A stretch of 64,000 nt of DNA from Bacteroidales bacterium. GTDB taxonomy: Bacteria; Bacteroidota; Bacteroidia; Bacteroidales; UBA932. Below the pieces are notes generated by a model. That model had not been told where the DNA came from. It ran no database searches and worked only from the letters and a program-made list of their open reading frames with translations. A program made the translations under genes and the position numbers. The stretch covers positions 98,901 to 162,900 of the forward strand of contig JAGAIM010000116.1 in NCBI GenBank assembly GCA_017626555.1. The letters run 5' to 3'. Shown here one piece after another: positions 1-64,000 of this stretch. Numbering within the stretch: the first letter of the stretch is position 1; every line of letters begins with the position of its first letter.

Positions 1-434
1 CACGTCAGAACATCGATATGCTGCCTTCCGGAAATGATTATGCTCAAGCAGAGAAGGGTGCATATATTGTAGCGGGATCAGAAGAGAATCCGGACGTGAT
101 TCTTGTCGCATCCGGTTCGGAAGTGTCAACTCTTGTTGCCGGTGCTGAACTTCTTCGTGAGGACGGATTGCGTATCCGTATAGTAAGTTGCCCTTCAGAA
201 GGACTTTTCCGCAGTCAGCCGAAAGAGTATCAGGAGGCGGTTCTCCCGACAGGTGCTAAGATTTTCGGTCTTACTGCCGGCCTTCCTGTAAATCTTCAGG
301 GACTTGTGGGATGTAACGGACGTGTGTTCGGACTTGAAAGTTTCGGATTCTCAGCGCCTTACAAGGTTCTGGATGAAAAACTGGGATTCACTGCGCAGAA
401 TGTCTATAATCAGGTCAAACAATTTATCGGATAG
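1..434 (+). CDS. tkt: Transketolase, C-terminal part (5' end outside window)
   Basis: This is the last ~144 codons of a transketolase, the thiamine-diphosphate enzyme that moves two-carbon units in the non-oxidative pentose phosphate pathway. The frame is open from base 3 and starts with R-Q-N, the end of the usual S-R-Q-N segment that precedes the C-terminal domain. It continues with PDVILVASGSEVSTLV and ends with the FGFSAPYKVLDEKLGFT segment seen in family C-termini. The upstream pyrimidine- and diphosphate-binding domains lie outside the window. The stop is 3 bases before the epimerase ORF, so the two are probably co-transcribed. Transketolase fits the context because xylose released by the neighbouring genes is metabolised through this pathway. 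Confidence 0.9.
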   Translation, partial: RQNIDMLPSGNDYAQAEKGAYIVAGSEENPDVILVASGSEVSTLVAGAELLREDGLRIRIVSCPSEGLFRSQPKEYQEAVLPTGAKIFGLTAGLPVNLQGLVGCNGRVFGLESFGFSAPYKVLDEKLGFTAQNVYNQVKQFIG

Positions 435-437
435 TAT

Positions 438-1586
438 ATGAACAGAATTTTCAAGACTTTTCTGTATATGGCTGCTGTCGCATTGGTCAATTCCTGTGCG
501 ACGGCGCCTGATAAGACTCTTTCCGGTCTGTATGGAGATGATTTCATCGCGGACTTCGGCGGAAAGAAGACCGCTCTATACACATTGACGAATGCAGCAG
601 GAATGGAGGTCTGTGTGACAAATTTTGGAGGAAGAATAGTTTCTGTGATGGTTCCGGACCGTAATGGCGATATGAAGGATGTAGTTCTTGGATTTGATAA
701 TGTCGCCAATTATGCAGATAAGGTCAATACGCCGAGTGATTTCGGAGCATCCATAGGACGATATGCAAATAGAATCAATCAGGGACGTATTGTAATAGAC
801 GGTGAGACCATTCAACTTCCTCAGAACAATTTCGGACATTGTCTTCACGGAGGACCTGATGGCTGGCAGTATCAGGTGTATGATGCAGTTCAACCGGATA
901 AATCGTCCTTAGTCCTGACAATGCATTCTCCTGACGGTGATTCAGGATTCCCGGGAGAAGTGACCGCTGTCGTGATTATGACTCTTACAGATGATAATGC
1001 CATCGACATCAGATATGAGGCTGAAACGACAGCAAAGACTGTCGTGAATATGACCAATCACGCTTATTTCAATCTCTCAGGAGATCCGACCCGCAGAGTG
1101 GATGACCATCTGATGCAGATAAATGCGGATTGTTTTACTCCTGTAGATTCTACATTTATGACAACGGGCGAAATCCTTTCAGTCGAAAATACCCCGATGG
1201 ATTTCAGACAGCCATCTGCTATAGGTTCTGATATAAAGAACTTTGAATTCCAGCAGATCAGGTTCGGCAACGGATTTGACCACAATTGGTGCCTCAATAC
1301 AAAGGGGGATGACTCCCAAGTTGCTGCACGTGTTGTATGTCCGGAGACAGGCATCTGCCTTGAAGTGTTTACCGATGAGCCTGGAGTACAGTTCTATAGC
1401 GGAAACTTCCTCGATGGAACCTGTACGGGCAAGAATGGTATCGTATATGAGCAGAGTGTGGCTTTCTGCCTCGAGACCCAGAAGTATCCTGACAGTCCTA
1501 ACAAACCTGAATGGCCTTCAGCATATCTTGAGCCTGGACAGAAATATTCAAGTCACTGTGTCTATCGTTTTTCGGTAGTAGAGTAA
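438..1586 (+). CDS. galM: Aldose 1-epimerase (mutarotase), lipoprotein form
   Basis: A GalM-family mutarotase that interconverts alpha and beta anomers of free aldoses. The N-terminus is a lipoprotein signal peptide with lipobox L-V-N-S-C, Cys20, so the enzyme is likely tethered in the periplasm. Family landmarks are NFGGRIVSVMVPDRNG near the start, GRYANRI, a catalytic-type His in VNMTNHAYFNLSG, GNGFDHNW, and the late Glu region EQSVAFCLETQKYPDSPN. At 382 aa it is full length for the family plus a signal peptide. It follows transketolase by 3 bases. Its stop is 2 bases from the stop of the convergent regulator gene, so the two transcripts must overlap or terminate inside each other. A periplasmic mutarotase would help sugar symporters such as the xylose transporter further along. 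Confidence 0.9.
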   Translation: MNRIFKTFLYMAAVALVNSCATAPDKTLSGLYGDDFIADFGGKKTALYTLTNAAGMEVCVTNFGGRIVSVMVPDRNGDMKDVVLGFDNVANYADKVNTPSDFGASIGRYANRINQGRIVIDGETIQLPQNNFGHCLHGGPDGWQYQVYDAVQPDKSSLVLTMHSPDGDSGFPGEVTAVVIMTLTDDNAIDIRYEAETTAKTVVNMTNHAYFNLSGDPTRRVDDHLMQINADCFTPVDSTFMTTGEILSVENTPMDFRQPSAIGSDIKNFEFQQIRFGNGFDHNWCLNTKGDDSQVAARVVCPETGICLEVFTDEPGVQFYSGNFLDGTCTGKNGIVYEQSVAFCLETQKYPDSPNKPEWPSAYLEPGQKYSSHCVYRFSVVE

Positions 1587-1588
1587 TA

Positions 1589-4500
1589 TCAGTCGAAGAA
1601 TTTTTTAAGAATCTCTTCGTCTTTGCAGTCGATGTATCTGGCCACGAATTCCTTAGGTGTCATACCGAAAAAGTCGTGGAATGAGTTGGAAAAGTATGAG
1701 TGGGTGGAAAATCCTACTTTATACGCCACTTCAGATACATTGACTTTCTTATTTATCAGCAGATAGGCTGCTTGCTTGAGTCTTATGGATCTGATCAGGT
1801 TGCTTGGGGATGTGTTCATCAGTTCCTTGAGTTTCCTGTTCAGATGCACACGGCTCATACCGATTTCTTTGCTCAGGTCTTCTACTGTGAAATCGGTGTT
1901 GTCGATGTTCTGTCTGATGACATCAATCACCTTGTTTACAAGTTTGTCACTGCTGTCAGGCATCTGCATATCTCCGAGCCTGTAATCTATTTCCTTATTG
2001 TATTTGTTCTTTATTGTTTCTCTGGTAGAGATAGCGTTCGCTATATTGCTTTTGAGGATTTCCAGTGATACAGGCTTCGTAAAGAATCGGTCGGCACCAC
2101 TGTCTATGCATCTCTGCTGGCTGCTTTCGTCTGATGATGATGTCAGAATAATCACAGGGATATGGTTGGTGGCAGGGTTTTTCTTGACCTTTTCGCATAG
2201 TGCCGCTCCGTCCATCCCTTTCATCATAAGATCGGTGATGACTGCATCCGGAATGCCTGCAGTGATTCTTGACCAGGCATCCTTACCGCTTGCACAAACC
2301 TCGACGTTGTACAGACTCTGCAGTTCGAGTTTGAGATAGGCTCTCATTTCGCTATCATCGTCAACAAGGACAATGTTCTTCTTTGATTTTGCCTGTTTGG
2401 ACTTTTCTTCCTTGACTGGTGATGGCGTATAAGTTACGTCTTCGCGGCTGGACGAATGATCAGCCATCGGATTCTTTGTATATAGATCTTTATGATTGGT
2501 CGGTTTTGTCATTTCTTCTGCAGAAAGATGAGCGCATCCGGCTGGAATCCTGATGGAGAATGCTACGCCTTCGTCAGTATTGTATGCTCTTATATCTCCG
2601 TGATGAAGTTCCACAAGCATCTTGGTAAGGTTCAATCCTACGCCCGATCCTACTTTTGCATCAAGAATGTCGGCCTGGAAGAATCTGTCGAACACTTTTT
2701 CAAGGAGACGTTCTTCTACAGCGCTTCCTGAATTCTCAATGACAATTTCTACATATTCATTCACCTTCTCGTCAAGAATGCCTTCATTCGGCTTGCAATC
2801 GCTGATATGGATCGATACGGACCCGTTTTCCGGAGTGTATTTGAAAGCATTCGAAAGTATGTTGAATATTATCTTGTCGAAGTTTCCCTGATCGATCCAC
2901 AGATTTGTAATATCCCGCTGCGGGGTGATGCTGAGGGATATGTTTCTGCTTACGGCAAGATTATCAAATGATTTCATAATGTCCCGTATGAAATAGATGA
3001 CATCTGTTTCAAGGAAATGAAGTTGCATCTGTCCATTGTCTATCTTGCGCATATCGAGGAGTTGATTCACGAGGCGCAGGATACGCAGGCTGTTACGGTA
3101 CATAAGGTTATATAATTCCTTCTGCTTGGGATCCTTCTCTGCTTCCCTCATCTTCTTAAGAGGATTCATCACAAGGGTGAGAGGAGTGCGTATTTCGTGT
3201 GAAATGTTGGTGAACATCTTGAGTTTCAACTCCTTGATCTCTGATTCCTCTTGCTCTTTCTTTCTGATACCAACTCTTTTCTTCCATTGTATGAATATCA
3301 GCACAGCAAATAATGCTATGATTATGTATATGATATATGCAACAGCGGTTCTGTACCAAGGCGGTAGAACTTTAATATCGATTTCGCGGTATGAAAAGTC
3401 CTCCGGCTCACCTTCAAAGAATGCTTTGACCTTCATTGTATATCTTCCTGAAGGAAGATTGGTGTAAGTTACGGTTCTGGAATCACTGCGCAAATGATTC
3501 CAGGAACCATCGAATCCTTCCACCATATAGGAATAGGTAATCTTTTTCGGATTGGTATATTCGAGGACAGAAAATTTGATTGAGAACATATTCCTGTCAT
3601 TCGGAAGAGTTATGGACGTAGCCAAAGTGATGTGCTTGTCGAGAATGTTGTCATTCCCTGCTTCCGGCGAGTATTCTATCGGTTCGTTCATTATCCTCAG
3701 ATCAGAAAAGTACAGTGGCGGAACAGGATGGGTGCGCTGATCGATTATATGAGGATAGAACGATGTAAGTCCTTTGATACCACCGAAGTATAGTCTTCCA
3801 TCTGATGATTTGAATGATGCTCTCGAATGGAATTCATTCTCTTGCAGGCCGTCATACTGATAATAGTTCTTGAATTCCTTGGTGGCTGGATTGAATCGTG
3901 ACAGACCATTCAATGTGGAAATCCACAGGTGACCGTCATTGCCTTCCTGTATGTCATTGAGTACGTTGCTTGGAAGTCCGTCATCCTCAGTGAAATATGA
4001 GATGTTCCGACTGTTCCTGTCTATGCCTGTCAGACCTTCTCCGGAGCATATCCATATATTACCGTCCGAACTTTCGCAGAATGACTGGACTCGTGTCTTG
4101 AGTGATTCTCCTACTTCATAATCTTTAAGGATTCCGGTGCGGTGGTCATATAGCATCGGCCCGTTATAGGTTCCGACCCACAGCATCCCAGCTTTGTCTA
4201 TGTACAGGTCGCTGATCCATTTATTGTTATCATCTGAGAATGTCCTCTTGACTTTTTCTTCCGGAAGTTTTATTGCCGACATTCCGTTGCCGTGCGTTCC
4301 TATATATAGAATGTCATCCTCTGAAGAATACTCAAGGCATACGGTCTTTTCTGTATTGAGTGATTTCTGGTCACGGAATGCTCTGAAATCACCCTCCGGG
4401 GTCCATTTTACCAGGCCTCCAAGGTATGTAGCAATCCATAATGTTCCACGTTTGTCCATTTCGAGGCTCATAATGGAATTGTTGGAAAGATGCGAATTAC

Positions 4501-5713
4501 TGCTTGTGAAATGAGATTTCCTTCCGTGACGGTCTATCCTGTAGAGACCCGCTCCGTCGGTGCCTATCCACAGGTCGCCGTTTCCGGGGTTTTCAAGAAT
4601 AGATGTCACGCAGGCACCATCTCCGTTTGCGTAATCACTGAAATGTATCTGCTCGAAGCCGTACATTGATTTCGGGATCACCAGAACCCCGGTCTGGAAC
4701 GCTCCAGCCCAGACATTCCCTTGATTGTCTTCCATCAGACTATGTACTTTCCAGGTGGAAGTCTTGTAGGCTACATTCGGCAGGCTGACCTCTCCGATGA
4801 TTTCTTTAGTGGCATCAAATATCTTTATGCCGTTGTTTTCCATTCCGACCAGGAAAGTGTTGTCACCATATTGTGGTGCGATGTTGTTCTTAAGCAGGCT
4901 CTTTACCCTATATTTCGAGGCATCCTTGTTCTTTGCCTTTCTGATAAGACCTGAAATCTCATCAAAAATGAGTATTCCGTGGCTGGAAGATCCCAATATG
5001 ACGTTTCCGGTCCGGATGTCTTGTGCAAATGCAGTTACAACGATCTTCTCTGCTATCTCAGGGTCACTGAGATTCTGGATGTCAGTCGTTGCCTTTCCGC
5101 TTTTCAGGTCGATTACTGATATGCCGCCGTTTTCCGCTCCGATCCATAACCTGTCAGACCTGTCGGCATAAATACGTCCTATAAACGAAGGTATGCTGCT
5201 CCCCAGACTTTCGCGGGCAGCATTGTCAGGAGTTCCTGTGTGGGGATCGATAATATATATGCCGTGTCCGGATGAAGCGGCAAGTATCCTGTCTTTCCCC
5301 AAGAACTCCACTTCAAGTATATCCGCTATATGCTGATCTGATTCAGGTACGGAATCATCTCCTAGATTGATTGAGTTGAAAATGTTGTATTCTTTGTCGA
5401 ATGTCTGAAGTCCGGCTGATGTCCCGATCCAGAACAACCCATTGCTGTCTTCGAGGACTTTCAGGACAAGGTCGCTTGCCAGTGAATTTCTGTTCCCTTT
5501 GTCAAATCTGAAAGTGGAGAAGTCCATACCGTCAAATCTTGACAATCCGTTTTCGGTGGAAATCCATACGAATCCTTCCGAGTCCTGATAGATACTGTTG
5601 ATCTGACTGTTCGATAAGCCTGATCCGGGAGTATAAAGTCTTGCTGTTTGTGCATTAGCCGTAATTATTGAGACTGCGGTCAATATGACTGTCAGGAAAT
5701 GTCTGGGTTTCAT
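1589..5713 (-). CDS. Hybrid two-component system regulator (HTCS) of the xylan locus
   Basis: A one-protein sensor and regulator of the Bacteroidetes HTCS class. In order it has: a signal peptide (MKPRHFLTVILTAVSIITANAQ, kept here in two parts as residues 1-22); about 14 periplasmic propeller repeats to residue ~660; a Y_Y_Y-type domain (~690-770); one membrane segment (~780-805); a HisKA domain with phospho-acceptor His839 in NISHEIRTPL; a HATPase domain (NILSNAFKYTPENG, GSGVGLNLTKML); a receiver domain with Asp1161 in VITDLMMKGMDG; and a C-terminal AraC-type HTH (~1262-1374). HTCS proteins bind an oligosaccharide in the periplasm and activate the adjacent susCD operon. This one is divergent from the xylan susC with 241 bp between start codons. 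The 21-bp phased repeats there are the likely target. All expected catalytic and phosphorylation residues are visible, so it should be functional. Confidence 0.96.
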   Translation of the reverse strand: MKPRHFLTVILTAVSIITANAQTARLYTPGSGLSNSQINSIYQDSEGFVWISTENGLSRFDGMDFSTFRFDKGNRNSLASDLVLKVLEDSNGLFWIGTSAGLQTFDKEYNIFNSINLGDDSVPESDQHIADILEVEFLGKDRILAASSGHGIYIIDPHTGTPDNAARESLGSSIPSFIGRIYADRSDRLWIGAENGGISVIDLKSGKATTDIQNLSDPEIAEKIVVTAFAQDIRTGNVILGSSSHGILIFDEISGLIRKAKNKDASKYRVKSLLKNNIAPQYGDNTFLVGMENNGIKIFDATKEIIGEVSLPNVAYKTSTWKVHSLMEDNQGNVWAGAFQTGVLVIPKSMYGFEQIHFSDYANGDGACVTSILENPGNGDLWIGTDGAGLYRIDRHGRKSHFTSSNSHLSNNSIMSLEMDKRGTLWIATYLGGLVKWTPEGDFRAFRDQKSLNTEKTVCLEYSSEDDILYIGTHGNGMSAIKLPEEKVKRTFSDDNNKWISDLYIDKAGMLWVGTYNGPMLYDHRTGILKDYEVGESLKTRVQSFCESSDGNIWICSGEGLTGIDRNSRNISYFTEDDGLPSNVLNDIQEGNDGHLWISTLNGLSRFNPATKEFKNYYQYDGLQENEFHSRASFKSSDGRLYFGGIKGLTSFYPHIIDQRTHPVPPLYFSDLRIMNEPIEYSPEAGNDNILDKHITLATSITLPNDRNMFSIKFSVLEYTNPKKITYSYMVEGFDGSWNHLRSDSRTVTYTNLPSGRYTMKVKAFFEGEPEDFSYREIDIKVLPPWYRTAVAYIIYIIIALFAVLIFIQWKKRVGIRKKEQEESEIKELKLKMFTNISHEIRTPLTLVMNPLKKMREAEKDPKQKELYNLMYRNSLRILRLVNQLLDMRKIDNGQMQLHFLETDVIYFIRDIMKSFDNLAVSRNISLSITPQRDITNLWIDQGNFDKIIFNILSNAFKYTPENGSVSIHISDCKPNEGILDEKVNEYVEIVIENSGSAVEERLLEKVFDRFFQADILDAKVGSGVGLNLTKMLVELHHGDIRAYNTDEGVAFSIRIPAGCAHLSAEEMTKPTNHKDLYTKNPMADHSSSREDVTYTPSPVKEEKSKQAKSKKNIVLVDDDSEMRAYLKLELQSLYNVEVCASGKDAWSRITAGIPDAVITDLMMKGMDGAALCEKVKKNPATNHIPVIILTSSSDESSQQRCIDSGADRFFTKPVSLEILKSNIANAISTRETIKNKYNKEIDYRLGDMQMPDSSDKLVNKVIDVIRQNIDNTDFTVEDLSKEIGMSRVHLNRKLKELMNTSPSNLIRSIRLKQAAYLLINKKVNVSEVAYKVGFSTHSYFSNSFHDFFGMTPKEFVARYIDCKDEEILKKFFD

Positions 5714-5742
5714 AAGTGTCGGTTTTCGTCTGTGTTATGTTG

Positions 5743-5750
5743 CAAAATTA
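5743..5750 (-). promoter_or_regulatory. Candidate -7 box for the HTCS gene
   Basis: On the minus strand the bases read TAATTTTG, matching the Bacteroidetes -7 consensus TAnnTTTG. The box sits ~30 bp before the HTCS start codon. I see no convincing -33 partner at the preferred ~19 bp spacing, so this call rests on the -7 box and its position only. Confidence 0.4.
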
Positions 5751-5767
5751 CAATAATTGTCCTTGTT

Positions 5768-5839
5768 TTTGCCAAAAATGATACAAAATGCAACAAATAA
5801 TGCTGTTGATGTTTCAAATTTGTATGTCTTTGTTTCAAA
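5768..5839 (+). promoter_or_regulatory. Four 21-bp phased half-sites, candidate HTCS operator
   Basis: The motif TGnnnCAAA recurs at exactly 21-bp intervals, starting at 5768 (TTTGCCAAA, one mismatch), 5789 (TGCAACAAA), 5810 (TGTTTCAAA) and 5831 (TGTTTCAAA). AraC-type regulators bind direct repeats about two helical turns apart, and the HTCS next door ends in an AraC-type domain. The last repeat ends ~6 bp before the candidate -33 element of the susC promoter, the position expected for an activator site. Confidence 0.55.
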
Positions 5840-5845
5840 AATGTC

Positions 5846-5875
5846 GTTGTTTATGCTTTGCTGAAATTAAATTTG
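5846..5875 (+). promoter_or_regulatory. Candidate promoter of the xylan susC operon
   Basis: A -33-like GTTG at 5846-5849 is followed after 18 bp by TAAATTTG at 5868-5875, a full match to the Bacteroidetes -7 consensus TAnnTTTG. Transcription would start near 5882, giving a leader of ~70 nt before the susC ATG. The phased repeats lie immediately upstream. Confidence 0.55.
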
Positions 5876-5954
5876 TATCATTGAAAATGTGCTGTTGACA
5901 AAAGACCAGGAGAATAACAATTCACTATAAACTACTAACCAAATTATTTCATTT

Positions 5955-8900
5955 ATGAAATCAGCAACCTATTTCAAGCACATCTGGCTTCTGTTCGTGC
6001 TGTTCATTCTTCCGTTGGGGGGGGCAGCATACGCACAGAATATCACTGTCAAAGGTACAGTGTCAGATGCCATTGGCCCAGTTATCGGAGCCAGTGTCAT
6101 TCAGAAAGGCACGACAAACGGTGCTGTTACTGAAATTGACGGAACATACACTTTGAATGTCCTGTCTAATGCGGTTCTGACAGTGTCCTGCATAGGATAC
6201 AGAACACAGGAAATCCAACTCAACGGTCAATCCGTGCAGAATTTCTTCCTTGAGGAAGATACTGAAATGCTCTCTGAAGTCGTTGTGGTCGGTTATGGTC
6301 AAATGAAGAGAGCCGATCTTACTGGTGCTGTTGCATCTGTAGGTGACGAGGCTATTTCAAAATCGGTCGTAACGTCCATTGATCAGGTACTTCAAGGCCG
6401 TGCTGCCGGAGTTCAGATTCAGGCCAATTCCGGTACGCCTGGTGCATCTTCATCAATCCGCATCCGTGGTATCAACTCTCTTAATGCCACCAACCAACCT
6501 ATCTTTGTGATTGACGGAGTTGTGATTGATTCCGCTACAGACGACGAGACCAGCAACCCGCTTTCGACGATCAACCCGTCTGACATTGAGACTATGGACG
6601 TGCTCAAGGATGCATCCGCTGCTGCGATCTATGGTTCGCGAGCATCCAACGGTGTCATTATGATCACGACAAAGAAGGGCAAGGCCGGTCACGCTACTGT
6701 TACATACGATGGATATGTCGGCTGGCAGGAGATGGCCAAGCAACTTGAAATGCTGAATCTCAGCGAGTATGCAGAACTTCACAATCTACGTGCTGATATG
6801 TATATAGTGGAGAAGAGCAGTCAGTTCGTCCGTCCGGATCTTCTGGGAGAAGGTACCAACTGGCAGGACGAACTCTTCCGTAAGGCGCTTATGCATAACC
6901 ACAGTCTTTCCATCACAGGTGGTAACGGAAAGACCACATACGCCATCAGCGGTGGTTATCTTGGGCAGGAAGGTATTGCTCTCGGCTCTGACTTCAACCG
7001 AATCTCTCTCCGCTCGAATATCGATACTCAGATCAAGAAATGGCTCAAAGGCGGTGTGAACTTCTCATTCGCTCAGTCGAAGCAGAATGTCGGCACAGAC
7101 AACAATACCATTATGAGTGCCCTCATACAGCAGCCTACTGTGGCCGTTACTTCTCCTGACGGCTCGTTCGACGGTCCGGAAGATACCTGGATGCCTGAAA
7201 ACCCTGTGGGTCTGGCTTCGATCCGTACCAATAAGAACGAAAAGATAAATTTCCGTTTCAATACTTATCTTGAGGCTCAGATCATTGACGGTCTCACATT
7301 CAAGACAGAACTTTCTACAGACTGGAACTTCAACAGTTACTACTACTACCAGCCTGATTATCGTTTCGGTATCAAGGAGAATGATATCCGCACATCAAAG
7401 TGGACAAAGACCAATACCAAGTACTGGTCCTGGAGAAACATTCTCACATATAACAAGACTTTTGCAGAGAAACATAATGTCAACCTGATGGCCGGACAGG
7501 AAATGTCTTTCTCAAAGTGGGAGAATCAGGTGGGTACAGCCACTGGCTTCCTTTCCAACTCGACTCCAGACCTTAGTGCCGGAGACATCACCTCATCAAC
7601 CACTACTGGTACAAAGGTATCCAACTCTATCGCCTCTTTCTTCGGAAGAGCATTCTACTCATACGATGACCGCTATCTCGTGACAGCGACTATCCGTAGG
7701 GATGGCTCCTCAAAGTTTGCAACAGGCAACAAATGGGGATGGTTCCCGTCAGCGGCTCTTGCGTGGCGTATTTCAGAGGAGTCCTGGATGGAGAATGCAA
7801 CTGCTCTGAACAACCTCAAACTTCGTGCAGGCTGGGGTTCGACAGGTAACCAGAATGTAAGCGACTTCGCTTATATGGCACTCCTTTCATATAAGACTAC
7901 TCCTTGGGGAACAGGTGTGCTTACCGGCAACACCGCCAATCCGGATCTGACCTGGGAGACTACAGATTCATTTAATGCGGGACTTGACGTCGCTCTCTTT
8001 GACAACCGTATTGAATTCATTGCTGACGTTTATTATAAGAAGACCAGAAACCTTCTCCTCCAACTTCCTCTTCCTGCATATCTCGGATCATCCGGACCTG
8101 GTTCCGCTGCCAATCCTTGGGGTAACGTAGGCTCGTTGGAGAACAAGGGTATCGAACTCACCCTCAATACTGTAAATATCAGCAAGGGTGACTTCTATTG
8201 GGGTACCAATCTCATCTTCTCTCTCAACAGAAACAAAGTGCTCGCTCTCGACACTGCGAACTCTTCAATAGAGAAGAACTACCAGCCTTCATCCAACAAC
8301 TTCATCGTTACCAAGACCGCTGTCGGACAGCCTATCGGACAGTTCTGGGGTTACAAGGTAATCGGACGTTTCGACAATCCGACAGATTTCTATTATCGTG
8401 ATGAAAATGGAAACGTGCAGCAGGTGGCTTTGCCGGAGGGTAATACCATCTCTGAAAGCGGTACCTGGATAGGAGACTACAGATATGCTGATATCAATGG
8501 TGACGGAGTCATCAATAACGAAGACTGTACTTATATAGGCAATCCTGAGCCTAAGTTTACATACGGTATCGGCAATACATTCACCTGGAAAGGATTTGAC
8601 CTGAATATCTTCTTCAACGGTTCGTATGGCAATCAGGCGATGAACCTGACACGCTACCGTATTGAGGATCCACGTGTAAACAATAATGTACTCAAATCGG
8701 CGCTGAACTATGCTAAGGTCGAGGTAATTGACCCAAGTCTCCCGGATAATGACTACCGCAATCTCCGCGTATCCAATCCGGATGCCACTTCAATGCCTGC
8801 AATCCAGAAGACTGATGCAAATGCCAACTATACCCGTATCAGTGACCTTCTCATAGAGGACGCCTCATATATCCGTCTCCAGAACATTTCAATCGGATAT

Positions 8901-9107
8901 ACCTTCCCTTCCGCTTGGATGAAGAAGGCCAGGATTTCTAGTCTGCGCCTTTATGCAAATATTCAGAATGTCTATACCTGGAGCAAGTACAAAGGTCTTG
9001 ATCCTGAAATCGGTGCAATGTACGGAGACGCACTTATGACAGGTGTTGACTACGGACGTTATCCATCACCACGTATCTATACATTCGGTGTGAACATTTC
9101 CTTCTAA
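5955..9107 (+). CDS. SusC-like TonB-dependent transporter (xylan locus)
   Basis: Outer-membrane importer for xylan-derived oligosaccharides, energised by TonB and working with the SusD-like lid encoded 8-20 bp downstream. It has a signal peptide ending AAYAQ and a carboxypeptidase-regulatory-like domain at ~30-110 (ITVKGTVSDAIGPVIGASV). The plug domain follows at ~115-240, with the SusC-family segments VVVGYGQMKRADLTGAV, IRIRGINSLNATNQPIFVIDG and AAAIYGSRASNGVIMITTKKG. The beta-barrel ends in a C-terminal Phe (YTFGVNISF). At 1050 aa it is normal size for the family. It is the first gene of a unit with susD, a glycan-binding protein and GH10. A run of eight G (6017-6024) falls inside the signal-peptide coding region. 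Confidence 0.96.
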   Translation: MKSATYFKHIWLLFVLFILPLGGAAYAQNITVKGTVSDAIGPVIGASVIQKGTTNGAVTEIDGTYTLNVLSNAVLTVSCIGYRTQEIQLNGQSVQNFFLEEDTEMLSEVVVVGYGQMKRADLTGAVASVGDEAISKSVVTSIDQVLQGRAAGVQIQANSGTPGASSSIRIRGINSLNATNQPIFVIDGVVIDSATDDETSNPLSTINPSDIETMDVLKDASAAAIYGSRASNGVIMITTKKGKAGHATVTYDGYVGWQEMAKQLEMLNLSEYAELHNLRADMYIVEKSSQFVRPDLLGEGTNWQDELFRKALMHNHSLSITGGNGKTTYAISGGYLGQEGIALGSDFNRISLRSNIDTQIKKWLKGGVNFSFAQSKQNVGTDNNTIMSALIQQPTVAVTSPDGSFDGPEDTWMPENPVGLASIRTNKNEKINFRFNTYLEAQIIDGLTFKTELSTDWNFNSYYYYQPDYRFGIKENDIRTSKWTKTNTKYWSWRNILTYNKTFAEKHNVNLMAGQEMSFSKWENQVGTATGFLSNSTPDLSAGDITSSTTTGTKVSNSIASFFGRAFYSYDDRYLVTATIRRDGSSKFATGNKWGWFPSAALAWRISEESWMENATALNNLKLRAGWGSTGNQNVSDFAYMALLSYKTTPWGTGVLTGNTANPDLTWETTDSFNAGLDVALFDNRIEFIADVYYKKTRNLLLQLPLPAYLGSSGPGSAANPWGNVGSLENKGIELTLNTVNISKGDFYWGTNLIFSLNRNKVLALDTANSSIEKNYQPSSNNFIVTKTAVGQPIGQFWGYKVIGRFDNPTDFYYRDENGNVQQVALPEGNTISESGTWIGDYRYADINGDGVINNEDCTYIGNPEPKFTYGIGNTFTWKGFDLNIFFNGSYGNQAMNLTRYRIEDPRVNNNVLKSALNYAKVEVIDPSLPDNDYRNLRVSNPDATSMPAIQKTDANANYTRISDLLIEDASYIRLQNISIGYTFPSAWMKKARISSLRLYANIQNVYTWSKYKGLDPEIGAMYGDALMTGVDYGRYPSPRIYTFGVNISF
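6017..6024 (+). repeat. G8 homopolymer in susC signal-peptide codons
   Basis: Eight consecutive G residues encode the Gly-Gly and the end of the preceding Leu codon in LPLGGAA, within the signal peptide of the xylan SusC. A change of one base would shift the frame within the first 25 codons. The tract is long for this gene set, but I cannot tell whether it varies. Confidence 0.9.
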
Positions 9108-9127
9108 TCAAATAAATGGACAATACA

Positions 9128-10813
9128 ATGAAAAACAAGATATTGATTCTCGTGGCAATGATGGCCGGAGTCGCATTCTTCGCATCCTGTGAAGACTTCC
9201 TCACTTCGACCAACACGACAAATGCCAATCAGGAGACTTATTTCGACAGTGATGAGGCTCTCGAGACTGCAACCGCACCTTTGTATAATTTTGTGTGGTC
9301 CAACTTCAACGGCAAGTTGTACTACAGTATGGGTGACGGAAGGTCAAACAACCTTACTGCGCGCTGGTCAGACTATATCTATCCTTTCACCAACTTCACA
9401 GAGACGGCGCTCAGCCCGGGTCTTGAAGATGCGTGGGGATCTCTCTATTCGGTGATCGCTCAGGCCAATTATACCATCACCAATATACAGAATTATTCTA
9501 CCGCATCAGTCTCCGAAGAAGCGAAGATCCAGGCATACGCTGAAGCACGCTTTATGAGAGGAGTTGCATATTGGTATATTGCATCTCTCTGGGGAAAAGG
9601 TATAATCTACACAGATACTGCGGCTCAGGTCGCTAATCCGATCGTACCTCCTCACCGTCAGGTTGATGTTATGGAGTTTGCGATCCGTGATCTTGAATAT
9701 GCAGCGGCTAATCTTTCTGCTACAGCAGGCGACCCAGGCCGTGTGACAAAGTACAGTGCATTCGGAATGCTCTCAAGAGTATATCTTTCAATGGCCGGTC
9801 TCACTACAGACGGACAGTATGATGGAACGAATATCGAGACAAACTTCAATGACGGGAAGCGTAATGCGTATTATCTCGATCTGGCAAGAAAGGCTGCGAT
9901 CAAATGTATAGAAGGCCCGTATGCTCTTCTTCCTGAGTATAAGCAACTTTTCGCAGTTCCGACTTGGAATAATAACAGCGAGTCCATATTCCAACTTCAG
10001 TGGCTCAAAGGCTCCAACGATGCTATCGGCTGGGGTGGAGGTAATGCCCTTTCTGCATTCTTCTCCTGGTCAACAATGGTCGGTGAGACCAACTGGGGAA
10101 ATGCAACGTATGCATCCTGGGATATGGTCCGTGAATATGATCCTGCTGATGTCATCCGCCGTCACGCCACTATCGCGACTGTGGGAGCATTCTATGATGA
10201 CCTCAATACGGAAAATGGCGGTTATACATACGATGTGACAGAAGACGGATATGACAACAAGTGCAACGTCAAGAAGCACGTTATCGGAAAACTTGCCGAC
10301 AACGGACAGAGTTATCAGCAGAGTTCAGGTGTAAATACCTATATGATGCGTCTTGCTGAAGTTTATCTCAACCTTGCGGAGGCTATTCTCGGCAATAATG
10401 AGACAACCAACGACCCGACTGCGCTCCAGTACTATAATGCAGTGCGTGAGCGTGCTGGTATGCCGACAAAGATGATCATACGTTATGAGGACCTCAGATA
10501 TGAGCGTCGTATCGAACTTGCGTACGAGGGACAGTACTGGTATGACCTTCTCCGCCGTTCATACTATCAGCGTCAGGAAGTGATCAATTATCTCAACAAC
10601 CAGGAAAGAAACCGTGGTTATGAGTGGGATGAGGCTGCTGGAACATACGTTGCGGCCGAGGATCCTGGTGAAGGTGTTTCAGTCGCTACAGAGCAGCACC
10701 TCCTTATTCCTATTTCCGATGTTGACCGTGGACGTAATAATCTTCTCAACGGTGAGCCTGTGGCATACGAGTTCGGCGAAAGAGAAGTGAATGTTGCTGA
10801 ATTGTACAACTAA
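9128..10813 (+). CDS. SusD-like surface glycan-binding lipoprotein (xylan locus)
   Basis: The SusD partner of the preceding SusC. It forms the lid over the transporter and binds oligosaccharides at the cell surface. I chose the ATG at 9128 over an in-frame ATG four codons upstream because it opens directly into a lipoprotein signal peptide with lipobox F-A-S-C (Cys21). Family features include an N-terminal region with TPR-like helices (AYAEARFMRGVAYWYIASLWG), RLAEVYLNLAEAIL, YYNAVRERAGMP, and the C-terminal YEDLRYERRIELAYEGQYWYDLLRR segment, shown here as family landmarks. The length of ~561 aa is typical. The glycan-binding protein gene begins 17 bp after its stop. Confidence 0.95.
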   Translation: MKNKILILVAMMAGVAFFASCEDFLTSTNTTNANQETYFDSDEALETATAPLYNFVWSNFNGKLYYSMGDGRSNNLTARWSDYIYPFTNFTETALSPGLEDAWGSLYSVIAQANYTITNIQNYSTASVSEEAKIQAYAEARFMRGVAYWYIASLWGKGIIYTDTAAQVANPIVPPHRQVDVMEFAIRDLEYAAANLSATAGDPGRVTKYSAFGMLSRVYLSMAGLTTDGQYDGTNIETNFNDGKRNAYYLDLARKAAIKCIEGPYALLPEYKQLFAVPTWNNNSESIFQLQWLKGSNDAIGWGGGNALSAFFSWSTMVGETNWGNATYASWDMVREYDPADVIRRHATIATVGAFYDDLNTENGGYTYDVTEDGYDNKCNVKKHVIGKLADNGQSYQQSSGVNTYMMRLAEVYLNLAEAILGNNETTNDPTALQYYNAVRERAGMPTKMIIRYEDLRYERRIELAYEGQYWYDLLRRSYYQRQEVINYLNNQERNRGYEWDEAAGTYVAAEDPGEGVSVATEQHLLIPISDVDRGRNNLLNGEPVAYEFGEREVNVAELYN

Positions 10814-10830
10814 TTAATGAATAGAGAGTT

Positions 10831-12237
10831 ATGAAGAATATCAAATATATGTGGCTCTTGTGTATCGCTTTGATTTCGGCGGCATTCGTATCCTGCAACA
10901 AGGAGGACGAGTATTTCAATGAGGAGTATCAGAGCGTACCTGTCAAGATTACTCAGATCTATCTTGAGAACTATGAGTCTTCTGTACCTGACCGTCCTGT
11001 GGAGTTCGCCCGTCTGGGGCAACTCATCCGTGTGGAGGGCAGCGGACTGTTTGGAATGAAAAAGGTGTATATCAATGGATATGACACATATTTCAACCGT
11101 GCATACGTATCGGACAATTCTATGCTCATCCAGATCAACACCAAGACTCCGGTAGTGGATGCAGAAGAGGAAGTGCGTAATACAATACGCTTTGTCAAGG
11201 ATGAAACTGAAACTGTATATGAATTCCTCATCCGTGCAGCATCTCCTACAGTCACAGGAATCAATATGACGCTTCCTATGCCTGGTGAGACTGTAAAGGT
11301 GAACGGAACCAACCTCCACGAGACCGTGAAGGTTACTCTTCCGGGAGGCATCGAGGTGACTGAAGTCACTTGTGACGAAGATGGCGAGTGGTACTCTTTC
11401 GTAATGCCGGAGGGTGTGACAGAAGGTGGATGTCTATATTCTGAAGGTGCTCACGGTTATGCTCAGACTCCTGACTATTTCAACGAAAGAAGGGGTATGA
11501 TCATTGACTTCGACGGTGTCGGAACTCAGGGTGGCTGGAGTGCAACCTATACATCGGAAGAACTTGCTGTTGACCCTCTGGGAACCGGTCGTGGCAATGT
11601 AGTGCCGGCAGTTCCAGAGGCAGTAGTTGCGGAAGGCGGTATTGCTGCTGGTGCAAACGGCAAGGGATGGTTTACGGCAGGTGGCGAAAAGGGAGCCTGG
11701 TCTGCAGACAGCGAGGATTGGGCAAAGACATTCGGCGAACTGATTCCGGCGGAAACTCCTGTGGCTGAGATCGCACTTCAGTTTGATGTGTATTCTCCAG
11801 AGCCTTGGACAACAGGTATGCTTGAGTTTACATTGCAGAACAACCTGTCTAACTACGGATATGGCTCTACCGAGACTACCAACACCACCAATATCGAATT
11901 CCCGACTGCTGTGGTTTGGGTGCCTTGGCTTACAGAAGACGGTGGACAGGAACCATACCAGACCGACGGATGGGTGACAGTCACTATTCCGGTAAATACA
12001 ATCGGAAAATATCAGAACACCGAGGCTGACCTTACTTTTGCATCAATCTGCGCTGACCGTGCCGCTGCAAGTTATGCAAACTTCGGTATGTTCCTCGTGA
12101 ATAATGAGGTGGCTTACAGTGAGGATATTGTCTATAAGCCGTCTGCATTCGCTCAGATGGTCTATGTTGACAACTGGCGCCTTGTACCTTATAAATCAGT
12201 GGTGGTTTCCGACTATCCTGAGGATGAGGAAGAGTAA
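10831..12237 (+). CDS. IPT/TIG-domain surface glycan-binding lipoprotein of the xylan locus
   Basis: A lipoprotein (lipobox A-F-V-S-C, Cys22) in the SusE-equivalent position between susD and GH10. The first ~170 residues look like one or two IPT/TIG immunoglobulin-like folds (PVKITQIYLENYESSVPDRPVE, then LIRVEGSGLFGMKKVYING; and PTVTGINMTLPMPGETVKVNGTNL as separate stretches). The rest, ~220-450, is a beta-rich domain with aromatic residues and is probably the glycan-binding module. The arrangement resembles the surface glycan-binding protein of Bacteroides xylan loci, known there to bind xylan rather than cut it. No catalytic signature is visible. It probably presents xylan at the surface and passes it to GH10 and SusCD. 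Confidence 0.85.
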   Translation: MKNIKYMWLLCIALISAAFVSCNKEDEYFNEEYQSVPVKITQIYLENYESSVPDRPVEFARLGQLIRVEGSGLFGMKKVYINGYDTYFNRAYVSDNSMLIQINTKTPVVDAEEEVRNTIRFVKDETETVYEFLIRAASPTVTGINMTLPMPGETVKVNGTNLHETVKVTLPGGIEVTEVTCDEDGEWYSFVMPEGVTEGGCLYSEGAHGYAQTPDYFNERRGMIIDFDGVGTQGGWSATYTSEELAVDPLGTGRGNVVPAVPEAVVAEGGIAAGANGKGWFTAGGEKGAWSADSEDWAKTFGELIPAETPVAEIALQFDVYSPEPWTTGMLEFTLQNNLSNYGYGSTETTNTTNIEFPTAVVWVPWLTEDGGQEPYQTDGWVTVTIPVNTIGKYQNTEADLTFASICADRAAASYANFGMFLVNNEVAYSEDIVYKPSAFAQMVYVDNWRLVPYKSVVVSDYPEDEEE

Positions 12238-12263
12238 TCAATAACACAAAACTGATGACAATT

Positions 12264-15050
12264 ATGAAATACAATAAATTCATTCTCCCTTTCGCGGCTT
12301 GTGCTCTGCTTTTCACAGGCTGTATGGACGAGATAATGGAGTGGCAGGAACCTGACGGATCGATCACTGAGGCGGACATACCTCTTCAGGATGCAGAGGC
12401 TCTTGCGAATTACAAGACTATCAAGGAGTATGCGGCAGAGTATGTTCCTGGTATGAAGATAGGTCTTGGTCTCGGTGCGGATCTGTATATCGAAGATCCT
12501 GCATACAGAGAGATTGCTGATGCAAATTTCCAGATGTTTACAACCGGAAATGCAATGAAGCATTCATCTGTTGTCAAGGCAAACGGTGAACTGAACTTTG
12601 CAACAATTGATGCCTTTATGGAACTTGTTCCTTCTGATATCGAGGTCTATGGACACAATTTCCTCTGGCATACCCAGCAGAAGCAACAGTATCTGAAGTC
12701 CCTCATTGCTCCTGAAATGAAGGTTGAGGTTCCTCAGGGTGAGAAATGCGAGAATGTTGTCACAAACGGTGGCTTTGAGGACGGAACGAATGGTTGGACC
12801 GGACTTTGGGGTAAATATACATACGCTGTCGAGCAGCCTGGACGTGACGGTACAGGTAATGCCATCCATTTCACTATCAGCCCAGAATGTGCGAACCAGT
12901 GGGATGCTCAGTTGTTCTGGTCTCTTGGCGATTTCCTTGTGCCTGGTGAGACCTATTATTATGAGTTCTATGCCAAGTCAGACTGCGGACTTGCCTGCCA
13001 GTTCATAGGTCAGAATGCCGCATACAGTGGCATTTATAAGGATACATTCACACCTGGAACAGATTGGACATTCTTTTCCGGTGAGTTTACACTTGGAGAG
13101 ACAGAACTTGCCGATATCGAGCGTGTGGGATTACAATTCGGAGGCGATCCTGGTGCACAGATCTGGTTCGACGACTTCAAGTTCGGAAAGAAACTTGAGA
13201 ATGTAGAGCCTGAAAAGATGATCAACATTGTGGGCGAAGACGGCAAGTTCGAGTGGACGGACGGCACAACAGGACAGTGGACCGGCCTTTGGGGCAAATA
13301 TACTTATCAGGTCGTTTCCCCAGGTTATGAAGGCAATCAGGCTATGGAATTCACACTTACTGCAGAGTGTGCGAACCAGTGGGATGCACAATTGTTCTAT
13401 CCTGTCAATCTTGAGGTCGGCAAAACATACGCTTATTCATTCTGGGCGAAGTCTGATTCTGCTCTGAATGTTCAGTTCATCGGTCAGAACGAGTCTTACG
13501 CCGGTATTTATAAGGATGCCTTTGATCTTCCGGCTGATTGGATTCTTTGCGAGGGTGAGTTCACTTATACAGAGTCTGATCCTGAGGCTGTTTGCCGTGT
13601 GGGTGTCCAGTTCGGACGTTCAGGATCAGCGGGTGCGAAGTTCTATATCGATGACTTCAAATTCGGAGAGAAGAATCCTGACTATGGCAAGGAAGAGCCT
13701 TCAGATCCTATGATCAATGTCGTTACAAACGGTGGATTCGAGGCTGGCGCAGAGGGCTGGACAGGTCTTTGGGGTAAATATACATACGAGACTGATGCGG
13801 CAGGTTATGACGGACAGTGTCTTGCTTTCACTCTTACTGCAGAGTGTGCAAACCAGTGGGATGCACAATTGTTCTGGCCTGTCAATCTCGAGGTCGGCAA
13901 GACATACGCATATTCATACTGGGCGAAGTCTGATTCAGGACTCAATGTTCAGTTCATAGGTCAGAACGAGTCGTACTCAGGTATATACAAGGAGTCGTTC
14001 GACCTTCCATCAGAATGGTTCTTCTGCTCTGGTGAATTCACTTACACAGAGTCTGATCCTGAGGCATTATGCCGTGTCGGTGTCCAATTCGGAAAGGCTG
14101 CTTCAGAAGGTGCCAAGTTCTGGATTGATGAATTCAAGTTCGGAGAGAAGATAGCAACTCCTGCTTCATCACGCAGATATCTTGCTCCTAAGCCTCAGAA
14201 GGCTGCTCCTACCATCACGTATATCTATAAGACACCGGAAGAGAAGAAGGAACTCCTTCTTGGCGCTATGGAGTCCTGGATACGTCAGATGGCAGAGCAT
14301 CTTCCTACAGTAAAGTGCTGGGATGTCATCAACGAACCTATCATCGACGGAAGCCACGGCTGGCGTGGTCTGGATGGCAACTTCTCAGAGGGTGACTCCG
14401 CTCCAGTAGAAAATAACGGACTTACTCTCAACTGGGAGTCAGATCGTTGGTATTGGGCATATTACATAGGTCAGGAGTATGCTCGTAAGGCTTTCGAGTA
14501 TGCACGTAAGTATTGTGGAGAGGATGCAAAACTCTTTGTCAATGACTATGGTCTGGAATCAAGTGCAGGCAAACTTGATGCACTCATCAAATTCGTCCAG
14601 TATATCGAGGATGGCGGTCACAGGGTTGATGGTATCGGTACTCAGATGCACGTGTCAACATCCATCACAAAAGAAAAGGTTGATGCGATGTTCAAGACAA
14701 TGGCAGCAACCGGCAAACTTGTACGTGTGACCGAACTTGATGTCCAGGTGGGAACTGCAAACCCTTCTGCAGATCAACTTCTTGCACAGGCACAGACTTA
14801 TCGGATGATTATGGAGTCATACAAGGAGAATGTCCCTGAGGCTCAGCAGTCCGGTATCACAATCTGGACTCTGTCAGATAATGCTGCAGAGCACGAATTC
14901 TGGCTCAACGGTGACGCTCCTAACCTTTTTGATGCTAATTACGGACGTAAACTTGCCTACAAGTATTTCTGTGACGGAATTGCAGGAAAGGACATATCTG
15001 AAGAATTCGACGGACTTGACTGGAAGAATGCAGTCCATACTGAAGAATAA
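12264..15050 (+). CDS. GH10 endo-beta-1,4-xylanase with three CBM modules inserted in the catalytic domain
   Basis: A surface lipoprotein (lipobox L-F-T-G-C) that cuts the xylan backbone. The GH10 barrel is split. Its first strands (~40-155, counted from the upstream in-frame ATG at 12255) include GHNFLWHTQQ, and it resumes at ~645 with PEEKKELLLGAMESWI. The acid/base is Glu694 in WDVINEP and the nucleophile is Glu827 in RVTELDVQ. Between the halves lie three tandem CBM4/9-like modules at ~166-316, ~322-473 and ~486-632. Each carries GLWGKYTY, ECANQWDAQLF and the F-x-F-G end motif. Insertion of CBMs into GH10 is known from gut Bacteroides xylanases, usually with two modules. The start at 12264 is preferred because it opens directly into the signal peptide. 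It is last in the susCD unit, before a strong terminator. Confidence 0.95.
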   Translation: MKYNKFILPFAACALLFTGCMDEIMEWQEPDGSITEADIPLQDAEALANYKTIKEYAAEYVPGMKIGLGLGADLYIEDPAYREIADANFQMFTTGNAMKHSSVVKANGELNFATIDAFMELVPSDIEVYGHNFLWHTQQKQQYLKSLIAPEMKVEVPQGEKCENVVTNGGFEDGTNGWTGLWGKYTYAVEQPGRDGTGNAIHFTISPECANQWDAQLFWSLGDFLVPGETYYYEFYAKSDCGLACQFIGQNAAYSGIYKDTFTPGTDWTFFSGEFTLGETELADIERVGLQFGGDPGAQIWFDDFKFGKKLENVEPEKMINIVGEDGKFEWTDGTTGQWTGLWGKYTYQVVSPGYEGNQAMEFTLTAECANQWDAQLFYPVNLEVGKTYAYSFWAKSDSALNVQFIGQNESYAGIYKDAFDLPADWILCEGEFTYTESDPEAVCRVGVQFGRSGSAGAKFYIDDFKFGEKNPDYGKEEPSDPMINVVTNGGFEAGAEGWTGLWGKYTYETDAAGYDGQCLAFTLTAECANQWDAQLFWPVNLEVGKTYAYSYWAKSDSGLNVQFIGQNESYSGIYKESFDLPSEWFFCSGEFTYTESDPEALCRVGVQFGKAASEGAKFWIDEFKFGEKIATPASSRRYLAPKPQKAAPTITYIYKTPEEKKELLLGAMESWIRQMAEHLPTVKCWDVINEPIIDGSHGWRGLDGNFSEGDSAPVENNGLTLNWESDRWYWAYYIGQEYARKAFEYARKYCGEDAKLFVNDYGLESSAGKLDALIKFVQYIEDGGHRVDGIGTQMHVSTSITKEKVDAMFKTMAATGKLVRVTELDVQVGTANPSADQLLAQAQTYRMIMESYKENVPEAQQSGITIWTLSDNAAEHEFWLNGDAPNLFDANYGRKLAYKYFCDGIAGKDISEEFDGLDWKNAVHTEE
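12751..14151 (+). repeat. Three tandem CBM-encoding repeats (~440-480 bp units)
   Basis: Three in-frame repeats encode the inserted CBM modules: about 12751-13203, 13218-13674 and 13711-14151. Units 2 and 3 are the closest, with nearly identical stretches such as LTAECANQWDAQLF and EVGKTYAYS and matching DNA around gcgaaccagtgggatgca. Unit 1 is more diverged. This points to a recent duplication of one module within the gene. Confidence 0.85.
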
Positions 15051-15070
15051 TTCACGGAATTGATGGAATC

Positions 15071-15101
15071 AAAGCCGGTCTCATAAAGGGACCGGCTTTT
15101 T
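15071..15101 (+). terminator. Rho-independent terminator after GH10
   Basis: A 10-bp perfect stem, AAAGCCGGTC paired with GACCGGCTTT, has a 9-nt loop and runs into a T tract. It lies 20 bp after the GH10 stop and ends the susC-susD-SGBP-GH10 transcript, so the following GH35 gene needs its own promoter or read-through. Confidence 0.9.
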
Positions 15102-15121
15102 ACACAGACATTTGAAAAGTT

Positions 15122-16831
15122 ATGAAGCGTATATTCCTATCTCTTATATTTGTTTTGATATTTCAGTATGGATTTTCCCAGAATGCAACGTTGAAAAGAT
15201 ACGGTGATGCCTGGCAGATGGAAGTCGATGGAAAGCCTTTCCTTATTCTCGGAGGAGAACTGGGGAATTCTTCTGCTTCCTGTCCGGAGGATATCAGAAT
15301 AAATTTTGCGAAATTGAAGAGAATGGGCCTCAATACTGTTCTTGTGCCAGCATATTGGGATTTGACTGAGCCCGAGGAAGGCAGATTCGATTTCTCATTG
15401 ACTGACAAGGTCTTGGAAGAGGCAAGGAAGAACAATCTGAAAATTGTATTTCTGTGGTTCGGAGCGTGGAAGAACTCTATGAGTTGTTATGCACCGATGT
15501 GGTTCAAGAAGGATTACCGGAAATATCCCCGTGCATACACACAAGAGGGGAAGCCTCTGGAGATTGCGAGTGTTTTTTCTGAGAATGTGTTTTCTGCCGA
15601 CAATAAGGCATTCAGAGTCTGGCTGACGCATATTGCCGAAGTTGACAAAGGGTACGGAACCGTGATAATGCTTCAGATTGAGAATGAAATCGGTATGCTT
15701 GAGGATGCTAGGGATCATTCTGAAATAGCGGACCGGTATTTCAATGCTGAGGTTCCGGATCAACTGACAGAATACCTTGTGAAGAACAAATCCCTTCTGC
15801 ATCCGTATCTGTCCGGAAAATGGCAGGAGAACGGTTCCAGAACCGAAGGGACCTGGAAAGATGTTTTTGGAGATGATATTTATACGGACGAGATATTTAT
15901 GTCCTGGCATTATGCGTCATACGTAGAAAGGATGGCTGCCAGTGCAAGGAAAATCTATGATGTCCCTCTTTTTGTCAATGCAGCGATGAACAGCCGTGGA
16001 CGCAAACCAGGGGAGTATCCGTCTGCTGGCCCTCTGGCACATCTTATAGATATATGGCACTGTGCTGCACCTTCAATAGATCTGATTGCCCCTGATCTGT
16101 ATGACGACGGCTTCAAAGGATGGACTGCAAGATACGATCTGCACAATAACCCGCTTTTCATCCCTGAAATCCGGCATACTCAGAATAACGGGGTAAGGGC
16201 ATTTTACGTGTTCGGTGAGCATAATGCCCTGGGCTTCAGCCCTTTTGCAGTAGAGGATGGCTCTGACGATAAAGGATCCCCTTTTGTCGAAGGTTATGCA
16301 AAACTTCGTGAAATGATGCCTCTGATCACGAAATGGCAGGGCAAGGATGCTATGTGGGGTCTTCTTTTTGACCAAAATGACAAGGAACGTGTGATAGAAG
16401 ATGGTGACAATCTGCTGATATGCCGTCATAATTTTACCCTTCCTTGGGATCCGCGGGCTACAGATGGTTCGGTATGGCCGGAAGGGGGCGGGATCATAAT
16501 CCGTCTGGCAGAAGACGAATATGTTGTAGCCGGTAATGGTATTGTCGTAGAGTTTGCAACGGTTCAGGAAAGTCTTGCGGTCACTGCTCCTGGATCTTTG
16601 GGTGAAGACGGATTTGCCTCAGAGGGATCGCACGGCTATGAGGCTGCCGATATGATCTGGAAAGGCGTCAGATGCGGTATAGGCTCGGTTGACGAAGTGT
16701 CTGTAAATGAAGACGGATCATTCTCACGCATCCGTCGCTTGAACGGTGATCAGACTCATCAGGGGCGTCACGTGCGCATTTCTGTAGGAGACTTCAAGGT
16801 TCTCCACGTCCGTCTTTATTCTTATGAATGA
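15122..16831 (+). CDS. GH35-type beta-galactosidase with DUF5597-like C-terminus
   Basis: A secreted enzyme (signal peptide to ~residue 19, F-S-Q) of the GH35 kind that resembles the Cellvibrio xyloglucan beta-galactosidase group. The TIM-barrel half has FLILGGELGNSSASCPEDI, GLNTVLVPAYWDLTEPEEG, the acid/base Glu189 in LQIENEIG, and the nucleophile Glu349 in FIPEIRH. The C-terminal ~150 residues form a beta-rich region matching the DUF5597 type. Expected activity is removal of terminal beta-galactose from hemicellulose side chains; beta-galactosidase versus another beta-glycosidase cannot be settled from sequence. It stands between a terminator and a small membrane protein gene. Confidence 0.8.
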   Translation: MKRIFLSLIFVLIFQYGFSQNATLKRYGDAWQMEVDGKPFLILGGELGNSSASCPEDIRINFAKLKRMGLNTVLVPAYWDLTEPEEGRFDFSLTDKVLEEARKNNLKIVFLWFGAWKNSMSCYAPMWFKKDYRKYPRAYTQEGKPLEIASVFSENVFSADNKAFRVWLTHIAEVDKGYGTVIMLQIENEIGMLEDARDHSEIADRYFNAEVPDQLTEYLVKNKSLLHPYLSGKWQENGSRTEGTWKDVFGDDIYTDEIFMSWHYASYVERMAASARKIYDVPLFVNAAMNSRGRKPGEYPSAGPLAHLIDIWHCAAPSIDLIAPDLYDDGFKGWTARYDLHNNPLFIPEIRHTQNNGVRAFYVFGEHNALGFSPFAVEDGSDDKGSPFVEGYAKLREMMPLITKWQGKDAMWGLLFDQNDKERVIEDGDNLLICRHNFTLPWDPRATDGSVWPEGGGIIIRLAEDEYVVAGNGIVVEFATVQESLAVTAPGSLGEDGFASEGSHGYEAADMIWKGVRCGIGSVDEVSVNEDGSFSRIRRLNGDQTHQGRHVRISVGDFKVLHVRLYSYE

Positions 16832-16891
16832 CGCTTGCTGAAGGTTTAGCACAATAATTGACTATCATATCTCTGATTAATTATTAGTGAT

Positions 16892-17488
16892 ATGAAACGT
16901 CGTTTTGAAAATCTTACCAAGAAGGCCGGCCGTGCAGTAAGGCATTGGTGGCTTATGATGCTTGCCGGTGTGCTTTGCATTGCTGCCGGTATTGCCGTAT
17001 TTGCTTTCCCCCTCGAAAGTTATGTGACATTAAGTCTCCTGTTCGGAGTGCTTCTTCTCGTGGTAGGTGTGGCAAAACTAATTGCTGCATCCACCAGCGG
17101 CAACTACTTTATGATGAGAGGATATGTCATCGTTGGAGGTGTCCTCGACCTTATTCTGGGACTCTTTCTGTGTTTTTCTCCTGGGGTCACCCTAATGCTT
17201 CTCCCTATAATGATGGGGTTCTGGATGATGTACAACAGTTTCATCCTGATCGGTTTTTCCGGTGATTTCGAGACTTTCGGTGTTCCGGGTTCAGGCTGGC
17301 TGGTGGCAGGGGGAATCCTGCTTCTGATCCTGTCGATTCTGGTTCTTGTGAATCCTTTAGGCGCAGGTATTGCAACAGTTGTCGTGTTGGCGGGCGTCGG
17401 CCTCATTGTCTTGGGAATACTGCTTTGCGTTCTGTCGATGAAACTCAAGGATATTCATCGTAATTTTGACGCAGAGTACGTCCGCTGA
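16892..17488 (+). CDS. HdeD/DUF308-family membrane protein
   Basis: A 198-aa integral membrane protein with six hydrophobic segments in three similar pairs (for example WWLMMLAGVLCIAAGIAVFAF, quoted here as part of residues ~19-39, and GYVIVGGVLDLILGLFLCF). This matches the DUF308 family that includes HdeD. The family's molecular role is poorly defined; HdeD itself is linked to acid resistance in E. coli. It has no obvious tie to sugar use and sits between hydrolase genes, with a hairpin after it. Confidence 0.8.
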   Translation: MKRRFENLTKKAGRAVRHWWLMMLAGVLCIAAGIAVFAFPLESYVTLSLLFGVLLLVVGVAKLIAASTSGNYFMMRGYVIVGGVLDLILGLFLCFSPGVTLMLLPIMMGFWMMYNSFILIGFSGDFETFGVPGSGWLVAGGILLLILSILVLVNPLGAGIATVVVLAGVGLIVLGILLCVLSMKLKDIHRNFDAEYVR

Positions 17489-17511
17489 TTTGAGTAGTGT
17501 AGTGTTGATGG

Positions 17512-17543
17512 CATCCGGATGACCTTTCACGGTCGTCCGGATG
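17512..17543. terminator. Bidirectional hairpin between convergent genes
   Basis: CATCCGGATGACC and GGTCGTCCGGATG form a 13-bp stem with one G-T wobble and a 6-nt loop. It lies between the stops of the DUF308 gene (plus) and the GH51 gene (minus). T-rich sequence follows on the plus side, so it can end both transcripts. Confidence 0.75.
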
Positions 17544-17548
17544 TGTCT

Positions 17549-19093
17549 TTATCTGATGCTGAGATTGACTATCGACTTGGCAGGCATCTTGACGGTGATT
17601 CTTCCATCTTTGCTCTTGAAGTCATTGAATGTCATTGGCTTGACTGTCTCCGGACTCTCAAAGGTGTTGTGGGCCTGAATGTCTTCAGATGTAAGTATCT
17701 CTCCAAAGATTTCCGGTTTCCCGTCTGACGCAAGAGTAAGGATGACTTCTGCCTCATTCTCAAGGTCTGTGTTTGTTATGGTCACATTGATGATTCCCTC
17801 TGCATTTCTTGAGGCAGTTGCATCGATCAGCGGGCATTCTCGTCCGTTTCCGTCTGTAAATGTTCCGGAATTGCAGGTAAAAGGAAGATAGATTGCGTCC
17901 TGGTGGACATTGTACATCCTGAATACGTGATATGTTGGAGTGAGTACCATTTTGTCTCCACGGGTCAATACCATCGACTGGAGTACATTCGCTATTTGTG
18001 CGATATTTGCCATCTTGAGCCTTCTGGTGTATTTGTGGAAAATGTTGAAACTCAGCGCAGCAACCATAGCGTCACGCATAGAATTCTGCTGGAAGAGATG
18101 TCCAGGGTTGGTGCCTGGCTCGACATCGAACCACGTTCCCCATTCATCGAGAAGAAGGTCAATCCTGCAATCAGGATCATATCTGTCCATAATCTCGATA
18201 TGGCGCTTTATCACGCTTTCCACTTCTACTGCCTTTCCCAGAGTGTTGTAATATTCTTCAGCATTGAACTCTGTTGCGGAACCCTTGCTTCCGTCCCATC
18301 CCTTTACCGTGTAGTAATGAAGGGATAAGCCGTTCATCAGACCTCCGACATTCTTCATAAGTACTTCTGTCCAATTGTAGTCATAGTCGGATGCTCCGCT
18401 TGCTACTTTGTAAAGAGTGTTTCCGCCGAAGTTGCGGCAGTAGGTCTGGTATCTCCTGTATAGATGGGAATAGTATTCCGGCACCATATTTCCGCCGCAT
18501 CCCCAACTTTCGTTGCCGACTCCAAGATATTTCACTCTCCACGGCTCCTTTCTTCCGTTTTCAGCGCGCAGTTTCGCCATCGGGCCGTCAGGGGCAGTCA
18601 TATACTCTACCCACTTTGCCAGTTCTTCGACAGTACCGGAACCGACATTTCCGCTGATGTAAGGCTCACATCCGAGCATTTCGCATAGATTCAGAAATTC
18701 GTGTGTGCCGAATGAGTTGTCCTCTACTGTACCTCCCCAATTACTGTTGACCATACGCGGTCTGTTCTCACGTGGACCTATACCGTCCGTCCAGTGGTAC
18801 TCATCGGCAAAACATCCTCCCGGCCATCTCATAACTGGCACCTTCAGCGTCTTGAGCGCTTCCAGTACGTCAGTGCGGTATCCATTGATGTTAGGGATGT
18901 CCGATTCCGGTCCGACCCATAGTCCTCCATAAATACAGGATCCGAGATGCTCTGCAAACTGACCGTAAATTTCTTTAGGGATGACCTGTCCGTCTGTAAT
19001 GTCGCTGTCTATATTGACTTCGACTTTCATCTGTGCATAGGCAGACGGATAGAGTGCCAGCGCTATAAGGGCTGAGAGGATTATGCGTTTCAT
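17549..19093 (-). CDS. GH51 alpha-L-arabinofuranosidase
   Basis: A secreted enzyme that removes arabinofuranose side chains from arabinoxylan or arabinan oligosaccharides. The start at 19093 is chosen because [20 protein letters not shown] is a clear signal peptide, while the 13 codons upstream are not. The acid/base is Glu195 in [10 protein letters not shown] and the nucleophile is Glu317 in [10 protein letters not shown], both in the GH51 pattern. Other family segments are [19 protein letters not shown] (read as [14 protein letters not shown]) and [10 protein letters not shown]. The ~514 aa length is typical, with a C-terminal beta domain after ~residue 400. It is divergent from the GH31 gene, with 118 bp between starts, and is the only catalytic gene of this region on the minus strand. 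Confidence 0.93.
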
Positions 19094-19129
19094 ATCTGTA
19101 GTTTTAGTGTTTTGTTTCGTAAATATAAG

Positions 19130-19137
19130 CAAATGTA
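19130..19137 (-). promoter_or_regulatory. Candidate -7 box for GH51
   Basis: The minus strand reads TACATTTG, an exact fit to TAnnTTTG, ~37 bp before the GH51 start. No good -33 element is visible at the usual spacing. Confidence 0.4.
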
Positions 19138-19180
19138 TCGAAAGTGTGCGAAAATACTGTCTTGAAACTTAATTAATGAT

Positions 19181-19188
19181 TAAATTTG
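19181..19188 (+). promoter_or_regulatory. Candidate -7 box for the GH31-GH43-uxuA unit
   Basis: TAAATTTG matches TAnnTTTG, 24 bp before the GH31 start. A CTTG at 19161-19164 is 16 bp upstream, shorter than the preferred spacing. The two divergent boxes in this 118-bp gap could share one regulator. Confidence 0.45.
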
Positions 19189-19211
19189 TAGAAATATAAT
19201 TGATAACCGAT

Positions 19212-22061
19212 ATGAAGACAAGAATCCTTTCTCTTCTTTTTGCTGCTTTCCTGCTCGCTTCGTGTGTGGGGACATACAGACAGAACGGAGCCGGAGTGAC
19301 CGTGAAAGTTCAGGATCCCGTAGAAGGCGGTCCGCGCCTTGTGAGGCTTGAAGTGCTTGGAGACAAACTTATCCGTGTGTCTGCAACACCTGAGAACAAG
19401 TTTGCAGATCCGCAAAGTCTGATTATAGTACCGCAGACCGGTACACCGGAGTTTACTGTGACGGAAGACGATGGAATCGTTTCCGTCAATACATCAGCGG
19501 TCGTTGCGAGCGTAAACCAGGCCACAGGAGAAGTGTGGTTCACAGACCTTGAAGGCAATCCGATTCTGGCCGAACAGGCAGGTGGGGGAAAATCATTCGA
19601 ACCGATCGAGGTGGAAGGAACACACGGTTATACCTTCCGTCAGGTCTTTGATTCTCCTGAGGATGAGGCATTCTATGGCCTCGGACAGCATCAGGCAGAC
19701 GAGTTCAACTATAAAGGGAAGAATGAGGAACTTTTCCAGTACAATACGAAAGTGTCGGTGCCTTTCATCGTCTCTAACAAGGGATATGGTGTCCTGATGG
19801 ACAGTTATTCGATGATGCGTTTCGGTAATCCTGCTGATTATAAGCAACTTGGAGAGGTATTCAAACTCTATGACAAAAACGGAAAGGAAGGCTGTCTGAC
19901 CGGAACATACGTCCCTGCCCAAGGTGAGACTCTGGTCCGTGAGGAACCGAAAATCTATTTCGAGCATCTTGTGGCTCCGGAAATGGCACGGGTGGTGAAT
20001 CTGCCGGAGGATTTCCAGTTCTATGGTTCAAATGTGACCTACGAAGGAGAACTTGAGGCTTCTGTAACAGGCGATTATCAGTTCATTCTCTATTATGCAG
20101 GTTATACTACCGTCACTATGGACGGTGAGACGGTAGTCCCTGAGCGTTGGAGGACGGCCTGGAACCCTAATGCATATAAATTCACAGTGCATCTTGAAGC
20201 CGGAAAGAGGACTCCTGTAAGAATAGACTGGGCTCCTGACGGAGGCGTGTCGTATTGCGGCCTCCGCGTATATGATGTAGTCGATCCTGAGCAGCAGGCA
20301 AAGCATCAGTGGTGGAGCGAGATGACCAAGCAGATGGACTGGTATTTCATTGCCGGGGATGATATGGATGAGATCATCAGCGGGTACAGAACCCTCACCG
20401 GCAAGGCTCCTATTATGCCTAAATGGGCTATGGGATACTGGCAGAGCCGCGAGCGCTACAAGACATCGACTGAGATGATCGAGGCTCTTGAGGGCTTCCG
20501 AAAGAGGAATATTCCGATTGATAATATCGTTATGGACTGGAGCCATTGGGAAGAGGACGCTTGGGGAAGCCACGAATTCGATCCTGCGAGATTCCCGGAT
20601 CCTAAGGCAATGGTGGACTCCATCCATAATCTTGGCGGACGAATGATGATCTCCGTATGGCCTAAGTTCTACGTAGATACAGAACACTATAAGGAGTTCA
20701 ATGATAAGGGCTGGATGTACAATAAGGCATACGAAGACGGAGTACGGGACTGGATAGGTCAGGGATATCTTTATGGCTTCTATGACGCATACGCTCCAGA
20801 GGCGCGCGACCTGTTCTGGAAGCAGATGTACGAGCATTATTATCCTCTTGGAATCGACGCGTGGTGGATGGACGCATCCGAGCCAAATATCCGTGATTGT
20901 ACCGATATGGACTACCGTAAGGCTCTCTGCGGACCTACTGCCCTTGGTTCGTCAACCGAGTTCTTCAATGCATATTCGCTCGTAAATGCAGATGCGATCT
21001 ATAACGGTCAGCGTGGCGTTGATAATGACAAACGTGTATTCCTTCTCACAAGAAGCGGCTTTGCCGGCCTCCAGAGGTATTCTACTGCTACCTGGAGTGG
21101 TGATATTGCTACCCGTTGGGAGGATATGAAGGCTCAGATTTCTGCAGGTCTGAACTTCGCCATCAGTGGCATCCCATACTGGACAATGGACATCGGAGGC
21201 TTCTGTGTGGAGAACCGTTATGTTGCCGGTCAGGAGATCTTCAACCGTACAGGAAAGGAGAATGCAGACCATAAGGAATGGCGCGAACTCAATACAAGAT
21301 GGTTCCAGTTCGGAGCATTCTGTCCTCTCTTCCGTGCGCACGGCCAGTATCCTTTCCGCGAGCCTTGGGAAATCGCTCCTGAGGGACATCCGGCATACGA
21401 ATCTATCGTTTATTATACAAAACTTCGCTATGCATTGATGCCATATATTTATTCTCTTGCCGGAAAGACCTGGTTCGAGGATTATACGATTATGCGTCCG
21501 CTTGTAATGGACTTCATTGAGGATAAGGCAGTTGAGAATATAGGAGATGCCTATATGTTCGGTCCGGCCTTCCTTGTTGCTCCGGTATATGAGTATGGAG
21601 CACGCTCACGTGAGGTCTATTTCCCTGAGTGCCAGGGCTGGTATGACTTCTACAGCAATGAGTTTATCGAGGGCGGTCAGTCCAAGACTGTAGCGGCTCC
21701 ATACGACAGGATGCCTCTTTACGTGCGTGCCGGAGCAATCGTTCCGTTCGGTCCAGAGATCCAGTGGTCGGACCAGAAACCTGCTGATGTGATCGATCTT
21801 TATGTTTATCAGGGTGCTGACGGAGAGTTCACTCTCTATGAGGATGAGAATGTGAATTACAATTATGAGAAGGGTGCATATTCGATGATAGAGTTCGAAT
21901 ATGATGACAAGATGAGACTTCTTTCCATCGCCGAAAGAGAAGGGGAGTTCCCTGGAATGCTTAAGGAAAGGACTTTCAATATAATCCCTGTTTCAAGGAA
22001 CGGAAAGGGAGAGGCCAAGACAGTTGAATATAATGGTCTGGCAATGAAGGTAGTATTGTAA
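19212..22061 (+). CDS. GH31 alpha-xylosidase with PA14 domain, lipoprotein
   Basis: An enzyme of the Xyl31A type, expected to remove alpha-linked xylose from xyloglucan or from decorated xylan oligosaccharides. The start at 19212 opens a lipoprotein signal peptide (lipobox L-L-A-S-C, Cys18); the upstream in-frame TTG adds four residues and is less likely. In order: an N-terminal beta-sandwich, a PA14-like insert at ~225-365 (VTYEGELEASVTGDYQFILYYAG), then the barrel. The nucleophile is Asp554 in WWMDASEPN and the acid/base is Asp631 in WSGDIATRW. PA14 inserts at this place are known from Cellvibrio and Bacteroides alpha-xylosidases. The GH43 gene starts 16 bp after the stop. Confidence 0.9.
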   Translation: MKTRILSLLFAAFLLASCVGTYRQNGAGVTVKVQDPVEGGPRLVRLEVLGDKLIRVSATPENKFADPQSLIIVPQTGTPEFTVTEDDGIVSVNTSAVVASVNQATGEVWFTDLEGNPILAEQAGGGKSFEPIEVEGTHGYTFRQVFDSPEDEAFYGLGQHQADEFNYKGKNEELFQYNTKVSVPFIVSNKGYGVLMDSYSMMRFGNPADYKQLGEVFKLYDKNGKEGCLTGTYVPAQGETLVREEPKIYFEHLVAPEMARVVNLPEDFQFYGSNVTYEGELEASVTGDYQFILYYAGYTTVTMDGETVVPERWRTAWNPNAYKFTVHLEAGKRTPVRIDWAPDGGVSYCGLRVYDVVDPEQQAKHQWWSEMTKQMDWYFIAGDDMDEIISGYRTLTGKAPIMPKWAMGYWQSRERYKTSTEMIEALEGFRKRNIPIDNIVMDWSHWEEDAWGSHEFDPARFPDPKAMVDSIHNLGGRMMISVWPKFYVDTEHYKEFNDKGWMYNKAYEDGVRDWIGQGYLYGFYDAYAPEARDLFWKQMYEHYYPLGIDAWWMDASEPNIRDCTDMDYRKALCGPTALGSSTEFFNAYSLVNADAIYNGQRGVDNDKRVFLLTRSGFAGLQRYSTATWSGDIATRWEDMKAQISAGLNFAISGIPYWTMDIGGFCVENRYVAGQEIFNRTGKENADHKEWRELNTRWFQFGAFCPLFRAHGQYPFREPWEIAPEGHPAYESIVYYTKLRYALMPYIYSLAGKTWFEDYTIMRPLVMDFIEDKAVENIGDAYMFGPAFLVAPVYEYGARSREVYFPECQGWYDFYSNEFIEGGQSKTVAAPYDRMPLYVRAGAIVPFGPEIQWSDQKPADVIDLYVYQGADGEFTLYEDENVNYNYEKGAYSMIEFEYDDKMRLLSIAEREGEFPGMLKERTFNIIPVSRNGKGEAKTVEYNGLAMKVVL

Positions 22062-22077
22062 TCAAAACGCTGTTACT

Positions 22078-23700
22078 ATGAAAAGATATTTGATTGCAGC
22101 CGCTTGCGCCATACTTTCAATGACATTATGCTCCTGCGCGGGGGACGATGTTCCAGTTACTGTCGGAAATCCGTATCTTCCTTTATGGGAGCATATTCCT
22201 GATGGCGAGCCTTATGTGTTAGAGGATCCGGACAATCCGGGAAAGTACAGAGTGTATATATACGGTTCTCACGATACCCGCATCACCGATTATTGCGGAC
22301 GTGAACTGGTGGTCTGGTCGGCAGATGTGGACAACCTGAACGAATGGCGATATGACGGAGAGATCCTCCGTGTGAGCCATAATGCAGAGGGAGAACCGCT
22401 TGATGCTCAAGGACTTTCCGATGTTCTTTTCGCACCTGATGTGGCTGTCAAGACTGGGCCTGACGGCAGCAGAATGTACTACCTGTATCCTAACGATCAG
22501 GTGGGCGGACGTCAGAACCTGATAGCCATAAGTCCGAGACCTGACGGGCCTTTCGAGGTGTGCAACTGGAGCAAGGACAATCCGAATATGACTGAGGGAG
22601 TGCTGGGATTCGATCCGGCTGTCTTTGTCGATGATGACGGAAGAGTATATGGATATTGGGGCTTCCAGTGTTCGTATGCAGCGGAACTTGACCCTGAAAC
22701 TATGTGTACTGTGAAACCAGGCACGCAAATCATCGAGGATATGATTCCTGGAGGACAGGAAGATGATACTTTCCGTTTCTTCGAGGCTTCCTCTATCCGC
22801 AAGGTAAAGGACAAATATGTGTTTGTTTACAGCCGCTGGACTAATGATGGCGAATTCGGCCTGCCGGTAACCAATTATACTCTTGCCTATGCATACAGTG
22901 ACAATCCCCTTGGCCCTTGGACTTACGGCGGCACCATCATAGACGGAAGAGCACGAGAGATCGATGAGGATGGAAAGGTGATACCTTCTGCGACAGCGAC
23001 AGGAAACACTCACGGAAGCATCTGCGAGATATGTGGTCAATGGTATGTGTTCTATCACAGGCAGACCGGTCTTGATGAGTTTGCCCGTCAGGCTATGGTG
23101 GCTCCGATCACAGTTGACGTTCAGGAAGGAAAGGGAGGCAAGGTGGCTATTTCCGAGGGAGAATATGACTCTCAAGGATTTGCAACAGACGGTCTGAATC
23201 CTCTTGAAGTACATTCTGCAGGTATAGCGTGCTGGTACACCGGTACCAGACCTCAGCAGCATTCGTGGCCGAACAAGACATTCTTCGGATCATACGTGGC
23301 ATCCGGATATGGCACCGAGGATAAGTTTGAGGCTCCTTACGCAATAAGGAACAACACCAATCCTGTCGTGAATAACACTTCCGGTTCGATAGTGGGATAT
23401 AAATATTTCAATTTTACATCAACCTATGGCCGCAAGAATCTTCGTCTTGTCCTCGATCTGATTCCTGAAGGTGTGGACGGCAGGATAACTGTCTTGGCGG
23501 ACAGGCCTTGGACATCACAGGGAGGTGTCGTTCTGGGCGAACTTGAAATCACGGCTGATATGCCTCAGGTCCCTGTAGAATTGAGTGTCAAACTTCCTGC
23601 GGCAGCAGGTTTGACAGGCAAGCACGCTATCTTCCTGAAGTTTGAATCTGACAGTCAGGATACATCCATCTGCGTGCTTAATACATTGGTATTCAAATAA
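22078..23700 (+). CDS. GH43 glycosidase (beta-xylosidase or arabinofuranosidase), lipoprotein
   Basis: A five-bladed-propeller GH43 enzyme with a lipoprotein signal peptide (lipobox L-C-S-C, Cys20). Family signs are EPYVLEDPDNPGKYRVYIYGSHD at the first blade (shown only in part: IYGSHD), the middle Asp in GFDPAVFVDDDG, and the acid Glu in FRFFEASSIRK. A C-terminal ~170-residue beta domain may bind carbohydrate. GH43 specificity cannot be read reliably from sequence, but arabinose or xylose release fits the neighbours GH31 and GH51. It follows GH31 by 16 bp and precedes uxuA by 8 bp, so the three are probably one transcript. Confidence 0.85.
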   Translation: MKRYLIAAACAILSMTLCSCAGDDVPVTVGNPYLPLWEHIPDGEPYVLEDPDNPGKYRVYIYGSHDTRITDYCGRELVVWSADVDNLNEWRYDGEILRVSHNAEGEPLDAQGLSDVLFAPDVAVKTGPDGSRMYYLYPNDQVGGRQNLIAISPRPDGPFEVCNWSKDNPNMTEGVLGFDPAVFVDDDGRVYGYWGFQCSYAAELDPETMCTVKPGTQIIEDMIPGGQEDDTFRFFEASSIRKVKDKYVFVYSRWTNDGEFGLPVTNYTLAYAYSDNPLGPWTYGGTIIDGRAREIDEDGKVIPSATATGNTHGSICEICGQWYVFYHRQTGLDEFARQAMVAPITVDVQEGKGGKVAISEGEYDSQGFATDGLNPLEVHSAGIACWYTGTRPQQHSWPNKTFFGSYVASGYGTEDKFEAPYAIRNNTNPVVNNTSGSIVGYKYFNFTSTYGRKNLRLVLDLIPEGVDGRITVLADRPWTSQGGVVLGELEITADMPQVPVELSVKLPAAAGLTGKHAIFLKFESDSQDTSICVLNTLVFK

Positions 23701-23708
23701 TCATAAAT

Positions 23709-24920
23709 ATGGAAAAGACCTGGAGATGGTTCGGAAAGAATGACAAGATCACTCTTTCTATGTTGAGGCAGATCGGGGTGGAAGGTATTGTCACTGCCCT
23801 TCACGATGTACCTAATGGAGAGATTTGGACACGTGAAAAGATACGCGATTTGCGTGAGTATATTGAAAGTTACGGAATGCGTTGGTCTGTCGTGGAGAGC
23901 CTTCCTGTGTGCGAAAGCATAAAGTATGGCGGCGCGGATAGGGATGCGCTGATTGAAAATTATAAGGAGAGTCTGCGCAATCTCTCTGTAGAGGGCATCC
24001 ATACGATATGCTATAATTTTATGCCTGTACTCGACTGGGCGCGCACGGACTTGGAACATCCGAATCCGGACGGCACCTCCAACCTCTATTTTTCTTATTC
24101 CGAGTTCGCTTATTTCGATATCTATATCGTCGGGCGTGAAGGAGCCCGCGAAGAATGGGCATCATTCAAAGTGCCGGGAATGGATATCGAACGTGATATC
24201 ATTGCAGAAGTGGATGCCCTCCGTGAAAAGATGACACCGGAGATGGAACATAAACTGGTCGAGAATATAATCGTAAGGACACAGGGCTTTGTAAGCGGCA
24301 ATATTCGCGAAGATGACGAACGTCCGGTTGAACTCTTCAGACAACTTCTCTCTCAGTATAAAGGTGTTACAAAGGATCGGCTACGTGAGAATATGCGTTA
24401 TTTCCTTTCTTCCATTATGCCGGTGTGTGAGGAATGCGGTATGAAGATGTGTGTTCACCCGGATGACCCTCCGTTCCCGGTTCTCGGTCTTCCGCGTATA
24501 GTAACATCCGAAGATGATATCGAGTGGTTTCTCAAAGCGGTTGATAATCCTTGCAATGGTCTGACATTCTGTGCAGGATCCCTTTCTGCCGGAGCACACA
24601 ATAATGTTGTAGAAATGGCTCGCAGATTTGCCTCACGCACTCATTTCGTACACCTGCGTTCTTGTCATATTTTCGACAATGGAGACTTTACAGAAGCGAG
24701 TCATCTCGGTGGACGCGCCGACCTTGTGGAATTGGTACGTATTTTCGAGAAGACCGACCCATCCCTTCCTATGCGTGTGGATCACGGAAAGACTATGCTC
24801 GGTGATGAATCCAGAGGTTACAATGCCGGTTATTCCTTCCTGGGACGAATGTTTGCAATGGGTCAGGTGCAGGGTGTGCTTGCGGCTGTCAGGAACGAAC
24901 TGAAGTGCTCCGAAGGATGA
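23709..24920 (+). CDS. uxuA: Mannonate dehydratase
   Basis: A cytoplasmic enzyme that dehydrates D-mannonate to 2-keto-3-deoxygluconate (KDG), a step in glucuronate use. It opens with WRWFGKNDKITLSMLRQIG and carries ALHDVPNGEIW, YNFMPVLDWARTDLEH, CVHPDDPPFPVLGLPRIV and HLRSCHIFDNGDFTEASHLGG, all UxuA landmarks. At 403 aa it is full length. Being last in a unit of xylan side-chain enzymes implies that glucuronate or methylglucuronate decorations of xylan are consumed. No alpha-glucuronidase, uxaC or uxuB is in this window, so the rest of the route must lie elsewhere. KDG can be used by the KDG kinase and aldolase at 53866-55576. Confidence 0.95.
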   Translation: MEKTWRWFGKNDKITLSMLRQIGVEGIVTALHDVPNGEIWTREKIRDLREYIESYGMRWSVVESLPVCESIKYGGADRDALIENYKESLRNLSVEGIHTICYNFMPVLDWARTDLEHPNPDGTSNLYFSYSEFAYFDIYIVGREGAREEWASFKVPGMDIERDIIAEVDALREKMTPEMEHKLVENIIVRTQGFVSGNIREDDERPVELFRQLLSQYKGVTKDRLRENMRYFLSSIMPVCEECGMKMCVHPDDPPFPVLGLPRIVTSEDDIEWFLKAVDNPCNGLTFCAGSLSAGAHNNVVEMARRFASRTHFVHLRSCHIFDNGDFTEASHLGGRADLVELVRIFEKTDPSLPMRVDHGKTMLGDESRGYNAGYSFLGRMFAMGQVQGVLAAVRNELKCSEG

Positions 24921-24932
24921 TGTTTGCCTGAT

Positions 24933-24968
24933 TCTGTCGGATTTGACATAAAATCTGTCGGAATTGAA
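24933..24968 (+). promoter_or_regulatory. 21-bp spaced direct repeat upstream of xylB, candidate operator
   Basis: TCTGTCGGATTTGACA at 24933 and TCTGTCGGAATTGAAA at 24954 match at 14 of 16 positions, with starts exactly 21 bp apart. They lie ~40 bp upstream of the candidate -7 box of xylB. The sequence differs from the TGnnnCAAA repeats upstream of the xylan susC, so a different regulator is expected. Confidence 0.5.
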
Positions 24969-25008
24969 ACACAATTAAGAATCATCCGCACGGTTCGGTA
25001 TATTTCAT

Positions 25009-25016
25009 TATATTTG
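25009..25016 (+). promoter_or_regulatory. Candidate -7 box for xylB-xylA-xylE
   Basis: TATATTTG, an exact TAnnTTTG match, lies 22 bp before the xylB start. The -33 region is not obvious, which would suit an activator-dependent promoter using the repeats upstream. Confidence 0.45.
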
Positions 25017-25038
25017 TGATATTAAACAAAGTTTAAAT

Positions 25039-26505
25039 ATGTATCTGTTAGGTTACGATATCGGAAGTTCGTCAGTAAAGGCGAGTCTTGTCGATGCTCA
25101 GTCCGGTAAATGCGTCGCTTCTGCGTTTTATCCCAAGACTGAAGCAGCAATCATTGCTGTCAAGCCCGGTTGGGCTGAACAGGAACCATCATCCTGGTGG
25201 GAGAATCTGAAGTTGGCGACAGCCGACATACTCGGCGCTTCCGGGGCTGATCCAAAGGATATAAAGGCGATAGGCATATCATACCAGATGCACGGACTTG
25301 TCTGTGTCGATAAGGATATGAATGTCCTTCGTCCATCAATTATATGGTGTGATTCACGAGCCGTGCCGTATGGACAGAAGGCATTCGATGCCCTTGGTCA
25401 GGAGCGATGTCTGTCACATCTGCTCAATTCGCCAGGCAACTTCACAGCATCAAAACTGGCTTGGGTCAAGGAAAACGAGCCTGAATTGTATGCAAAGATC
25501 CATAAGATTATGCTTCCGGGCGATTATATCGCTTTAAAACTCACCGGAGAGGTCTGCACTACCGTTTCCGGACTCTCGGAGGGTATTCTCTGGGATTTTG
25601 CGGAGGATGCTCCGGCGCAGATGCTTCTGGATCATTACGGGATAGACAGAGCCCTTCTTCCGGATATGAAACCGACTTTTTCCGAGCAGGGGCGTGTTAC
25701 TGCGGCAGCAGCGCGGGAACTGGGACTTGCAGAAGGTATCCCAGTAACCTACCGTGCAGGAGACCAACCTAACAATGCACTTTCTCTCAATGTGTTCAAT
25801 CCTGGCGAAATCGCTTCTACTGCAGGTACGTCGGGTGTGGTGTATGGAGTTCTCGGTGATGTGAATTATGACCCTCAGTCACGGGTCAATACTTTCGCTC
25901 ACGTCAATCATACATCGGAACAGACACGTCTGGGAGTCCTTCTGTGCATAAATGGAACGGGAATCCTCAATTCGTGGATGAAGAGAAATATCGCTCCTGA
26001 AGGCTTGTCCTATCCGGAGATGAATGAACTTGCCGCTCAGGCTCCTATTGGAAGTGAAGGCGTAAGCATAATGCCGTTCGGCAATGGTGCTGAACGTATG
26101 CTCGGCAACAAGGAAACCGGATGTTCAGTTCACGGAGTGAATTTCAATGTGCACGGCAGGCAGCACCTTGTGCGCGCTGCACAGGAAGGCATTGTTTTCT
26201 CTTTCAAATACGGTATCGAGATTATGGAACAGATGGGAATGAATGTGAGCAGGATCCACGCCGGCCACGCCAATATGTTCCTCAGTCCTATCTTCCGTGA
26301 TACGCTTGCCGGAGTTACCGGAGCGGTCATCGAACTTTATGATACGGATGGTTCGGTAGGTGCAGCAAAAGGAGCGGGAATTGGCGCAGGTGTTTACAAG
26401 GACAATACGGAAGCATTCTCTACTCTGGAGCGGCTCGCAGTTGTTGAACCAGTTGATACAGAAGCCTATAAGGAGGCATACGAGGTCTGGAAATCAAGAT
26501 TATAA
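25039..26505 (+). CDS. xylB: Xylulokinase
   Basis: A FGGY-family sugar kinase that phosphorylates D-xylulose to xylulose 5-phosphate in the cytoplasm. It begins with the N-terminal phosphate-binding segment [17 protein letters not shown] and has [14 protein letters not shown], the substrate region [19 protein letters not shown] and the C-terminal [14 protein letters not shown] glycine-rich part. Its 488 aa is the family length. The gene order xylB-xylA-xylE with gaps of 32 and 29 bp indicates one operon. No xylR-like gene is visible in the window. Confidence 0.95.
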
Positions 26506-26537
26506 TTATAAACCAATTAACGAACAATACTAAGACT

Positions 26538-27854
26538 ATGGCAACAAAAGAATTTTTCCCTGGTATCGGTAAGATCCAGTTTGAAGGCAAAGAGAGCAGG
26601 AATCCTATGGCATTCCGATATTATGATGCCGATAAGGTTGTCCTTGGCAAGAAGATGAGCGAGTGGCTCAAGTTCTCAATGGCTTGGTGGCACACTCTCT
26701 GTGCTGAGGGTGCAGATCAGTTCGGCGGAGGTACCAAGACTTTCCCTTGGAATGGAGCAGCGTGCCCTGTCCAGGCAGCAAAGGATAAGGTGGATGCCGG
26801 ATTCGAATTTATGCAGAAGATAGGTATAGAGTATTATTGTTTCCACGATGTTGACCTCGTTGAAGAGGGAGCAGACGTAGAGGAATATGAGGCTCGTCTC
26901 AAGGAAATAGTTGCATATCTCAAGGAGAAACAGGCTGAGACCGGAATCAAACTTCTTTGGGGAACGGCAAATGTATTCGGTCACAAGAGATATATGAATG
27001 GTGCTGCTACCAACCCTGATTTCGACGTTGTTGCACGAGCAGCAGTCCAGATCAAGAACGCTATCGACGCTACCATCGAACTCGGCGGTACAAACTATGT
27101 GTTCTGGGGCGGTCGTGAGGGTTATATGAGCCTTCTCAATACAGACCAGAAGAGAGAGAAGGAGCATCTTGCAATGATGCTTACCCTTGCCCGTGATTAT
27201 GCACGTTCAAAGGGATTTACAGGTACATTCCTCATCGAGCCTAAGCCGATGGAACCTACAAAGCATCAGTATGATGTTGACACTGAGACTGTTATCGGAT
27301 TCCTTAAGGCTCACGGCCTTGATAAGGATTTCAAGGTGAACATCGAGGTGAACCACGCTACTCTCGCAGGTCACACATTCGAGCACGAACTCGCTTGTGC
27401 AGTTGATGCAGGTATGCTCGGCTCGATCGACGCTAATCGCGGAGACTATCAGAACGGTTGGGATACAGACCAGTTCCCTATCGACTCGTTCGACCTCACT
27501 CAGGCGATGATGCAGATCATCCGCAACGGCGGACTTGGAAACGGTGGTACTAACTTTGACGCAAAGACCCGTCGCAACTCTACTGACCTCGAGGATATCT
27601 TCATCGCTCACATCGCAGCAATGGACGCTATGGCACGTGCACTTGAGAATGCTGCTGCTCTTCTCGAGGAGTCTCCGCTCTGCCAGATGGTGAAGGAGCG
27701 CTACGCTTCATTCGACGAGGGTCTCGGAAAGAAGTTCGAGAACGGTGAACTTACTCTCGAGGATGTTTACGCATACGGTAAGGAGGTCAACGAGCCTAAG
27801 CAGACTTCCGGAAAGCAGGAACTCTACGAGGCTATCCTCAATATGTATTGTTAA
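26538..27854 (+). CDS. xylA: Xylose isomerase
   Basis: A metal-dependent enzyme that converts D-xylose to D-xylulose. It shows family segments [85 protein letters not shown] and GSIDANRGD, which carry the metal ligands and the catalytic His region. At 438 aa it belongs to the longer class II type. It sits between xylB and the xylose symporter in one operon. Codon use here is more biased than in the hydrolases, consistent with high expression. Confidence 0.97.
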
Positions 27855-27883
27855 TTGTCATTTCGAGCATAGTCGAGAAATCT
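27854..27883 (+). repeat. Short dispersed repeat-like element between xylA and xylE
   Basis: The 30 bp directly before the xylE ATG contain GTCATTTCGAGC, then ATAG, then TCGAGAAATCT. This resembles, from memory, a small intergenic repeat (CATTTCGA...GAGAAATCT) found many times in Bacteroidetes genomes. It holds the stop region of xylA at one end and the translation start region of xylE at the other. Only one copy is seen in this window. Confidence 0.45.
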
Positions 27884-29362
27884 ATGACAAATACAAATAA
27901 TAAAGGCAGCAAGGGCTATCTTATCTCGATAGTCCTTGTGGCCGTTATAGGCGGTCTGCTGTTCGGATACGATACGGCAGTCATTTCAGGTGCGGAGAAG
28001 GGTCTTCAGGCATTCTTTATGGGAGCCAAGGACTTTGTCTATACCGATTTTATGCACGGCATCACTTCATCCAGCGCTCTTATCGGTTGCGTGATAGGTG
28101 CCGCGATTTCAGGAATATGCGCATCGAGGATGGGAAGAAAGAAATCCCTCATTATGGCAGGTGTCTTCTTCTTCCTTTCTGCTCTCGGTTCATTTAACCC
28201 TGAATTCCTTTTCTTCCCTAAGGGAGAGCCAACCTTCTCTCTTCTGGTAGCATTCAACCTCTACCGAGTTCTCGGTGGTGTCGGCGTGGGACTTGCTTCT
28301 GCAATCTGTCCTATGTATATTGCAGAGGTGGCACCAAGCAACCTTCGCGGAACTCTCGTTTCGTGGAACCAGTTTGCCATCATCTTCGGTCAACTTGTTG
28401 TATATTTCGTCAACTTCCTGATCCTCGGTGACCATATCGCACCAGCCATCCAGAAGGTTGCTGAAGGCATCAACCAGATTATGAACCCGGGCGAAGCACA
28501 ATGGATGATCGAGACCGGATGGAGGTATATGTTTGTAAGTGAGGCGGTTCCTGCCGGTCTCTTTACCGTGCTTCTTTTCCTTGTTCCTGAGACTCCGCGC
28601 TATCTTGCAATGACAGGCAAGGACGACAAGGCACTTTATATCCTTTCAAAGATCAATGGCAGGACCAAGGCTCAGGAGATCCTCTCCGAGATAAAGGCTA
28701 CCGTGACAGAAAAGACAGAGAAACTCTTCACATACGGATGGCTCGTCATCTTCGTAGGTATTATGCTCAGCGTATTCCAGCAGGCAGTCGGCATCAACGC
28801 AGTGCTCTATTTCGCACCTCGTATATTTGAGTCGCTCGGTATGGGCAACCCTATGATGCAGACCGTGCTGATGGGTATCGTGAACATCACCTTCACCCTC
28901 GTGGCTATCTTCACGGTAGAGAAGTGGGGCCGTAAGCCTCTACTTATCTGGGGATCCCTCGGTATGGCAGTCGGTGCGGCCGGTGTAGCAGTGACAAGCG
29001 TTTCTGCTGCTCTTCCTCCTGTGGTGGCTGTGATCAGCATTATGGTCTATAGCGCGTCGTTTATGTTCAGTTGGGGACCGATCTGCTGGGTACTCATTTC
29101 GGAGATCTTCCCTAACACCATCCGCGGTGCTGCTGTAGCAATCGCTGTCGCATTCCAGTGGATTTTCAACTTCATCGTTTCTTCGACCTTCCTTCCTATG
29201 TACAATATGAGCCTCGGCTCAATGGGAGAGAACTTCGGTCACGCTTTCACATACGGCCTTTATGGAGTTATCTGCATCCTTGCAGCCGTATTCGTATGGA
29301 AACTCGTTCCTGAGACAAAGGGCAAGACCCTCGAGGATATGTCAAAACTCTGGAAGAAATAA
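27884..29362 (+). CDS. xylE: D-xylose:H+ symporter (MFS sugar porter)
   Basis: A 12-helix major facilitator sugar porter of the XylE/GLUT type in the inner membrane. The start at 27884 (MTNTNNKGSKGYL) is chosen because the twelve upstream codons overlap xylA and read through a repeat element. Sugar-porter signatures are FGYDTAVISGAEKGL near helix 1, SRMGRKKSL in loop 2-3, PMYIAEVAPSNLRG, PETPRYL in the central loop, QQAVGINAVLYFAPRIF, EKWGRKPLL and the C-terminal VPETKGKTLEDM. It completes the xylose uptake and isomerisation unit. A strong hairpin follows 27 bp after its stop. Confidence 0.95.
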   Translation: MTNTNNKGSKGYLISIVLVAVIGGLLFGYDTAVISGAEKGLQAFFMGAKDFVYTDFMHGITSSSALIGCVIGAAISGICASRMGRKKSLIMAGVFFFLSALGSFNPEFLFFPKGEPTFSLLVAFNLYRVLGGVGVGLASAICPMYIAEVAPSNLRGTLVSWNQFAIIFGQLVVYFVNFLILGDHIAPAIQKVAEGINQIMNPGEAQWMIETGWRYMFVSEAVPAGLFTVLLFLVPETPRYLAMTGKDDKALYILSKINGRTKAQEILSEIKATVTEKTEKLFTYGWLVIFVGIMLSVFQQAVGINAVLYFAPRIFESLGMGNPMMQTVLMGIVNITFTLVAIFTVEKWGRKPLLIWGSLGMAVGAAGVAVTSVSAALPPVVAVISIMVYSASFMFSWGPICWVLISEIFPNTIRGAAVAIAVAFQWIFNFIVSSTFLPMYNMSLGSMGENFGHAFTYGLYGVICILAAVFVWKLVPETKGKTLEDMSKLWKK

Positions 29363-29389
29363 TCATTCCGAATAGTACTTTTATCCGAT

Positions 29390-29438
29390 ATGTCCGTCTT
29401 ATAGTCAAAACCATTGATTATGAGACGGACATTTTTTA
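29390..29438 (+). terminator. Terminator after xylE that contains the next gene's start codon
   Basis: ATGTCCGTCT (29390-29399) pairs with AGACGGACAT (29423-29432). The pairing continues inward to a ~19-bp stem with two G-T wobbles and a 5-nt loop, followed by TTTTTT. The descending arm includes ATG at 29420 and codons 2-5 of the next ORF. It is a typical intrinsic terminator in shape, but it also hides a translation start. Confidence 0.85.
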
Positions 29439-30100
29439 TTCTGACATTGGCATTCCTGTCAATTTTTGCTTCATCAGCCCAGGACAGGATTCATTTTTTG
29501 GATTCAAGAGTTGTGGAGGCTGTGGTGGATGAGGTTGGCAATGAACTTATCTATTATCGGTCATACCATAATCAGAACGGGCCTCTTTACTCTGTACCGG
29601 TATCTCACGTTGAAAAGATTGTGTATCATAACGGATACGAACAGGTCGTCCGGGGTGGAATGCTCTTCAATGACGACCTTCTGACTGCTGTCGGAGGCGT
29701 AGGGGGAAAGATGAGATTTGCAAATGGAAAACTCTATCTGGGATCGCATTCTTATTATGGCCAGATGCAGGCTGACTATATCGCTTTCAATCTTTATGGT
29801 GATGATTATTACAAGGCCCGCAGACGCAGGACGACCGGTCATACTCTGACGTGGGTAGGGGCATCCGTGTTCACATTCGGCTTCCTGCTGCTTGCCGGAT
29901 CGGATATCCCGGAAGGGGGAGCGGTCATTATGGGAATAGGTGCGGCAGGTATGGGAGCAGGCATTCCATTGATCTGTAATGGAAACAAGATCCTGAAAGG
30001 TATAGCCTCAGATTATAATTCTCGCCTTTCCCCTGACTATAAGCCGAACCTGACTTTCGGTCCTTGCCGCAGCGGTGTCGGATTCGCCCTGAATTTCTGA
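29420..30100 (+). CDS. Exported protein of unknown function (226 aa)
   Basis: Not recognised. MRRTFFILTLAFLSIFASSA is a clear signal peptide, so I place the start at 29420 rather than at the upstream TTG. The mature part begins with a small beta-rich segment (IHFLDSRVVEAVVDEVGNELIYYRS) that resembles the N-terminal domain of many Bacteroidales secreted proteins of the form x-Gly-x-Ile-x-Ala-Val-x-Glu. A hydrophobic pair of segments at ~145-200 (HTLTWVGASVFTFGFLLLAG and AVIMGIGAAGMGAGIPLICNG) could be membrane helices. The start codon lies in the terminator stem after xylE. The next gene begins 4 bp after its stop, so they form a pair. Confidence 0.7.
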   Translation: MRRTFFILTLAFLSIFASSAQDRIHFLDSRVVEAVVDEVGNELIYYRSYHNQNGPLYSVPVSHVEKIVYHNGYEQVVRGGMLFNDDLLTAVGGVGGKMRFANGKLYLGSHSYYGQMQADYIAFNLYGDDYYKARRRRTTGHTLTWVGASVFTFGFLLLAGSDIPEGGAVIMGIGAAGMGAGIPLICNGNKILKGIASDYNSRLSPDYKPNLTFGPCRSGVGFALNF

Positions 30101-30104
30101 TATT

Positions 30105-30641
30105 ATGAAAAAGATACTTATAACAATGACCCTGGCCCTAGTGGCCCTCGCCGCCACAGCGCGCGACTATTCCCATCCGGTAGGATATTATAAACTACAG
30201 TCCAATCATTCCATAACCACAACACTTCTAGGTCTGGAATACAGTTTCGAAGGTGTTGTGGCTGACAGATGGACTCTGATAGGAAGAGCAGGTCTTGTAC
30301 CGACAGGTTTTACAGCCTATTGCGGTCCGGATGCTACTGGATTCGAAGGCTATATGGGTTTTGGAGCCTCTTTTGAAGCTCGTTATTATTCCAGCATCAA
30401 GCGCAGGACTGAAATGGGGAAGGATACGTATAACAATTCCTCCGATTTTATATCCATAAGGCTCAGAGCCAATACATACGATGGCGGGCCGGAAGTAAGC
30501 ATCACTCCGGCATACGGCTTCCGCAGAGCCATCGGAAAGCACTGGGTGCAGGAATTCACCCTTGGTTTCCGTCTGGGAGTGAATAATGACAGCGGCTTTT
30601 TTGCCCCTCACGCCCAATACCGTATCGGTTTTGTCTTCTGA
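30105..30641 (+). CDS. Small outer-membrane beta-barrel-like protein (178 aa)
   Basis: No specific family recognised. It has a signal peptide (MKKILITMTLALVALAATA). The mature part consists of alternating beta strands rich in Gly and aromatic residues (GRAGLVPTGFTAYCG, GFGASFEARYYSSIKRR) and ends in F-V-F, the aromatic C-terminus used for barrel assembly. It is the second gene of a pair with the 226-aa exported protein and ends before a large palindrome. The size would suit an eight-stranded barrel. Confidence 0.65.
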   Translation: MKKILITMTLALVALAATARDYSHPVGYYKLQSNHSITTTLLGLEYSFEGVVADRWTLIGRAGLVPTGFTAYCGPDATGFEGYMGFGASFEARYYSSIKRRTEMGKDTYNNSSDFISIRLRANTYDGGPEVSITPAYGFRRAIGKHWVQEFTLGFRLGVNNDSGFFAPHAQYRIGFVF

Positions 30642-30681
30642 TTTATACCCTTGACGCATAACGGCCTGTCTGTTAAGGATA

Positions 30682-30725
30682 TACGTAATATGCCTGCTGT
30701 AAATTTACAGCAGGCATATTACGTA
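30682..30725. terminator. 44-bp perfect palindrome between convergent genes
   Basis: Bases 30682-30703 (beginning TACGTAATATGCC) are the exact reverse complement of 30704-30725, with AAATTT at the centre and no loop bases. It lies between the stop of the barrel-like gene (plus) and the stop of the GH31 gene (minus). It can fold as a 20-bp hairpin on either strand. There is no T tract, so a bidirectional terminator is likely but not certain. Confidence 0.7.
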
Positions 30726-30777
30726 ATTCGCTGAAAGATAGTGAGTTGAGTGTCGCGATTCGTACGCGAGGGAACTG

Positions 30778-33321
30778 CTATTTCAGATTCCAGCCGCAGT
30801 GGCCGAGGAACCATTCGATGTCGCTTTCGTTGATTCTTGGCTGCTTCTTGAGGATTTCTGGAAGATTGTTATAATTCGCCATAAATGCCTCAGCAAGTTC
30901 TGACGCCTTTTCAGGGGAGTACATAATTGCCTCATTGATGGTACCCATCATCGCGAGTTCATCTATAGGGTCTGCTCCGGTGCGGAACTTGAGAGCCTCG
31001 ATGCTTCGTGCCATACGGCGTGAAAGACCGATGAGTCCGTCAGCAAGTGCAGGTAGATCATCAGTATATGTGATCACAACAGTCTTTTCTACTGAGCAAT
31101 CTGCTACAGGTACGTCTATCACGAATGCGAGATTCTTACCGAGATATTCGAAAGGAACATTTTCTCCGTTTATGGAAACGCTTGCAGGAGCCTCAGAAGC
31201 AAGAACCTTTATCTTGAACTCTCTCTCTGCCGGCATACCTTCGTATGAGCCCTTGCGTGGTGCTATAGTCACAGTCTGGACGTTTCCGTTCCATCTGCTT
31301 GAAATATGTGTGGTCGCGTATGACTCAGCATAATCCTTGTCATTTCCTGCGTCTTCGTACATCTCGAAGCATCCTTCTCCGCCAGGGAAAACGGTCACAT
31401 ATATGTCCTCATCATTGCTGTTGAGGTTATTGACCTCTTCTCCGTAGAACGGAAGGACAGCCCCGGCCTTGATATATACTCCGTATTCATCAAGAGCGAA
31501 ATGACGCTTTACTACTGCACCTCCTTTTAGCAGAACGCCTGTGTGGAGTTCGTACCAGCATCCTTCAGGAAGCCAGATCTCCATCTCTGCGAATCCGTCA
31601 GTCATAGGCTTTGTCACAGGGGCGATGAGCATATCGTCACCGAACATATACTGGCTGCGGAATTTTACGTCGTATGCTTCCTGAGCCTCAGGCCATTCGT
31701 AATAAAGCGGACGGCACAGGGCGATACCTTCGTCATATCCCTTACGGGCCATCGCATAGATGTATGGAACCATATCATAGCGCTGACGTACTGTCTGACG
31801 GATCACGTTGGTGTATTCCTCAGTGAATACCCAAGGTTCCTTGTTGAGGGCACCGCTCTTCGAACTGTGGGTACGCATTACCGGGCTGAATCCGCCATAT
31901 TGAAGCCATCTTGTGTACATTTCAGGATCGATGCTGTTTCCGAGGTGTCCTCCGATGTCGTGACTCCAATATCCGTATAGCACATTTGAAGCGGTTGATG
32001 TGAAATATGGCTGGAATTCGAGGGATTTCCAGGTGATGGTGGCGTCTCCTGAGAAACCTACCTGGTAACGGTGGTTTCCGAGGCCGCCCCAGCGATGGTA
32101 GAGGAGAGGACGTTTGTCTCCATAACGCTGCATATCGCTGAAATAGCAATAGTTTATCCACCAGGTGTTATGAAGTTTTTCAAGTTTTGTGTCATATACG
32201 TGCTGCTGCCAGTCGAGCCACCAGAAATCCACACCTTCCTTCTGCATAGGATGCATCACCTGCTCGAACATATTGGTCATAAACTGCTTGTCAGAATTGA
32301 TCCATTCTATGCGGTCCTTGGATGCCGGATCCTTGCCGAGACTCTCTGCGAGGGCAGGGTAGCACTCCTCCCAATGGTCGAATCCGTCCGCAGGGTGGAG
32401 ATTCAAAGTCACCTTCAGCCCCTCATCCTTCAGGTAGTCCATAAATTTGCCTGGGTTCGGAAAAATGCTCTTGTTCCAGGTCCATCCTGTCCATCCTCCG
32501 CGCCCTTCGTCGGTGTAGTGCCAGTCCATATCGACAACGAGCACGTCAAGCGGAATGTCGTATGCGTGGAACTTGTCAACCAATGTCCTCATTTCCTTGT
32601 CGGAATATGCCCAGTAGCGGCTCCACCAGTATCCGAAAGTGAATCTTGGCGGGAGAGGCATCTTGCCGGCAAATACAGTGAAGTCCTTAAGAGCCGCCTT
32701 GTAGTCGTGGCCGTAAGCCATAAAGTACCAGTCCTGGCACTCCTTGTTCTCTCTCTCCTTCACCCAGGCCCACTCGGAATCATCGAAGAGATAACTGTCG
32801 GATTCGTCGATCAGAGTCCAGCCGTCTTTTGAGAGGATACCGTCCTCAAATTGGCGGATTTCGCCTTTCTTCATATCAGATACCCAGTTCTGGGTCTGTA
32901 CATCACCGTCCAGTCCGTCCAGTGTTCTGAAAGTGCCCTTTAGATTATGATTCTGCTTCATTCCGGGCTTCCAGGTGAAGAACCCGTCATTAGCCTTGAT
33001 CACAAGGTTGCCAGCGTTGAATTTACCGCTTCCGGTCTTGTATTCCAGAGTCATCTTATGTGTCTGGATCCTTACCTTCTTTCCGGCTTTCTTTACCTTG
33101 AATTCAACTGTAGGGTAGTCGCGTTCTGATGCGACAAATGATGCCAGATCGGTAAATCTTCCCTCCGGCTCCCATTCAAGACGGATCACACCGTCGGTAA
33201 TTACCGTGAAGCGGACCTGTCCGTCCTGGTAGGCTACATTGCCGGAGGATTGTGCTGAAAGAACGGCTGAAATCAGCATCAATGCCGCACAGATCAGTGT
33301 CCTGATTCTTCCTGTTGTCAT
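30778..33321 (-). CDS. GH31 alpha-glucosidase-type enzyme
   Basis: A secreted GH31 hydrolase (signal peptide MTTGRIRTLICAALMLISAV to ~residue 23) lacking the PA14 insert of the other GH31 in this window. The nucleophile is Asp370 in FWWLDWQQ and the acid/base is Asp426 in GFSGDATITW. Other family segments are FGYWWSRYWAYSD, VVDMDWHY and a C-terminal beta domain after ~650. The last ~110 residues, after VVITYTDDL, form an extra helical tail that I do not recognise. It lies downstream of a terminator after the amylase operon and may have its own promoter. It would release glucose from maltooligosaccharides, filling the role that GH97 SusB has in the classical system. Confidence 0.85.
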   Translation of the reverse strand: MTTGRIRTLICAALMLISAVLSAQSSGNVAYQDGQVRFTVITDGVIRLEWEPEGRFTDLASFVASERDYPTVEFKVKKAGKKVRIQTHKMTLEYKTGSGKFNAGNLVIKANDGFFTWKPGMKQNHNLKGTFRTLDGLDGDVQTQNWVSDMKKGEIRQFEDGILSKDGWTLIDESDSYLFDDSEWAWVKERENKECQDWYFMAYGHDYKAALKDFTVFAGKMPLPPRFTFGYWWSRYWAYSDKEMRTLVDKFHAYDIPLDVLVVDMDWHYTDEGRGGWTGWTWNKSIFPNPGKFMDYLKDEGLKVTLNLHPADGFDHWEECYPALAESLGKDPASKDRIEWINSDKQFMTNMFEQVMHPMQKEGVDFWWLDWQQHVYDTKLEKLHNTWWINYCYFSDMQRYGDKRPLLYHRWGGLGNHRYQVGFSGDATITWKSLEFQPYFTSTASNVLYGYWSHDIGGHLGNSIDPEMYTRWLQYGGFSPVMRTHSSKSGALNKEPWVFTEEYTNVIRQTVRQRYDMVPYIYAMARKGYDEGIALCRPLYYEWPEAQEAYDVKFRSQYMFGDDMLIAPVTKPMTDGFAEMEIWLPEGCWYELHTGVLLKGGAVVKRHFALDEYGVYIKAGAVLPFYGEEVNNLNSNDEDIYVTVFPGGEGCFEMYEDAGNDKDYAESYATTHISSRWNGNVQTVTIAPRKGSYEGMPAEREFKIKVLASEAPASVSINGENVPFEYLGKNLAFVIDVPVADCSVEKTVVITYTDDLPALADGLIGLSRRMARSIEALKFRTGADPIDELAMMGTINEAIMYSPEKASELAEAFMANYNNLPEILKKQPRINESDIEWFLGHCGWNLK

Positions 33322-33370
33322 ATTTATATGGAATTAGTGTTTAAGCAGGGTATAAATATAGTCATTTATT

Positions 33371-33406
33371 TTAAAACCGGCCCGTCCTTCACAGGAAAGG
33401 CCGGTT
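33371..33406 (-). terminator. Terminator of the starch operon
   Basis: On the minus strand AACCGGCC and GGCCGGTT form an 8-bp perfect stem with a loop of ~16 nt, followed by TTTTAAAATAAAT. It lies ~60 bp after the stop of the DUF4886 gene and separates it from GH31. Confidence 0.75.
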
Positions 33407-33465
33407 GAGCGTGACAATCTACTAACCAACAATAAAAAGATCATCACAATATTGTCATAAAATTA

Positions 33466-36400
33466 CTATTCGCTTTTCTCGTATCTGTATTTCAGGAATT
33501 TTTCGCTGCCTGTCCCCAGATATAATGTGATCCTGTATTTACCTTTCTCGGCAAATCTGCAGGCTCCATCCCATTTGGTGTGAAGTTCTCCCGAATCGGC
33601 AGCAGAATCATCTTCCTCTGCACAGAAAGTAGCAAATGGTGAAGAATGCACCTTCCACGTCGTACCGGCTTCCGCATCTACCAGAAGTTCGTATGTGTTA
33701 TCCGATATGTTTTTAAATTCGTATTCTTCGGAATCGTTGTAACCTGCATAAGATGAGAAACTTCCTGTCAGTCTGAACTTTGCATCATTGATATTCTCTT
33801 CAATCTCAAGTCTGCAACTGATCGTACCTGCATCTGTAAGTGTGGCGATTACATAAAATTTTCCAGCAAGAGGGAAGCGTGCGGAACCATCGCTCGCTGC
33901 TCTGGTGAGTTCTCCTTCTATAAGAGGCGTGCCGTTACTGATGCCATATTTCTTGTTTTCAGCAGTATAGATGCACCAGTATTTACCTCTGGTGGTTTTG
34001 AAAGATACCTTGTAGGTGTTGTCGGCAATGTTTTCGAAATCATACTTGGATGAACTGTATGACCACTGAGTATTGTTGTTGTCGAAGTTGTTTCCAAGTC
34101 GGAGTGAAGCATCGTTGCATACAAGTGTATATTCAACTGTTCCGTTGCCATTGTCTCTTACAGTGACCTGATATGTTCCTGTGTATCCGAACTTTGCTTC
34201 TGATGTTCCTTCTGCTGTAAGTGTTCCTTCAAAAGCGGAGTAGCCCTCTTCCAATGCTCCGAAGGCTCCCGACGGTGTCAGAATCTTCCACTCATTTCCA
34301 GCCGAAGCCGATACCGTAGCTGTATAGACGCCGTCTGAAGTCTCTGTCAGTACGGCAGTTACGTCCCCTGCTATCTGCCAGTTGTCAACTCTCTCATCGC
34401 CATCGTCTTCATCCCCCTCATCTTCCTTCTCTTCCGGATTCACGACATCAGGGTTCCCGAAAACAATGCTTTCTGCCAGATCTCTCATATATGAAGCACG
34501 CTCGGCTGCTACATTGCAATTGACATCCGGTGAGGTGAATTCCTTGCCGAACATAGTCACATACTCTACACAGGCCTCAAGGAAAGCGCTGGTACGGGTC
34601 GGGTGGAGGCCGTCTCCTGAGAAATACAGACTCCATCCGGAATGCTCCTCCCTTGACTGGGCGAATGCCATTCCTACAGGCGCGATTCTGCATTTCGAAG
34701 CAAGAGCCATCTCCATTACTCCGTCATAGAGCATCCTGTCGAAATTCTCGAAACTTCCATATCCTCCGTATGAGTTGTCGGAGTTAGGATAAGCCCAGGT
34801 AAGGTCAAGTATGACATCGCAAGCTGGTGAGTACTGGCGTATCATATCAGCAAGAGCAACGCAGTTGTCACGTACCTTGGCGTATCCTTCGGGGTCATCC
34901 GCCAGTCTTGCCGGATTCTTGCTCTGGTCCTGTATGATGGCGAAGTCATAACCACCTTTCCTGACCGCTTCCAGAGAGTTGGAAAGTTGAAGATGCTTCT
35001 CGAATGATTGTGAACCCTTCACGTGCGCGGTAATCTTCAAGTCGATGCCCTGACTCCAGGCGATTTCGCGCAGCATAAACATCGGGTTGAAGTAATAGTG
35101 GAAGGAGTTGCCGAGAATCAGCACCTTCTTTGTCTGAGTTATAGTGACGTTTTCATAAAGCTGTACTTCAGATGCGGTGAATCCGAAGTCCGGAAGACTG
35201 CAGGCTGATCCAGAAACGGCATTGATGTCTTGTATGCTGCCGTCACAGGTCATCTTACCGACAGCCCTGCATCTGATCAGGACCTTCTCTGCAGTGTTCT
35301 CAAAACGGTACGTCTGCATTACGGTTGTATATTGATATGTATCAGGGGAGCCTGTGGAAACCTCTCCGGAAAGTTTGTAGGTGTATTTTACAGATGCATC
35401 TTCTGATGCCGAAAGAAGATCCTCCTCGGTCGATTTCCATTCACCTCCGTCGTAAAACTCCACGATGAAGTATTTCGGAGCCTTTTTGTCACCGGCCATA
35501 GTGGCGTTGAAGGCAATTACAGATCCTGCATCCACAGAGGCGTCGAAAGTGTACAGCCAATAGTCACCCTCAACCATTGTGGATACATTAGGATTATTCC
35601 CCACTACCTTGCAGTTGAAAGGTACATCTGAATTTGACTCTCCGCGGACAACGGTTATCTGTCCTGCAGAACCGTCGGTTGCACCAATTATATGCATCTG
35701 AGGCCAAGATACCGAATATGTGTTCTTGTTGTCCCTGAATACCCACTGGCTCAGGAACGGTTGCTTCGCCGCAGACTGGGTTACGGATAATTCGATGTTC
35801 TGACTCTTGTCTGCAGATGAGATGATGACCTTTCCTTCGCGGATGCTCTGCTCGCTGTTTGGGGCAGCGTGGAGAGTCAGATATTGAGCCTTGTTGCTCT
35901 TTGAGCCGGATGAAACCTTTTCTCCGTTCTCGTCGAGGATCATAAGCCAGTCATTCTCCCCATAACTGATTGTCCAGTCGTAGTCCTTTGCAGATAATGT
36001 CAGCTGCTTGCCTCCTGTAGGGAGACTTTCAAATGAAGCAGAAGTGATGCTTGTCGAGAATTCATTTCCTGCTTCTTCCGAGAAGTAAGGATCAACTTCT
36101 TCAGCCGAGTCGTCTGTCACCTTGAAATAGTAGTGACGGTTCATAGTCACTTCGTATCCGTCTTGGGTGTTCTGTGATGAGTTGCAGTTGAAGATCAGTT
36201 TCATCGTCTTGTCGTTCAACGATGATCCCATATCCACATATTTATATGTCACTTCGTTGATTTCAATGCTTCCTGTCACTGCATTTCCCGGCCAGGCCTT
36301 GGTAACGCTTCCATCTGTACTGTTCCATCCGTAGATGTGGGTCGCTCCCCAGGAGGTACGGTCCTGGAAGAAGATTGCATAACCGTCGAGTTCGAGTTCG

Positions 36401-36558
36401 GCGACGGGATCTTTCTTGTCATCTTCCGGAGTTACCGGAGTTTCCTGATTGTCGCTTGGATCTTCCGACTCGCTTGGTGCCGGTTCCGGCTTGCAGGCGC
36501 AGAGTACCGATGATATAAGTGATATCGCGACGGTGATATAGAAATGTCTGATGCTCAT
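33466..36558 (-). CDS. DUF4886 SGNH-like lipoprotein with starch-binding and BACON modules
   Basis: A 1030-aa lipoprotein (lipobox L-C-A-C, Cys22) in the starch operon. In order: a CBM26-like module at ~55-155 with IYGWNS and AWPGNAVTG; a BACON-like domain at ~170-265 ending IELSVTQSA; a beta-rich region at ~270-470; a DUF4886 domain at ~474-690; an acidic linker at ~706-727; and three related ~100-aa beta repeats to the end (DNTYKVSF, DNTYELLV, DGVYTATV), resembling SusE/SusF-type domains. The DUF4886 part has block I LGNSFHYY with Ser485 and DGLHP with Asp649 and His652, the D-x-x-H spacing of SGNH hydrolases. This suggests an esterase acting at a surface-bound alpha-glucan or a substituent on it. 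The function is inferred. It is last in the operon, 2 bp after the GH13 stop. Confidence 0.8.
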   Translation of the reverse strand: MSIRHFYITVAISLISSVLCACKPEPAPSESEDPSDNQETPVTPEDDKKDPVAELELDGYAIFFQDRTSWGATHIYGWNSTDGSVTKAWPGNAVTGSIEINEVTYKYVDMGSSLNDKTMKLIFNCNSSQNTQDGYEVTMNRHYYFKVTDDSAEEVDPYFSEEAGNEFSTSITSASFESLPTGGKQLTLSAKDYDWTISYGENDWLMILDENGEKVSSGSKSNKAQYLTLHAAPNSEQSIREGKVIISSADKSQNIELSVTQSAAKQPFLSQWVFRDNKNTYSVSWPQMHIIGATDGSAGQITVVRGESNSDVPFNCKVVGNNPNVSTMVEGDYWLYTFDASVDAGSVIAFNATMAGDKKAPKYFIVEFYDGGEWKSTEEDLLSASEDASVKYTYKLSGEVSTGSPDTYQYTTVMQTYRFENTAEKVLIRCRAVGKMTCDGSIQDINAVSGSACSLPDFGFTASEVQLYENVTITQTKKVLILGNSFHYYFNPMFMLREIAWSQGIDLKITAHVKGSQSFEKHLQLSNSLEAVRKGGYDFAIIQDQSKNPARLADDPEGYAKVRDNCVALADMIRQYSPACDVILDLTWAYPNSDNSYGGYGSFENFDRMLYDGVMEMALASKCRIAPVGMAFAQSREEHSGWSLYFSGDGLHPTRTSAFLEACVEYVTMFGKEFTSPDVNCNVAAERASYMRDLAESIVFGNPDVVNPEEKEDEGDEDDGDERVDNWQIAGDVTAVLTETSDGVYTATVSASAGNEWKILTPSGAFGALEEGYSAFEGTLTAEGTSEAKFGYTGTYQVTVRDNGNGTVEYTLVCNDASLRLGNNFDNNNTQWSYSSSKYDFENIADNTYKVSFKTTRGKYWCIYTAENKKYGISNGTPLIEGELTRAASDGSARFPLAGKFYVIATLTDAGTISCRLEIEENINDAKFRLTGSFSSYAGYNDSEEYEFKNISDNTYELLVDAEAGTTWKVHSSPFATFCAEEDDSAADSGELHTKWDGACRFAEKGKYRITLYLGTGSEKFLKYRYEKSE

Positions 36559-36560
36559 TA

Positions 36561-37895
36561 TTATTTCAATATGATATATTCGTAAGGGTTTAGATGTATA
36601 TGTCCTTCCAGTCTGATGGTATTGTCAGTCATAAGGTCTGTGCACTGCTTTCCCGCCCATTCTGCAGGAAGAGCGAAGGTGTAGTCCTCGTGACGTACAT
36701 TTACAAGCACAAGAACAGAATCATCTTCAAGGCTCTTCTGGAATGCGAGTATGTTCTCGTCAGGATAGGCTGTAATCTCACCTTTGCGGATAGCAGGTAT
36801 CCTGTTGTAATTGTCGAGGAGTCTGGTGTATTCCTTGTTGAGTTCCTGGCAGTTCTCCCAATTCATCGGCACATATCTGAAGAAATTGATTCTGCCTGGA
36901 TATCCCACTTCCTGCGAGCCATATACAAGAGCACCGCCGTGGAGGTATGTGGAAGCAACGAATGCAGCCATAGAAGCCCTCTCTCCGCCGAACTCCCTGA
37001 TAGGGGACATCTTGTCGGACTCGTCGTGGTTTGTGGTGAAACGGAGTTTCACACATCCATCAGGGATTCCTGCATACTCGGCTGAGTCAGCAGCGAAAAG
37101 AGTGTGTGCAGGCTGTGCGGGACCGCGTCTTCCTCCGTTGAAAACCCTTCTTACCGCCTCAAGATAGTCCCAGGCATAGTTCATTTCAAATCCTGCGTCA
37201 AAATGATCCTTTCTCTTTCCTTCTGCAAGAAGGAGAAGTTTGTGGTCAGGAATAGCGCGGAGCGAATCGCAGCACTGCTTCCAGAAATCGAAAGGCACGA
37301 AGTCGGCAGCATCACAACGGAATCCGTCGATGCCGACTTCTGTAACCCAGTATTTCATAGCGTCGATCATTGCCAGACGCATCTCGGCATTGTCGAAGTT
37401 GAGGTCTGCAACATCGAGCCAGCCGGTATTGGCCGGAGATACGATATCACCGTTCTCGTCCAGGGTGTACCACTCCTTATGCTCCATCCAGTTGCTGTCC
37501 CAGGATGTGTGGTTGGCTACCCAGTCAACGATGACACTCATACCCTTCTGATGACATTTTGCAACGAGGCTCTTGAATTCATCCAGAGTACCGAACTCCG
37601 GATTCACGCCTTTATAGTCGCTGATGCAGTAAGGGGAGTTTACAGTCTTGATCTGTCCCACAGGATATATGGGCATAAACCATACTACGTTGGTACCCAA
37701 GGCCTTGATCGAGTCAAGATGCTCGGACACCGCATTGAATGACTTTTCAGGAGCGAACACGCGAGGGTTCACCTGATACATTACTACGTCCTCCGGAGCA
37801 GGAACTTCATATCCTCCTTCGCAGGTGCAGTTGCTGCTACAGGATATAAGCAGCATAATGGCCATAAGGCCGGCAAATATATTTTTGTAGGTCAT
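36561..37895 (-). CDS. GH13 alpha-amylase lipoprotein (first copy)
   Basis: A surface lipoprotein amylase (lipobox L-I-S-C, Cys19) that hydrolyses alpha-1,4-glucan. The catalytic triad is complete: Asp195 in GFRCDAAD, Glu225 in LLAEG and Asp291 in TNHDESD. The barrel begins with VVMYQVNPRVFAPEKSF and has VDWVANHTSWD as region I. At 444 aa it is much shorter than SusG of Bacteroides thetaiotaomicron and has no CBM58-like insert. Its start codon overlaps the stop of the upstream amylase (TAATG), so the two are translationally coupled. The two proteins are clearly paralogous along their whole length. Confidence 0.92.
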   Translation of the reverse strand: MTYKNIFAGLMAIMLLISCSSNCTCEGGYEVPAPEDVVMYQVNPRVFAPEKSFNAVSEHLDSIKALGTNVVWFMPIYPVGQIKTVNSPYCISDYKGVNPEFGTLDEFKSLVAKCHQKGMSVIVDWVANHTSWDSNWMEHKEWYTLDENGDIVSPANTGWLDVADLNFDNAEMRLAMIDAMKYWVTEVGIDGFRCDAADFVPFDFWKQCCDSLRAIPDHKLLLLAEGKRKDHFDAGFEMNYAWDYLEAVRRVFNGGRRGPAQPAHTLFAADSAEYAGIPDGCVKLRFTTNHDESDKMSPIREFGGERASMAAFVASTYLHGGALVYGSQEVGYPGRINFFRYVPMNWENCQELNKEYTRLLDNYNRIPAIRKGEITAYPDENILAFQKSLEDDSVLVLVNVRHEDYTFALPAEWAGKQCTDLMTDNTIRLEGHIHLNPYEYIILK

Positions 37896-39247
37896 TATTT
37901 CTCGATTTTCCAGATTTTGTACTGATATGCTTCAAGATTCAAGGCTGCAGGAATGTTTTCTGACTTGCCGGTCATCATATCCACCGCCTTGTCTCCTGCA
38001 CGCTCCATAGGAGTCTTGACCTGTACGGCAGATCCGCTTGTATTGGCAACGACAAGCAGTCCTGCCTTGTAGTAAATGGATGCGATATCTCCAGTGTTGT
38101 AAAGAACCGGCTCTCCTCCTCTGAGTGGTGCAGACTCTTGGTATGCCGCCATAACTTTCTGATATTCTTCAGTGTATGAGGGATTGCTGTCCCAGTCCAT
38201 AAGTACATTGGTGAAGAAGTTGACAGTCTTTGCATATCCGATCTCCTGAGAACTGTAGATCAGAGGGATACCTCCCATATATGCCGAGATGACAAATGCG
38301 GACATCGCACCACGCTCTCCCTTGTACATAGTGATAGGGGAGGATTCGTTCATAGCCTTGTCGTGGTTAGTGGAGAATCTGAGCCTTTCCTTACCCTCGG
38401 CCAGTCCCTTGTATTCGTTTCCGTGTGCCTCGTAAAGTCTTGATACATCCATTCTTCCGCTGAATACAGATGCAAGTTTCGACTGGAAATCCCATCCGTA
38501 TAGCATCTGGAATCCGCAGTCGAGAAGACCCAGTTCGGAACCTTCTGCAAGAAGGACAGCATCAGACTTCAGAGCCAGTACTGCATCTAATGCATCTTTC
38601 CAGAAATCCATAGGTACACCATCTGCATAGTCGCATCTGAATCCATCTATGTCTGCTTCCTTGATCCAATATGTCATTGCATCAATCATCGCGGTGCGGA
38701 GTTCCTTGCTGTTGAAATTGAGGTCGGCCACATCGTTCCAGCCCATACCGGCAGGAGATATTATGTTGCCGTTTGCATCCTTTGTAAACCAGTCCGGATG
38801 TTCTGTAATCCAGACATTGTCCCAGGATGTATGGTTGGCGATCCAGTCCAGTATCACCTTCATATCCATAGAATGCGCCTTCTTCACAAGTGATTTCAGA
38901 TCATCGATAGTTCCGTATGAACTGTTCACGGCCTTGAAATCCCTTATACAATATGGAGAACCTACGGAATTCTTCGACCCCTGTTGCTGGATCGGCATAA
39001 GCCATACGACATTTACTCCCAGATCCTGGATCTCGTCGAGACGTTCTTCGATCGCTTTCAGCGACTTGCTTGAGGCGAACACTTTCGGGTTGGCTTCATA
39101 AATGACCATTGTGTTCCCTGGCTCGGTCACTTCGGGAGTTTCAGGCCCTTGCTGATCAATGGGATCGTTATTTTCATTCCCGCAACCTGCTGCGCTCAGG
39201 ACGAGCGCAGCAAGAAGGGAAATGAACAGTGTTTTATTTAACTTCAT
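37895..39247 (-). CDS. GH13 alpha-amylase lipoprotein (second copy)
   Basis: A paralogue of the adjacent amylase with lipobox S-A-A-G-C (Cys22) and the triad Asp206 in GFRCDYAD, Glu235 in LLAEGSE and Asp296 in TNHDKAM. Shared segments include NPKVFASSKS, NVVWLMPIQQ, VGSPYCIRDFKAVNS and LDWIANHTSWD. Like its neighbour it lacks extra binding modules, so substrate capture probably depends on the multi-CBM lipoprotein encoded just upstream. Its start overlaps the stop of that gene as TAATG. Differences in the loops after regions II and III suggest the two copies may prefer different chain lengths, which is inference. Confidence 0.92.
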   Translation of the reverse strand: MKLNKTLFISLLAALVLSAAGCGNENNDPIDQQGPETPEVTEPGNTMVIYEANPKVFASSKSLKAIEERLDEIQDLGVNVVWLMPIQQQGSKNSVGSPYCIRDFKAVNSSYGTIDDLKSLVKKAHSMDMKVILDWIANHTSWDNVWITEHPDWFTKDANGNIISPAGMGWNDVADLNFNSKELRTAMIDAMTYWIKEADIDGFRCDYADGVPMDFWKDALDAVLALKSDAVLLAEGSELGLLDCGFQMLYGWDFQSKLASVFSGRMDVSRLYEAHGNEYKGLAEGKERLRFSTNHDKAMNESSPITMYKGERGAMSAFVISAYMGGIPLIYSSQEIGYAKTVNFFTNVLMDWDSNPSYTEEYQKVMAAYQESAPLRGGEPVLYNTGDIASIYYKAGLLVVANTSGSAVQVKTPMERAGDKAVDMMTGKSENIPAALNLEAYQYKIWKIEK

Positions 39248-41064
39248 TATTCAATAGGAGTTACGCCTTCAGATGTCACTGTAAGGTAGAGGTCACGGTC
39301 AGCCTTTACATTGTAGTCGGCAAGTTGAGTACCGCCTCCATTGTTGTTGAAGATAAGATTGCAGGATGTTCCGAATCCGTTTGCAGGAATCTCGAATACC
39401 TTGTATTCCTTACCGTCAACAGTCTCTGTGGTGCAAGCGGCACCTGGCCATCCTCCGACAATGTCGTTGATGTCACCCCAAGAGTACATTGTGATAGCAT
39501 CCCAACCGGTCTTGTCGTCAACATATACCTTCACAGCAGGTGCTGTACCGATCTCGGCTGCAGTCTCGCCTGCAACAAGGAAGTTGTACTGAGCGATTTT
39601 GACAACTGGTGTGTCGTACTGAGCGCCGTTATTGTTGTTCAGGATAGGATGATATTCAAGGTCGTACGCTGTAGCGGTAGTCTCTACTCTGCTGTATGCA
39701 GCGCCGCCGCAAGTCACATTGTTCTCAAGTGCAACCCCCGGCCATTTACCGAAGATTTCAGGAAGATCTGTGCCCCAGGCATACATATATGCAGCATCAT
39801 ATCCAGTGTTGTTCTTGACATAGAATACTACAGGGACAGAAGCAGGTGTCTCAGGCTCTGGTTCCTTGTTTATGCAGTCCTTGCAACCGTCACAGTCACA
39901 GTCGCAACCGCCTTCTTCTTCGCCGCCTTCTTCTTCGCCGCCTTCTTCACCACCGTCAGAATCGCGGTTGAACGGATCTTCTATAACTGTGCAGTCCTTC
40001 TCACCTGAGAGCAGATAGAAGTGGTCAACCACATCGGCACTGAATGCTACAGGCATATCACCGGTCTGTACACCGTTATCGTTGTTGTTGAAGATAAGGT
40101 TCTGTGCGAGACCCTCGACATCAGCGATAGCATACTCGAAGTATGTGTATTCCACTCCGGCAATCTTAACAGTTCCGACAGGCTGCTGGCCAGGCCAAGT
40201 ACCGCCAAGATCATTCACATCACCCCACTGATAGAGGGCAACTGCCTCCCAGCCGGCCTGATTGTCAACATATACACGGATAGTACCCTCGTGTGCAGGG
40301 AGTGAGTTTGCTGCCTGCACGCCCTCGTCTGTGATGGTGAGGAAGTATTCATCCTTGTCAAGGGTCACGTTGTAGTCGGCAAGTTGTGAACCGTTGTCGT
40401 TATTGTTGAAGATAAGGTTGAGATTAAGACCTCTGTTGCCTTCGCCAAGGTCGAAGTATGTCCAAGTCGTTCCATCGATGACAATCTCGCCGGTAGGCTG
40501 CATTCCAGGCCATCCGCCGAATGCCTCGGCATCACCCCAAGCATAGAGAGCGAGAGCCTCCCAACTGGTCTGGTTGTCAACATATACTACAGGGCCGTCG
40601 TGCTCGATCTCAGGAGCCACATAGAAGAATAAATTCCAATATGACAGATAGATGTTTGCTCTTGTACCCGGAGCAGGATTCTCAGTGCGGTTTACAGCCT
40701 CGTTCTTTGCTGTTCTCTCTTCGCCTTCACGTACAGAGATGAAGCGATAGCCATCAGCAAGTGTCTTTCCGCTTACGAAAGTTGAAGGATCGAGGTAGAT
40801 ACCCCACTTCTTGTCGATGGTGGTGGATTTCTCAAGATGCCACCTTACATCCCCAGCGGCAACTTCGTCACCACCGTTGAATGCACCTGAGATGTAGATC
40901 ACATCGTCAGCCTTCGTGCTTGAAGGAACGATGACCTCAAGGAGAATCATTCCCTCCTTGGTCTCAAAGGCAGGCTGCTCGTGATCAAAGACGATTTCTT
41001 CCTGAGCGCAGGAGCCGAGGAGCATCATCAGAGGCAGCATAAGCCAGTTAAATATCTTTTTCAT
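39247..41064 (-). CDS. SusE/F-position starch-binding lipoprotein with four CBM26-like repeats
   Basis: A 605-aa surface lipoprotein (lipobox L-L-G-S-C, Cys19) with no catalytic signature. After an N-terminal beta domain (~30-150) come four ~95-aa repeats at ~157-245, ~258-345, ~405-495 and ~508-605. Each has a VYVDNQTSW-like first strand, a Y-x-W-G motif, a W-P-G motif and L-I-F-N-N-N, the pattern of starch-binding CBM26-type modules. Between repeats 2 and 3 a linker at ~368-398 is made of Gly-Glu-Glu units followed by CDCDCDGCKDC, with five cysteines. It replaces both SusE and SusF of the classical system and likely holds starch at the surface. Confidence 0.85.
   Translation of the reverse strand: MKKIFNWLMLPLMMLLGSCAQEEIVFDHEQPAFETKEGMILLEVIVPSSTKADDVIYISGAFNGGDEVAAGDVRWHLEKSTTIDKKWGIYLDPSTFVSGKTLADGYRFISVREGEERTAKNEAVNRTENPAPGTRANIYLSYWNLFFYVAPEIEHDGPVVYVDNQTSWEALALYAWGDAEAFGGWPGMQPTGEIVIDGTTWTYFDLGEGNRGLNLNLIFNNNDNGSQLADYNVTLDKDEYFLTITDEGVQAANSLPAHEGTIRVYVDNQAGWEAVALYQWGDVNDLGGTWPGQQPVGTVKIAGVEYTYFEYAIADVEGLAQNLIFNNNDNGVQTGDMPVAFSADVVDHFYLLSGEKDCTVIEDPFNRDSDGGEEGGEEEGGEEEGGCDCDCDGCKDCINKEPEPETPASVPVVFYVKNNTGYDAAYMYAWGTDLPEIFGKWPGVALENNVTCGGAAYSRVETTATAYDLEYHPILNNNNGAQYDTPVVKIAQYNFLVAGETAAEIGTAPAVKVYVDDKTGWDAITMYSWGDINDIVGGWPGAACTTETVDGKEYKVFEIPANGFGTSCNLIFNNNGGGTQLADYNVKADRDLYLTVTSEGVTPIE
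39890..39965 (-). repeat. 15-bp tandem repeat coding the Glu/Gly and Cys/Asp linker
   Basis: On the plus strand the unit TTCTTCTTCGCCGCC is repeated about two and a half times, next to a run of CAGTCACAGTCGCA coding the Asp-Cys units on the other strand. The repeat stays in frame, so copy-number change would lengthen or shorten the linker by five residues at a time. Confidence 0.75.
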
Positions 41065-41080
41065 ACTTATGGTCTGTTAA

Positions 41081-42883
41081 TTATAAATAGTTAGGATTCT
41101 GGACAAGACCTGGGTTAACCAGAAGTGCTGATGCAGGAAGCGGATACCACTCGTACTTTCTGTCACGCTTTGCAGGATATGAACCATATCCGTCAGATTC
41201 TACGCGACCGAAGAACCACCACTGTCCCTGTGTGAACTTGTCGAAACGGCGAAGATCTGTACGACGACGGCGACCCTCACCGAGGAATTCGATACCCCAC
41301 TCGTGGAGCATCCAGTCGTTGTCGTATGAAGAGAAGCCCATAGGGAGTGCGAGAGCATCATCAGCATTGTCGAAATATCTGCTCTTCACGCTCTTCACGA
41401 GATCCTTGGCAGCCTCTGTCTGGCCGGCGCGGAGTTTACACTCAGCAAGTGTATATACAACTTCTGCGATACGGAATTCAACTTCGTCGATATTCTGGAA
41501 ATCGATACCGGCATCCTGAGGATAGATAGGATACTTGATCATACGGATACCGGAGTTGGTCTCACCCCAGCGTGGATGCATAACGGTCTGGAGAGGTGTA
41601 CCGAGGTTAAGGAATGTTCCCACCTGGTCAACATATACCAGATCCTGACCCTCGCGGTCTGCATCAGCCTTGAGAGGAGTAGTACCGTCGTGGCTCATCA
41701 TTGCTCCCTTGAGGAACATACCGCCGTTCCAGGTTCCATCCGCTTCAGCGCGGAAGTTTGCCTTTACGCGGATATCGTTCTTGTTGAATCTTTCATAGAC
41801 TGCTCCAAGTTTGTCGCCATATCCTGCAGATGCATCAAGGAAACACTTTGCTCCTATAGAACCACCAAGGTTCTGAACCTCACCGGAATTGTCGAATGAA
41901 GGTGCAAGACAAGTACAGTTCCATCCTGACTGCTCGTATGTTCCGCCCATATACTCCCAGATGTTGTAAGGAAGGCTAGGCATATTCTTCATCCAACCGA
42001 TGTTGAGTTGGCCTACTTCAGTCGCGAAAGCCATCACTACCTCAGGACAGTTCACGTTGTCGATGGTGTAGATGTCCCTGTGGTCAGCAGCGATGCTGTA
42101 TGTACCGTACTTGCCGTCAAGGATTTCCTGAGCGAGTGTTGCGCACTCATCATACTTTGCCACGCCGGTAAATACCTCTGAGTTCAAGAGCATACGCATC
42201 TTGAGCATACGGTTCACAGCCTGGTTCATTCTGTTGGATTCGTTCTGTGGAAGAGCCTCCCAGCAGCCGTCGAGTTCCTCTACGATGAAGTCGAAGATCT
42301 TCTGGCAACTTGTATTGAAATCAGGATCGGCAGTGCCCGGAATCTCTGAAGACTCTGCAGATGCCTTGATGTTGAGTGGAAGCGCACCACCCCAGATTTC
42401 ATAAATGTTGTAATATGCCCAGGCGCGGAGTGTGCGGCACTCGGCGATATAGAGGTCGAGTTTCTCCTTAGACATACCGATAGCCTCCGGGGTTACATTG
42501 TTGAGTTCATAGATCACGTTGTTTGCAAGACCTATGGTAGTCCAGGCCTTTTCCCAAGCCTGACGAACGATAGTTGACTCAGCATTCCAGGTATGCGAAG
42601 AGAGGACGAACTTGAGTGCCTCGTCCCATCCCCAGGCACCACCGTTCCAGGTTCTCCACGCAATCTGGTCGGCAGAGAACTCCTGAAGATACCAGAAATA
42701 CTCGCAGTAGCCTAATGCAGCCTCTGCGTAGATGGCTCCAACGGCACCCTGCACACTCGCTTCATCAGCGAAATACACTGATCCGTCAACCCTGTCGAAC
42801 ACTTCTTCATCAAGATTGAAGCAGGAAGTATATGACACGCAGGCTGCGAGCAGCAATGCAATATTCAATATATATCTTTTCAT
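41081..42883 (-). CDS. susD: SusD-like starch-binding lipoprotein
   Basis: The SusD partner of the SusC encoded just upstream. The start at 42883 opens a lipoprotein signal peptide (lipobox S-Y-T-S-C, Cys21); the earlier in-frame ATG adds only three residues. Family features are the N-terminal SVYFADEASVQGAVGAIYAEA, helices with CRTLRAWAYYNIYEIWGG, the C-terminal FRIAEVVYTLAECKLRAG and the end WYPLPASALLVNPGLVQNPNYL, which I quote only as a landmark position ~580-600. The length of 600 aa is normal. Gaps to neighbours are 13-16 bp, indicating one operon with susC and the multi-CBM protein. Confidence 0.95.
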   Translation of the reverse strand: MKRYILNIALLLAACVSYTSCFNLDEEVFDRVDGSVYFADEASVQGAVGAIYAEAALGYCEYFWYLQEFSADQIAWRTWNGGAWGWDEALKFVLSSHTWNAESTIVRQAWEKAWTTIGLANNVIYELNNVTPEAIGMSKEKLDLYIAECRTLRAWAYYNIYEIWGGALPLNIKASAESSEIPGTADPDFNTSCQKIFDFIVEELDGCWEALPQNESNRMNQAVNRMLKMRMLLNSEVFTGVAKYDECATLAQEILDGKYGTYSIAADHRDIYTIDNVNCPEVVMAFATEVGQLNIGWMKNMPSLPYNIWEYMGGTYEQSGWNCTCLAPSFDNSGEVQNLGGSIGAKCFLDASAGYGDKLGAVYERFNKNDIRVKANFRAEADGTWNGGMFLKGAMMSHDGTTPLKADADREGQDLVYVDQVGTFLNLGTPLQTVMHPRWGETNSGIRMIKYPIYPQDAGIDFQNIDEVEFRIAEVVYTLAECKLRAGQTEAAKDLVKSVKSRYFDNADDALALPMGFSSYDNDWMLHEWGIEFLGEGRRRRTDLRRFDKFTQGQWWFFGRVESDGYGSYPAKRDRKYEWYPLPASALLVNPGLVQNPNYL

Positions 42884-42896
42884 TTCATTCAAATTA

Positions 42897-45842
42897 TTAG
42901 AAGTTCATTGTAAGACCCAGAGTCACCTGAGCAGCAAGTGGATATGCACCAGAGTTGTCGATGCTTGGTGTCAGACCGTTTGAAGCAAGGATTGATGGAT
43001 CGTTTCCTGAATAACCGGTGAGAGTGAAGAGATTCTTCGCTGAGAGATATACTCTCATCTTCTTGAGAATCTCAGTGTTTGCTGGAGTGAAATTATAGCC
43101 GAGAGTAAGGCTCTCGAGTTTGAACCAGTCACCCTTCTCAAGGAAGTATGATGAAATCACACCACCGCTGGCATATACGTCCTTGTCAGCAAGGTATGCT
43201 GAACGGAGAACGTTGTCAGAACCTGCTCCGATAAGGCCCATACCGTATTTCTGCATATTGAAGATCTCGAATCCGAGGGCTCCTCTGAAGAAGATGTTGA
43301 GGTCGAAGTTCTTGTATCTGAGAGAGTTGTTCCACGAAATGAAGTGTGTAGGAACACCGTTGCCGATGTATTTCTTCTCGGCAGGATCTGCTGTAGAAGC
43401 AAGTACAGGACCATTTGCTGTCTGGACAAGAATGTTGCCGTTCTCGTCGATTCCGGCGTGCTCAAATCCGTAGAACTGACCTACCTTGCTGCCTTCCTGA
43501 ACGCGGAAGAAATACTCGTTGGCTCCTACGCCACCCTTAGAACCCATATCTACGTATGATGCCTTGTAGATATTGTTCGAAAGGTTCTTCATAATGGTGT
43601 TTCCAGTTGACCAGTTCGCACCCATTGTCCAGGTGAAGTCTTTGGTAGAGAAAATGTCACCGTCAAGAGATACCTCGATACCGCGGTTCTGAGTTGTACC
43701 TACGTTCACGAGAATGCTTGAGTAGATGTATGGAGGCTGAGGTGCCGTATAATTATAGAGGAGATCCTGTGACTGTCTGTCGAAGAGATCGATCGATCCA
43801 CGGAGACGGCCGTTAAGGAGAACGAAATCAACACCGATGTTTGTACTTACGAGTTTCTCCCACGCAAGACCAGGGTTTGCGTTCAGTGATGGAGCATATC
43901 CTGTCACCCACTGACCGTTGAAGAAGTAACTGTTACGTGTGCTGTAAGTCGAGAGAGACTGGTATGAGCCGAAGCCTGAACGACCGGTAACACCGTAAGA
44001 AATACGTGGCTTGAGGCTCTGTACGATATGTCCGTGATCCTGAAGGAACGGCATATTGGCCATTTCCCAAGCAACGGAAGCAGCAGGGAAGTAACCCCAT
44101 TTGTTGTTTGTACCGAACTTGGTCGATCCCTCATAACGGAGAGATGCTGAAGCCATAATGATGTCCTTCCAGTTGTAGTTCACACGGCCGAATACCGAAA
44201 CAAGTTTGGAAAGAGACTTTCCGGAGTACATAGAAGCCTTACCTTCTGCGAGGTATGAACCTGCACCGATATTGTTGTACTTCATATTGTCGAATGTGAA
44301 GTCCTGGTTTGACATTCCCATTGACTCGTTGTTGGAATCCTCCCAAGTATAACCTGCTACAGCCTGGATGCTGTGATCCTCAAGATACATAGAGTAGTTC
44401 ACGAGCCACTCGAAGTGGTTGCTCCAGTACTTGTTGTAGTCCAATGAAGCAGTTCCCTTGTAGCCGTTCCAGAATGAAGTGGCAGCATCAGAAGGTCTGT
44501 AATTGTTGGACTTGAAGTCATTATAGTCAAGAGAGTAACTTACGGTGGTGTTGAGGTTGTGTACATCTGTAGTGAGGATGTTCACCTTTCCGGAAACTGT
44601 ACCGAGGAGGTAGAGTCTCTGACCATTGCTGTTGCCCTCGAGAAGAACCATTTCCTTATATGGGTTGGTTGCTCCTGTAGGAGATGTAGGCTGGTAGAAT
44701 GAACCGTCCTCGTTATAGACAGGCATTGTCGGGTTCATTGTAAGCGCTGTTCCGAACAGTCCGTCATTGCCCCATTCCTCGTTCACGCGGCGTGCATTGA
44801 TCGATGCATTCACCTGAAGCCTGTTCTTGAATGCCTTCTGCTCAACTGCAACGCGACCTCCGAACTCCTTACGGCCGGAACGGATGTCAAGACCCTTTGC
44901 GTCCTTGTAGTTGATGGAAGCGTTGTATGAACCACCCTTTGTGCTGCCGTCGATGGCAAGATACTGGTTGTGGTCATATCCGAAATCTCTCATAAGGAGG
45001 CTGTACCAGTCTGTGCTGTAGCCGTAGTCTGTACCTCTTCCCGATCTGCGGAATTCATCAGCAGAAAGGATTTCAGGATGCGGCTTTGCGAAGTTCATAC
45101 CGAACCAACTGTCGTATGTGATGCCAGAAACGCCTTCTCCACCCTCAGAGCCCTTGCGGGTAGTTATGAGAATCACACCGTTTGCTCCTCGTGTACCATA
45201 GATTGCAGCAGAAGCGGCATCCTTGAGCACAGTCATAGACTCGATGTCCTGAGGAGCGATAGTCCTGATGTCACCGCCAGGGACACCGTCGATTACAACG
45301 AGAGGACTGTTGCCTGCCTGGAGTGATGTTGCACCACGGACCTGAAGGTCAGAACTTGAGTTCGGGTTGGCAGCGGCTGCTGTTGTTACATTGAGGCCGG
45401 CAACCTTACCGGTGAGCATCTCCATAGGGTTGTTCATTGCACCCTTGAAGAGGTCATCCTTGCCCACCTGCACGATTGAACTGGAAAGTTCCTTCTTGCT
45501 GAGTGAGCCGTATCCGATCACGACTGTCTCCTCGAGGAACATTGCATCCTCAGTGAGAACGATGTTAGCCGGAACCGCTGATGCCGGATAAGCCTGTGTC
45601 GCGTAGCCGATGCAACTGATCTCGACAATGGCATCGCGACTTGAAACCTTGAGGGAGAAGTTGCCGTCAAAATCAGTTGAGGTTCCGTTTGTGGTGCCTT
45701 GCTCCAATACTGTAGCGGCAGCAACAGGACCAAACTCATCGACAACCGTTCCCTTAACCTCATAGCCGCTCTGAGCGACTGCTGAAAGCGAGAAGACGCA
45801 CGACAGTACGAATCCCGCAAATAAGGTCATTATTCGATTCAT
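42897..45842 (-). CDS. susC: SusC-like TonB-dependent transporter (starch locus)
   Basis: Outer-membrane maltooligosaccharide importer, first gene of the starch operon. The start at 45842 (MNRIMTLFAGFVLSCVFSLS) gives a clear signal peptide, while the 17 codons upstream lie in the leader. In order: a carboxypeptidase-regulatory-like domain (YEVKGTVVDEFGPVAAATVLE), a plug with VVIGYGSLSKKELSSSIVQV and AAIYGTRGANGVILITTRKG, and a beta-barrel ending in VTLGLTMNF. At 982 aa it is within family range. Assignment to starch rests on the downstream amylases, the CBM26-like repeats and the SusR-type regulator upstream. Confidence 0.94.
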   Translation of the reverse strand: MNRIMTLFAGFVLSCVFSLSAVAQSGYEVKGTVVDEFGPVAAATVLEQGTTNGTSTDFDGNFSLKVSSRDAIVEISCIGYATQAYPASAVPANIVLTEDAMFLEETVVIGYGSLSKKELSSSIVQVGKDDLFKGAMNNPMEMLTGKVAGLNVTTAAAANPNSSSDLQVRGATSLQAGNSPLVVIDGVPGGDIRTIAPQDIESMTVLKDAASAAIYGTRGANGVILITTRKGSEGGEGVSGITYDSWFGMNFAKPHPEILSADEFRRSGRGTDYGYSTDWYSLLMRDFGYDHNQYLAIDGSTKGGSYNASINYKDAKGLDIRSGRKEFGGRVAVEQKAFKNRLQVNASINARRVNEEWGNDGLFGTALTMNPTMPVYNEDGSFYQPTSPTGATNPYKEMVLLEGNSNGQRLYLLGTVSGKVNILTTDVHNLNTTVSYSLDYNDFKSNNYRPSDAATSFWNGYKGTASLDYNKYWSNHFEWLVNYSMYLEDHSIQAVAGYTWEDSNNESMGMSNQDFTFDNMKYNNIGAGSYLAEGKASMYSGKSLSKLVSVFGRVNYNWKDIIMASASLRYEGSTKFGTNNKWGYFPAASVAWEMANMPFLQDHGHIVQSLKPRISYGVTGRSGFGSYQSLSTYSTRNSYFFNGQWVTGYAPSLNANPGLAWEKLVSTNIGVDFVLLNGRLRGSIDLFDRQSQDLLYNYTAPQPPYIYSSILVNVGTTQNRGIEVSLDGDIFSTKDFTWTMGANWSTGNTIMKNLSNNIYKASYVDMGSKGGVGANEYFFRVQEGSKVGQFYGFEHAGIDENGNILVQTANGPVLASTADPAEKKYIGNGVPTHFISWNNSLRYKNFDLNIFFRGALGFEIFNMQKYGMGLIGAGSDNVLRSAYLADKDVYASGGVISSYFLEKGDWFKLESLTLGYNFTPANTEILKKMRVYLSAKNLFTLTGYSGNDPSILASNGLTPSIDNSGAYPLAAQVTLGLTMNF

Positions 45843-45950
45843 AGATTTGGGTTGTGTATTAATGGTTAATGTTTGTGCTGCAAAATAACCCAATCTGCGC
45901 GTGTATATGAAAATATTAAGGATTTGTATTGACGGTTTTAATGATTTTAA

Positions 45951-46006
45951 AATACAAAGCGCTGATAATCATAATCTTGATGATTGTGTTATCAGCGCTT
46001 TGTATT
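45951..46006 (-). terminator. Terminator after the susR-like gene
   Basis: Arms 45951-45968 and 45989-46006 (AATACAAAGCGCTGATAA and its exact complement) form an 18-bp perfect stem. On the minus strand the stem is followed by T-rich bases. It lies 20 bp after the stop of the regulator gene and ~110 bp before the susC start, so regulator and operon are separate transcripts. The loop of 20 nt has its own small TCAT/ATGA hairpin. Confidence 0.8.
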
Positions 46007-46025
46007 AATGTATTCTAACCTGTAT

Positions 46026-47576
46026 TCAGCCGATTTCAACAGCCTTTATACGTTTTTCAAACTCGTCGTTATCGACAATGCTCTTGGTTTTTGCCCTTGT
46101 CTTGTATGTATATATCGTATGAACAGAATAGTTGAGAAACTTCGAGATTCTCTCGCTGTCTGTAATGCCAAGACGTATCAGGGCAAATATCCTCATCTCT
46201 GAAGTAAGAGAATTTGCTTTAGGGTCGATATAGCCTTCCGGGAAGAGACTCGCATATTCGCTGATGAATGAAGGGAAGATATTCAGGAAGCATTTGTCGA
46301 ATGATTCGTGCATACTTTCCCTTCTTTTGTTGACTTTGGAAAGTTTGGAAATATCCCTTAGGTCTTCATACTGGCGGGCGGTCAGTTTCTGGTTTATCGT
46401 CTTGTACATTTCCTCCACTTCGGAAAGGAACTCGGCATTTGCATAGAACGAGTTTCCGATATATTCGTCCTTGATCCTGTTAGCCTCTTGAAGTTGACGG
46501 CTTTTCTTCTGCAGTTTCTTATGCTGCTTGCGGAATACTATGAACACTGTCACAAGCATTGCCAGCATCAGAAAGCAGAGTATGGTGATTATTCCTATCT
46601 GGTTCCTCTGCTTTGTTATGGCATCGATTCTGGCTTTCTCGATGATCGGCAGTATCGGGTTGATACTGAGTTTCCTGTGCCTTGCATTGTAGAAATCCGC
46701 ATCAGCCAATGCCGTATGTATATAGGTATATGCCCTGTCAGGATGCTCTTCACACAGCATTTCGGCAAGGCGGTACAGTGCTGTGGTCTCCTTGGTGGCT
46801 GACAATATGTCGTATATGGCTGCTTTGGCCAGATATATCATCGAACTGTCGGTCTGTCCGAGTACCTTATATGCACCTCCGATGCTGGAGTGGATGATGG
46901 CCTTGTTGTGATCATTGATCTTATGCTGTTCAAGCAGGGTCTTGTAGAAGTCGATGCATTCCTTGTAGTGCCAATGCTTTATCTCGCATTGGGCTACAGC
47001 AAATGTATAGTCATAACTCTCTTTCGGTACGATTGCCATCAAAGAATCGGCATAGAGGGTCCCCAGACGAGTATATTCGTGACTCCAGTGTTCTGTGTTG
47101 TTGAAGTCCGATGCGTCATAATACAAACGATTGTATAATGAATAGTACTCTTTCCTGACTTGCAGTGAGGCATCACTTGCATCCACTTTCTTCATTTCAT
47201 CGAATGCTTCAAGAAAAAGTCCCGATGACATATAGCAGAATACAATTGCACAGCGTGACCTGATCATCTTGTCCTGATCGTTCATCTGCCTGGCCAGTTC
47301 GAGGGAACGGTTGGCGTAGAAATATGCAGAATCATATCTGAATGACTGATATTCTTCGAAAAGTCCATAATTGATCTCGTATTCCTTGCTGAAGGACGCC
47401 CCTCCCAGTTCCTGCCTCAGCAGATCTATCCTCTCCTGTTTCTGCTGCACATATATATCACTGTTCTCGATATAATTGTCCAGATCATTCAGGATAGATC
47501 GTAATTCATCCGATTTTGCTGCGGAGGTATATAATGCTGCTGTTAAAGCCGTTACGACAGTCAGGAGTTTTTTCAT
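46026..47576 (-). CDS. susR: SusR-like membrane-bound transcription regulator (DUF6377-type)
   Basis: Resembles SusR, the maltose-responsive activator of the Bacteroides starch genes. The start at 47576 opens a signal peptide (MKKLLTVVTALTAALYTSA). A helical, TPR-like sensor region covers ~30-320 (YFYANRSLELARQMND, ALADADFYNARH), one membrane segment lies at ~330-352 (IGIITILCFLMLAMLVTVFI), then a coiled coil (KKLQKKSRQLQEANRIKDEY) and a C-terminal LuxR-like HTH (~440-505: EMRIFALIRLGITDSERISKF, shown here as part, and YSVHTIYTYKTRAK). The order of sensor, membrane segment and HTH is that of SusR. Its place directly upstream of susC on the same strand matches the classical locus. Confidence 0.85.
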   Translation of the reverse strand: MKKLLTVVTALTAALYTSAAKSDELRSILNDLDNYIENSDIYVQQKQERIDLLRQELGGASFSKEYEINYGLFEEYQSFRYDSAYFYANRSLELARQMNDQDKMIRSRCAIVFCYMSSGLFLEAFDEMKKVDASDASLQVRKEYYSLYNRLYYDASDFNNTEHWSHEYTRLGTLYADSLMAIVPKESYDYTFAVAQCEIKHWHYKECIDFYKTLLEQHKINDHNKAIIHSSIGGAYKVLGQTDSSMIYLAKAAIYDILSATKETTALYRLAEMLCEEHPDRAYTYIHTALADADFYNARHRKLSINPILPIIEKARIDAITKQRNQIGIITILCFLMLAMLVTVFIVFRKQHKKLQKKSRQLQEANRIKDEYIGNSFYANAEFLSEVEEMYKTINQKLTARQYEDLRDISKLSKVNKRRESMHESFDKCFLNIFPSFISEYASLFPEGYIDPKANSLTSEMRIFALIRLGITDSERISKFLNYSVHTIYTYKTRAKTKSIVDNDEFEKRIKAVEIG

Positions 47577-47624
47577 AGGCACTGTATAAAGTTCCGTAAA
47601 CATAATCAAAATTCCGGTAAATCC

Positions 47625-47662
47625 AAAAAATCCCGTGACAACCGTCCTTGGCCATCACGGGA
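47625..47662 (-). terminator. Terminator of the nagB operon
   Basis: On the minus strand TCCCGTGA and TCACGGGA form an 8-bp perfect stem with a 16-nt loop, followed by TTTTTTGG. It lies 21 bp after the nagB stop and ends the nagB transcript before the susR-like gene. Confidence 0.85.
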
Positions 47663-47682
47663 TCTCATTGTTATTCAAGAAT

Positions 47683-48474
47683 TTAGATGTTGTTCTTCTC
47701 GATATCCTTGAAATATCTGTAAGTGTTCACTTTCAGTTCTCCTACAGCGAGTTCGTCAGCCACGATTATTCCGTGAGGATGAGCCTGGAGGGCTGAGAGA
47801 GTGCAGGCCTGTGAATATGCGCCTTCGATAGCAGACTTCAGAGCATTTGCCTTCTTATGGCCGAATGCAAGTACAAGCACTTCCTTTGCATCCATAACTG
47901 TGCCGACTCCCACAGTAAGGGCTGTTGTAGGCACCTTGCTGAGATCTCCGTCAAAGAAACGTGAATTCACGAGGATTGTGTCGTATGTGAGGCTCTTCAC
48001 TCTCGTGCGTGAGACAAGTGATGAATAAGGCTCGTTGAAAGCAAGGTGACCGTCTTCGCCGACTCCTCCCATAAACAGGTCGATTCCACCTGCTGCCTTG
48101 ATCTTCTCCTCGTATGCCGCGCATTCTACTGCAAGGTCTTCTGCATTACCGTTAAGGATGTTGATGTTTTCCTTCGGAACATCAACGTGGTCGAAGAAGT
48201 TTCTTGCCATAAATGAGTGATAACTTTCAGGATGCTCTTCAGGAAGTCCTACATATTCGTCCATATTGAATGTGATGACATTCTTGAACGATACCTCACC
48301 AGCCTTGTACATACGGATAAGTTCCTGATACGTTGCCACCGGAGTACCTCCAGTAGGAAGACCGAGAACGAAAGGCTTGTCTGTCACAGCAGCCTTTGCC
48401 TTAATGCGTGATACGATATAACGTGCAGCCCAGATAGAGCCCTTTGCACTGTTTTCATTAATTATTACTCTCAT
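47683..48474 (-). CDS. nagB: Glucosamine-6-phosphate deaminase
   Basis: A cytoplasmic enzyme that converts glucosamine 6-phosphate to fructose 6-phosphate and ammonia. The active-site stretches are intact: [21 protein letters not shown] with the conserved Asp, and [18 protein letters not shown] with the Asp, His and Glu that correspond to D141, H143 and E148 of the E. coli enzyme. The 263-aa length is standard. It follows the NagB-PIG-L fusion gene by 8 bp and is probably co-transcribed with it. No amino-sugar transporter or deacetylase nagA is in the window. Confidence 0.96.
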
Positions 48475-48482
48475 ATTGTTTG

Positions 48483-50396
48483 TTAAAATAGTTTTACAAA
48501 TACTTCAATTGCCTGATATTCTGCCATTCCAAGTTCGTTGTAGAGACGGGCAGTGTTCTGTGTCCTCTCTTCAGCCCTCTGCCAGAATTCACGAGGATCT
48601 TCTCCTGGGAAAGGAACGATGTCCTTCTGGGAGAGGTGACGATAGATTGCGTGACGCTTCTTGATGACTTCGTCAGGGCTGAGCGGAACTGCCATATCAA
48701 CCTTTCCGAGTTCCCACTCCATCCAGGCTCCTCTGTAGAGCCATACGTGACACTCTTTCAGCCATTCTGCGCCGCTAAGTTGATTGAGCGCTTCGAGAAC
48801 TGCTTCAGTACATACACGATGTGTGCCGTGAGGGTCAGCGAGGTCGCCGGCAAGATAGATCTGATGTGGCTGTACCTTCTGGAGAAGTTCGATGATGATG
48901 TCGATATCTGCCTGGGTGCGCTGTCCTTTCTTGATGCCTCCTGTCTCATAGAACGGAAGATTGAGGAAGTGAGTGTTGGTCTGGTCGTTAAGTCCGAATG
49001 AACGTACGGCACTCTTGGCCTCGGCGCGACGGATGGCACCTTTGAGATTGAGAAGTGCTCTTGGCTCTGGCTGTCCGGGCTTCTTGGATGCTATAATGGC
49101 TTTGACTTCGTCGAATCTGTCTCCGAATCCGAGTTCGCGTGCTGCATCCATATGCTGAAGGACAACATCATCGTGAACCGCAACGTTTCCTGAAGTCTCG
49201 TATGCGACGTGTACATCGTGTCCCTGCTCGGCAAGTCGGATGAATGTACCACCCATCGAGATCACATCATCATCAGGGTGTGGAGAGAATATGACCACTC
49301 TCTTAGGGAATGGAGAGGAAGGAACCGGTCTTGTACTGTCATCCGCATTCGGCTTTCCTCCCGGCCATCCTGAAATCGTATGCTGGAAGTCGTTGAATAC
49401 CTTTATGTTGATCTTATCATACGGACCGTGCTGCTCAAGAAGTTCTCCGAGTCCGTGCGCAAGATAGTCGCCCTGGGTGAGTTTGAGGATTGGCTTGTGA
49501 ACCTGCTCGCAAAGCCATACTATAGCCTTACGTATGAACTTAGGTGTCCATTCGCAAGGGCCTACGAGCCAAGGTGCTACATTTCTTGTAAGAAGGCTTG
49601 CTGCATTTTCTTCAGTGTAGAAAGAAATGTTCTCGTGCTGCTGGAGATATGATGCCGGACAAGCAGGATTCATCGGGTCTTCTACGACCTTCTTTACTAC
49701 TTCCGCCTTATCTTCGCCCCATCCGATCAGATATATCTTCTTTGCACTGAGCATTGTGGATATACCCATTGCGATAGCCTTGTCAGGGGTCTCATCCATA
49801 TTGGCGAAATTCTTGACCTGCCTCTTTCTTGATCCGTATGGGAGGAGCACAGTCCTTGTCCTGCTCTTGTCCGATGCGCCGGCTTCATTGAAGCCGATCT
49901 GTCCTTTTTCTCCTATTCCCATAATGAGGAGATCCAGACCTTTCGCTTTTGCGTCGAAATCTGCGCAGAATGCTGTAACTGATTCTGTATCAAGAATTTC
50001 GGTAAGTTTAGGGATGTGGACATTTTCAGGCTTTACATCAATGTTGCAGATGAGTTCTTCATAAAGCCTTCTGTTTCGGCTCTGACTGTCGGCAGGAGCA
50101 GGATAATATTCATCGATACTGAATATTTCCACATTGGCGAAAGATACTTTTCCTTCCTTATGATATCTTGAAAGGGCTTTGTATAAGAATATTGGTGATG
50201 AGCCGGTTGACAGTCCGAGACGATAGGTTCCTTCACAACCGTTGATCGCTTCGACAATCTTTTCAGCAAGACGTTCGCTTGCAACTTCTTCGTCTTCAAA
50301 AATATGTGCTGGTATCCTCTCGTAAGTGTGTTTGATACCGTTTGGAAGACCGGCCTCGATCAGGCCTCCGTCTTTAGGTAAGGAAAATTTCTTCAT
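48483..50396 (-). CDS. NagB-like and PIG-L (LmbE) fusion protein with altered NagB active site
   Basis: A two-domain cytoplasmic protein. The first ~290 residues follow the NagB fold ([24 protein letters not shown] with the conserved Asp). The second part (~365-560) is a PIG-L/LmbE N-deacetylase-type domain with the metal motif [14 protein letters not shown] (His373) and DPHGTHRVC. Fusions of this layout are common in Bacteroides and labelled glucosamine-6-phosphate deaminase. Here the NagB motif reads [13 protein letters not shown]: Lys164 and Gln166 occupy the places of the catalytic Asp141 and His143 of E. coli NagB. The NagB half is therefore probably inactive or changed in function, while the PIG-L half looks intact. 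Gene start is supported by a -7 box upstream. Confidence 0.85.
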
Positions 50397-50436
50397 AAAT
50401 ATGTGGTTTGATATAATTTTATCTTGGGATAAGATA

Positions 50437-50444
50437 CAAAGATA
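50437..50444 (-). promoter_or_regulatory. Candidate -7 box for the NagB-PIG-L / nagB operon
   Basis: The minus strand reads TATCTTTG, an exact TAnnTTTG match, ~40 bp before the start codon. The nearest TTTTGCC lies 23 bp upstream, a little far for a -33 element. Confidence 0.45.
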
Positions 50445-50546
50445 CTAAAATATATCTGAAAATATGGCAAAATTTGACTTCTATTTAAGGAATATGATAG
50501 GGTTAGGGTCGTTGATTCCCTTTCATCTGTTCTTTAAAAAATTCCG

Positions 50547-50562
50547 TTATCGGTAACGATAA
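50547..50562 (+). promoter_or_regulatory. Palindromic operator candidate upstream of the uronate operon
   Basis: TTATCG-GTAA-CGATAA is a perfect 6-bp inverted repeat with a 4-nt spacer, of the size and style bound by LacI-family repressors. It lies 15-30 bp upstream of the -7 box of the uronate operon, where the -33 element would be, so a bound repressor would block RNA polymerase. No LacI-type gene is in the window. Confidence 0.5.
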
Positions 50563-50576
50563 ATGTAATTTTTATA

Positions 50577-50584
50577 TATCTTTG
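50577..50584 (+). promoter_or_regulatory. Candidate -7 box for the uronate operon
   Basis: TATCTTTG matches TAnnTTTG exactly. Transcription would start near 50592, leaving a ~95-nt leader with a T-rich stretch (GAGGTTTTTTATC) before the kduD start. Confidence 0.5.
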
Positions 50585-50686
50585 TCATTATTAAGAAACT
50601 GTGAGGTTTTTTATCTTCATAGCGGTTGATAACTAATCAATACTTTCTTTTTGTAAAAAATAATGGTTTCTAAAAGATATTGAATT

Positions 50687-51481
50687 ATGGTCAATTTTTC
50701 ACTTGATGGTAAGGTGGCTCTTGTAACGGGAGCAGCATACGGAATTGGTTTTGCTATGGCTCAGGCACTCGCTGAGGCTGGAGCAAAGATAGCGTTTAAC
50801 TGCCGTTCACAGGCTAATATGGATAAAGCCTTGGAGGCATATAAGGCGCTTGGGATAGATGTCAAGGGATATATATGCGATGCTACTGACGAAGAAGCGG
50901 TCAAATCTATGGTTGCCGATATTGCTGCTACTCTTGGGCCAATCGACATCCTCGTGAACAACGCAGGTATCATCAAGCGTATTCCTATGCACGAAATGGC
51001 TGCAGAAGAGTTCCGTCAGGTTATTGATATTGATTTGGTGGCTCCATATATCTGTGCAAAGGCTGTGCTGCCTGGAATGATGGAACGTAGGTCGGGCAAG
51101 ATAATCAATGTATGTTCGATGATGTCTGAACTCGGACGCGAGACTGTGTCAGCGTACGCTGCTGCCAAGGGAGGACTTAAGATGTTGACAAGAAATATCG
51201 CTTCGGAGTATGGAGCATACAATATCCAGTGCAACGGAATCGGTCCTGGTTATATTGCTACTCCTCAGACAGCACCTTTACGTGAACGTCAGGCTGATGG
51301 CAGCCGTCATCCTTTCGACTCTTTCATAGTTGCCAAGACTCCTGCCGAACGCTGGGGAACACCGGAAGACCTGATGGGACCGGTTGTATTCCTTGCTTCT
51401 AATGCATCCGATTTCATAAACGGACACGTGCTGTATGTAGATGGCGGAATCCTGGCATATATCGGTAAACAACCAAAATAG
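50687..51481 (+). CDS. kduD: KduD-like SDR dehydrogenase (2-deoxy-D-gluconate 3-dehydrogenase / gluconate 5-dehydrogenase group)
   Basis: A cytoplasmic short-chain dehydrogenase. It has the NAD-binding motif VTGAAYGIGFAMAQAL, NNAGIIKR, and the catalytic Tyr-Lys pair in SAYAAAKGG (Y-x-x-x-K). In this operon, beside kduI, KDG kinase and KDPG aldolase, the expected reaction is reduction of 3-deoxy-D-glycero-2,5-hexodiulosonate (DKII) to KDG. Family members are also called gluconate 5-dehydrogenase, and sequence alone cannot separate them; context favours KduD. At 264 aa it is standard length. The permease gene follows 11 bp after the stop. Confidence 0.88.
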   Translation: MVNFSLDGKVALVTGAAYGIGFAMAQALAEAGAKIAFNCRSQANMDKALEAYKALGIDVKGYICDATDEEAVKSMVADIAATLGPIDILVNNAGIIKRIPMHEMAAEEFRQVIDIDLVAPYICAKAVLPGMMERRSGKIINVCSMMSELGRETVSAYAAAKGGLKMLTRNIASEYGAYNIQCNGIGPGYIATPQTAPLRERQADGSRHPFDSFIVAKTPAERWGTPEDLMGPVVFLASNASDFINGHVLYVDGGILAYIGKQPK

Positions 51482-51492
51482 TTTCTAGGTAT

Positions 51493-52908
51493 ATGGAACA
51501 AGTATTCAGTTATATCATTGGTCTGGGTGCTGCAGTGATGATGCCTATCATCTTCACCATTCTCGGTGTGTGCATCGGCATCAAATTCAGCAAGGCTCTC
51601 AAGAGCGGACTTCTCGTGGGAGTCGGTTTTGTGGGTCTTTCTGTCATTACTTCGCTTTTGACCAGCACTCTCGGTCCGGCACTGAGCAAGGTCGTGGAAA
51701 TATATGGACTTCAACTTAAGGTATTCGATATGGGATGGCCTGCTGCTGCGTCGGTTGCATATAATACCTCGGTTGGTGCGCTGATCATTCCTGTTTGTCT
51801 CGGAGTCAATATCCTGATGCTCCTTACCAAGACGACCAGGACGGTCAACATCGACCTTTGGAACTATTGGCATTTCGCATTCATCGGAGCAGTGGTCTAT
51901 TTTGCTTCCGAGAGTATTCTCTGGGGCTTTTTTGCAGCGATAGTATGTTATATTATCACTCTGGTTCTTGCAGACTATACCGCTGACAGATTCCAGAAAT
52001 TCTATGACGGAATGGAAGGAATTTCTATCCCGCAACCTTTCTGCCAGGGATTCGTTCCTTTTGCAGAAGTAATCAATAAAGGTCTTGACAAGATACCAGG
52101 TATGGACAAACTGGAGATCGATTCCGAGGGTCTGAAGAAGAAATTCGGACTTCTTGGTGAGCCTCTTTTCCTTGGTATCCTTGTGGGAATCATAATCGGT
52201 GCCCTTTCTTGTGAGACTTGGAAAGAAGTCGTAGAGAAGATCCCATATATCCTTGGAGTCGGAATCAAGATGGGAGCGGTTATGGAACTGATTCCTCGTA
52301 TAACTTCGCTCTTCATCGAGGGTCTGAAGCCTATTTCAGAGGCAACCCGTGAACTTATCAACAGGAAGTTCAAGGGAGCGAAAGGCCTCAATATCGGAAT
52401 GAGTCCGGCACTGGTTATCGGCCATCCTACTACTCTTGTGGTGTCACTTCTTCTGATTCCAGTGACACTTGTGCTGGCTGTTGTCCTCCCAGGAAACGAG
52501 TTCCTTCCGCTTGCTTCGCTTGCGGGAATGTTCTACATTTTCCCTCTGATTCTTCCTATCACAAAGGGTAATGTGGTGAAGTCTTTCATCATAGGCCTGG
52601 TTGTAATCCTTATCGGACTGTATTTCGTGACAGACCTGGCTCCTTTCTTTACGCAGGCTGCTCAGGATGTCTTCGCCAAGACAGGAGATGCTGCAGTGGC
52701 TATCCCTGAGGGATTTGAAGGTGGTTCGCTTGATTTTGCATCGAGCCCTCTCGCTTGGGTGGTATTCCATCTTTCATATTCGTTGAAGTGGATAGGAGTG
52801 ACAGTTCTCGTGCTCTTCACGATGTTCCTGATGTTCTTGAATCGTCGTGCTATCATCAGGTATCAGAAAGCATCCTGTGTGGAAAATACAGACAATAAAA
52901 CAGAATAG
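51493..52908 (+). CDS. PTS galactitol-type EIIC-like permease without EIIA or EIIB
   Basis: A polytopic inner-membrane protein with ten or more hydrophobic segments, matching the galactitol (EIIC-GAT / SgcC) type: [20 protein letters not shown] at the start, [47 protein letters not shown] and [24 protein letters not shown] normally works with phosphorylating EIIA and EIIB partners, and Bacteroidales generally lack a sugar PTS. None is present in this operon. Between kduD and kduI, it is likely to import a uronate product as a non-phosphorylating secondary transporter. The C-terminus has a short polar tail. Confidence 0.85.
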
Positions 52909-52910
52909 AT

Positions 52911-53852
52911 ATGAAAAGAATTTTATTAATTACAGCAATGACAGTTATGACATTTGCAGCAAACGCACAGTTGAACTATAAGGTTCAGACCGCTTGCCAT
53001 CCTGATGATGTCAAGCATTATGACACGGAGCGTCTCCGCGGAGCCTTCCTTATGGAGAAGGTTATGGCTCCAGATGAAATCAACCTCACCTACACTCTTT
53101 ATGACCGTCTGATCTACGGTGGAGTGATGCCGGTCAGCAAGACTCTTGTTCTCGAGACTTTCGATGAACTCAAGGCTGAGCATTTCCTCGACAGAAGAGA
53201 ACTTGGAGTTATAAACGTCGGAGGTGACGGAGTCGTGACTGTTGACGGCAAGGAGTATCCTATGTCTTTCAAGGAAGGTCTTTATGTAGGATGTGGCAAG
53301 AAGGAAGTTACTTTCAGAAGCGTTGACCCTGCCAATCCTGCAAAATTCTATATCAACTCGACTCCTGCTTATAAGGAGTATGTCACTCAACTGATCACTA
53401 CAGACAAGAATGCGGATCCTAAGAAATATGCCATTGCTCAGTCTGACCATTATGGAAAGATGGAGGATAGCAATGACCGCATTGTAAATCAGTTGATAGT
53501 AAGTTCAGTACTCGGCAAGGTGAAAGGTGGCGGTACCAATCAGTTGCAGATGGGTCTTACCGAACTTCTTCCTGGTTCGGTCTGGAATACAATGCCGGCT
53601 CATACCCATACACGTCGTATGGAAGCATACTTCTATTTCAATGTGACACCTGGCAATGCGATCTGCCATCTTATGGGCGAGCCTAAGCAGCAAAGACTTG
53701 TGTGGATGCAGAACGAGCAGGCAATAACTTCGCCTGAGTGGTCGATTCACGCAGCAGCAGGAACCAGCAATTATATGTTCATCTGGGGAATGGGCGGTGA
53801 GAACCTGAACTACGGTGACAAGGATGAGATTCCATACACTGAAATGAGATAA
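52911..53852 (+). CDS. kduI: 5-keto-4-deoxyuronate isomerase with apparent signal peptide
   Basis: KduI isomerises 5-keto-4-deoxyuronate (DKI) to DKII. The cupin metal ligands are kept: His231 and His233 in [10 protein letters not shown], Glu238 and His280 in WSIHAAAG. Their spacing equals that of H196, H198, E203 and H245 in E. coli KduI, by recall. Unlike the ~278-aa cytoplasmic enzyme, this 313-aa protein begins with [20 protein letters not shown], a good Sec signal peptide with A-N-A cleavage, placed before the region that aligns with the E. coli N-terminus. A further ~12-residue insert lies near 160-200. A TTG at 52971 could start a cytoplasmic form instead. The gene follows the permease stop by 2 bp. 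Confidence 0.9.
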
Positions 53853-53865
53853 AAAATATATTATT

Positions 53866-54906
53866 ATGGCAAAAGTCATTACTTTCGGCGAGATTATGCT
53901 CCGCCTTTCAACTCCGGGATATCTCAGATTCTCGCAGGCAAAGCAGTTCGAGGCTACTTTTGGTGGCGGTGAGGCAAACGTTGCAGTATCGCTTGCAAAC
54001 TATGGTATTGAGACAGAGTTCGTGACCAGACTTCCTAAAAATGATATAGCGGCAGCCTGTGTCAAGGATCTTCATAGTTATGGAGTAGGTACAAAGCATT
54101 GTGTATATGGCGGTGACCGTCTGGGAATATATTTCCTTGAAACAGGTGCAGTGGCACGTCCAAGCAAAGTTGTCTATGACCGCGCATACTCATCAATCGC
54201 TCAGATTGAAAAAGGTATGATTGATTGGGAGAAGGTGTTTGAAGGTGCAGACTGGTTCCACTGGACAGGTATCACTCCGGCAATCAGCCAGGGCGCTGCG
54301 GACGTATGTCTCGAAGCCATCCAGGCTGCCAACAGGCTTGGTATCACAGTTTCTTGCGATCTCAACTACAGAAAGAATCTCTGGAAATACGGCAAGACTG
54401 CTTCGGAGGTTATGCCTGATCTCGTAGCAGGATGCGATGTTATCCTTGGTAACGAGGAGGATGCTGAGAAAGTGTTCGGAATCAAGCCGGAGGGCTTTGA
54501 TGTGACTGCAACCAAGGGAGAGGTGAATGCTGCAGAGTTCGAAAGCGTGTGCAAACAACTTATGGCAAAGTTCCCTCGTGCAAAGAAGGTTATCATCACT
54601 CTACGCGGATCGATCAATGCGAACCACAATACTTGGGGAGGAGTGCTTTATAGCGACGGAACTCTCTATCAGTCACCAAGATATGATATTACTCATATCG
54701 TTGACCGTGTCGGCGGCGGTGATTCATTTATGGGCGGTCTCATATATGGTCTGCTGACCTATACTGATGATGATCAGAAGGCACTCAATTTCGCAGTTGC
54801 GGCTTCCTGCCTCAAGCACACAATCTGTGGCGACTACAATCAGGTGACTGTTGCAGAGGTTGAGAACCTTATGAAGGGTGACGGTTCAGGACGAGTATCA
54901 AGATAG
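53866..54906 (+). CDS. kdgK: 2-keto-3-deoxygluconate kinase (PfkB family)
   Basis: A cytoplasmic sugar kinase that phosphorylates KDG to KDPG. It shows the PfkB-family N-terminal [34 protein letters not shown] with the Gly-Gly motif, [10 protein letters not shown], and the ATP and catalytic-base motif [17 protein letters not shown] with Asp. At 346 aa it is typical. It lies 13 bp after kduI and 4 bp before the aldolase gene, in one operon. It accepts KDG from the KduI/KduD route and can also use KDG made by mannonate dehydratase from the xylan region. Confidence 0.93.
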
Positions 54907-54910
54907 TATT

Positions 54911-55576
54911 ATGGCAAAGTACAATAAATTACAGGTTATTTCGGCGATGAAGGAGACAGGAATGGTTCCTGTCTTCTACAATGCCGACCTCGAGACAGCA
55001 AAGGCTGTCGTGAAGGCTTGCTACGAAGGTGGCGTACGTGCCTTCGAATTCACCAACAGAGGCGATTTCGCTCACGAGGTGTTCGGTGAACTGGTCAAAT
55101 ATGCCAACAAGGAACTTCCGGGTATGATTCTCGGTATAGGTTCGGTGGTAGATCCTGCAACCGCGGCTCTTTATCTTCAGTTGGGAGCGAATTTCGTTGT
55201 CGGTCCTCTCTTCAATCCTGAGATTGCTCCGGTCTGCAACCGTCGTCTTGTGCCTTATTGTCCGGGATGCGGAACTGTGTCGGAGGTCGGCAAGGCTCAG
55301 GAACTTGGCTGTGATCTCTGCAAGGTGTTCCCAGGAGATGTTCTCGGACCTGCATTTGTGAAAGGTCTGAAGGCTCCTATGCCTTGGAGCCAGATTATGG
55401 TGACAGGAGGCGTAAAGCCGACCAAGGATAATCTCGAAGGCTGGTTCAAGGCTGGAGTGACTTGTGTCGGAATGGGAAGCAATCTCTTCCCTAAAGAGGC
55501 CATTGCAGCAAAGGACTGGGCGGCTATCACAGCACTCTGTCGTGATGCCCTTGATATAATCAAGTCGGTGAGATAG
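54911..55576 (+). CDS. eda: KDPG / 4-hydroxy-2-oxoglutarate aldolase
   Basis: A class I aldolase that splits KDPG to pyruvate and glyceraldehyde 3-phosphate. The start at 54911 ([17 protein letters not shown]) is chosen because the eleven upstream codons overlap kdgK. Family features are [20 protein letters not shown], a conserved Glu in [37 protein letters not shown] (read in two halves) and the Schiff-base Lys in [14 protein letters not shown]. The 221-aa mature frame matches the family. It is the last core gene of the uronate pathway. Confidence 0.94.
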
Positions 55577-55624
55577 TATTAAAGCATAGATTTTGTTGTG
55601 ACATCCATACAGGAGAATACTTGT

Positions 55625-56536
55625 ATGGATGTTTCGTTTTATAGTTACAAGTCAGGATATGACGGATTGGATATAGGTGCCGTTTCGGTTCTCCCTGAAG
55701 GAAGACCGGTTGCGCTTATTCAGGTTGCCCACGGGATGTGCGGGAGCAAGGAGAGATTCCTTCCTTTTATGCAGTATATGGCTGAAAGGGGAGTGGCCTG
55801 TTTTGCAAATGATCACAGAGGACACGGTGATAGCGTCAGGTCGCAGGATGATCTAGGCTATATGTATGGCGGCGGTCTTGAGGCTCTTGTTGCAGATATG
55901 AAGATAATGGCTTCGAATATCAGAGAGAAGCATCCGGATATCCCTTTTTATATGATCGGACACAGTATGGGTTCGATGGCTGTACGTGCATATCTCAGAA
56001 AGTATCCTGAGGGTGTTGACGGGGTCATTCTTTGCGGAAGTCCAGGTTTCAATCAGATGGCTCATATTGGTTATGCTTTCGCTTCTACGGCCTGTCTCTG
56101 CGGTCTTGGCAGGCTGCGCCCGAAGTTGCTGCAGCAGATGCAGTCAGATGCATACAACCGTTGCTTCGAGGATGAGGGAGCACAGGCCTGGATCTGTTCC
56201 GACCCTTCGATAAGAAATGCATTCATTGAAGACCCACGACATAATTTCAGATTTACGTTAGACGGATCCCGCTGCCTTTTGGGACTGATGATGCAGGCAT
56301 ATTCGTCGGATGGATGGGCAATAGCCGATCCCGAACTTCCTGTGCTTTTCCTTTCGGGGGAAGACGATTCCTGTATGGGTGGGATTCCAGGCCTGGACAA
56401 GGCTATGTCTGTTATGCGTAAGGCGGGGTATAGGAATATCAGCAAAAAAATATATCCCGCAATGCGTCACGAAATCCTTAATGAAATAGGAAAGGAACGC
56501 GTATGGCGGGATATTCTTGATTTCTTGGTACCGTAG
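55625..56536 (+). CDS. Alpha/beta hydrolase (monoacylglycerol-lipase / lysophospholipase-like)
   Basis: A cytoplasmic serine hydrolase of the Hydrolase_4 type. It has the oxyanion region QVAHGMCGSKERFLPFMQYM, ANDHRGHGDS and the nucleophile Ser114 in MIGHSMGSMAV. The late acid and His are in FLSGEDDSCMGG and PAMRHEILNE. The ATG at 55625 with AGGAGA 15 bp upstream is chosen over the TTG nine codons earlier. It follows eda by 48 bp and may belong to the operon. A carboxylester role on a uronate or sugar ester is possible but unproven. Its stop is one base from that of the convergent desulfidase gene. Confidence 0.85.
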   Translation: MDVSFYSYKSGYDGLDIGAVSVLPEGRPVALIQVAHGMCGSKERFLPFMQYMAERGVACFANDHRGHGDSVRSQDDLGYMYGGGLEALVADMKIMASNIREKHPDIPFYMIGHSMGSMAVRAYLRKYPEGVDGVILCGSPGFNQMAHIGYAFASTACLCGLGRLRPKLLQQMQSDAYNRCFEDEGAQAWICSDPSIRNAFIEDPRHNFRFTLDGSRCLLGLMMQAYSSDGWAIADPELPVLFLSGEDDSCMGGIPGLDKAMSVMRKAGYRNISKKIYPAMRHEILNEIGKERVWRDILDFLVP

Positions 56537-56537
56537 T

Positions 56538-57857
56538 CTATTTGCAGACCATAATGTCGAGAATCATATTGTCGGTGTGCTGCATTCCGACGGAGCCGAT
56601 TCTTCCGAGATTACGGATGGTCTTTTCTATATCTTTCTCGATGATTCCGTCGTGCTCCGATATGCAGATGCCTTCTCGCGCAAGGACAGCCGACTGCAGT
56701 GCGCTGGAAACTCCAGAAGCGACCTTCATAGCGCAGCCTACTTTTGCTCCGTCGCATACCATACCTGTGATGTTGCCGATCATATTCTTGATTGCCGCGC
56801 ATATCTGATCATAGTCTCCGCCACGCAGATATACAAGTCCGCACGCAGAACCTGTTGACGCTATGACGCATCCGCATAGGGCTGAAAGTTTTCCGAGATA
56901 TCCCTTTATGTGGATGGCAATAAGATGGCTAAGTACCAGTGCACGGGCAAGTTGTTCGTCGTTTGTCCCGTATCTGAGCGAATATGCTATCACTGGCATC
57001 GTTACGGTAATACCCTGGTTTCCGCTTCCGGAGTTGCTCATAGCGGCGAGTGTGCATCCGGCCATCCTGGCATCTGATGCTGCAGCGGTGAGGGACATCG
57101 CATAGCAGAGGAAGTCTCCACCGAAAACCTCCCTGTTGTCTTCGAGATTGATTGCGTATCCCACTTTAAGCCCGTAATTGCCTTTGAGGCCTTCTTTCGC
57201 AAGCGCTAGATTGAGGGTCCGCGATTCCAGAATGAATCGGATATCCTCAAATGAGACATTTCTTGCAAAATCAAGTATTTCCTTGACTGTGAGCCTGTAG
57301 TCGAGAGTTGTCTTGCTGTCAGTGCAGGAGCCGCTTTCCTTTTTCTGCGATTCGGAAAGGGTCTCTCCGTCAAAGCCGGTCTCGGAGATGTTGTCGTGGT
57401 CATCCTGAATGACTGCGGATGCACAATGACCTGCATAGTCGATATATGCTTTGACATACAACTTGCGGTCAGTGTCTGCAAGTCCGACAGATACACCTTT
57501 GTTCTCCACAATGTGTTTAGCCATTGTGATGGAAGCCTCGTCGAGGTCGTGCAGTACTTCAAGCCCGTATTCCGATCTTCCGCAGACTGCACCAAGTGCT
57601 GCTGCTATGTGGAGCCCTACCATACCCGTGCCTGGGATCCCTACTCCCATTCCGTTCTTGAGGATATTTCCGCTCACCTCGATACGGAGTACGTATTTTT
57701 CCGTCATCCTCCATTGCTTCTGAGGTGCGCATTTGTCTTCAATGATCTCCATTGCCTTTGCAACGGCGAGTGCTACGGCAATCGGTTCTGTACATCCGAG
57801 AGCCGGTTTGACTTCTTTACGGATCAGTTCGATGATCTCTGCTTCACGTGCGGTCAT
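56538..57857 (-). CDS. cyuA: L-cysteine desulfidase-type protein (UPF0597 / CyuA family)
   Basis: Belongs to the UPF0597 family, which includes CyuA (YhaM), an iron-sulfur enzyme that breaks L-cysteine into pyruvate, ammonia and sulfide. It starts with EIIELIRKEVKPALGCTEPIAVALA, where the first Cys is the usual ligand, and has GNILKNGMGVGIPGTGMVG, NSGSGNQGITVTMPV, IGNITGMVCDGAKVGCAMK and ASTGSACGL, with further conserved Cys. At 439 aa it is full length. Its first codon overlaps the stop of the upstream large secreted protein (ATGA), so it is the last gene of a coupled minus-strand operon. Serine dehydratase-like activity is an alternative. Confidence 0.9.
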   Translation of the reverse strand: MTAREAEIIELIRKEVKPALGCTEPIAVALAVAKAMEIIEDKCAPQKQWRMTEKYVLRIEVSGNILKNGMGVGIPGTGMVGLHIAAALGAVCGRSEYGLEVLHDLDEASITMAKHIVENKGVSVGLADTDRKLYVKAYIDYAGHCASAVIQDDHDNISETGFDGETLSESQKKESGSCTDSKTTLDYRLTVKEILDFARNVSFEDIRFILESRTLNLALAKEGLKGNYGLKVGYAINLEDNREVFGGDFLCYAMSLTAAASDARMAGCTLAAMSNSGSGNQGITVTMPVIAYSLRYGTNDEQLARALVLSHLIAIHIKGYLGKLSALCGCVIASTGSACGLVYLRGGDYDQICAAIKNMIGNITGMVCDGAKVGCAMKVASGVSSALQSAVLAREGICISEHDGIIEKDIEKTIRNLGRIGSVGMQHTDNMILDIMVCK

Positions 57858-60800
57858 TTGCTGAAAAAGTCTAAGGTTGTCTTTATGATATGGTCTATAT
57901 TCTTTTCCTCCTTTATGGTTTCAAGAGGAAAACCAAGGCATACTGTTCTGTAGCCGTTTCCTGTATGGCATATTCCTGCTGATATGTCGGTGTCGGCATA
58001 ACGTAGGAACGTGCTGCCGGACTTAGAGGATACTGGTGCGATTCCGTCTGGAGTCTCTACGCAGTAGCATTCTTCATTCATCGTATTATGGAATCCGAAT
58101 GCTTTGCCTTTATGGCTTGAAAAACGTGTGCTTCTGACGAATCTGACGCTTCCGTCCCTGCTTGCGTAATTCCTTATCCATTTGAATCCCAGGACCTCCT
58201 TTGCAAATTTCCTGGAGTCGGCTCTGAAGGTACTGTCTGTTACTACCGGATATATCTGATCCCAGATGTCAGTGCCGATGTGGGCACCACTTACAAATAC
58301 ATTTCCTCCTCTTTCGGTGTAGGCTTCAAGTGCATCCTGCATCTGCTCCGTGAACACGGTGAACCGGGTCTCTTCACCGACTTTGACTGTCACTTGCTTT
58401 CCGCAGATGAGATCTGTGCTCCAGGCTGCATTTCTGAATGTGGTATCTGTGCAGAATGTCTCATTGCTGCAGGAGAAGAACGGATAACCGGCTTTGAGAA
58501 TTGCCTTACCGTGTGTGTATGGATAATCGAAGGTGTTTCCTGCCACTGTCTTACCTGCGTAATTGTCGAATGATGCTCCGAATCCCGGATTTACGTTGGT
58601 GATGAATTCAGAACTGCGCCTGAAATCATACATTTCACCGACGAATGCTATATCTCTGATATGTGGTACTCCGCTGTCGAGATTGTTTGTGAAACCAGCA
58701 TATCCCGGAGTATCGTAGAATGCAGGGCCGCTTATTCTGTCGAAGTTATTGACTATCAGTACTTTTTTGCTTGAATCCTTTTTTGAAGGTATGCCTATGC
58801 TCACTGTCTCTGAAGGAAAACTGATTCCTCCATCATTGTATGCGGCAATTCGGAAACTGTAAATCTTTCCCTTTTCGATCCCGGTTTCTGCATATATCAA
58901 TCCGTCTGCTCCTTTGCGGACATCGATCTTGCGCCCATTGTCGAAACCTCCGTCATCGATACGTGTATATAGTATGTATCCGGTCGCTTCTGCTGTCGGT
59001 TCCAGGGGGTCGCAAGTCTCTTTCCAACTTATCACGGCCTTGTCGGAATCTTTGAATGATACGCCCATATATTCCACAGGAAGGGGCTGTACTGCGTATG
59101 CTGTGCCGTATCTGTTGCTCATATATTTGAGCATTCCCTTATATACTGCGCGGCTGACAGTGAAACGGAATGCGGGATCAAGACCGTATTTCATATCGGC
59201 AAAATTCTGATGTGACAGAAGTTCCAGGAGCATTGCAGGACAGGATGGAGTGCGTGATTCTCTGTAAGATCTGTCCCAGATGCATCTTCTGCTCCATTCA
59301 GGATTGAAGGATGCTGCTATGTCATTGACTATCTGGCTCTGGACAAGGTCTGCAAATTCCCGGTTTCCCATACGGCTCTCTCCTCCAGGAAGTTTCTCCG
59401 ACCCTTCTGATCTGAGTGTATATATGGCGAGTGTTCCTACTATGGAGTCGTTGGGAGTGATGCCTGCATCCGAATGGAACCCGAGAGACAGATCGACAGG
59501 AATGCCTTTCCCTGGTTTCTGGGATGGATTCATATCCGATCCTCTGCTTATCCATTCCACCCAGTCTCCACGTGACATAAAGTCATCTCTGTAATCGTCT
59601 TTCAATTCGTTCTGGCTGAATATTTCAGGTGGAACTCCTGCCCACTGGAGCCAGTATCGCGCACCTTCGGCGTATCGTGGCATACCGGAGACTGCAGGTT
59701 CTTCTTCTGATCCCTTTCTGCCTCTTGCGATATTGCCCATACCTCCTCCGAAACGCACAGCATCTGCGGTCACGATGCTTCCTTTTTCGAGATCGTATCC
59801 TTCCGGAGGTGTATTGGTGAGAGTGACATATCCTTTGGAACCTTCGTCGAATTCAAATGTTCCTAGATATATCCAGGTGCCTCCTCCGATCTTCTGGTTG
59901 ACTATGAATTCGCTTTTACCTCCGAGATGATGTACTGAATAATGAGCCTTGGAAGTGCTTTCCGGAAATGATTTATAAGAAACATACACTGCGTATTCTC
60001 CTCTTGCGGGTATATCCGGTCTCCAGATTACAGAAGCCTCCGACTTGCTCCCTTCCATAACGCAGTCTGCTTTACGGGCCGAGCCAGTCGTAAAAGGATT
60101 CTCTATGCCGGTGTATGTGGGCTTCAGGGCAGCAAAACCTTCTCCGGCATCTGTCCATCTGCCTGTTTCCCTGTAGGATGCTGTCCCGTATGCCTGGTCG
60201 GTCACATCAAAGTCTGAAATGACTTCATACCTCTGGATGTCTCTTTCGCGGGGGAGCAGTACGTATGCTCCTGCATTCTCAAGCATCGGTACCAGATAGG
60301 GAAGTACGAAACTCTGTGTGAACATATCCTCGACTGTCTGGAAAAGGCAAGGACGCTGCCATATCCAGCGTTCGCTGCTGTAATCGAAGTATCTTCCGTG
60401 ACTGTGCCATACTGCTATGTTTCTGTCGGATAATCCTTTGCTGAATTCCAATCCGTTGAGTTGACTCACAAGAGGAGCCTCGCGCGAAGGCTTCTCAACA
60501 GTCTCTCTTATAGATGTGGGCTTTCCGTCCGATCCCAGTTCCGAGGTCTCGAGTCTGTCCAGGGAGATGTTCTTGCTGTAAACTTTGCCTAGAGTATATT
60601 TACGGTACTGATCGGGGAAAAGGGATTTCAGTTGCTCTCTGAACCATTCAGACTCGCCTTCACGCCAAGGATAGTCTCCAAGGGATTCCGTGAAGTAAAA
60701 GTCGAGTCTGTTCCCTCTCTTCATTATATTCTTGAGCAGAAGCCGGCCTTTGACATCCCGGTTTTCCTTCAGGAGCACATCGAGCGAATCCACCACGGGC

Positions 60801-60898
60801 TTGAAATCTTTCGTCATTGCATTCTGGCCTGCTGCTGTCAGACACAGTGAGAAAGAGATGAATATCGTAAATATGAATTTCGGTGTATGTCTTTTCAT
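57854..60898 (-). CDS. Secreted amidase-fold protein with golvesin-like and fibronectin-III-like domains
   Basis: A 1014-aa exported protein (signal peptide MKRHTPKFIFTIFISFSLCL to A-A-G-Q), often labelled xanthan lyase in databases though the evidence for that is thin. An N-acetylmuramoyl-L-alanine amidase-like region is visible as NIAVWHSHGRYFD, LGFHSDAGITPND and CPAMLLELLSHQNFADMKYG, which carry potential zinc His and Glu residues. A golvesin-like beta domain is inserted at ~265-390 (GEYAVYVSYKSFPEST, TLTNTPPEG), and an Fn3-like domain follows at ~625-720. The C-terminal ~290 residues contain VLIVNNFDRISGP, a flavodoxin-like start. It is coupled to VanZ-like and CyuA genes by 4-base overlaps. 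A role at peptidoglycan is plausible, not shown. Confidence 0.75.
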   Translation of the reverse strand: MKRHTPKFIFTIFISFSLCLTAAGQNAMTKDFKPVVDSLDVLLKENRDVKGRLLLKNIMKRGNRLDFYFTESLGDYPWREGESEWFREQLKSLFPDQYRKYTLGKVYSKNISLDRLETSELGSDGKPTSIRETVEKPSREAPLVSQLNGLEFSKGLSDRNIAVWHSHGRYFDYSSERWIWQRPCLFQTVEDMFTQSFVLPYLVPMLENAGAYVLLPRERDIQRYEVISDFDVTDQAYGTASYRETGRWTDAGEGFAALKPTYTGIENPFTTGSARKADCVMEGSKSEASVIWRPDIPARGEYAVYVSYKSFPESTSKAHYSVHHLGGKSEFIVNQKIGGGTWIYLGTFEFDEGSKGYVTLTNTPPEGYDLEKGSIVTADAVRFGGGMGNIARGRKGSEEEPAVSGMPRYAEGARYWLQWAGVPPEIFSQNELKDDYRDDFMSRGDWVEWISRGSDMNPSQKPGKGIPVDLSLGFHSDAGITPNDSIVGTLAIYTLRSEGSEKLPGGESRMGNREFADLVQSQIVNDIAASFNPEWSRRCIWDRSYRESRTPSCPAMLLELLSHQNFADMKYGLDPAFRFTVSRAVYKGMLKYMSNRYGTAYAVQPLPVEYMGVSFKDSDKAVISWKETCDPLEPTAEATGYILYTRIDDGGFDNGRKIDVRKGADGLIYAETGIEKGKIYSFRIAAYNDGGISFPSETVSIGIPSKKDSSKKVLIVNNFDRISGPAFYDTPGYAGFTNNLDSGVPHIRDIAFVGEMYDFRRSSEFITNVNPGFGASFDNYAGKTVAGNTFDYPYTHGKAILKAGYPFFSCSNETFCTDTTFRNAAWSTDLICGKQVTVKVGEETRFTVFTEQMQDALEAYTERGGNVFVSGAHIGTDIWDQIYPVVTDSTFRADSRKFAKEVLGFKWIRNYASRDGSVRFVRSTRFSSHKGKAFGFHNTMNEECYCVETPDGIAPVSSKSGSTFLRYADTDISAGICHTGNGYRTVCLGFPLETIKEEKNIDHIIKTTLDFFSK

Positions 60899-61293
60899 AG
60901 TTGTTTTCTGAATATTATGCACAATGCAGTAATGACTGCTGAACATTCCATTCCCAATATGTCCGCATAGAAATCCTCCATTTCAAAACTTCGGTATTCC
61001 GACATCCCTTGCAGTCTTTCTGTTCCCATTGCAATTCCTGTCCCGGCGGCAAATATGGCAGCAAGAACAAGAAGGTGTGCCCATCTTGAACTGAATGCTG
61101 GTCTGAATGTCCTGTATGCAATGATCGGATAGGGGAAGAACATAAGGAAATGAGCCACCTTGTCGATAGGAATTCCCCATAGATCCGGCTGTACTTCTGG
61201 TAATGACTCAGGCCTTATGAGACATACGGTCAGCACTGCACCGAAATAGATGCATAAGATACATAGCCATATATGTCTTTGCTTAAGTTTCAT
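60895..61293 (-). CDS. VanZ-like small membrane protein
   Basis: A 132-aa protein with four hydrophobic segments and the VanZ-family pattern: KQRHIWLCILCIYFGAVLTV, the loop DKVAHFLMFFPYPIIAYRTF with a conserved D-K-x-x-H-F, and a later EDFYADILGM acidic segment. The family is linked to teicoplanin resistance in enterococci and otherwise has unknown function. It is coupled by overlaps to the ABC exporter upstream and the amidase-like gene downstream. Confidence 0.85.
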   Translation of the reverse strand: MKLKQRHIWLCILCIYFGAVLTVCLIRPESLPEVQPDLWGIPIDKVAHFLMFFPYPIIAYRTFRPAFSSRWAHLLVLAAIFAAGTGIAMGTERLQGMSEYRSFEMEDFYADILGMECSAVITALCIIFRKQL

Positions 61294-63128
61294 CAGAGAG
61301 CCTGCATATCATTGAGTTTCTTGTAGTAGCCGTCTTTTGCTATCAATTCTTCGTGCCTGCCTCTTTCAACTATCCTGCCTTCGTGCATCACGCAGATTTC
61401 GTCTGCATTCCTGATGGTGGACAGACGATGTGCTATGGCGATGGTGGTTCTTGTGGATGTGAGCCTGTCAAGGGCTTCCTGAACTATCTTTTCCGATTCC
61501 GTGTCAAGGGCTGATGTCGCCTCGTCAAGAATGAGGACCGGAGGGTTCTTGAGAATGGCGCGTGCAATGCTTATCCTTTGCCTCTGGCCGCCTGAAAGTT
61601 TGCTTCCACGGTCTCCGATATTGGTCTGATATCCATCTTCCTTCTCCATAATGAAGTCGTGGGCATTTGCTACCTTTGCCGCTGCAACCACCTGTTCCAT
61701 AGTCGCTCCCTCCACACCGAATGCTATGTTGTTGAATATGGTGTCATTGAAAAGAATAGCCTCCTGATTCACATTTCCGATCAGACCTCTCAGATCCTTT
61801 ACCCTGAAGTCACGTATGTCGTTTCCATCGAGGGTAATCTTTCCTTCGCTTGCATCATAATAGCGCGGAATGAGATCCACAAGTGTGGATTTGCCGGATC
61901 CTGACTGGCCGACAAGCGCAACGGTCTTGCCTTTAGGAATGGTCAGTTCGATATCTTTCAACACTTCTTTACCTTCTTCGTAGCAGAATGTTACACCTTC
62001 GAACCGTATGCATTCATTGAATCCGTCAAGAGTTCTTGGTGCTGCCGGTTCCTTGATGTCATTCTCTGCATTCATAATGGTATCGACCCTTTCCATAGAA
62101 GCGAGTCCCTTAGGGATATTGTAACTTGCCTTGGAAAACTCCTTGAGAGGTGCAAGTACGCTATAGAGGATCGTCATATAGAAAATGAATGTAGGAGCGT
62201 CTATAGGAGCCTTGTCGCTGAGAATGAGCGTACCTCCGAACCAGAGTACAATCATTATCATAATCGATCCGAGAAGTTCGCTTACAGGATGGGCTGATGC
62301 TTGTCTTACGGCAACTCTTGCAGATGCTCTCCTGTATTGGTCGGCGGTGTTGCTGAAGCGCTCTTTCATCTTGTCCTCTGCGATGAAAGCCTTGATCACC
62401 CTCAGGCCTCCGAGGGTCTCGTCGAGTTGAGCCATAGTGTCGCTCCATTTGCCCTGAGCCTCAAGTGACTGCCTCTTGAGTTTCTTGCCTATCGCACTCA
62501 TACCCCAGGCCATAGCCGGAACTACCGTGACTGTGAACAGCGTGAGTTCCCAACTGAGATAGATGAGTGCAGTGAAATAACAGATTATCAGGATAGGGTT
62601 CTTGATGAGCATATCGAGGGAACTGATGATCGACACCTCTATTTCGGTCACGTCTCCGCTCATCCTTGCTATGATGTCGCCCTTCTTCTGCTTCGAGAAG
62701 AAGCCCATAGGAAGACTAAGGAGTTTGTTATAGACCATCACCCTGATGTCTTTGACTATACCTGTCCTTAAAGGCACCATAACTGCAGAGGATGCAAAAT
62801 AGCATCCGGTCTTAAGAAGGGTCATAATCCCGAAAATGACGCCTAGGATGAGAAGCGCAGTAGAGCCTCCCCATTTGTCTATCAACTGGCTTACTGTGTA
62901 ATAGAAGTTGTTCATCAACTGCTCTTTGCTGGGCATTCCGTCCCAAGGTATGAATGTATAGACCTTGGTGTCCATCTTGAACAGTATGTTGAGTATCGGA
63001 ATGAGCAGGGCGAATGAGAAGATGTTGAATACTGCCGAAAACAGATTCAGAACAACTGATCCTGCGAGATATTTCTTATACGGGGCGGCGAAACGCTTTA
63101 AAACTTTCCAGAAGGCTTTCATTTTCAA
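61293..63128 (-). CDS. ABC exporter, MsbA/multidrug type (permease-ATPase fusion)
   Basis: A half-transporter with six membrane helices in the first ~320 residues and a C-terminal ATPase. The ATPase has Walker A VGQSGSGKSTL, the Q-loop in GNVNQEAILF, signature KLSGGQRQRISIARA, Walker B VLILDEATSAL and the switch His in IAHRLSTI. At 611 aa it is standard for homodimeric exporters such as MsbA, which flips lipid A. Substrate cannot be told from sequence; lipid or drug export are both possible. It is the first gene of the coupled minus-strand operon, with a -7 box upstream. Beyond its start lies the edge of a likely mobile element. Confidence 0.92.
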   Translation of the reverse strand: MKMKAFWKVLKRFAAPYKKYLAGSVVLNLFSAVFNIFSFALLIPILNILFKMDTKVYTFIPWDGMPSKEQLMNNFYYTVSQLIDKWGGSTALLILGVIFGIMTLLKTGCYFASSAVMVPLRTGIVKDIRVMVYNKLLSLPMGFFSKQKKGDIIARMSGDVTEIEVSIISSLDMLIKNPILIICYFTALIYLSWELTLFTVTVVPAMAWGMSAIGKKLKRQSLEAQGKWSDTMAQLDETLGGLRVIKAFIAEDKMKERFSNTADQYRRASARVAVRQASAHPVSELLGSIMIMIVLWFGGTLILSDKAPIDAPTFIFYMTILYSVLAPLKEFSKASYNIPKGLASMERVDTIMNAENDIKEPAAPRTLDGFNECIRFEGVTFCYEEGKEVLKDIELTIPKGKTVALVGQSGSGKSTLVDLIPRYYDASEGKITLDGNDIRDFRVKDLRGLIGNVNQEAILFNDTIFNNIAFGVEGATMEQVVAAAKVANAHDFIMEKEDGYQTNIGDRGSKLSGGQRQRISIARAILKNPPVLILDEATSALDTESEKIVQEALDRLTSTRTTIAIAHRLSTIRNADEICVMHEGRIVERGRHEELIAKDGYYKKLNDMQAL

Positions 63129-63446
63129 ATCATTTGTATTCCGGCGCGAACATAGTTACGCACAAAATACAAATATAGCAATTATCTCTGGAAAAATCTA
63201 ACGAATGAGGGGAAATAATGATGGCAGCACTGGTGTTCAATGACTTATGAGGACTTATGATGAAAGCCTCGCCGATGCAAAAGTGCAAGGAAATGAAAGG
63301 TAATGAGGGCGGACGGTTTTCAAATCATTACCCGATAACGAGGGGAGTTTATAGGTCGTTGGAGTCTATTTCTACTCTCTGCCATATTCTGCATAACGGT
63401 GTACAACTCGCTGATAACTAATTTTGTAACCAAAAAGAATTGGATT
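63129..63446. other. 318-bp intergenic region at the edge of an integrated element
   Basis: No convincing gene is present. On the left, a minus-strand TATATTTG (63170-63177) is a likely -7 box for the ABC exporter. Then come two direct copies of GACTTATGA (63242-63250, 63252-63260) and an inverted repeat GGTAATGA (63299-63306) / TCATTACC (63325-63332) with an 18-nt loop. These small repeats just upstream of a recombinase gene are candidates for recombinase or excisionase arm sites. The exact attachment core cannot be identified without the other end of the element. Confidence 0.55.
63170..63177 (-). promoter_or_regulatory. Candidate -7 box for the ABC exporter operon
   Basis: The minus strand reads TATATTTG, an exact TAnnTTTG match, ~42 bp before the start codon. 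No clear -33 element is visible. Confidence 0.4.
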
Positions 63447-64000
63447 ATGCGAAGTACATTTAAGGTGCTGTTCTATGTGAACGGAAGCAAGGAGAAAAAC
63501 GGTTTTGTCCCGATTATGGGACGAGTGACAATTAACGGTTCTGTGGCTCAATTCAGTTGCAAACAGACCATTGCAAAAACAATGTGGGATGCCAAAGGCA
63601 ATCGGGCAAAGGGCAAGAGCAAGGAATCAAGAGACATCAATTTGGCTTTGGATAACATCAAGGCTCAAATCATCAAGCACTATCAACGCATTTCGGATAG
63701 AGAAGCATTCGTAACTGCCGAAATGGTACGCAATGCCTATCAAGGTATCGGTACGGAGTATGAAACATTGCTCGGTGCATTCGATAAGGACAACGAGAGC
63801 TTCAAGAAGCGTATCGGCATAGACCGTGCTGCAAGTTCCTATAAGGTACGTGTAAGGTCACGAAATCATTTGGCAACATTCATCAAGAAGTGCTACAAGC
63901 GGAGTGATATTTCTATGCTTGAACTTACTCCCGACTTCATCAAGGAGTATGAAATCTATCTCTCTACCGATGCAGGTTTGCATAATGGTAGTGTATGGTC
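63447..64000 (+). CDS. Tyrosine recombinase (integrase), 3' end outside window
   Basis: The frame from ATG at 63447 is open to the window edge (184 codons). It opens with STFKVLFYVNGSKEKNGFVP and continues IMGRVTINGSVAQFSCKQTI, the arm-DNA-binding domain of Bacteroidetes integrases, and then a SAM-like core-binding domain (SSYKVRVRSRNHLATFIKKC, LELTPDFIKEYEIYLST). The catalytic domain with the Arg-His-Arg-Tyr residues is beyond the window. Such integrases belong to conjugative or mobilisable elements of Bacteroidales. Codon choice (more AAG/CAT and AT-rich) differs from the neighbours. The gene points into the element, so the window probably contains only the left end. Confidence 0.88.
   Translation, partial: MRSTFKVLFYVNGSKEKNGFVPIMGRVTINGSVAQFSCKQTIAKTMWDAKGNRAKGKSKESRDINLALDNIKAQIIKHYQRISDREAFVTAEMVRNAYQGIGTEYETLLGAFDKDNESFKKRIGIDRAASSYKVRVRSRNHLATFIKKCYKRSDISMLELTPDFIKEYEIYLSTDAGLHNGSVW

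Follow-up and report, generated by a model that had tools for sequence, protein, structure and literature searches.

The window, a stretch of 64,000 nucleotides from a Bacteroidales bacterium, carries around kduI a run of five genes on the forward strand in the order reductase, EIIC permease, kduI, PfkB kinase and KDPG aldolase. The first gene (50687..51481) encodes an SDR-family reductase without a signal peptide, which scores 477 bits with NF005488, 'gluconate 5-dehydrogenase' (cut-off 369), and 226 bits with the kduD model TIGR01832, under its cut-off of 338.85; this reductase presumably has a KduD/DhuD role. The second (51493..52908) encodes an EIIC-GAT family permease that passes the PF03611 cut-off with 279.5 bits and reaches 391.5 bits with TIGR00827 (galactitol PTS EIIC), under the cut-off of 542.2, and its stop codon lies 2 nt ahead of the kduI start codon. 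Downstream of kduI are a gene encoding a PfkB-family kinase (53866..54906; PF00294, 115.2 bits, no NCBIfam cut-off reached), to which a KdgK role can be attributed, and a gene encoding a KDPG/KHG aldolase with a KdgA role (54878..55576; PF01081; NF005499, 381.3 bits with a cut-off of 275), whose likelier start is the ATG at 54911. The reverse strand (48483-50396) shows a gene for a 637-residue protein which, by eye, resembles a fusion of a glucosamine-6-phosphate deaminase with a PIG-L-type deacetylase, and a second NagB-like gene adjoins it.

The kduI ORF (52911..53852, forward strand) is intact, starts with ATG and encodes a protein of 313 amino acid residues. In the NCBIfam search, it passes the KduI equivalog model NF002091 with 366.8 bits over residues 24-313 (cut-off 250), and PF04962 also matches in the Pfam search. 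The predicted mature protein comprises residues 20-313 (52968..53852 with the stop codon), the same residues that are matched by the top-scoring PDB chain, 9kd0 (461.6 bits); the first residue of this chain is a Gln aligned to Gln20, as if the construct omitted the signal peptide. In the alignment with E. coli KduI, His231, His233, Glu238 and His280 (codons within 53601..53750, forward strand), which we take to be the metal binders, correspond to His196, His198, Glu203 and His245 with identical spacing, which bears out the original prediction that the four ligands keep the E. coli spacing. With any residue allowed before the Glu, this ligand pattern is complete in 89 of 90 distinct KduI proteins bearing a signal peptide (SP); an earlier and stricter pattern, with Met or Val before the Glu, matched 77 of the 90. 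The E. coli KduI start sits opposite residue 23, therefore the first 19-20 residues of the window protein are an added extension. No second KduI was found in the genome of the window (3.09 Mb, 95.42% complete).

Two cysteines, Cys29 (52995-52997) and Cys128 (53292-53294), are typical of the exported form. The motif 'AC[HNS]P', which contains Cys29, is present in 88/90 SP-bearing and 3/95 SP-less KduI, and the motif 'Y.GCG', which contains Cys128, in 71/90 and 1/95, respectively. The SP-less KduI of locus L028 retains both. It is possible, judging from the sequences, that Cys29 and Cys128 form a disulfide in the periplasm.

Signal Peptide of KduI

KduI is usually regarded as a cytosolic enzyme of pectin breakdown. 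In the window, its N-terminus (residues 1-19, 52911..52967, forward strand) is a predicted Sec-type signal peptide that has the sequence features of a Q-rule Sec/SPI substrate, namely a basic start, then a hydrophobic core, then a small-x-small site followed by Gln. The predicted cut, between ANA and Q20, is a Bacteroidetes Q-rule site, as a Gln directly after the cut is the Q-rule feature of Bacteroidetes in the available part of PMC5837995. A lipoprotein was ruled out, since the cut is followed by Gln, without a Cys. Both the sequence and its homologues confirmed the original prediction of an uninterrupted signal peptide with an A-N-A-Q end ahead of KduI; the new N-terminus, placed there at residue 21, is instead expected at Gln20 (codon 52968-52970), after a cut behind Ala19.

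We examined 79 loci of named genomes by eye, and 78, all but L028, have an SP-like N-terminus. SP-bearing examples are those of Phocaeicola vulgatus ATCC 8482, Bacteroides clarus, B. fluxus and Paraprevotella clara. A set of 94 distinct SP-bearing proteins was picked by a rule (basic start, hydrophobic core, small-x-small site) that already demands signal peptide features, so the uniformity of this set is partly built in. All 94 have an ATG start codon before the signal peptide and a small-x-small-Q pattern, with Ala (93/94) or Gly (1/94) at position -1; in L158, the cut site is probably between ANA and TE, not before Gln. The signal peptide has 19 residues in 78 of them, and an acidic residue is found within the first 18 residues in only two. 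Compared with nine close relatives, the window KduI shows 3-11 replacements in residues 1-19 and 4-13 in the 294 mature codons; on these alignments, the predicted signal peptide drifts in sequence and retains its features.

The specificity of the signal peptide rule was controlled by requiring a Lys or Arg near the start, a hydrophobic core and small-x-small-Q. This rule was passed by 88 of 180 distinct KduI N-termini, and by none of the N-termini of five other families: KduD 0/107, KdgK 0/34, KdgA 0/29, EIIC 0/54 and MFS 0/21. It was also passed by 23 of 24 GH105 proteins, by just 10 of 36 pectinesterase N-termini and by 124 of 20000 sequences in which residues 2-35 had been shuffled. Without the Gln, the rule accepted KdgK (19/34), EIIC (3/54) and MFS (5/21) proteins; such a rule is unspecific, as the KdgK count shows, therefore the Gln matters. 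These controls, with other protein families and shuffles, ruled out a chance hydrophobic N-terminus.

The N-terminus could also be non-exporting, either as an uncleaved anchor or because translation begins at an inner start, leaving KduI cytosolic or membrane-bound. Such a reading could appeal to the export being predicted from sequence, to the TTG codon at Leu21 and to the Leu21-equivalent codon being ATG, GTG or TTG in 44 of the 94 homologues (TTG in six), but the cleavage pattern, in which Ala occupies -1 in 93/94, the ATG of kduI placed 2 nt after the permease stop, and L028, which is without EIIC, also has no extension and begins right before the domain, all argue against it, and we consider it improbable. 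The original prediction had named conservation beginning only at the TTG-coded Leu21 as evidence against export; the homologue N-termini instead keep the ATG-started extension, on which ground an inner start at Leu21 was rejected.

Association of Signal Peptide-Bearing KduI with an EIIC Permease

In the order sample, KduI was found in 103 of 393 genomes and EIIC matches in 12. Ten of these matches are strong (E <= 3.1e-204; G000, G072, G107, G126, G199, G230, G259, G306, G405 and G436), and the other two (G278 and G368), at 19-20 bits, were treated as noise. All KduI match places of the sample (111) were inspected except the two short fragments G179:C219 and G212:C246. Of these 109, ten are SP-bearing, all of them with EIIC, 97 are SP-less, none of them with EIIC, and two are truncated. 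The ten SP-bearing loci belong to the same ten genomes as the strong EIIC matches, with EIIC directly upstream of kduI. The SP-bearing form is therefore a minority among the KduI loci read in this sample (10/109).

A first tally of loci L001-L223 found EIIC at 87 of the 89 distinct loci with a signal peptide and at one of the 96 without. That one, L091, was reassigned by hand to the SP-bearing group, as its N-terminus (MKK...VMNA followed by Q) had been missed by the pattern owing to the Met at -3; after this change, EIIC is found in 88/90 distinct SP-bearing and 0/95 SP-less loci. Wherever EIIC was found in an SP-bearing locus (87 of 87), it is located upstream and on the same strand as kduI. 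Among loci of at least 8 kb, EIIC is present in 78/78 SP-bearing and 0/58 SP-less ones, and a looser signal peptide rule, applied to a subset of 27 loci, gave 11 SP-bearing loci, all with EIIC, and 16 SP-less loci, all without it. The two SP-bearing loci without EIIC, L063 and L071, are both at contig ends and both of their genomes have EIIC. L063 has only 33 nt of upstream sequence. In L071, the SP-bearing kduI is at face value without an upstream EIIC, although the contig join looks chimeric by eye, and the EIIC match of its genome stops 3 nt short of the end of its contig, which is 4706 nt long. Positions 1-650 of L071 resemble a glycosyltransferase gene that breaks off where kduI starts, as a chimeric contig would show.

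In the phylum sample, KduI was found in 99 of 395 genomes and EIIC in three (G000, G107 and G306), each with an SP-bearing KduI. The best 30 KduI match places were turned into loci, and the 24 of them beyond those already counted are all SP-less and without EIIC.

The two forms also differ in their other neighbors. A reductase gene lies at most 400 nt downstream of kduI in 61 of 96 distinct SP-less loci, the 96 including 11 unassessed ones, and in none of the 89 SP-bearing loci; about eleven SP-less loci without the search motif had their N-termini read by eye and were left out of this adjacency count. Near SP-bearing kduI, EIIC is found in 87 of 89 distinct loci, a reductase in 23, a kinase in 15 and an aldolase in 16, many flanks being short. 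In G405, a gene encoding a Y_phosphatase3-family protein with an SP-like start (L206, 5976-7073) is located after the EIIC-kduI pair.

Export of KduI is strongly supported by the SP-like N-termini in 78 of 79 loci, the Q-rule cuts in the set of 94, the existence of SP-less KduI groups and the 10/10 versus 0/97 link with EIIC. On these sequence comparisons, KduI is very probably exported to the periplasm. The SP-bearing KduI is common to a group of Bacteroidales and not special to the genome of the window.

Loss of the Signal Peptide, Second Copies and Phylogeny

The KduI of L028 is 87% identical to that of the window, shows no signal peptide and begins directly before the domain, at MNIKIQLACHP. 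EIIC was not found in its 2.1-Mb genome, whose completeness was not given, and was present in the seven other genomes searched alongside. The L028 kduI is two genes behind a SusD-like gene that looks, by eye, much like the SusD-like neighbor of the GH105/pectate-lyase gene in the genome of the window.

A quick tree of 95 KduI domains, built with the signal peptide columns excluded, requires three changes of the signal peptide label: the main clade (SH-aLRT 100), L118/L127 and L028. The same result came from a more careful tree with 56 rows, which gives the main clade 100/100 and places L118/L127 weakly. As the trees separate L118/L127 only weakly and a single SP-bearing clade is not rejected by the AU test (p 0.42), a firm second origin of the signal peptide in these loci is not claimed. 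Two independent contrasts between signal peptide and EIIC are supported, three on the best tree, and they are concordant, though their number is insufficient for significance (sign test p 0.5). In the order sample the link holds without exception, yet it rests on these few events (2-3 independent).

Shared ancestry could then account for the whole link, the permease carrying something unrelated to the substrate of KduI, and the unrejected single origin together with the 2-3 independent contrasts is what such an explanation would draw on. Nevertheless, the pair stays adjacent while the other neighbors vary (EIIC 87/89, against 23, 15 and 16 for reductase, kinase and aldolase), and the sole loss of the signal peptide, in L028, coincides with no EIIC being found, so that we regard ancestry alone as distinctly improbable.

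Four genomes among the loci read, G036, G126, G230 and G436, encode KduI in both forms, with and without the signal peptide. The exported KduI of G126 and G230 fall outside the main SP-bearing clade. The second, SP-less KduI of G230 (L218) and of G126 (L223) show a broken HxH..E..H metal site. As these SP-less copies are without the metal ligands, the exported copy has the only intact site in both genomes.

Pathway Context and Proposed Import Order

Searches of the window's genome (95.42% complete) for HPr (PF00381) and EI (PF05524) gave no matches. Its sole GH88-family match is a protein of 789 residues (L143, 325-2694, contig C216) that begins with a Q-rule signal peptide; the first part is a Glyco_hydro_88 domain and the second resembles the pectate lyase chain 9buj. 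SusC/SusD-like genes lie with it, as does a hybrid two-component regulator, all named by eye. In P. vulgatus, the neighbors of the EIIC-kduI pair are a pectinesterase and a Glyco_hydro_88 enzyme, both SP-bearing, and an MFS transporter. Among loci of at least 8 kb, which are related to each other and whose SP-less members have slightly shorter flanks, a pectinesterase is nearby in 28/78 SP-bearing and 2/58 SP-less loci, a GH105 enzyme in 23/78 and 1/58, and an MFS protein in 33/78 and 9/58, respectively. Long SP-less loci, read by eye, show an MFS protein in 5/67 and a sodium-symporter-like protein in 3/67, with no common transporter. In the available parts of the literature, GH88 is periplasmic in B. 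thetaiotaomicron, where it yields 5-keto-4-deoxyuronate and unsulfated monomers are imported (PMC9067506), and GH105 acts on pectin fragments (PMC8002723).

We propose that the Sec/SPI-exported KduI and the upstream EIIC-GAT permease form a two-gene import module, which as a full explanation is the best one available (probability about 0.65). Outer-membrane PUL proteins would take up pectin, or GAG, fragments, from which exported lyases and GH105/GH88 enzymes would free the unsaturated uronate, opening to DKI (DHU) in the periplasm. The exported KduI would then convert DKI to DKII, the EIIC protein would carry DKII inward without a PTS, and the cytosolic reductase, kinase and aldolase would complete the breakdown. 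The presence of a reductase near SP-bearing kduI in as few as 23 of 89 loci, and the small number of independent contrasts, weigh against this module. Since the uronate is released outside the inner membrane and KduI is predicted there, the paired permease is a natural candidate for the importer. We infer the cellular location, the activity in the periplasm and DKII as the transported substrate from this arrangement. An order in which unsaturated uronates are first isomerized and then imported seems to us the probable one, and we lean, slightly less firmly, towards periplasmic KduI making DKII in some gut Bacteroidales, with the PTS-free, stand-alone EIIC as a dedicated DKII importer. Of the periplasmic isomerase in the original prediction, the export stands strongly supported by the comparison, and import of periplasm-made DKII through EIIC would be the simplest reading of the EIIC link and of the exported GH105-type enzyme.

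The association of EIIC with exported KduI is silent on which isomer is carried. EIIC might take DKI too, or instead, with periplasmic KduI mainly buffering or removing this reactive dicarbonyl or equilibrating both isomers. Since the search of the window's genome gave no KduI besides the exported one, DKI taken up there would depend on some other isomerase or reductase. An import of DKI would call for a cytosolic isomerase, whereas KduI was found in this genome solely in its exported form, and in G126 and G230 it is the SP-less copy that has lost its metal ligands. We therefore consider DKI import unlikely. Ordinary uronates offer another substrate: the exported KduI would isomerize galacturonate or glucuronate and EIIC would import the ketouronates, in line with a side activity on these ordinary uronates that we take E. 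coli KduI to have. Nevertheless, UxaC, to which we attribute the cytosolic isomerization of ordinary uronates, is present in the window's genome, and the pectinesterases and GH105-type enzymes near SP-bearing kduI (28/78 and 23/78, versus 2/58 and 1/58 in SP-less loci, the loci being related) also speak against this substrate, which makes it very improbable.

If isomerization before import is true, it would close the gap at the inner membrane that separates periplasmic GH105/GH88 from cytosolic KDG metabolism. Through its tie to a single permease, an exported isomerase would point to a candidate importer for the unsaturated monomer, would explain what an EIIC protein does in a genome without detected HPr or EI, and would reorder the textbook pathway in P. 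vulgatus and other such species. Furthermore, models with a cytosolic KduI would misplace the isomerization step for SP-bearing species.

Comparison with Known Systems

Cytosolic KduI (E. coli b2843; PDB 1x8m, 1xru and 7e4s) belongs to the same family as the window KduI across the mature length and has the same ligand spacing. Unlike the window protein, E. coli KduI has no signal peptide, and its gene adjoins kduD, with no EIIC-like permease annotated within 12 kb. An exported KduI is described nowhere in the literature searched, which lay outside subscription papers, preprints and supplements.

In Bacteroidota, kduI-dhuD hybrid clusters are reported in a 2025 mSphere survey (PMC12838403). According to the available part of this survey, those clusters and the window share the phylum and the combination of KduI with a reductase scoring under the kduD model, but differ in that the window KduI is predicted to be exported and an EIIC gene lies between reductase and kduI. 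In the main text of the survey, as available, the word 'signal' is absent and 'periplasm' appears once, about Dickeya. The available parts of the descriptions of Bacteroides GAG and pectin pathways (PMC9067506 and PMC8002723) mention neither an isomerase in the periplasm nor a specific importer for the unsaturated monomer, unlike the arrangement proposed here.

The galactitol PTS EIIC (PDB 9u82) is of the same permease family as the window EIIC over residues 3-427. In contrast to the galactitol system, the window EIIC scores under the TIGR00827 cut-off, and neither HPr nor EI was found in its genome. The enzyme and the permease family are known; relative to the literature searched, the predicted location of the enzyme and its pairing with the permease are new.
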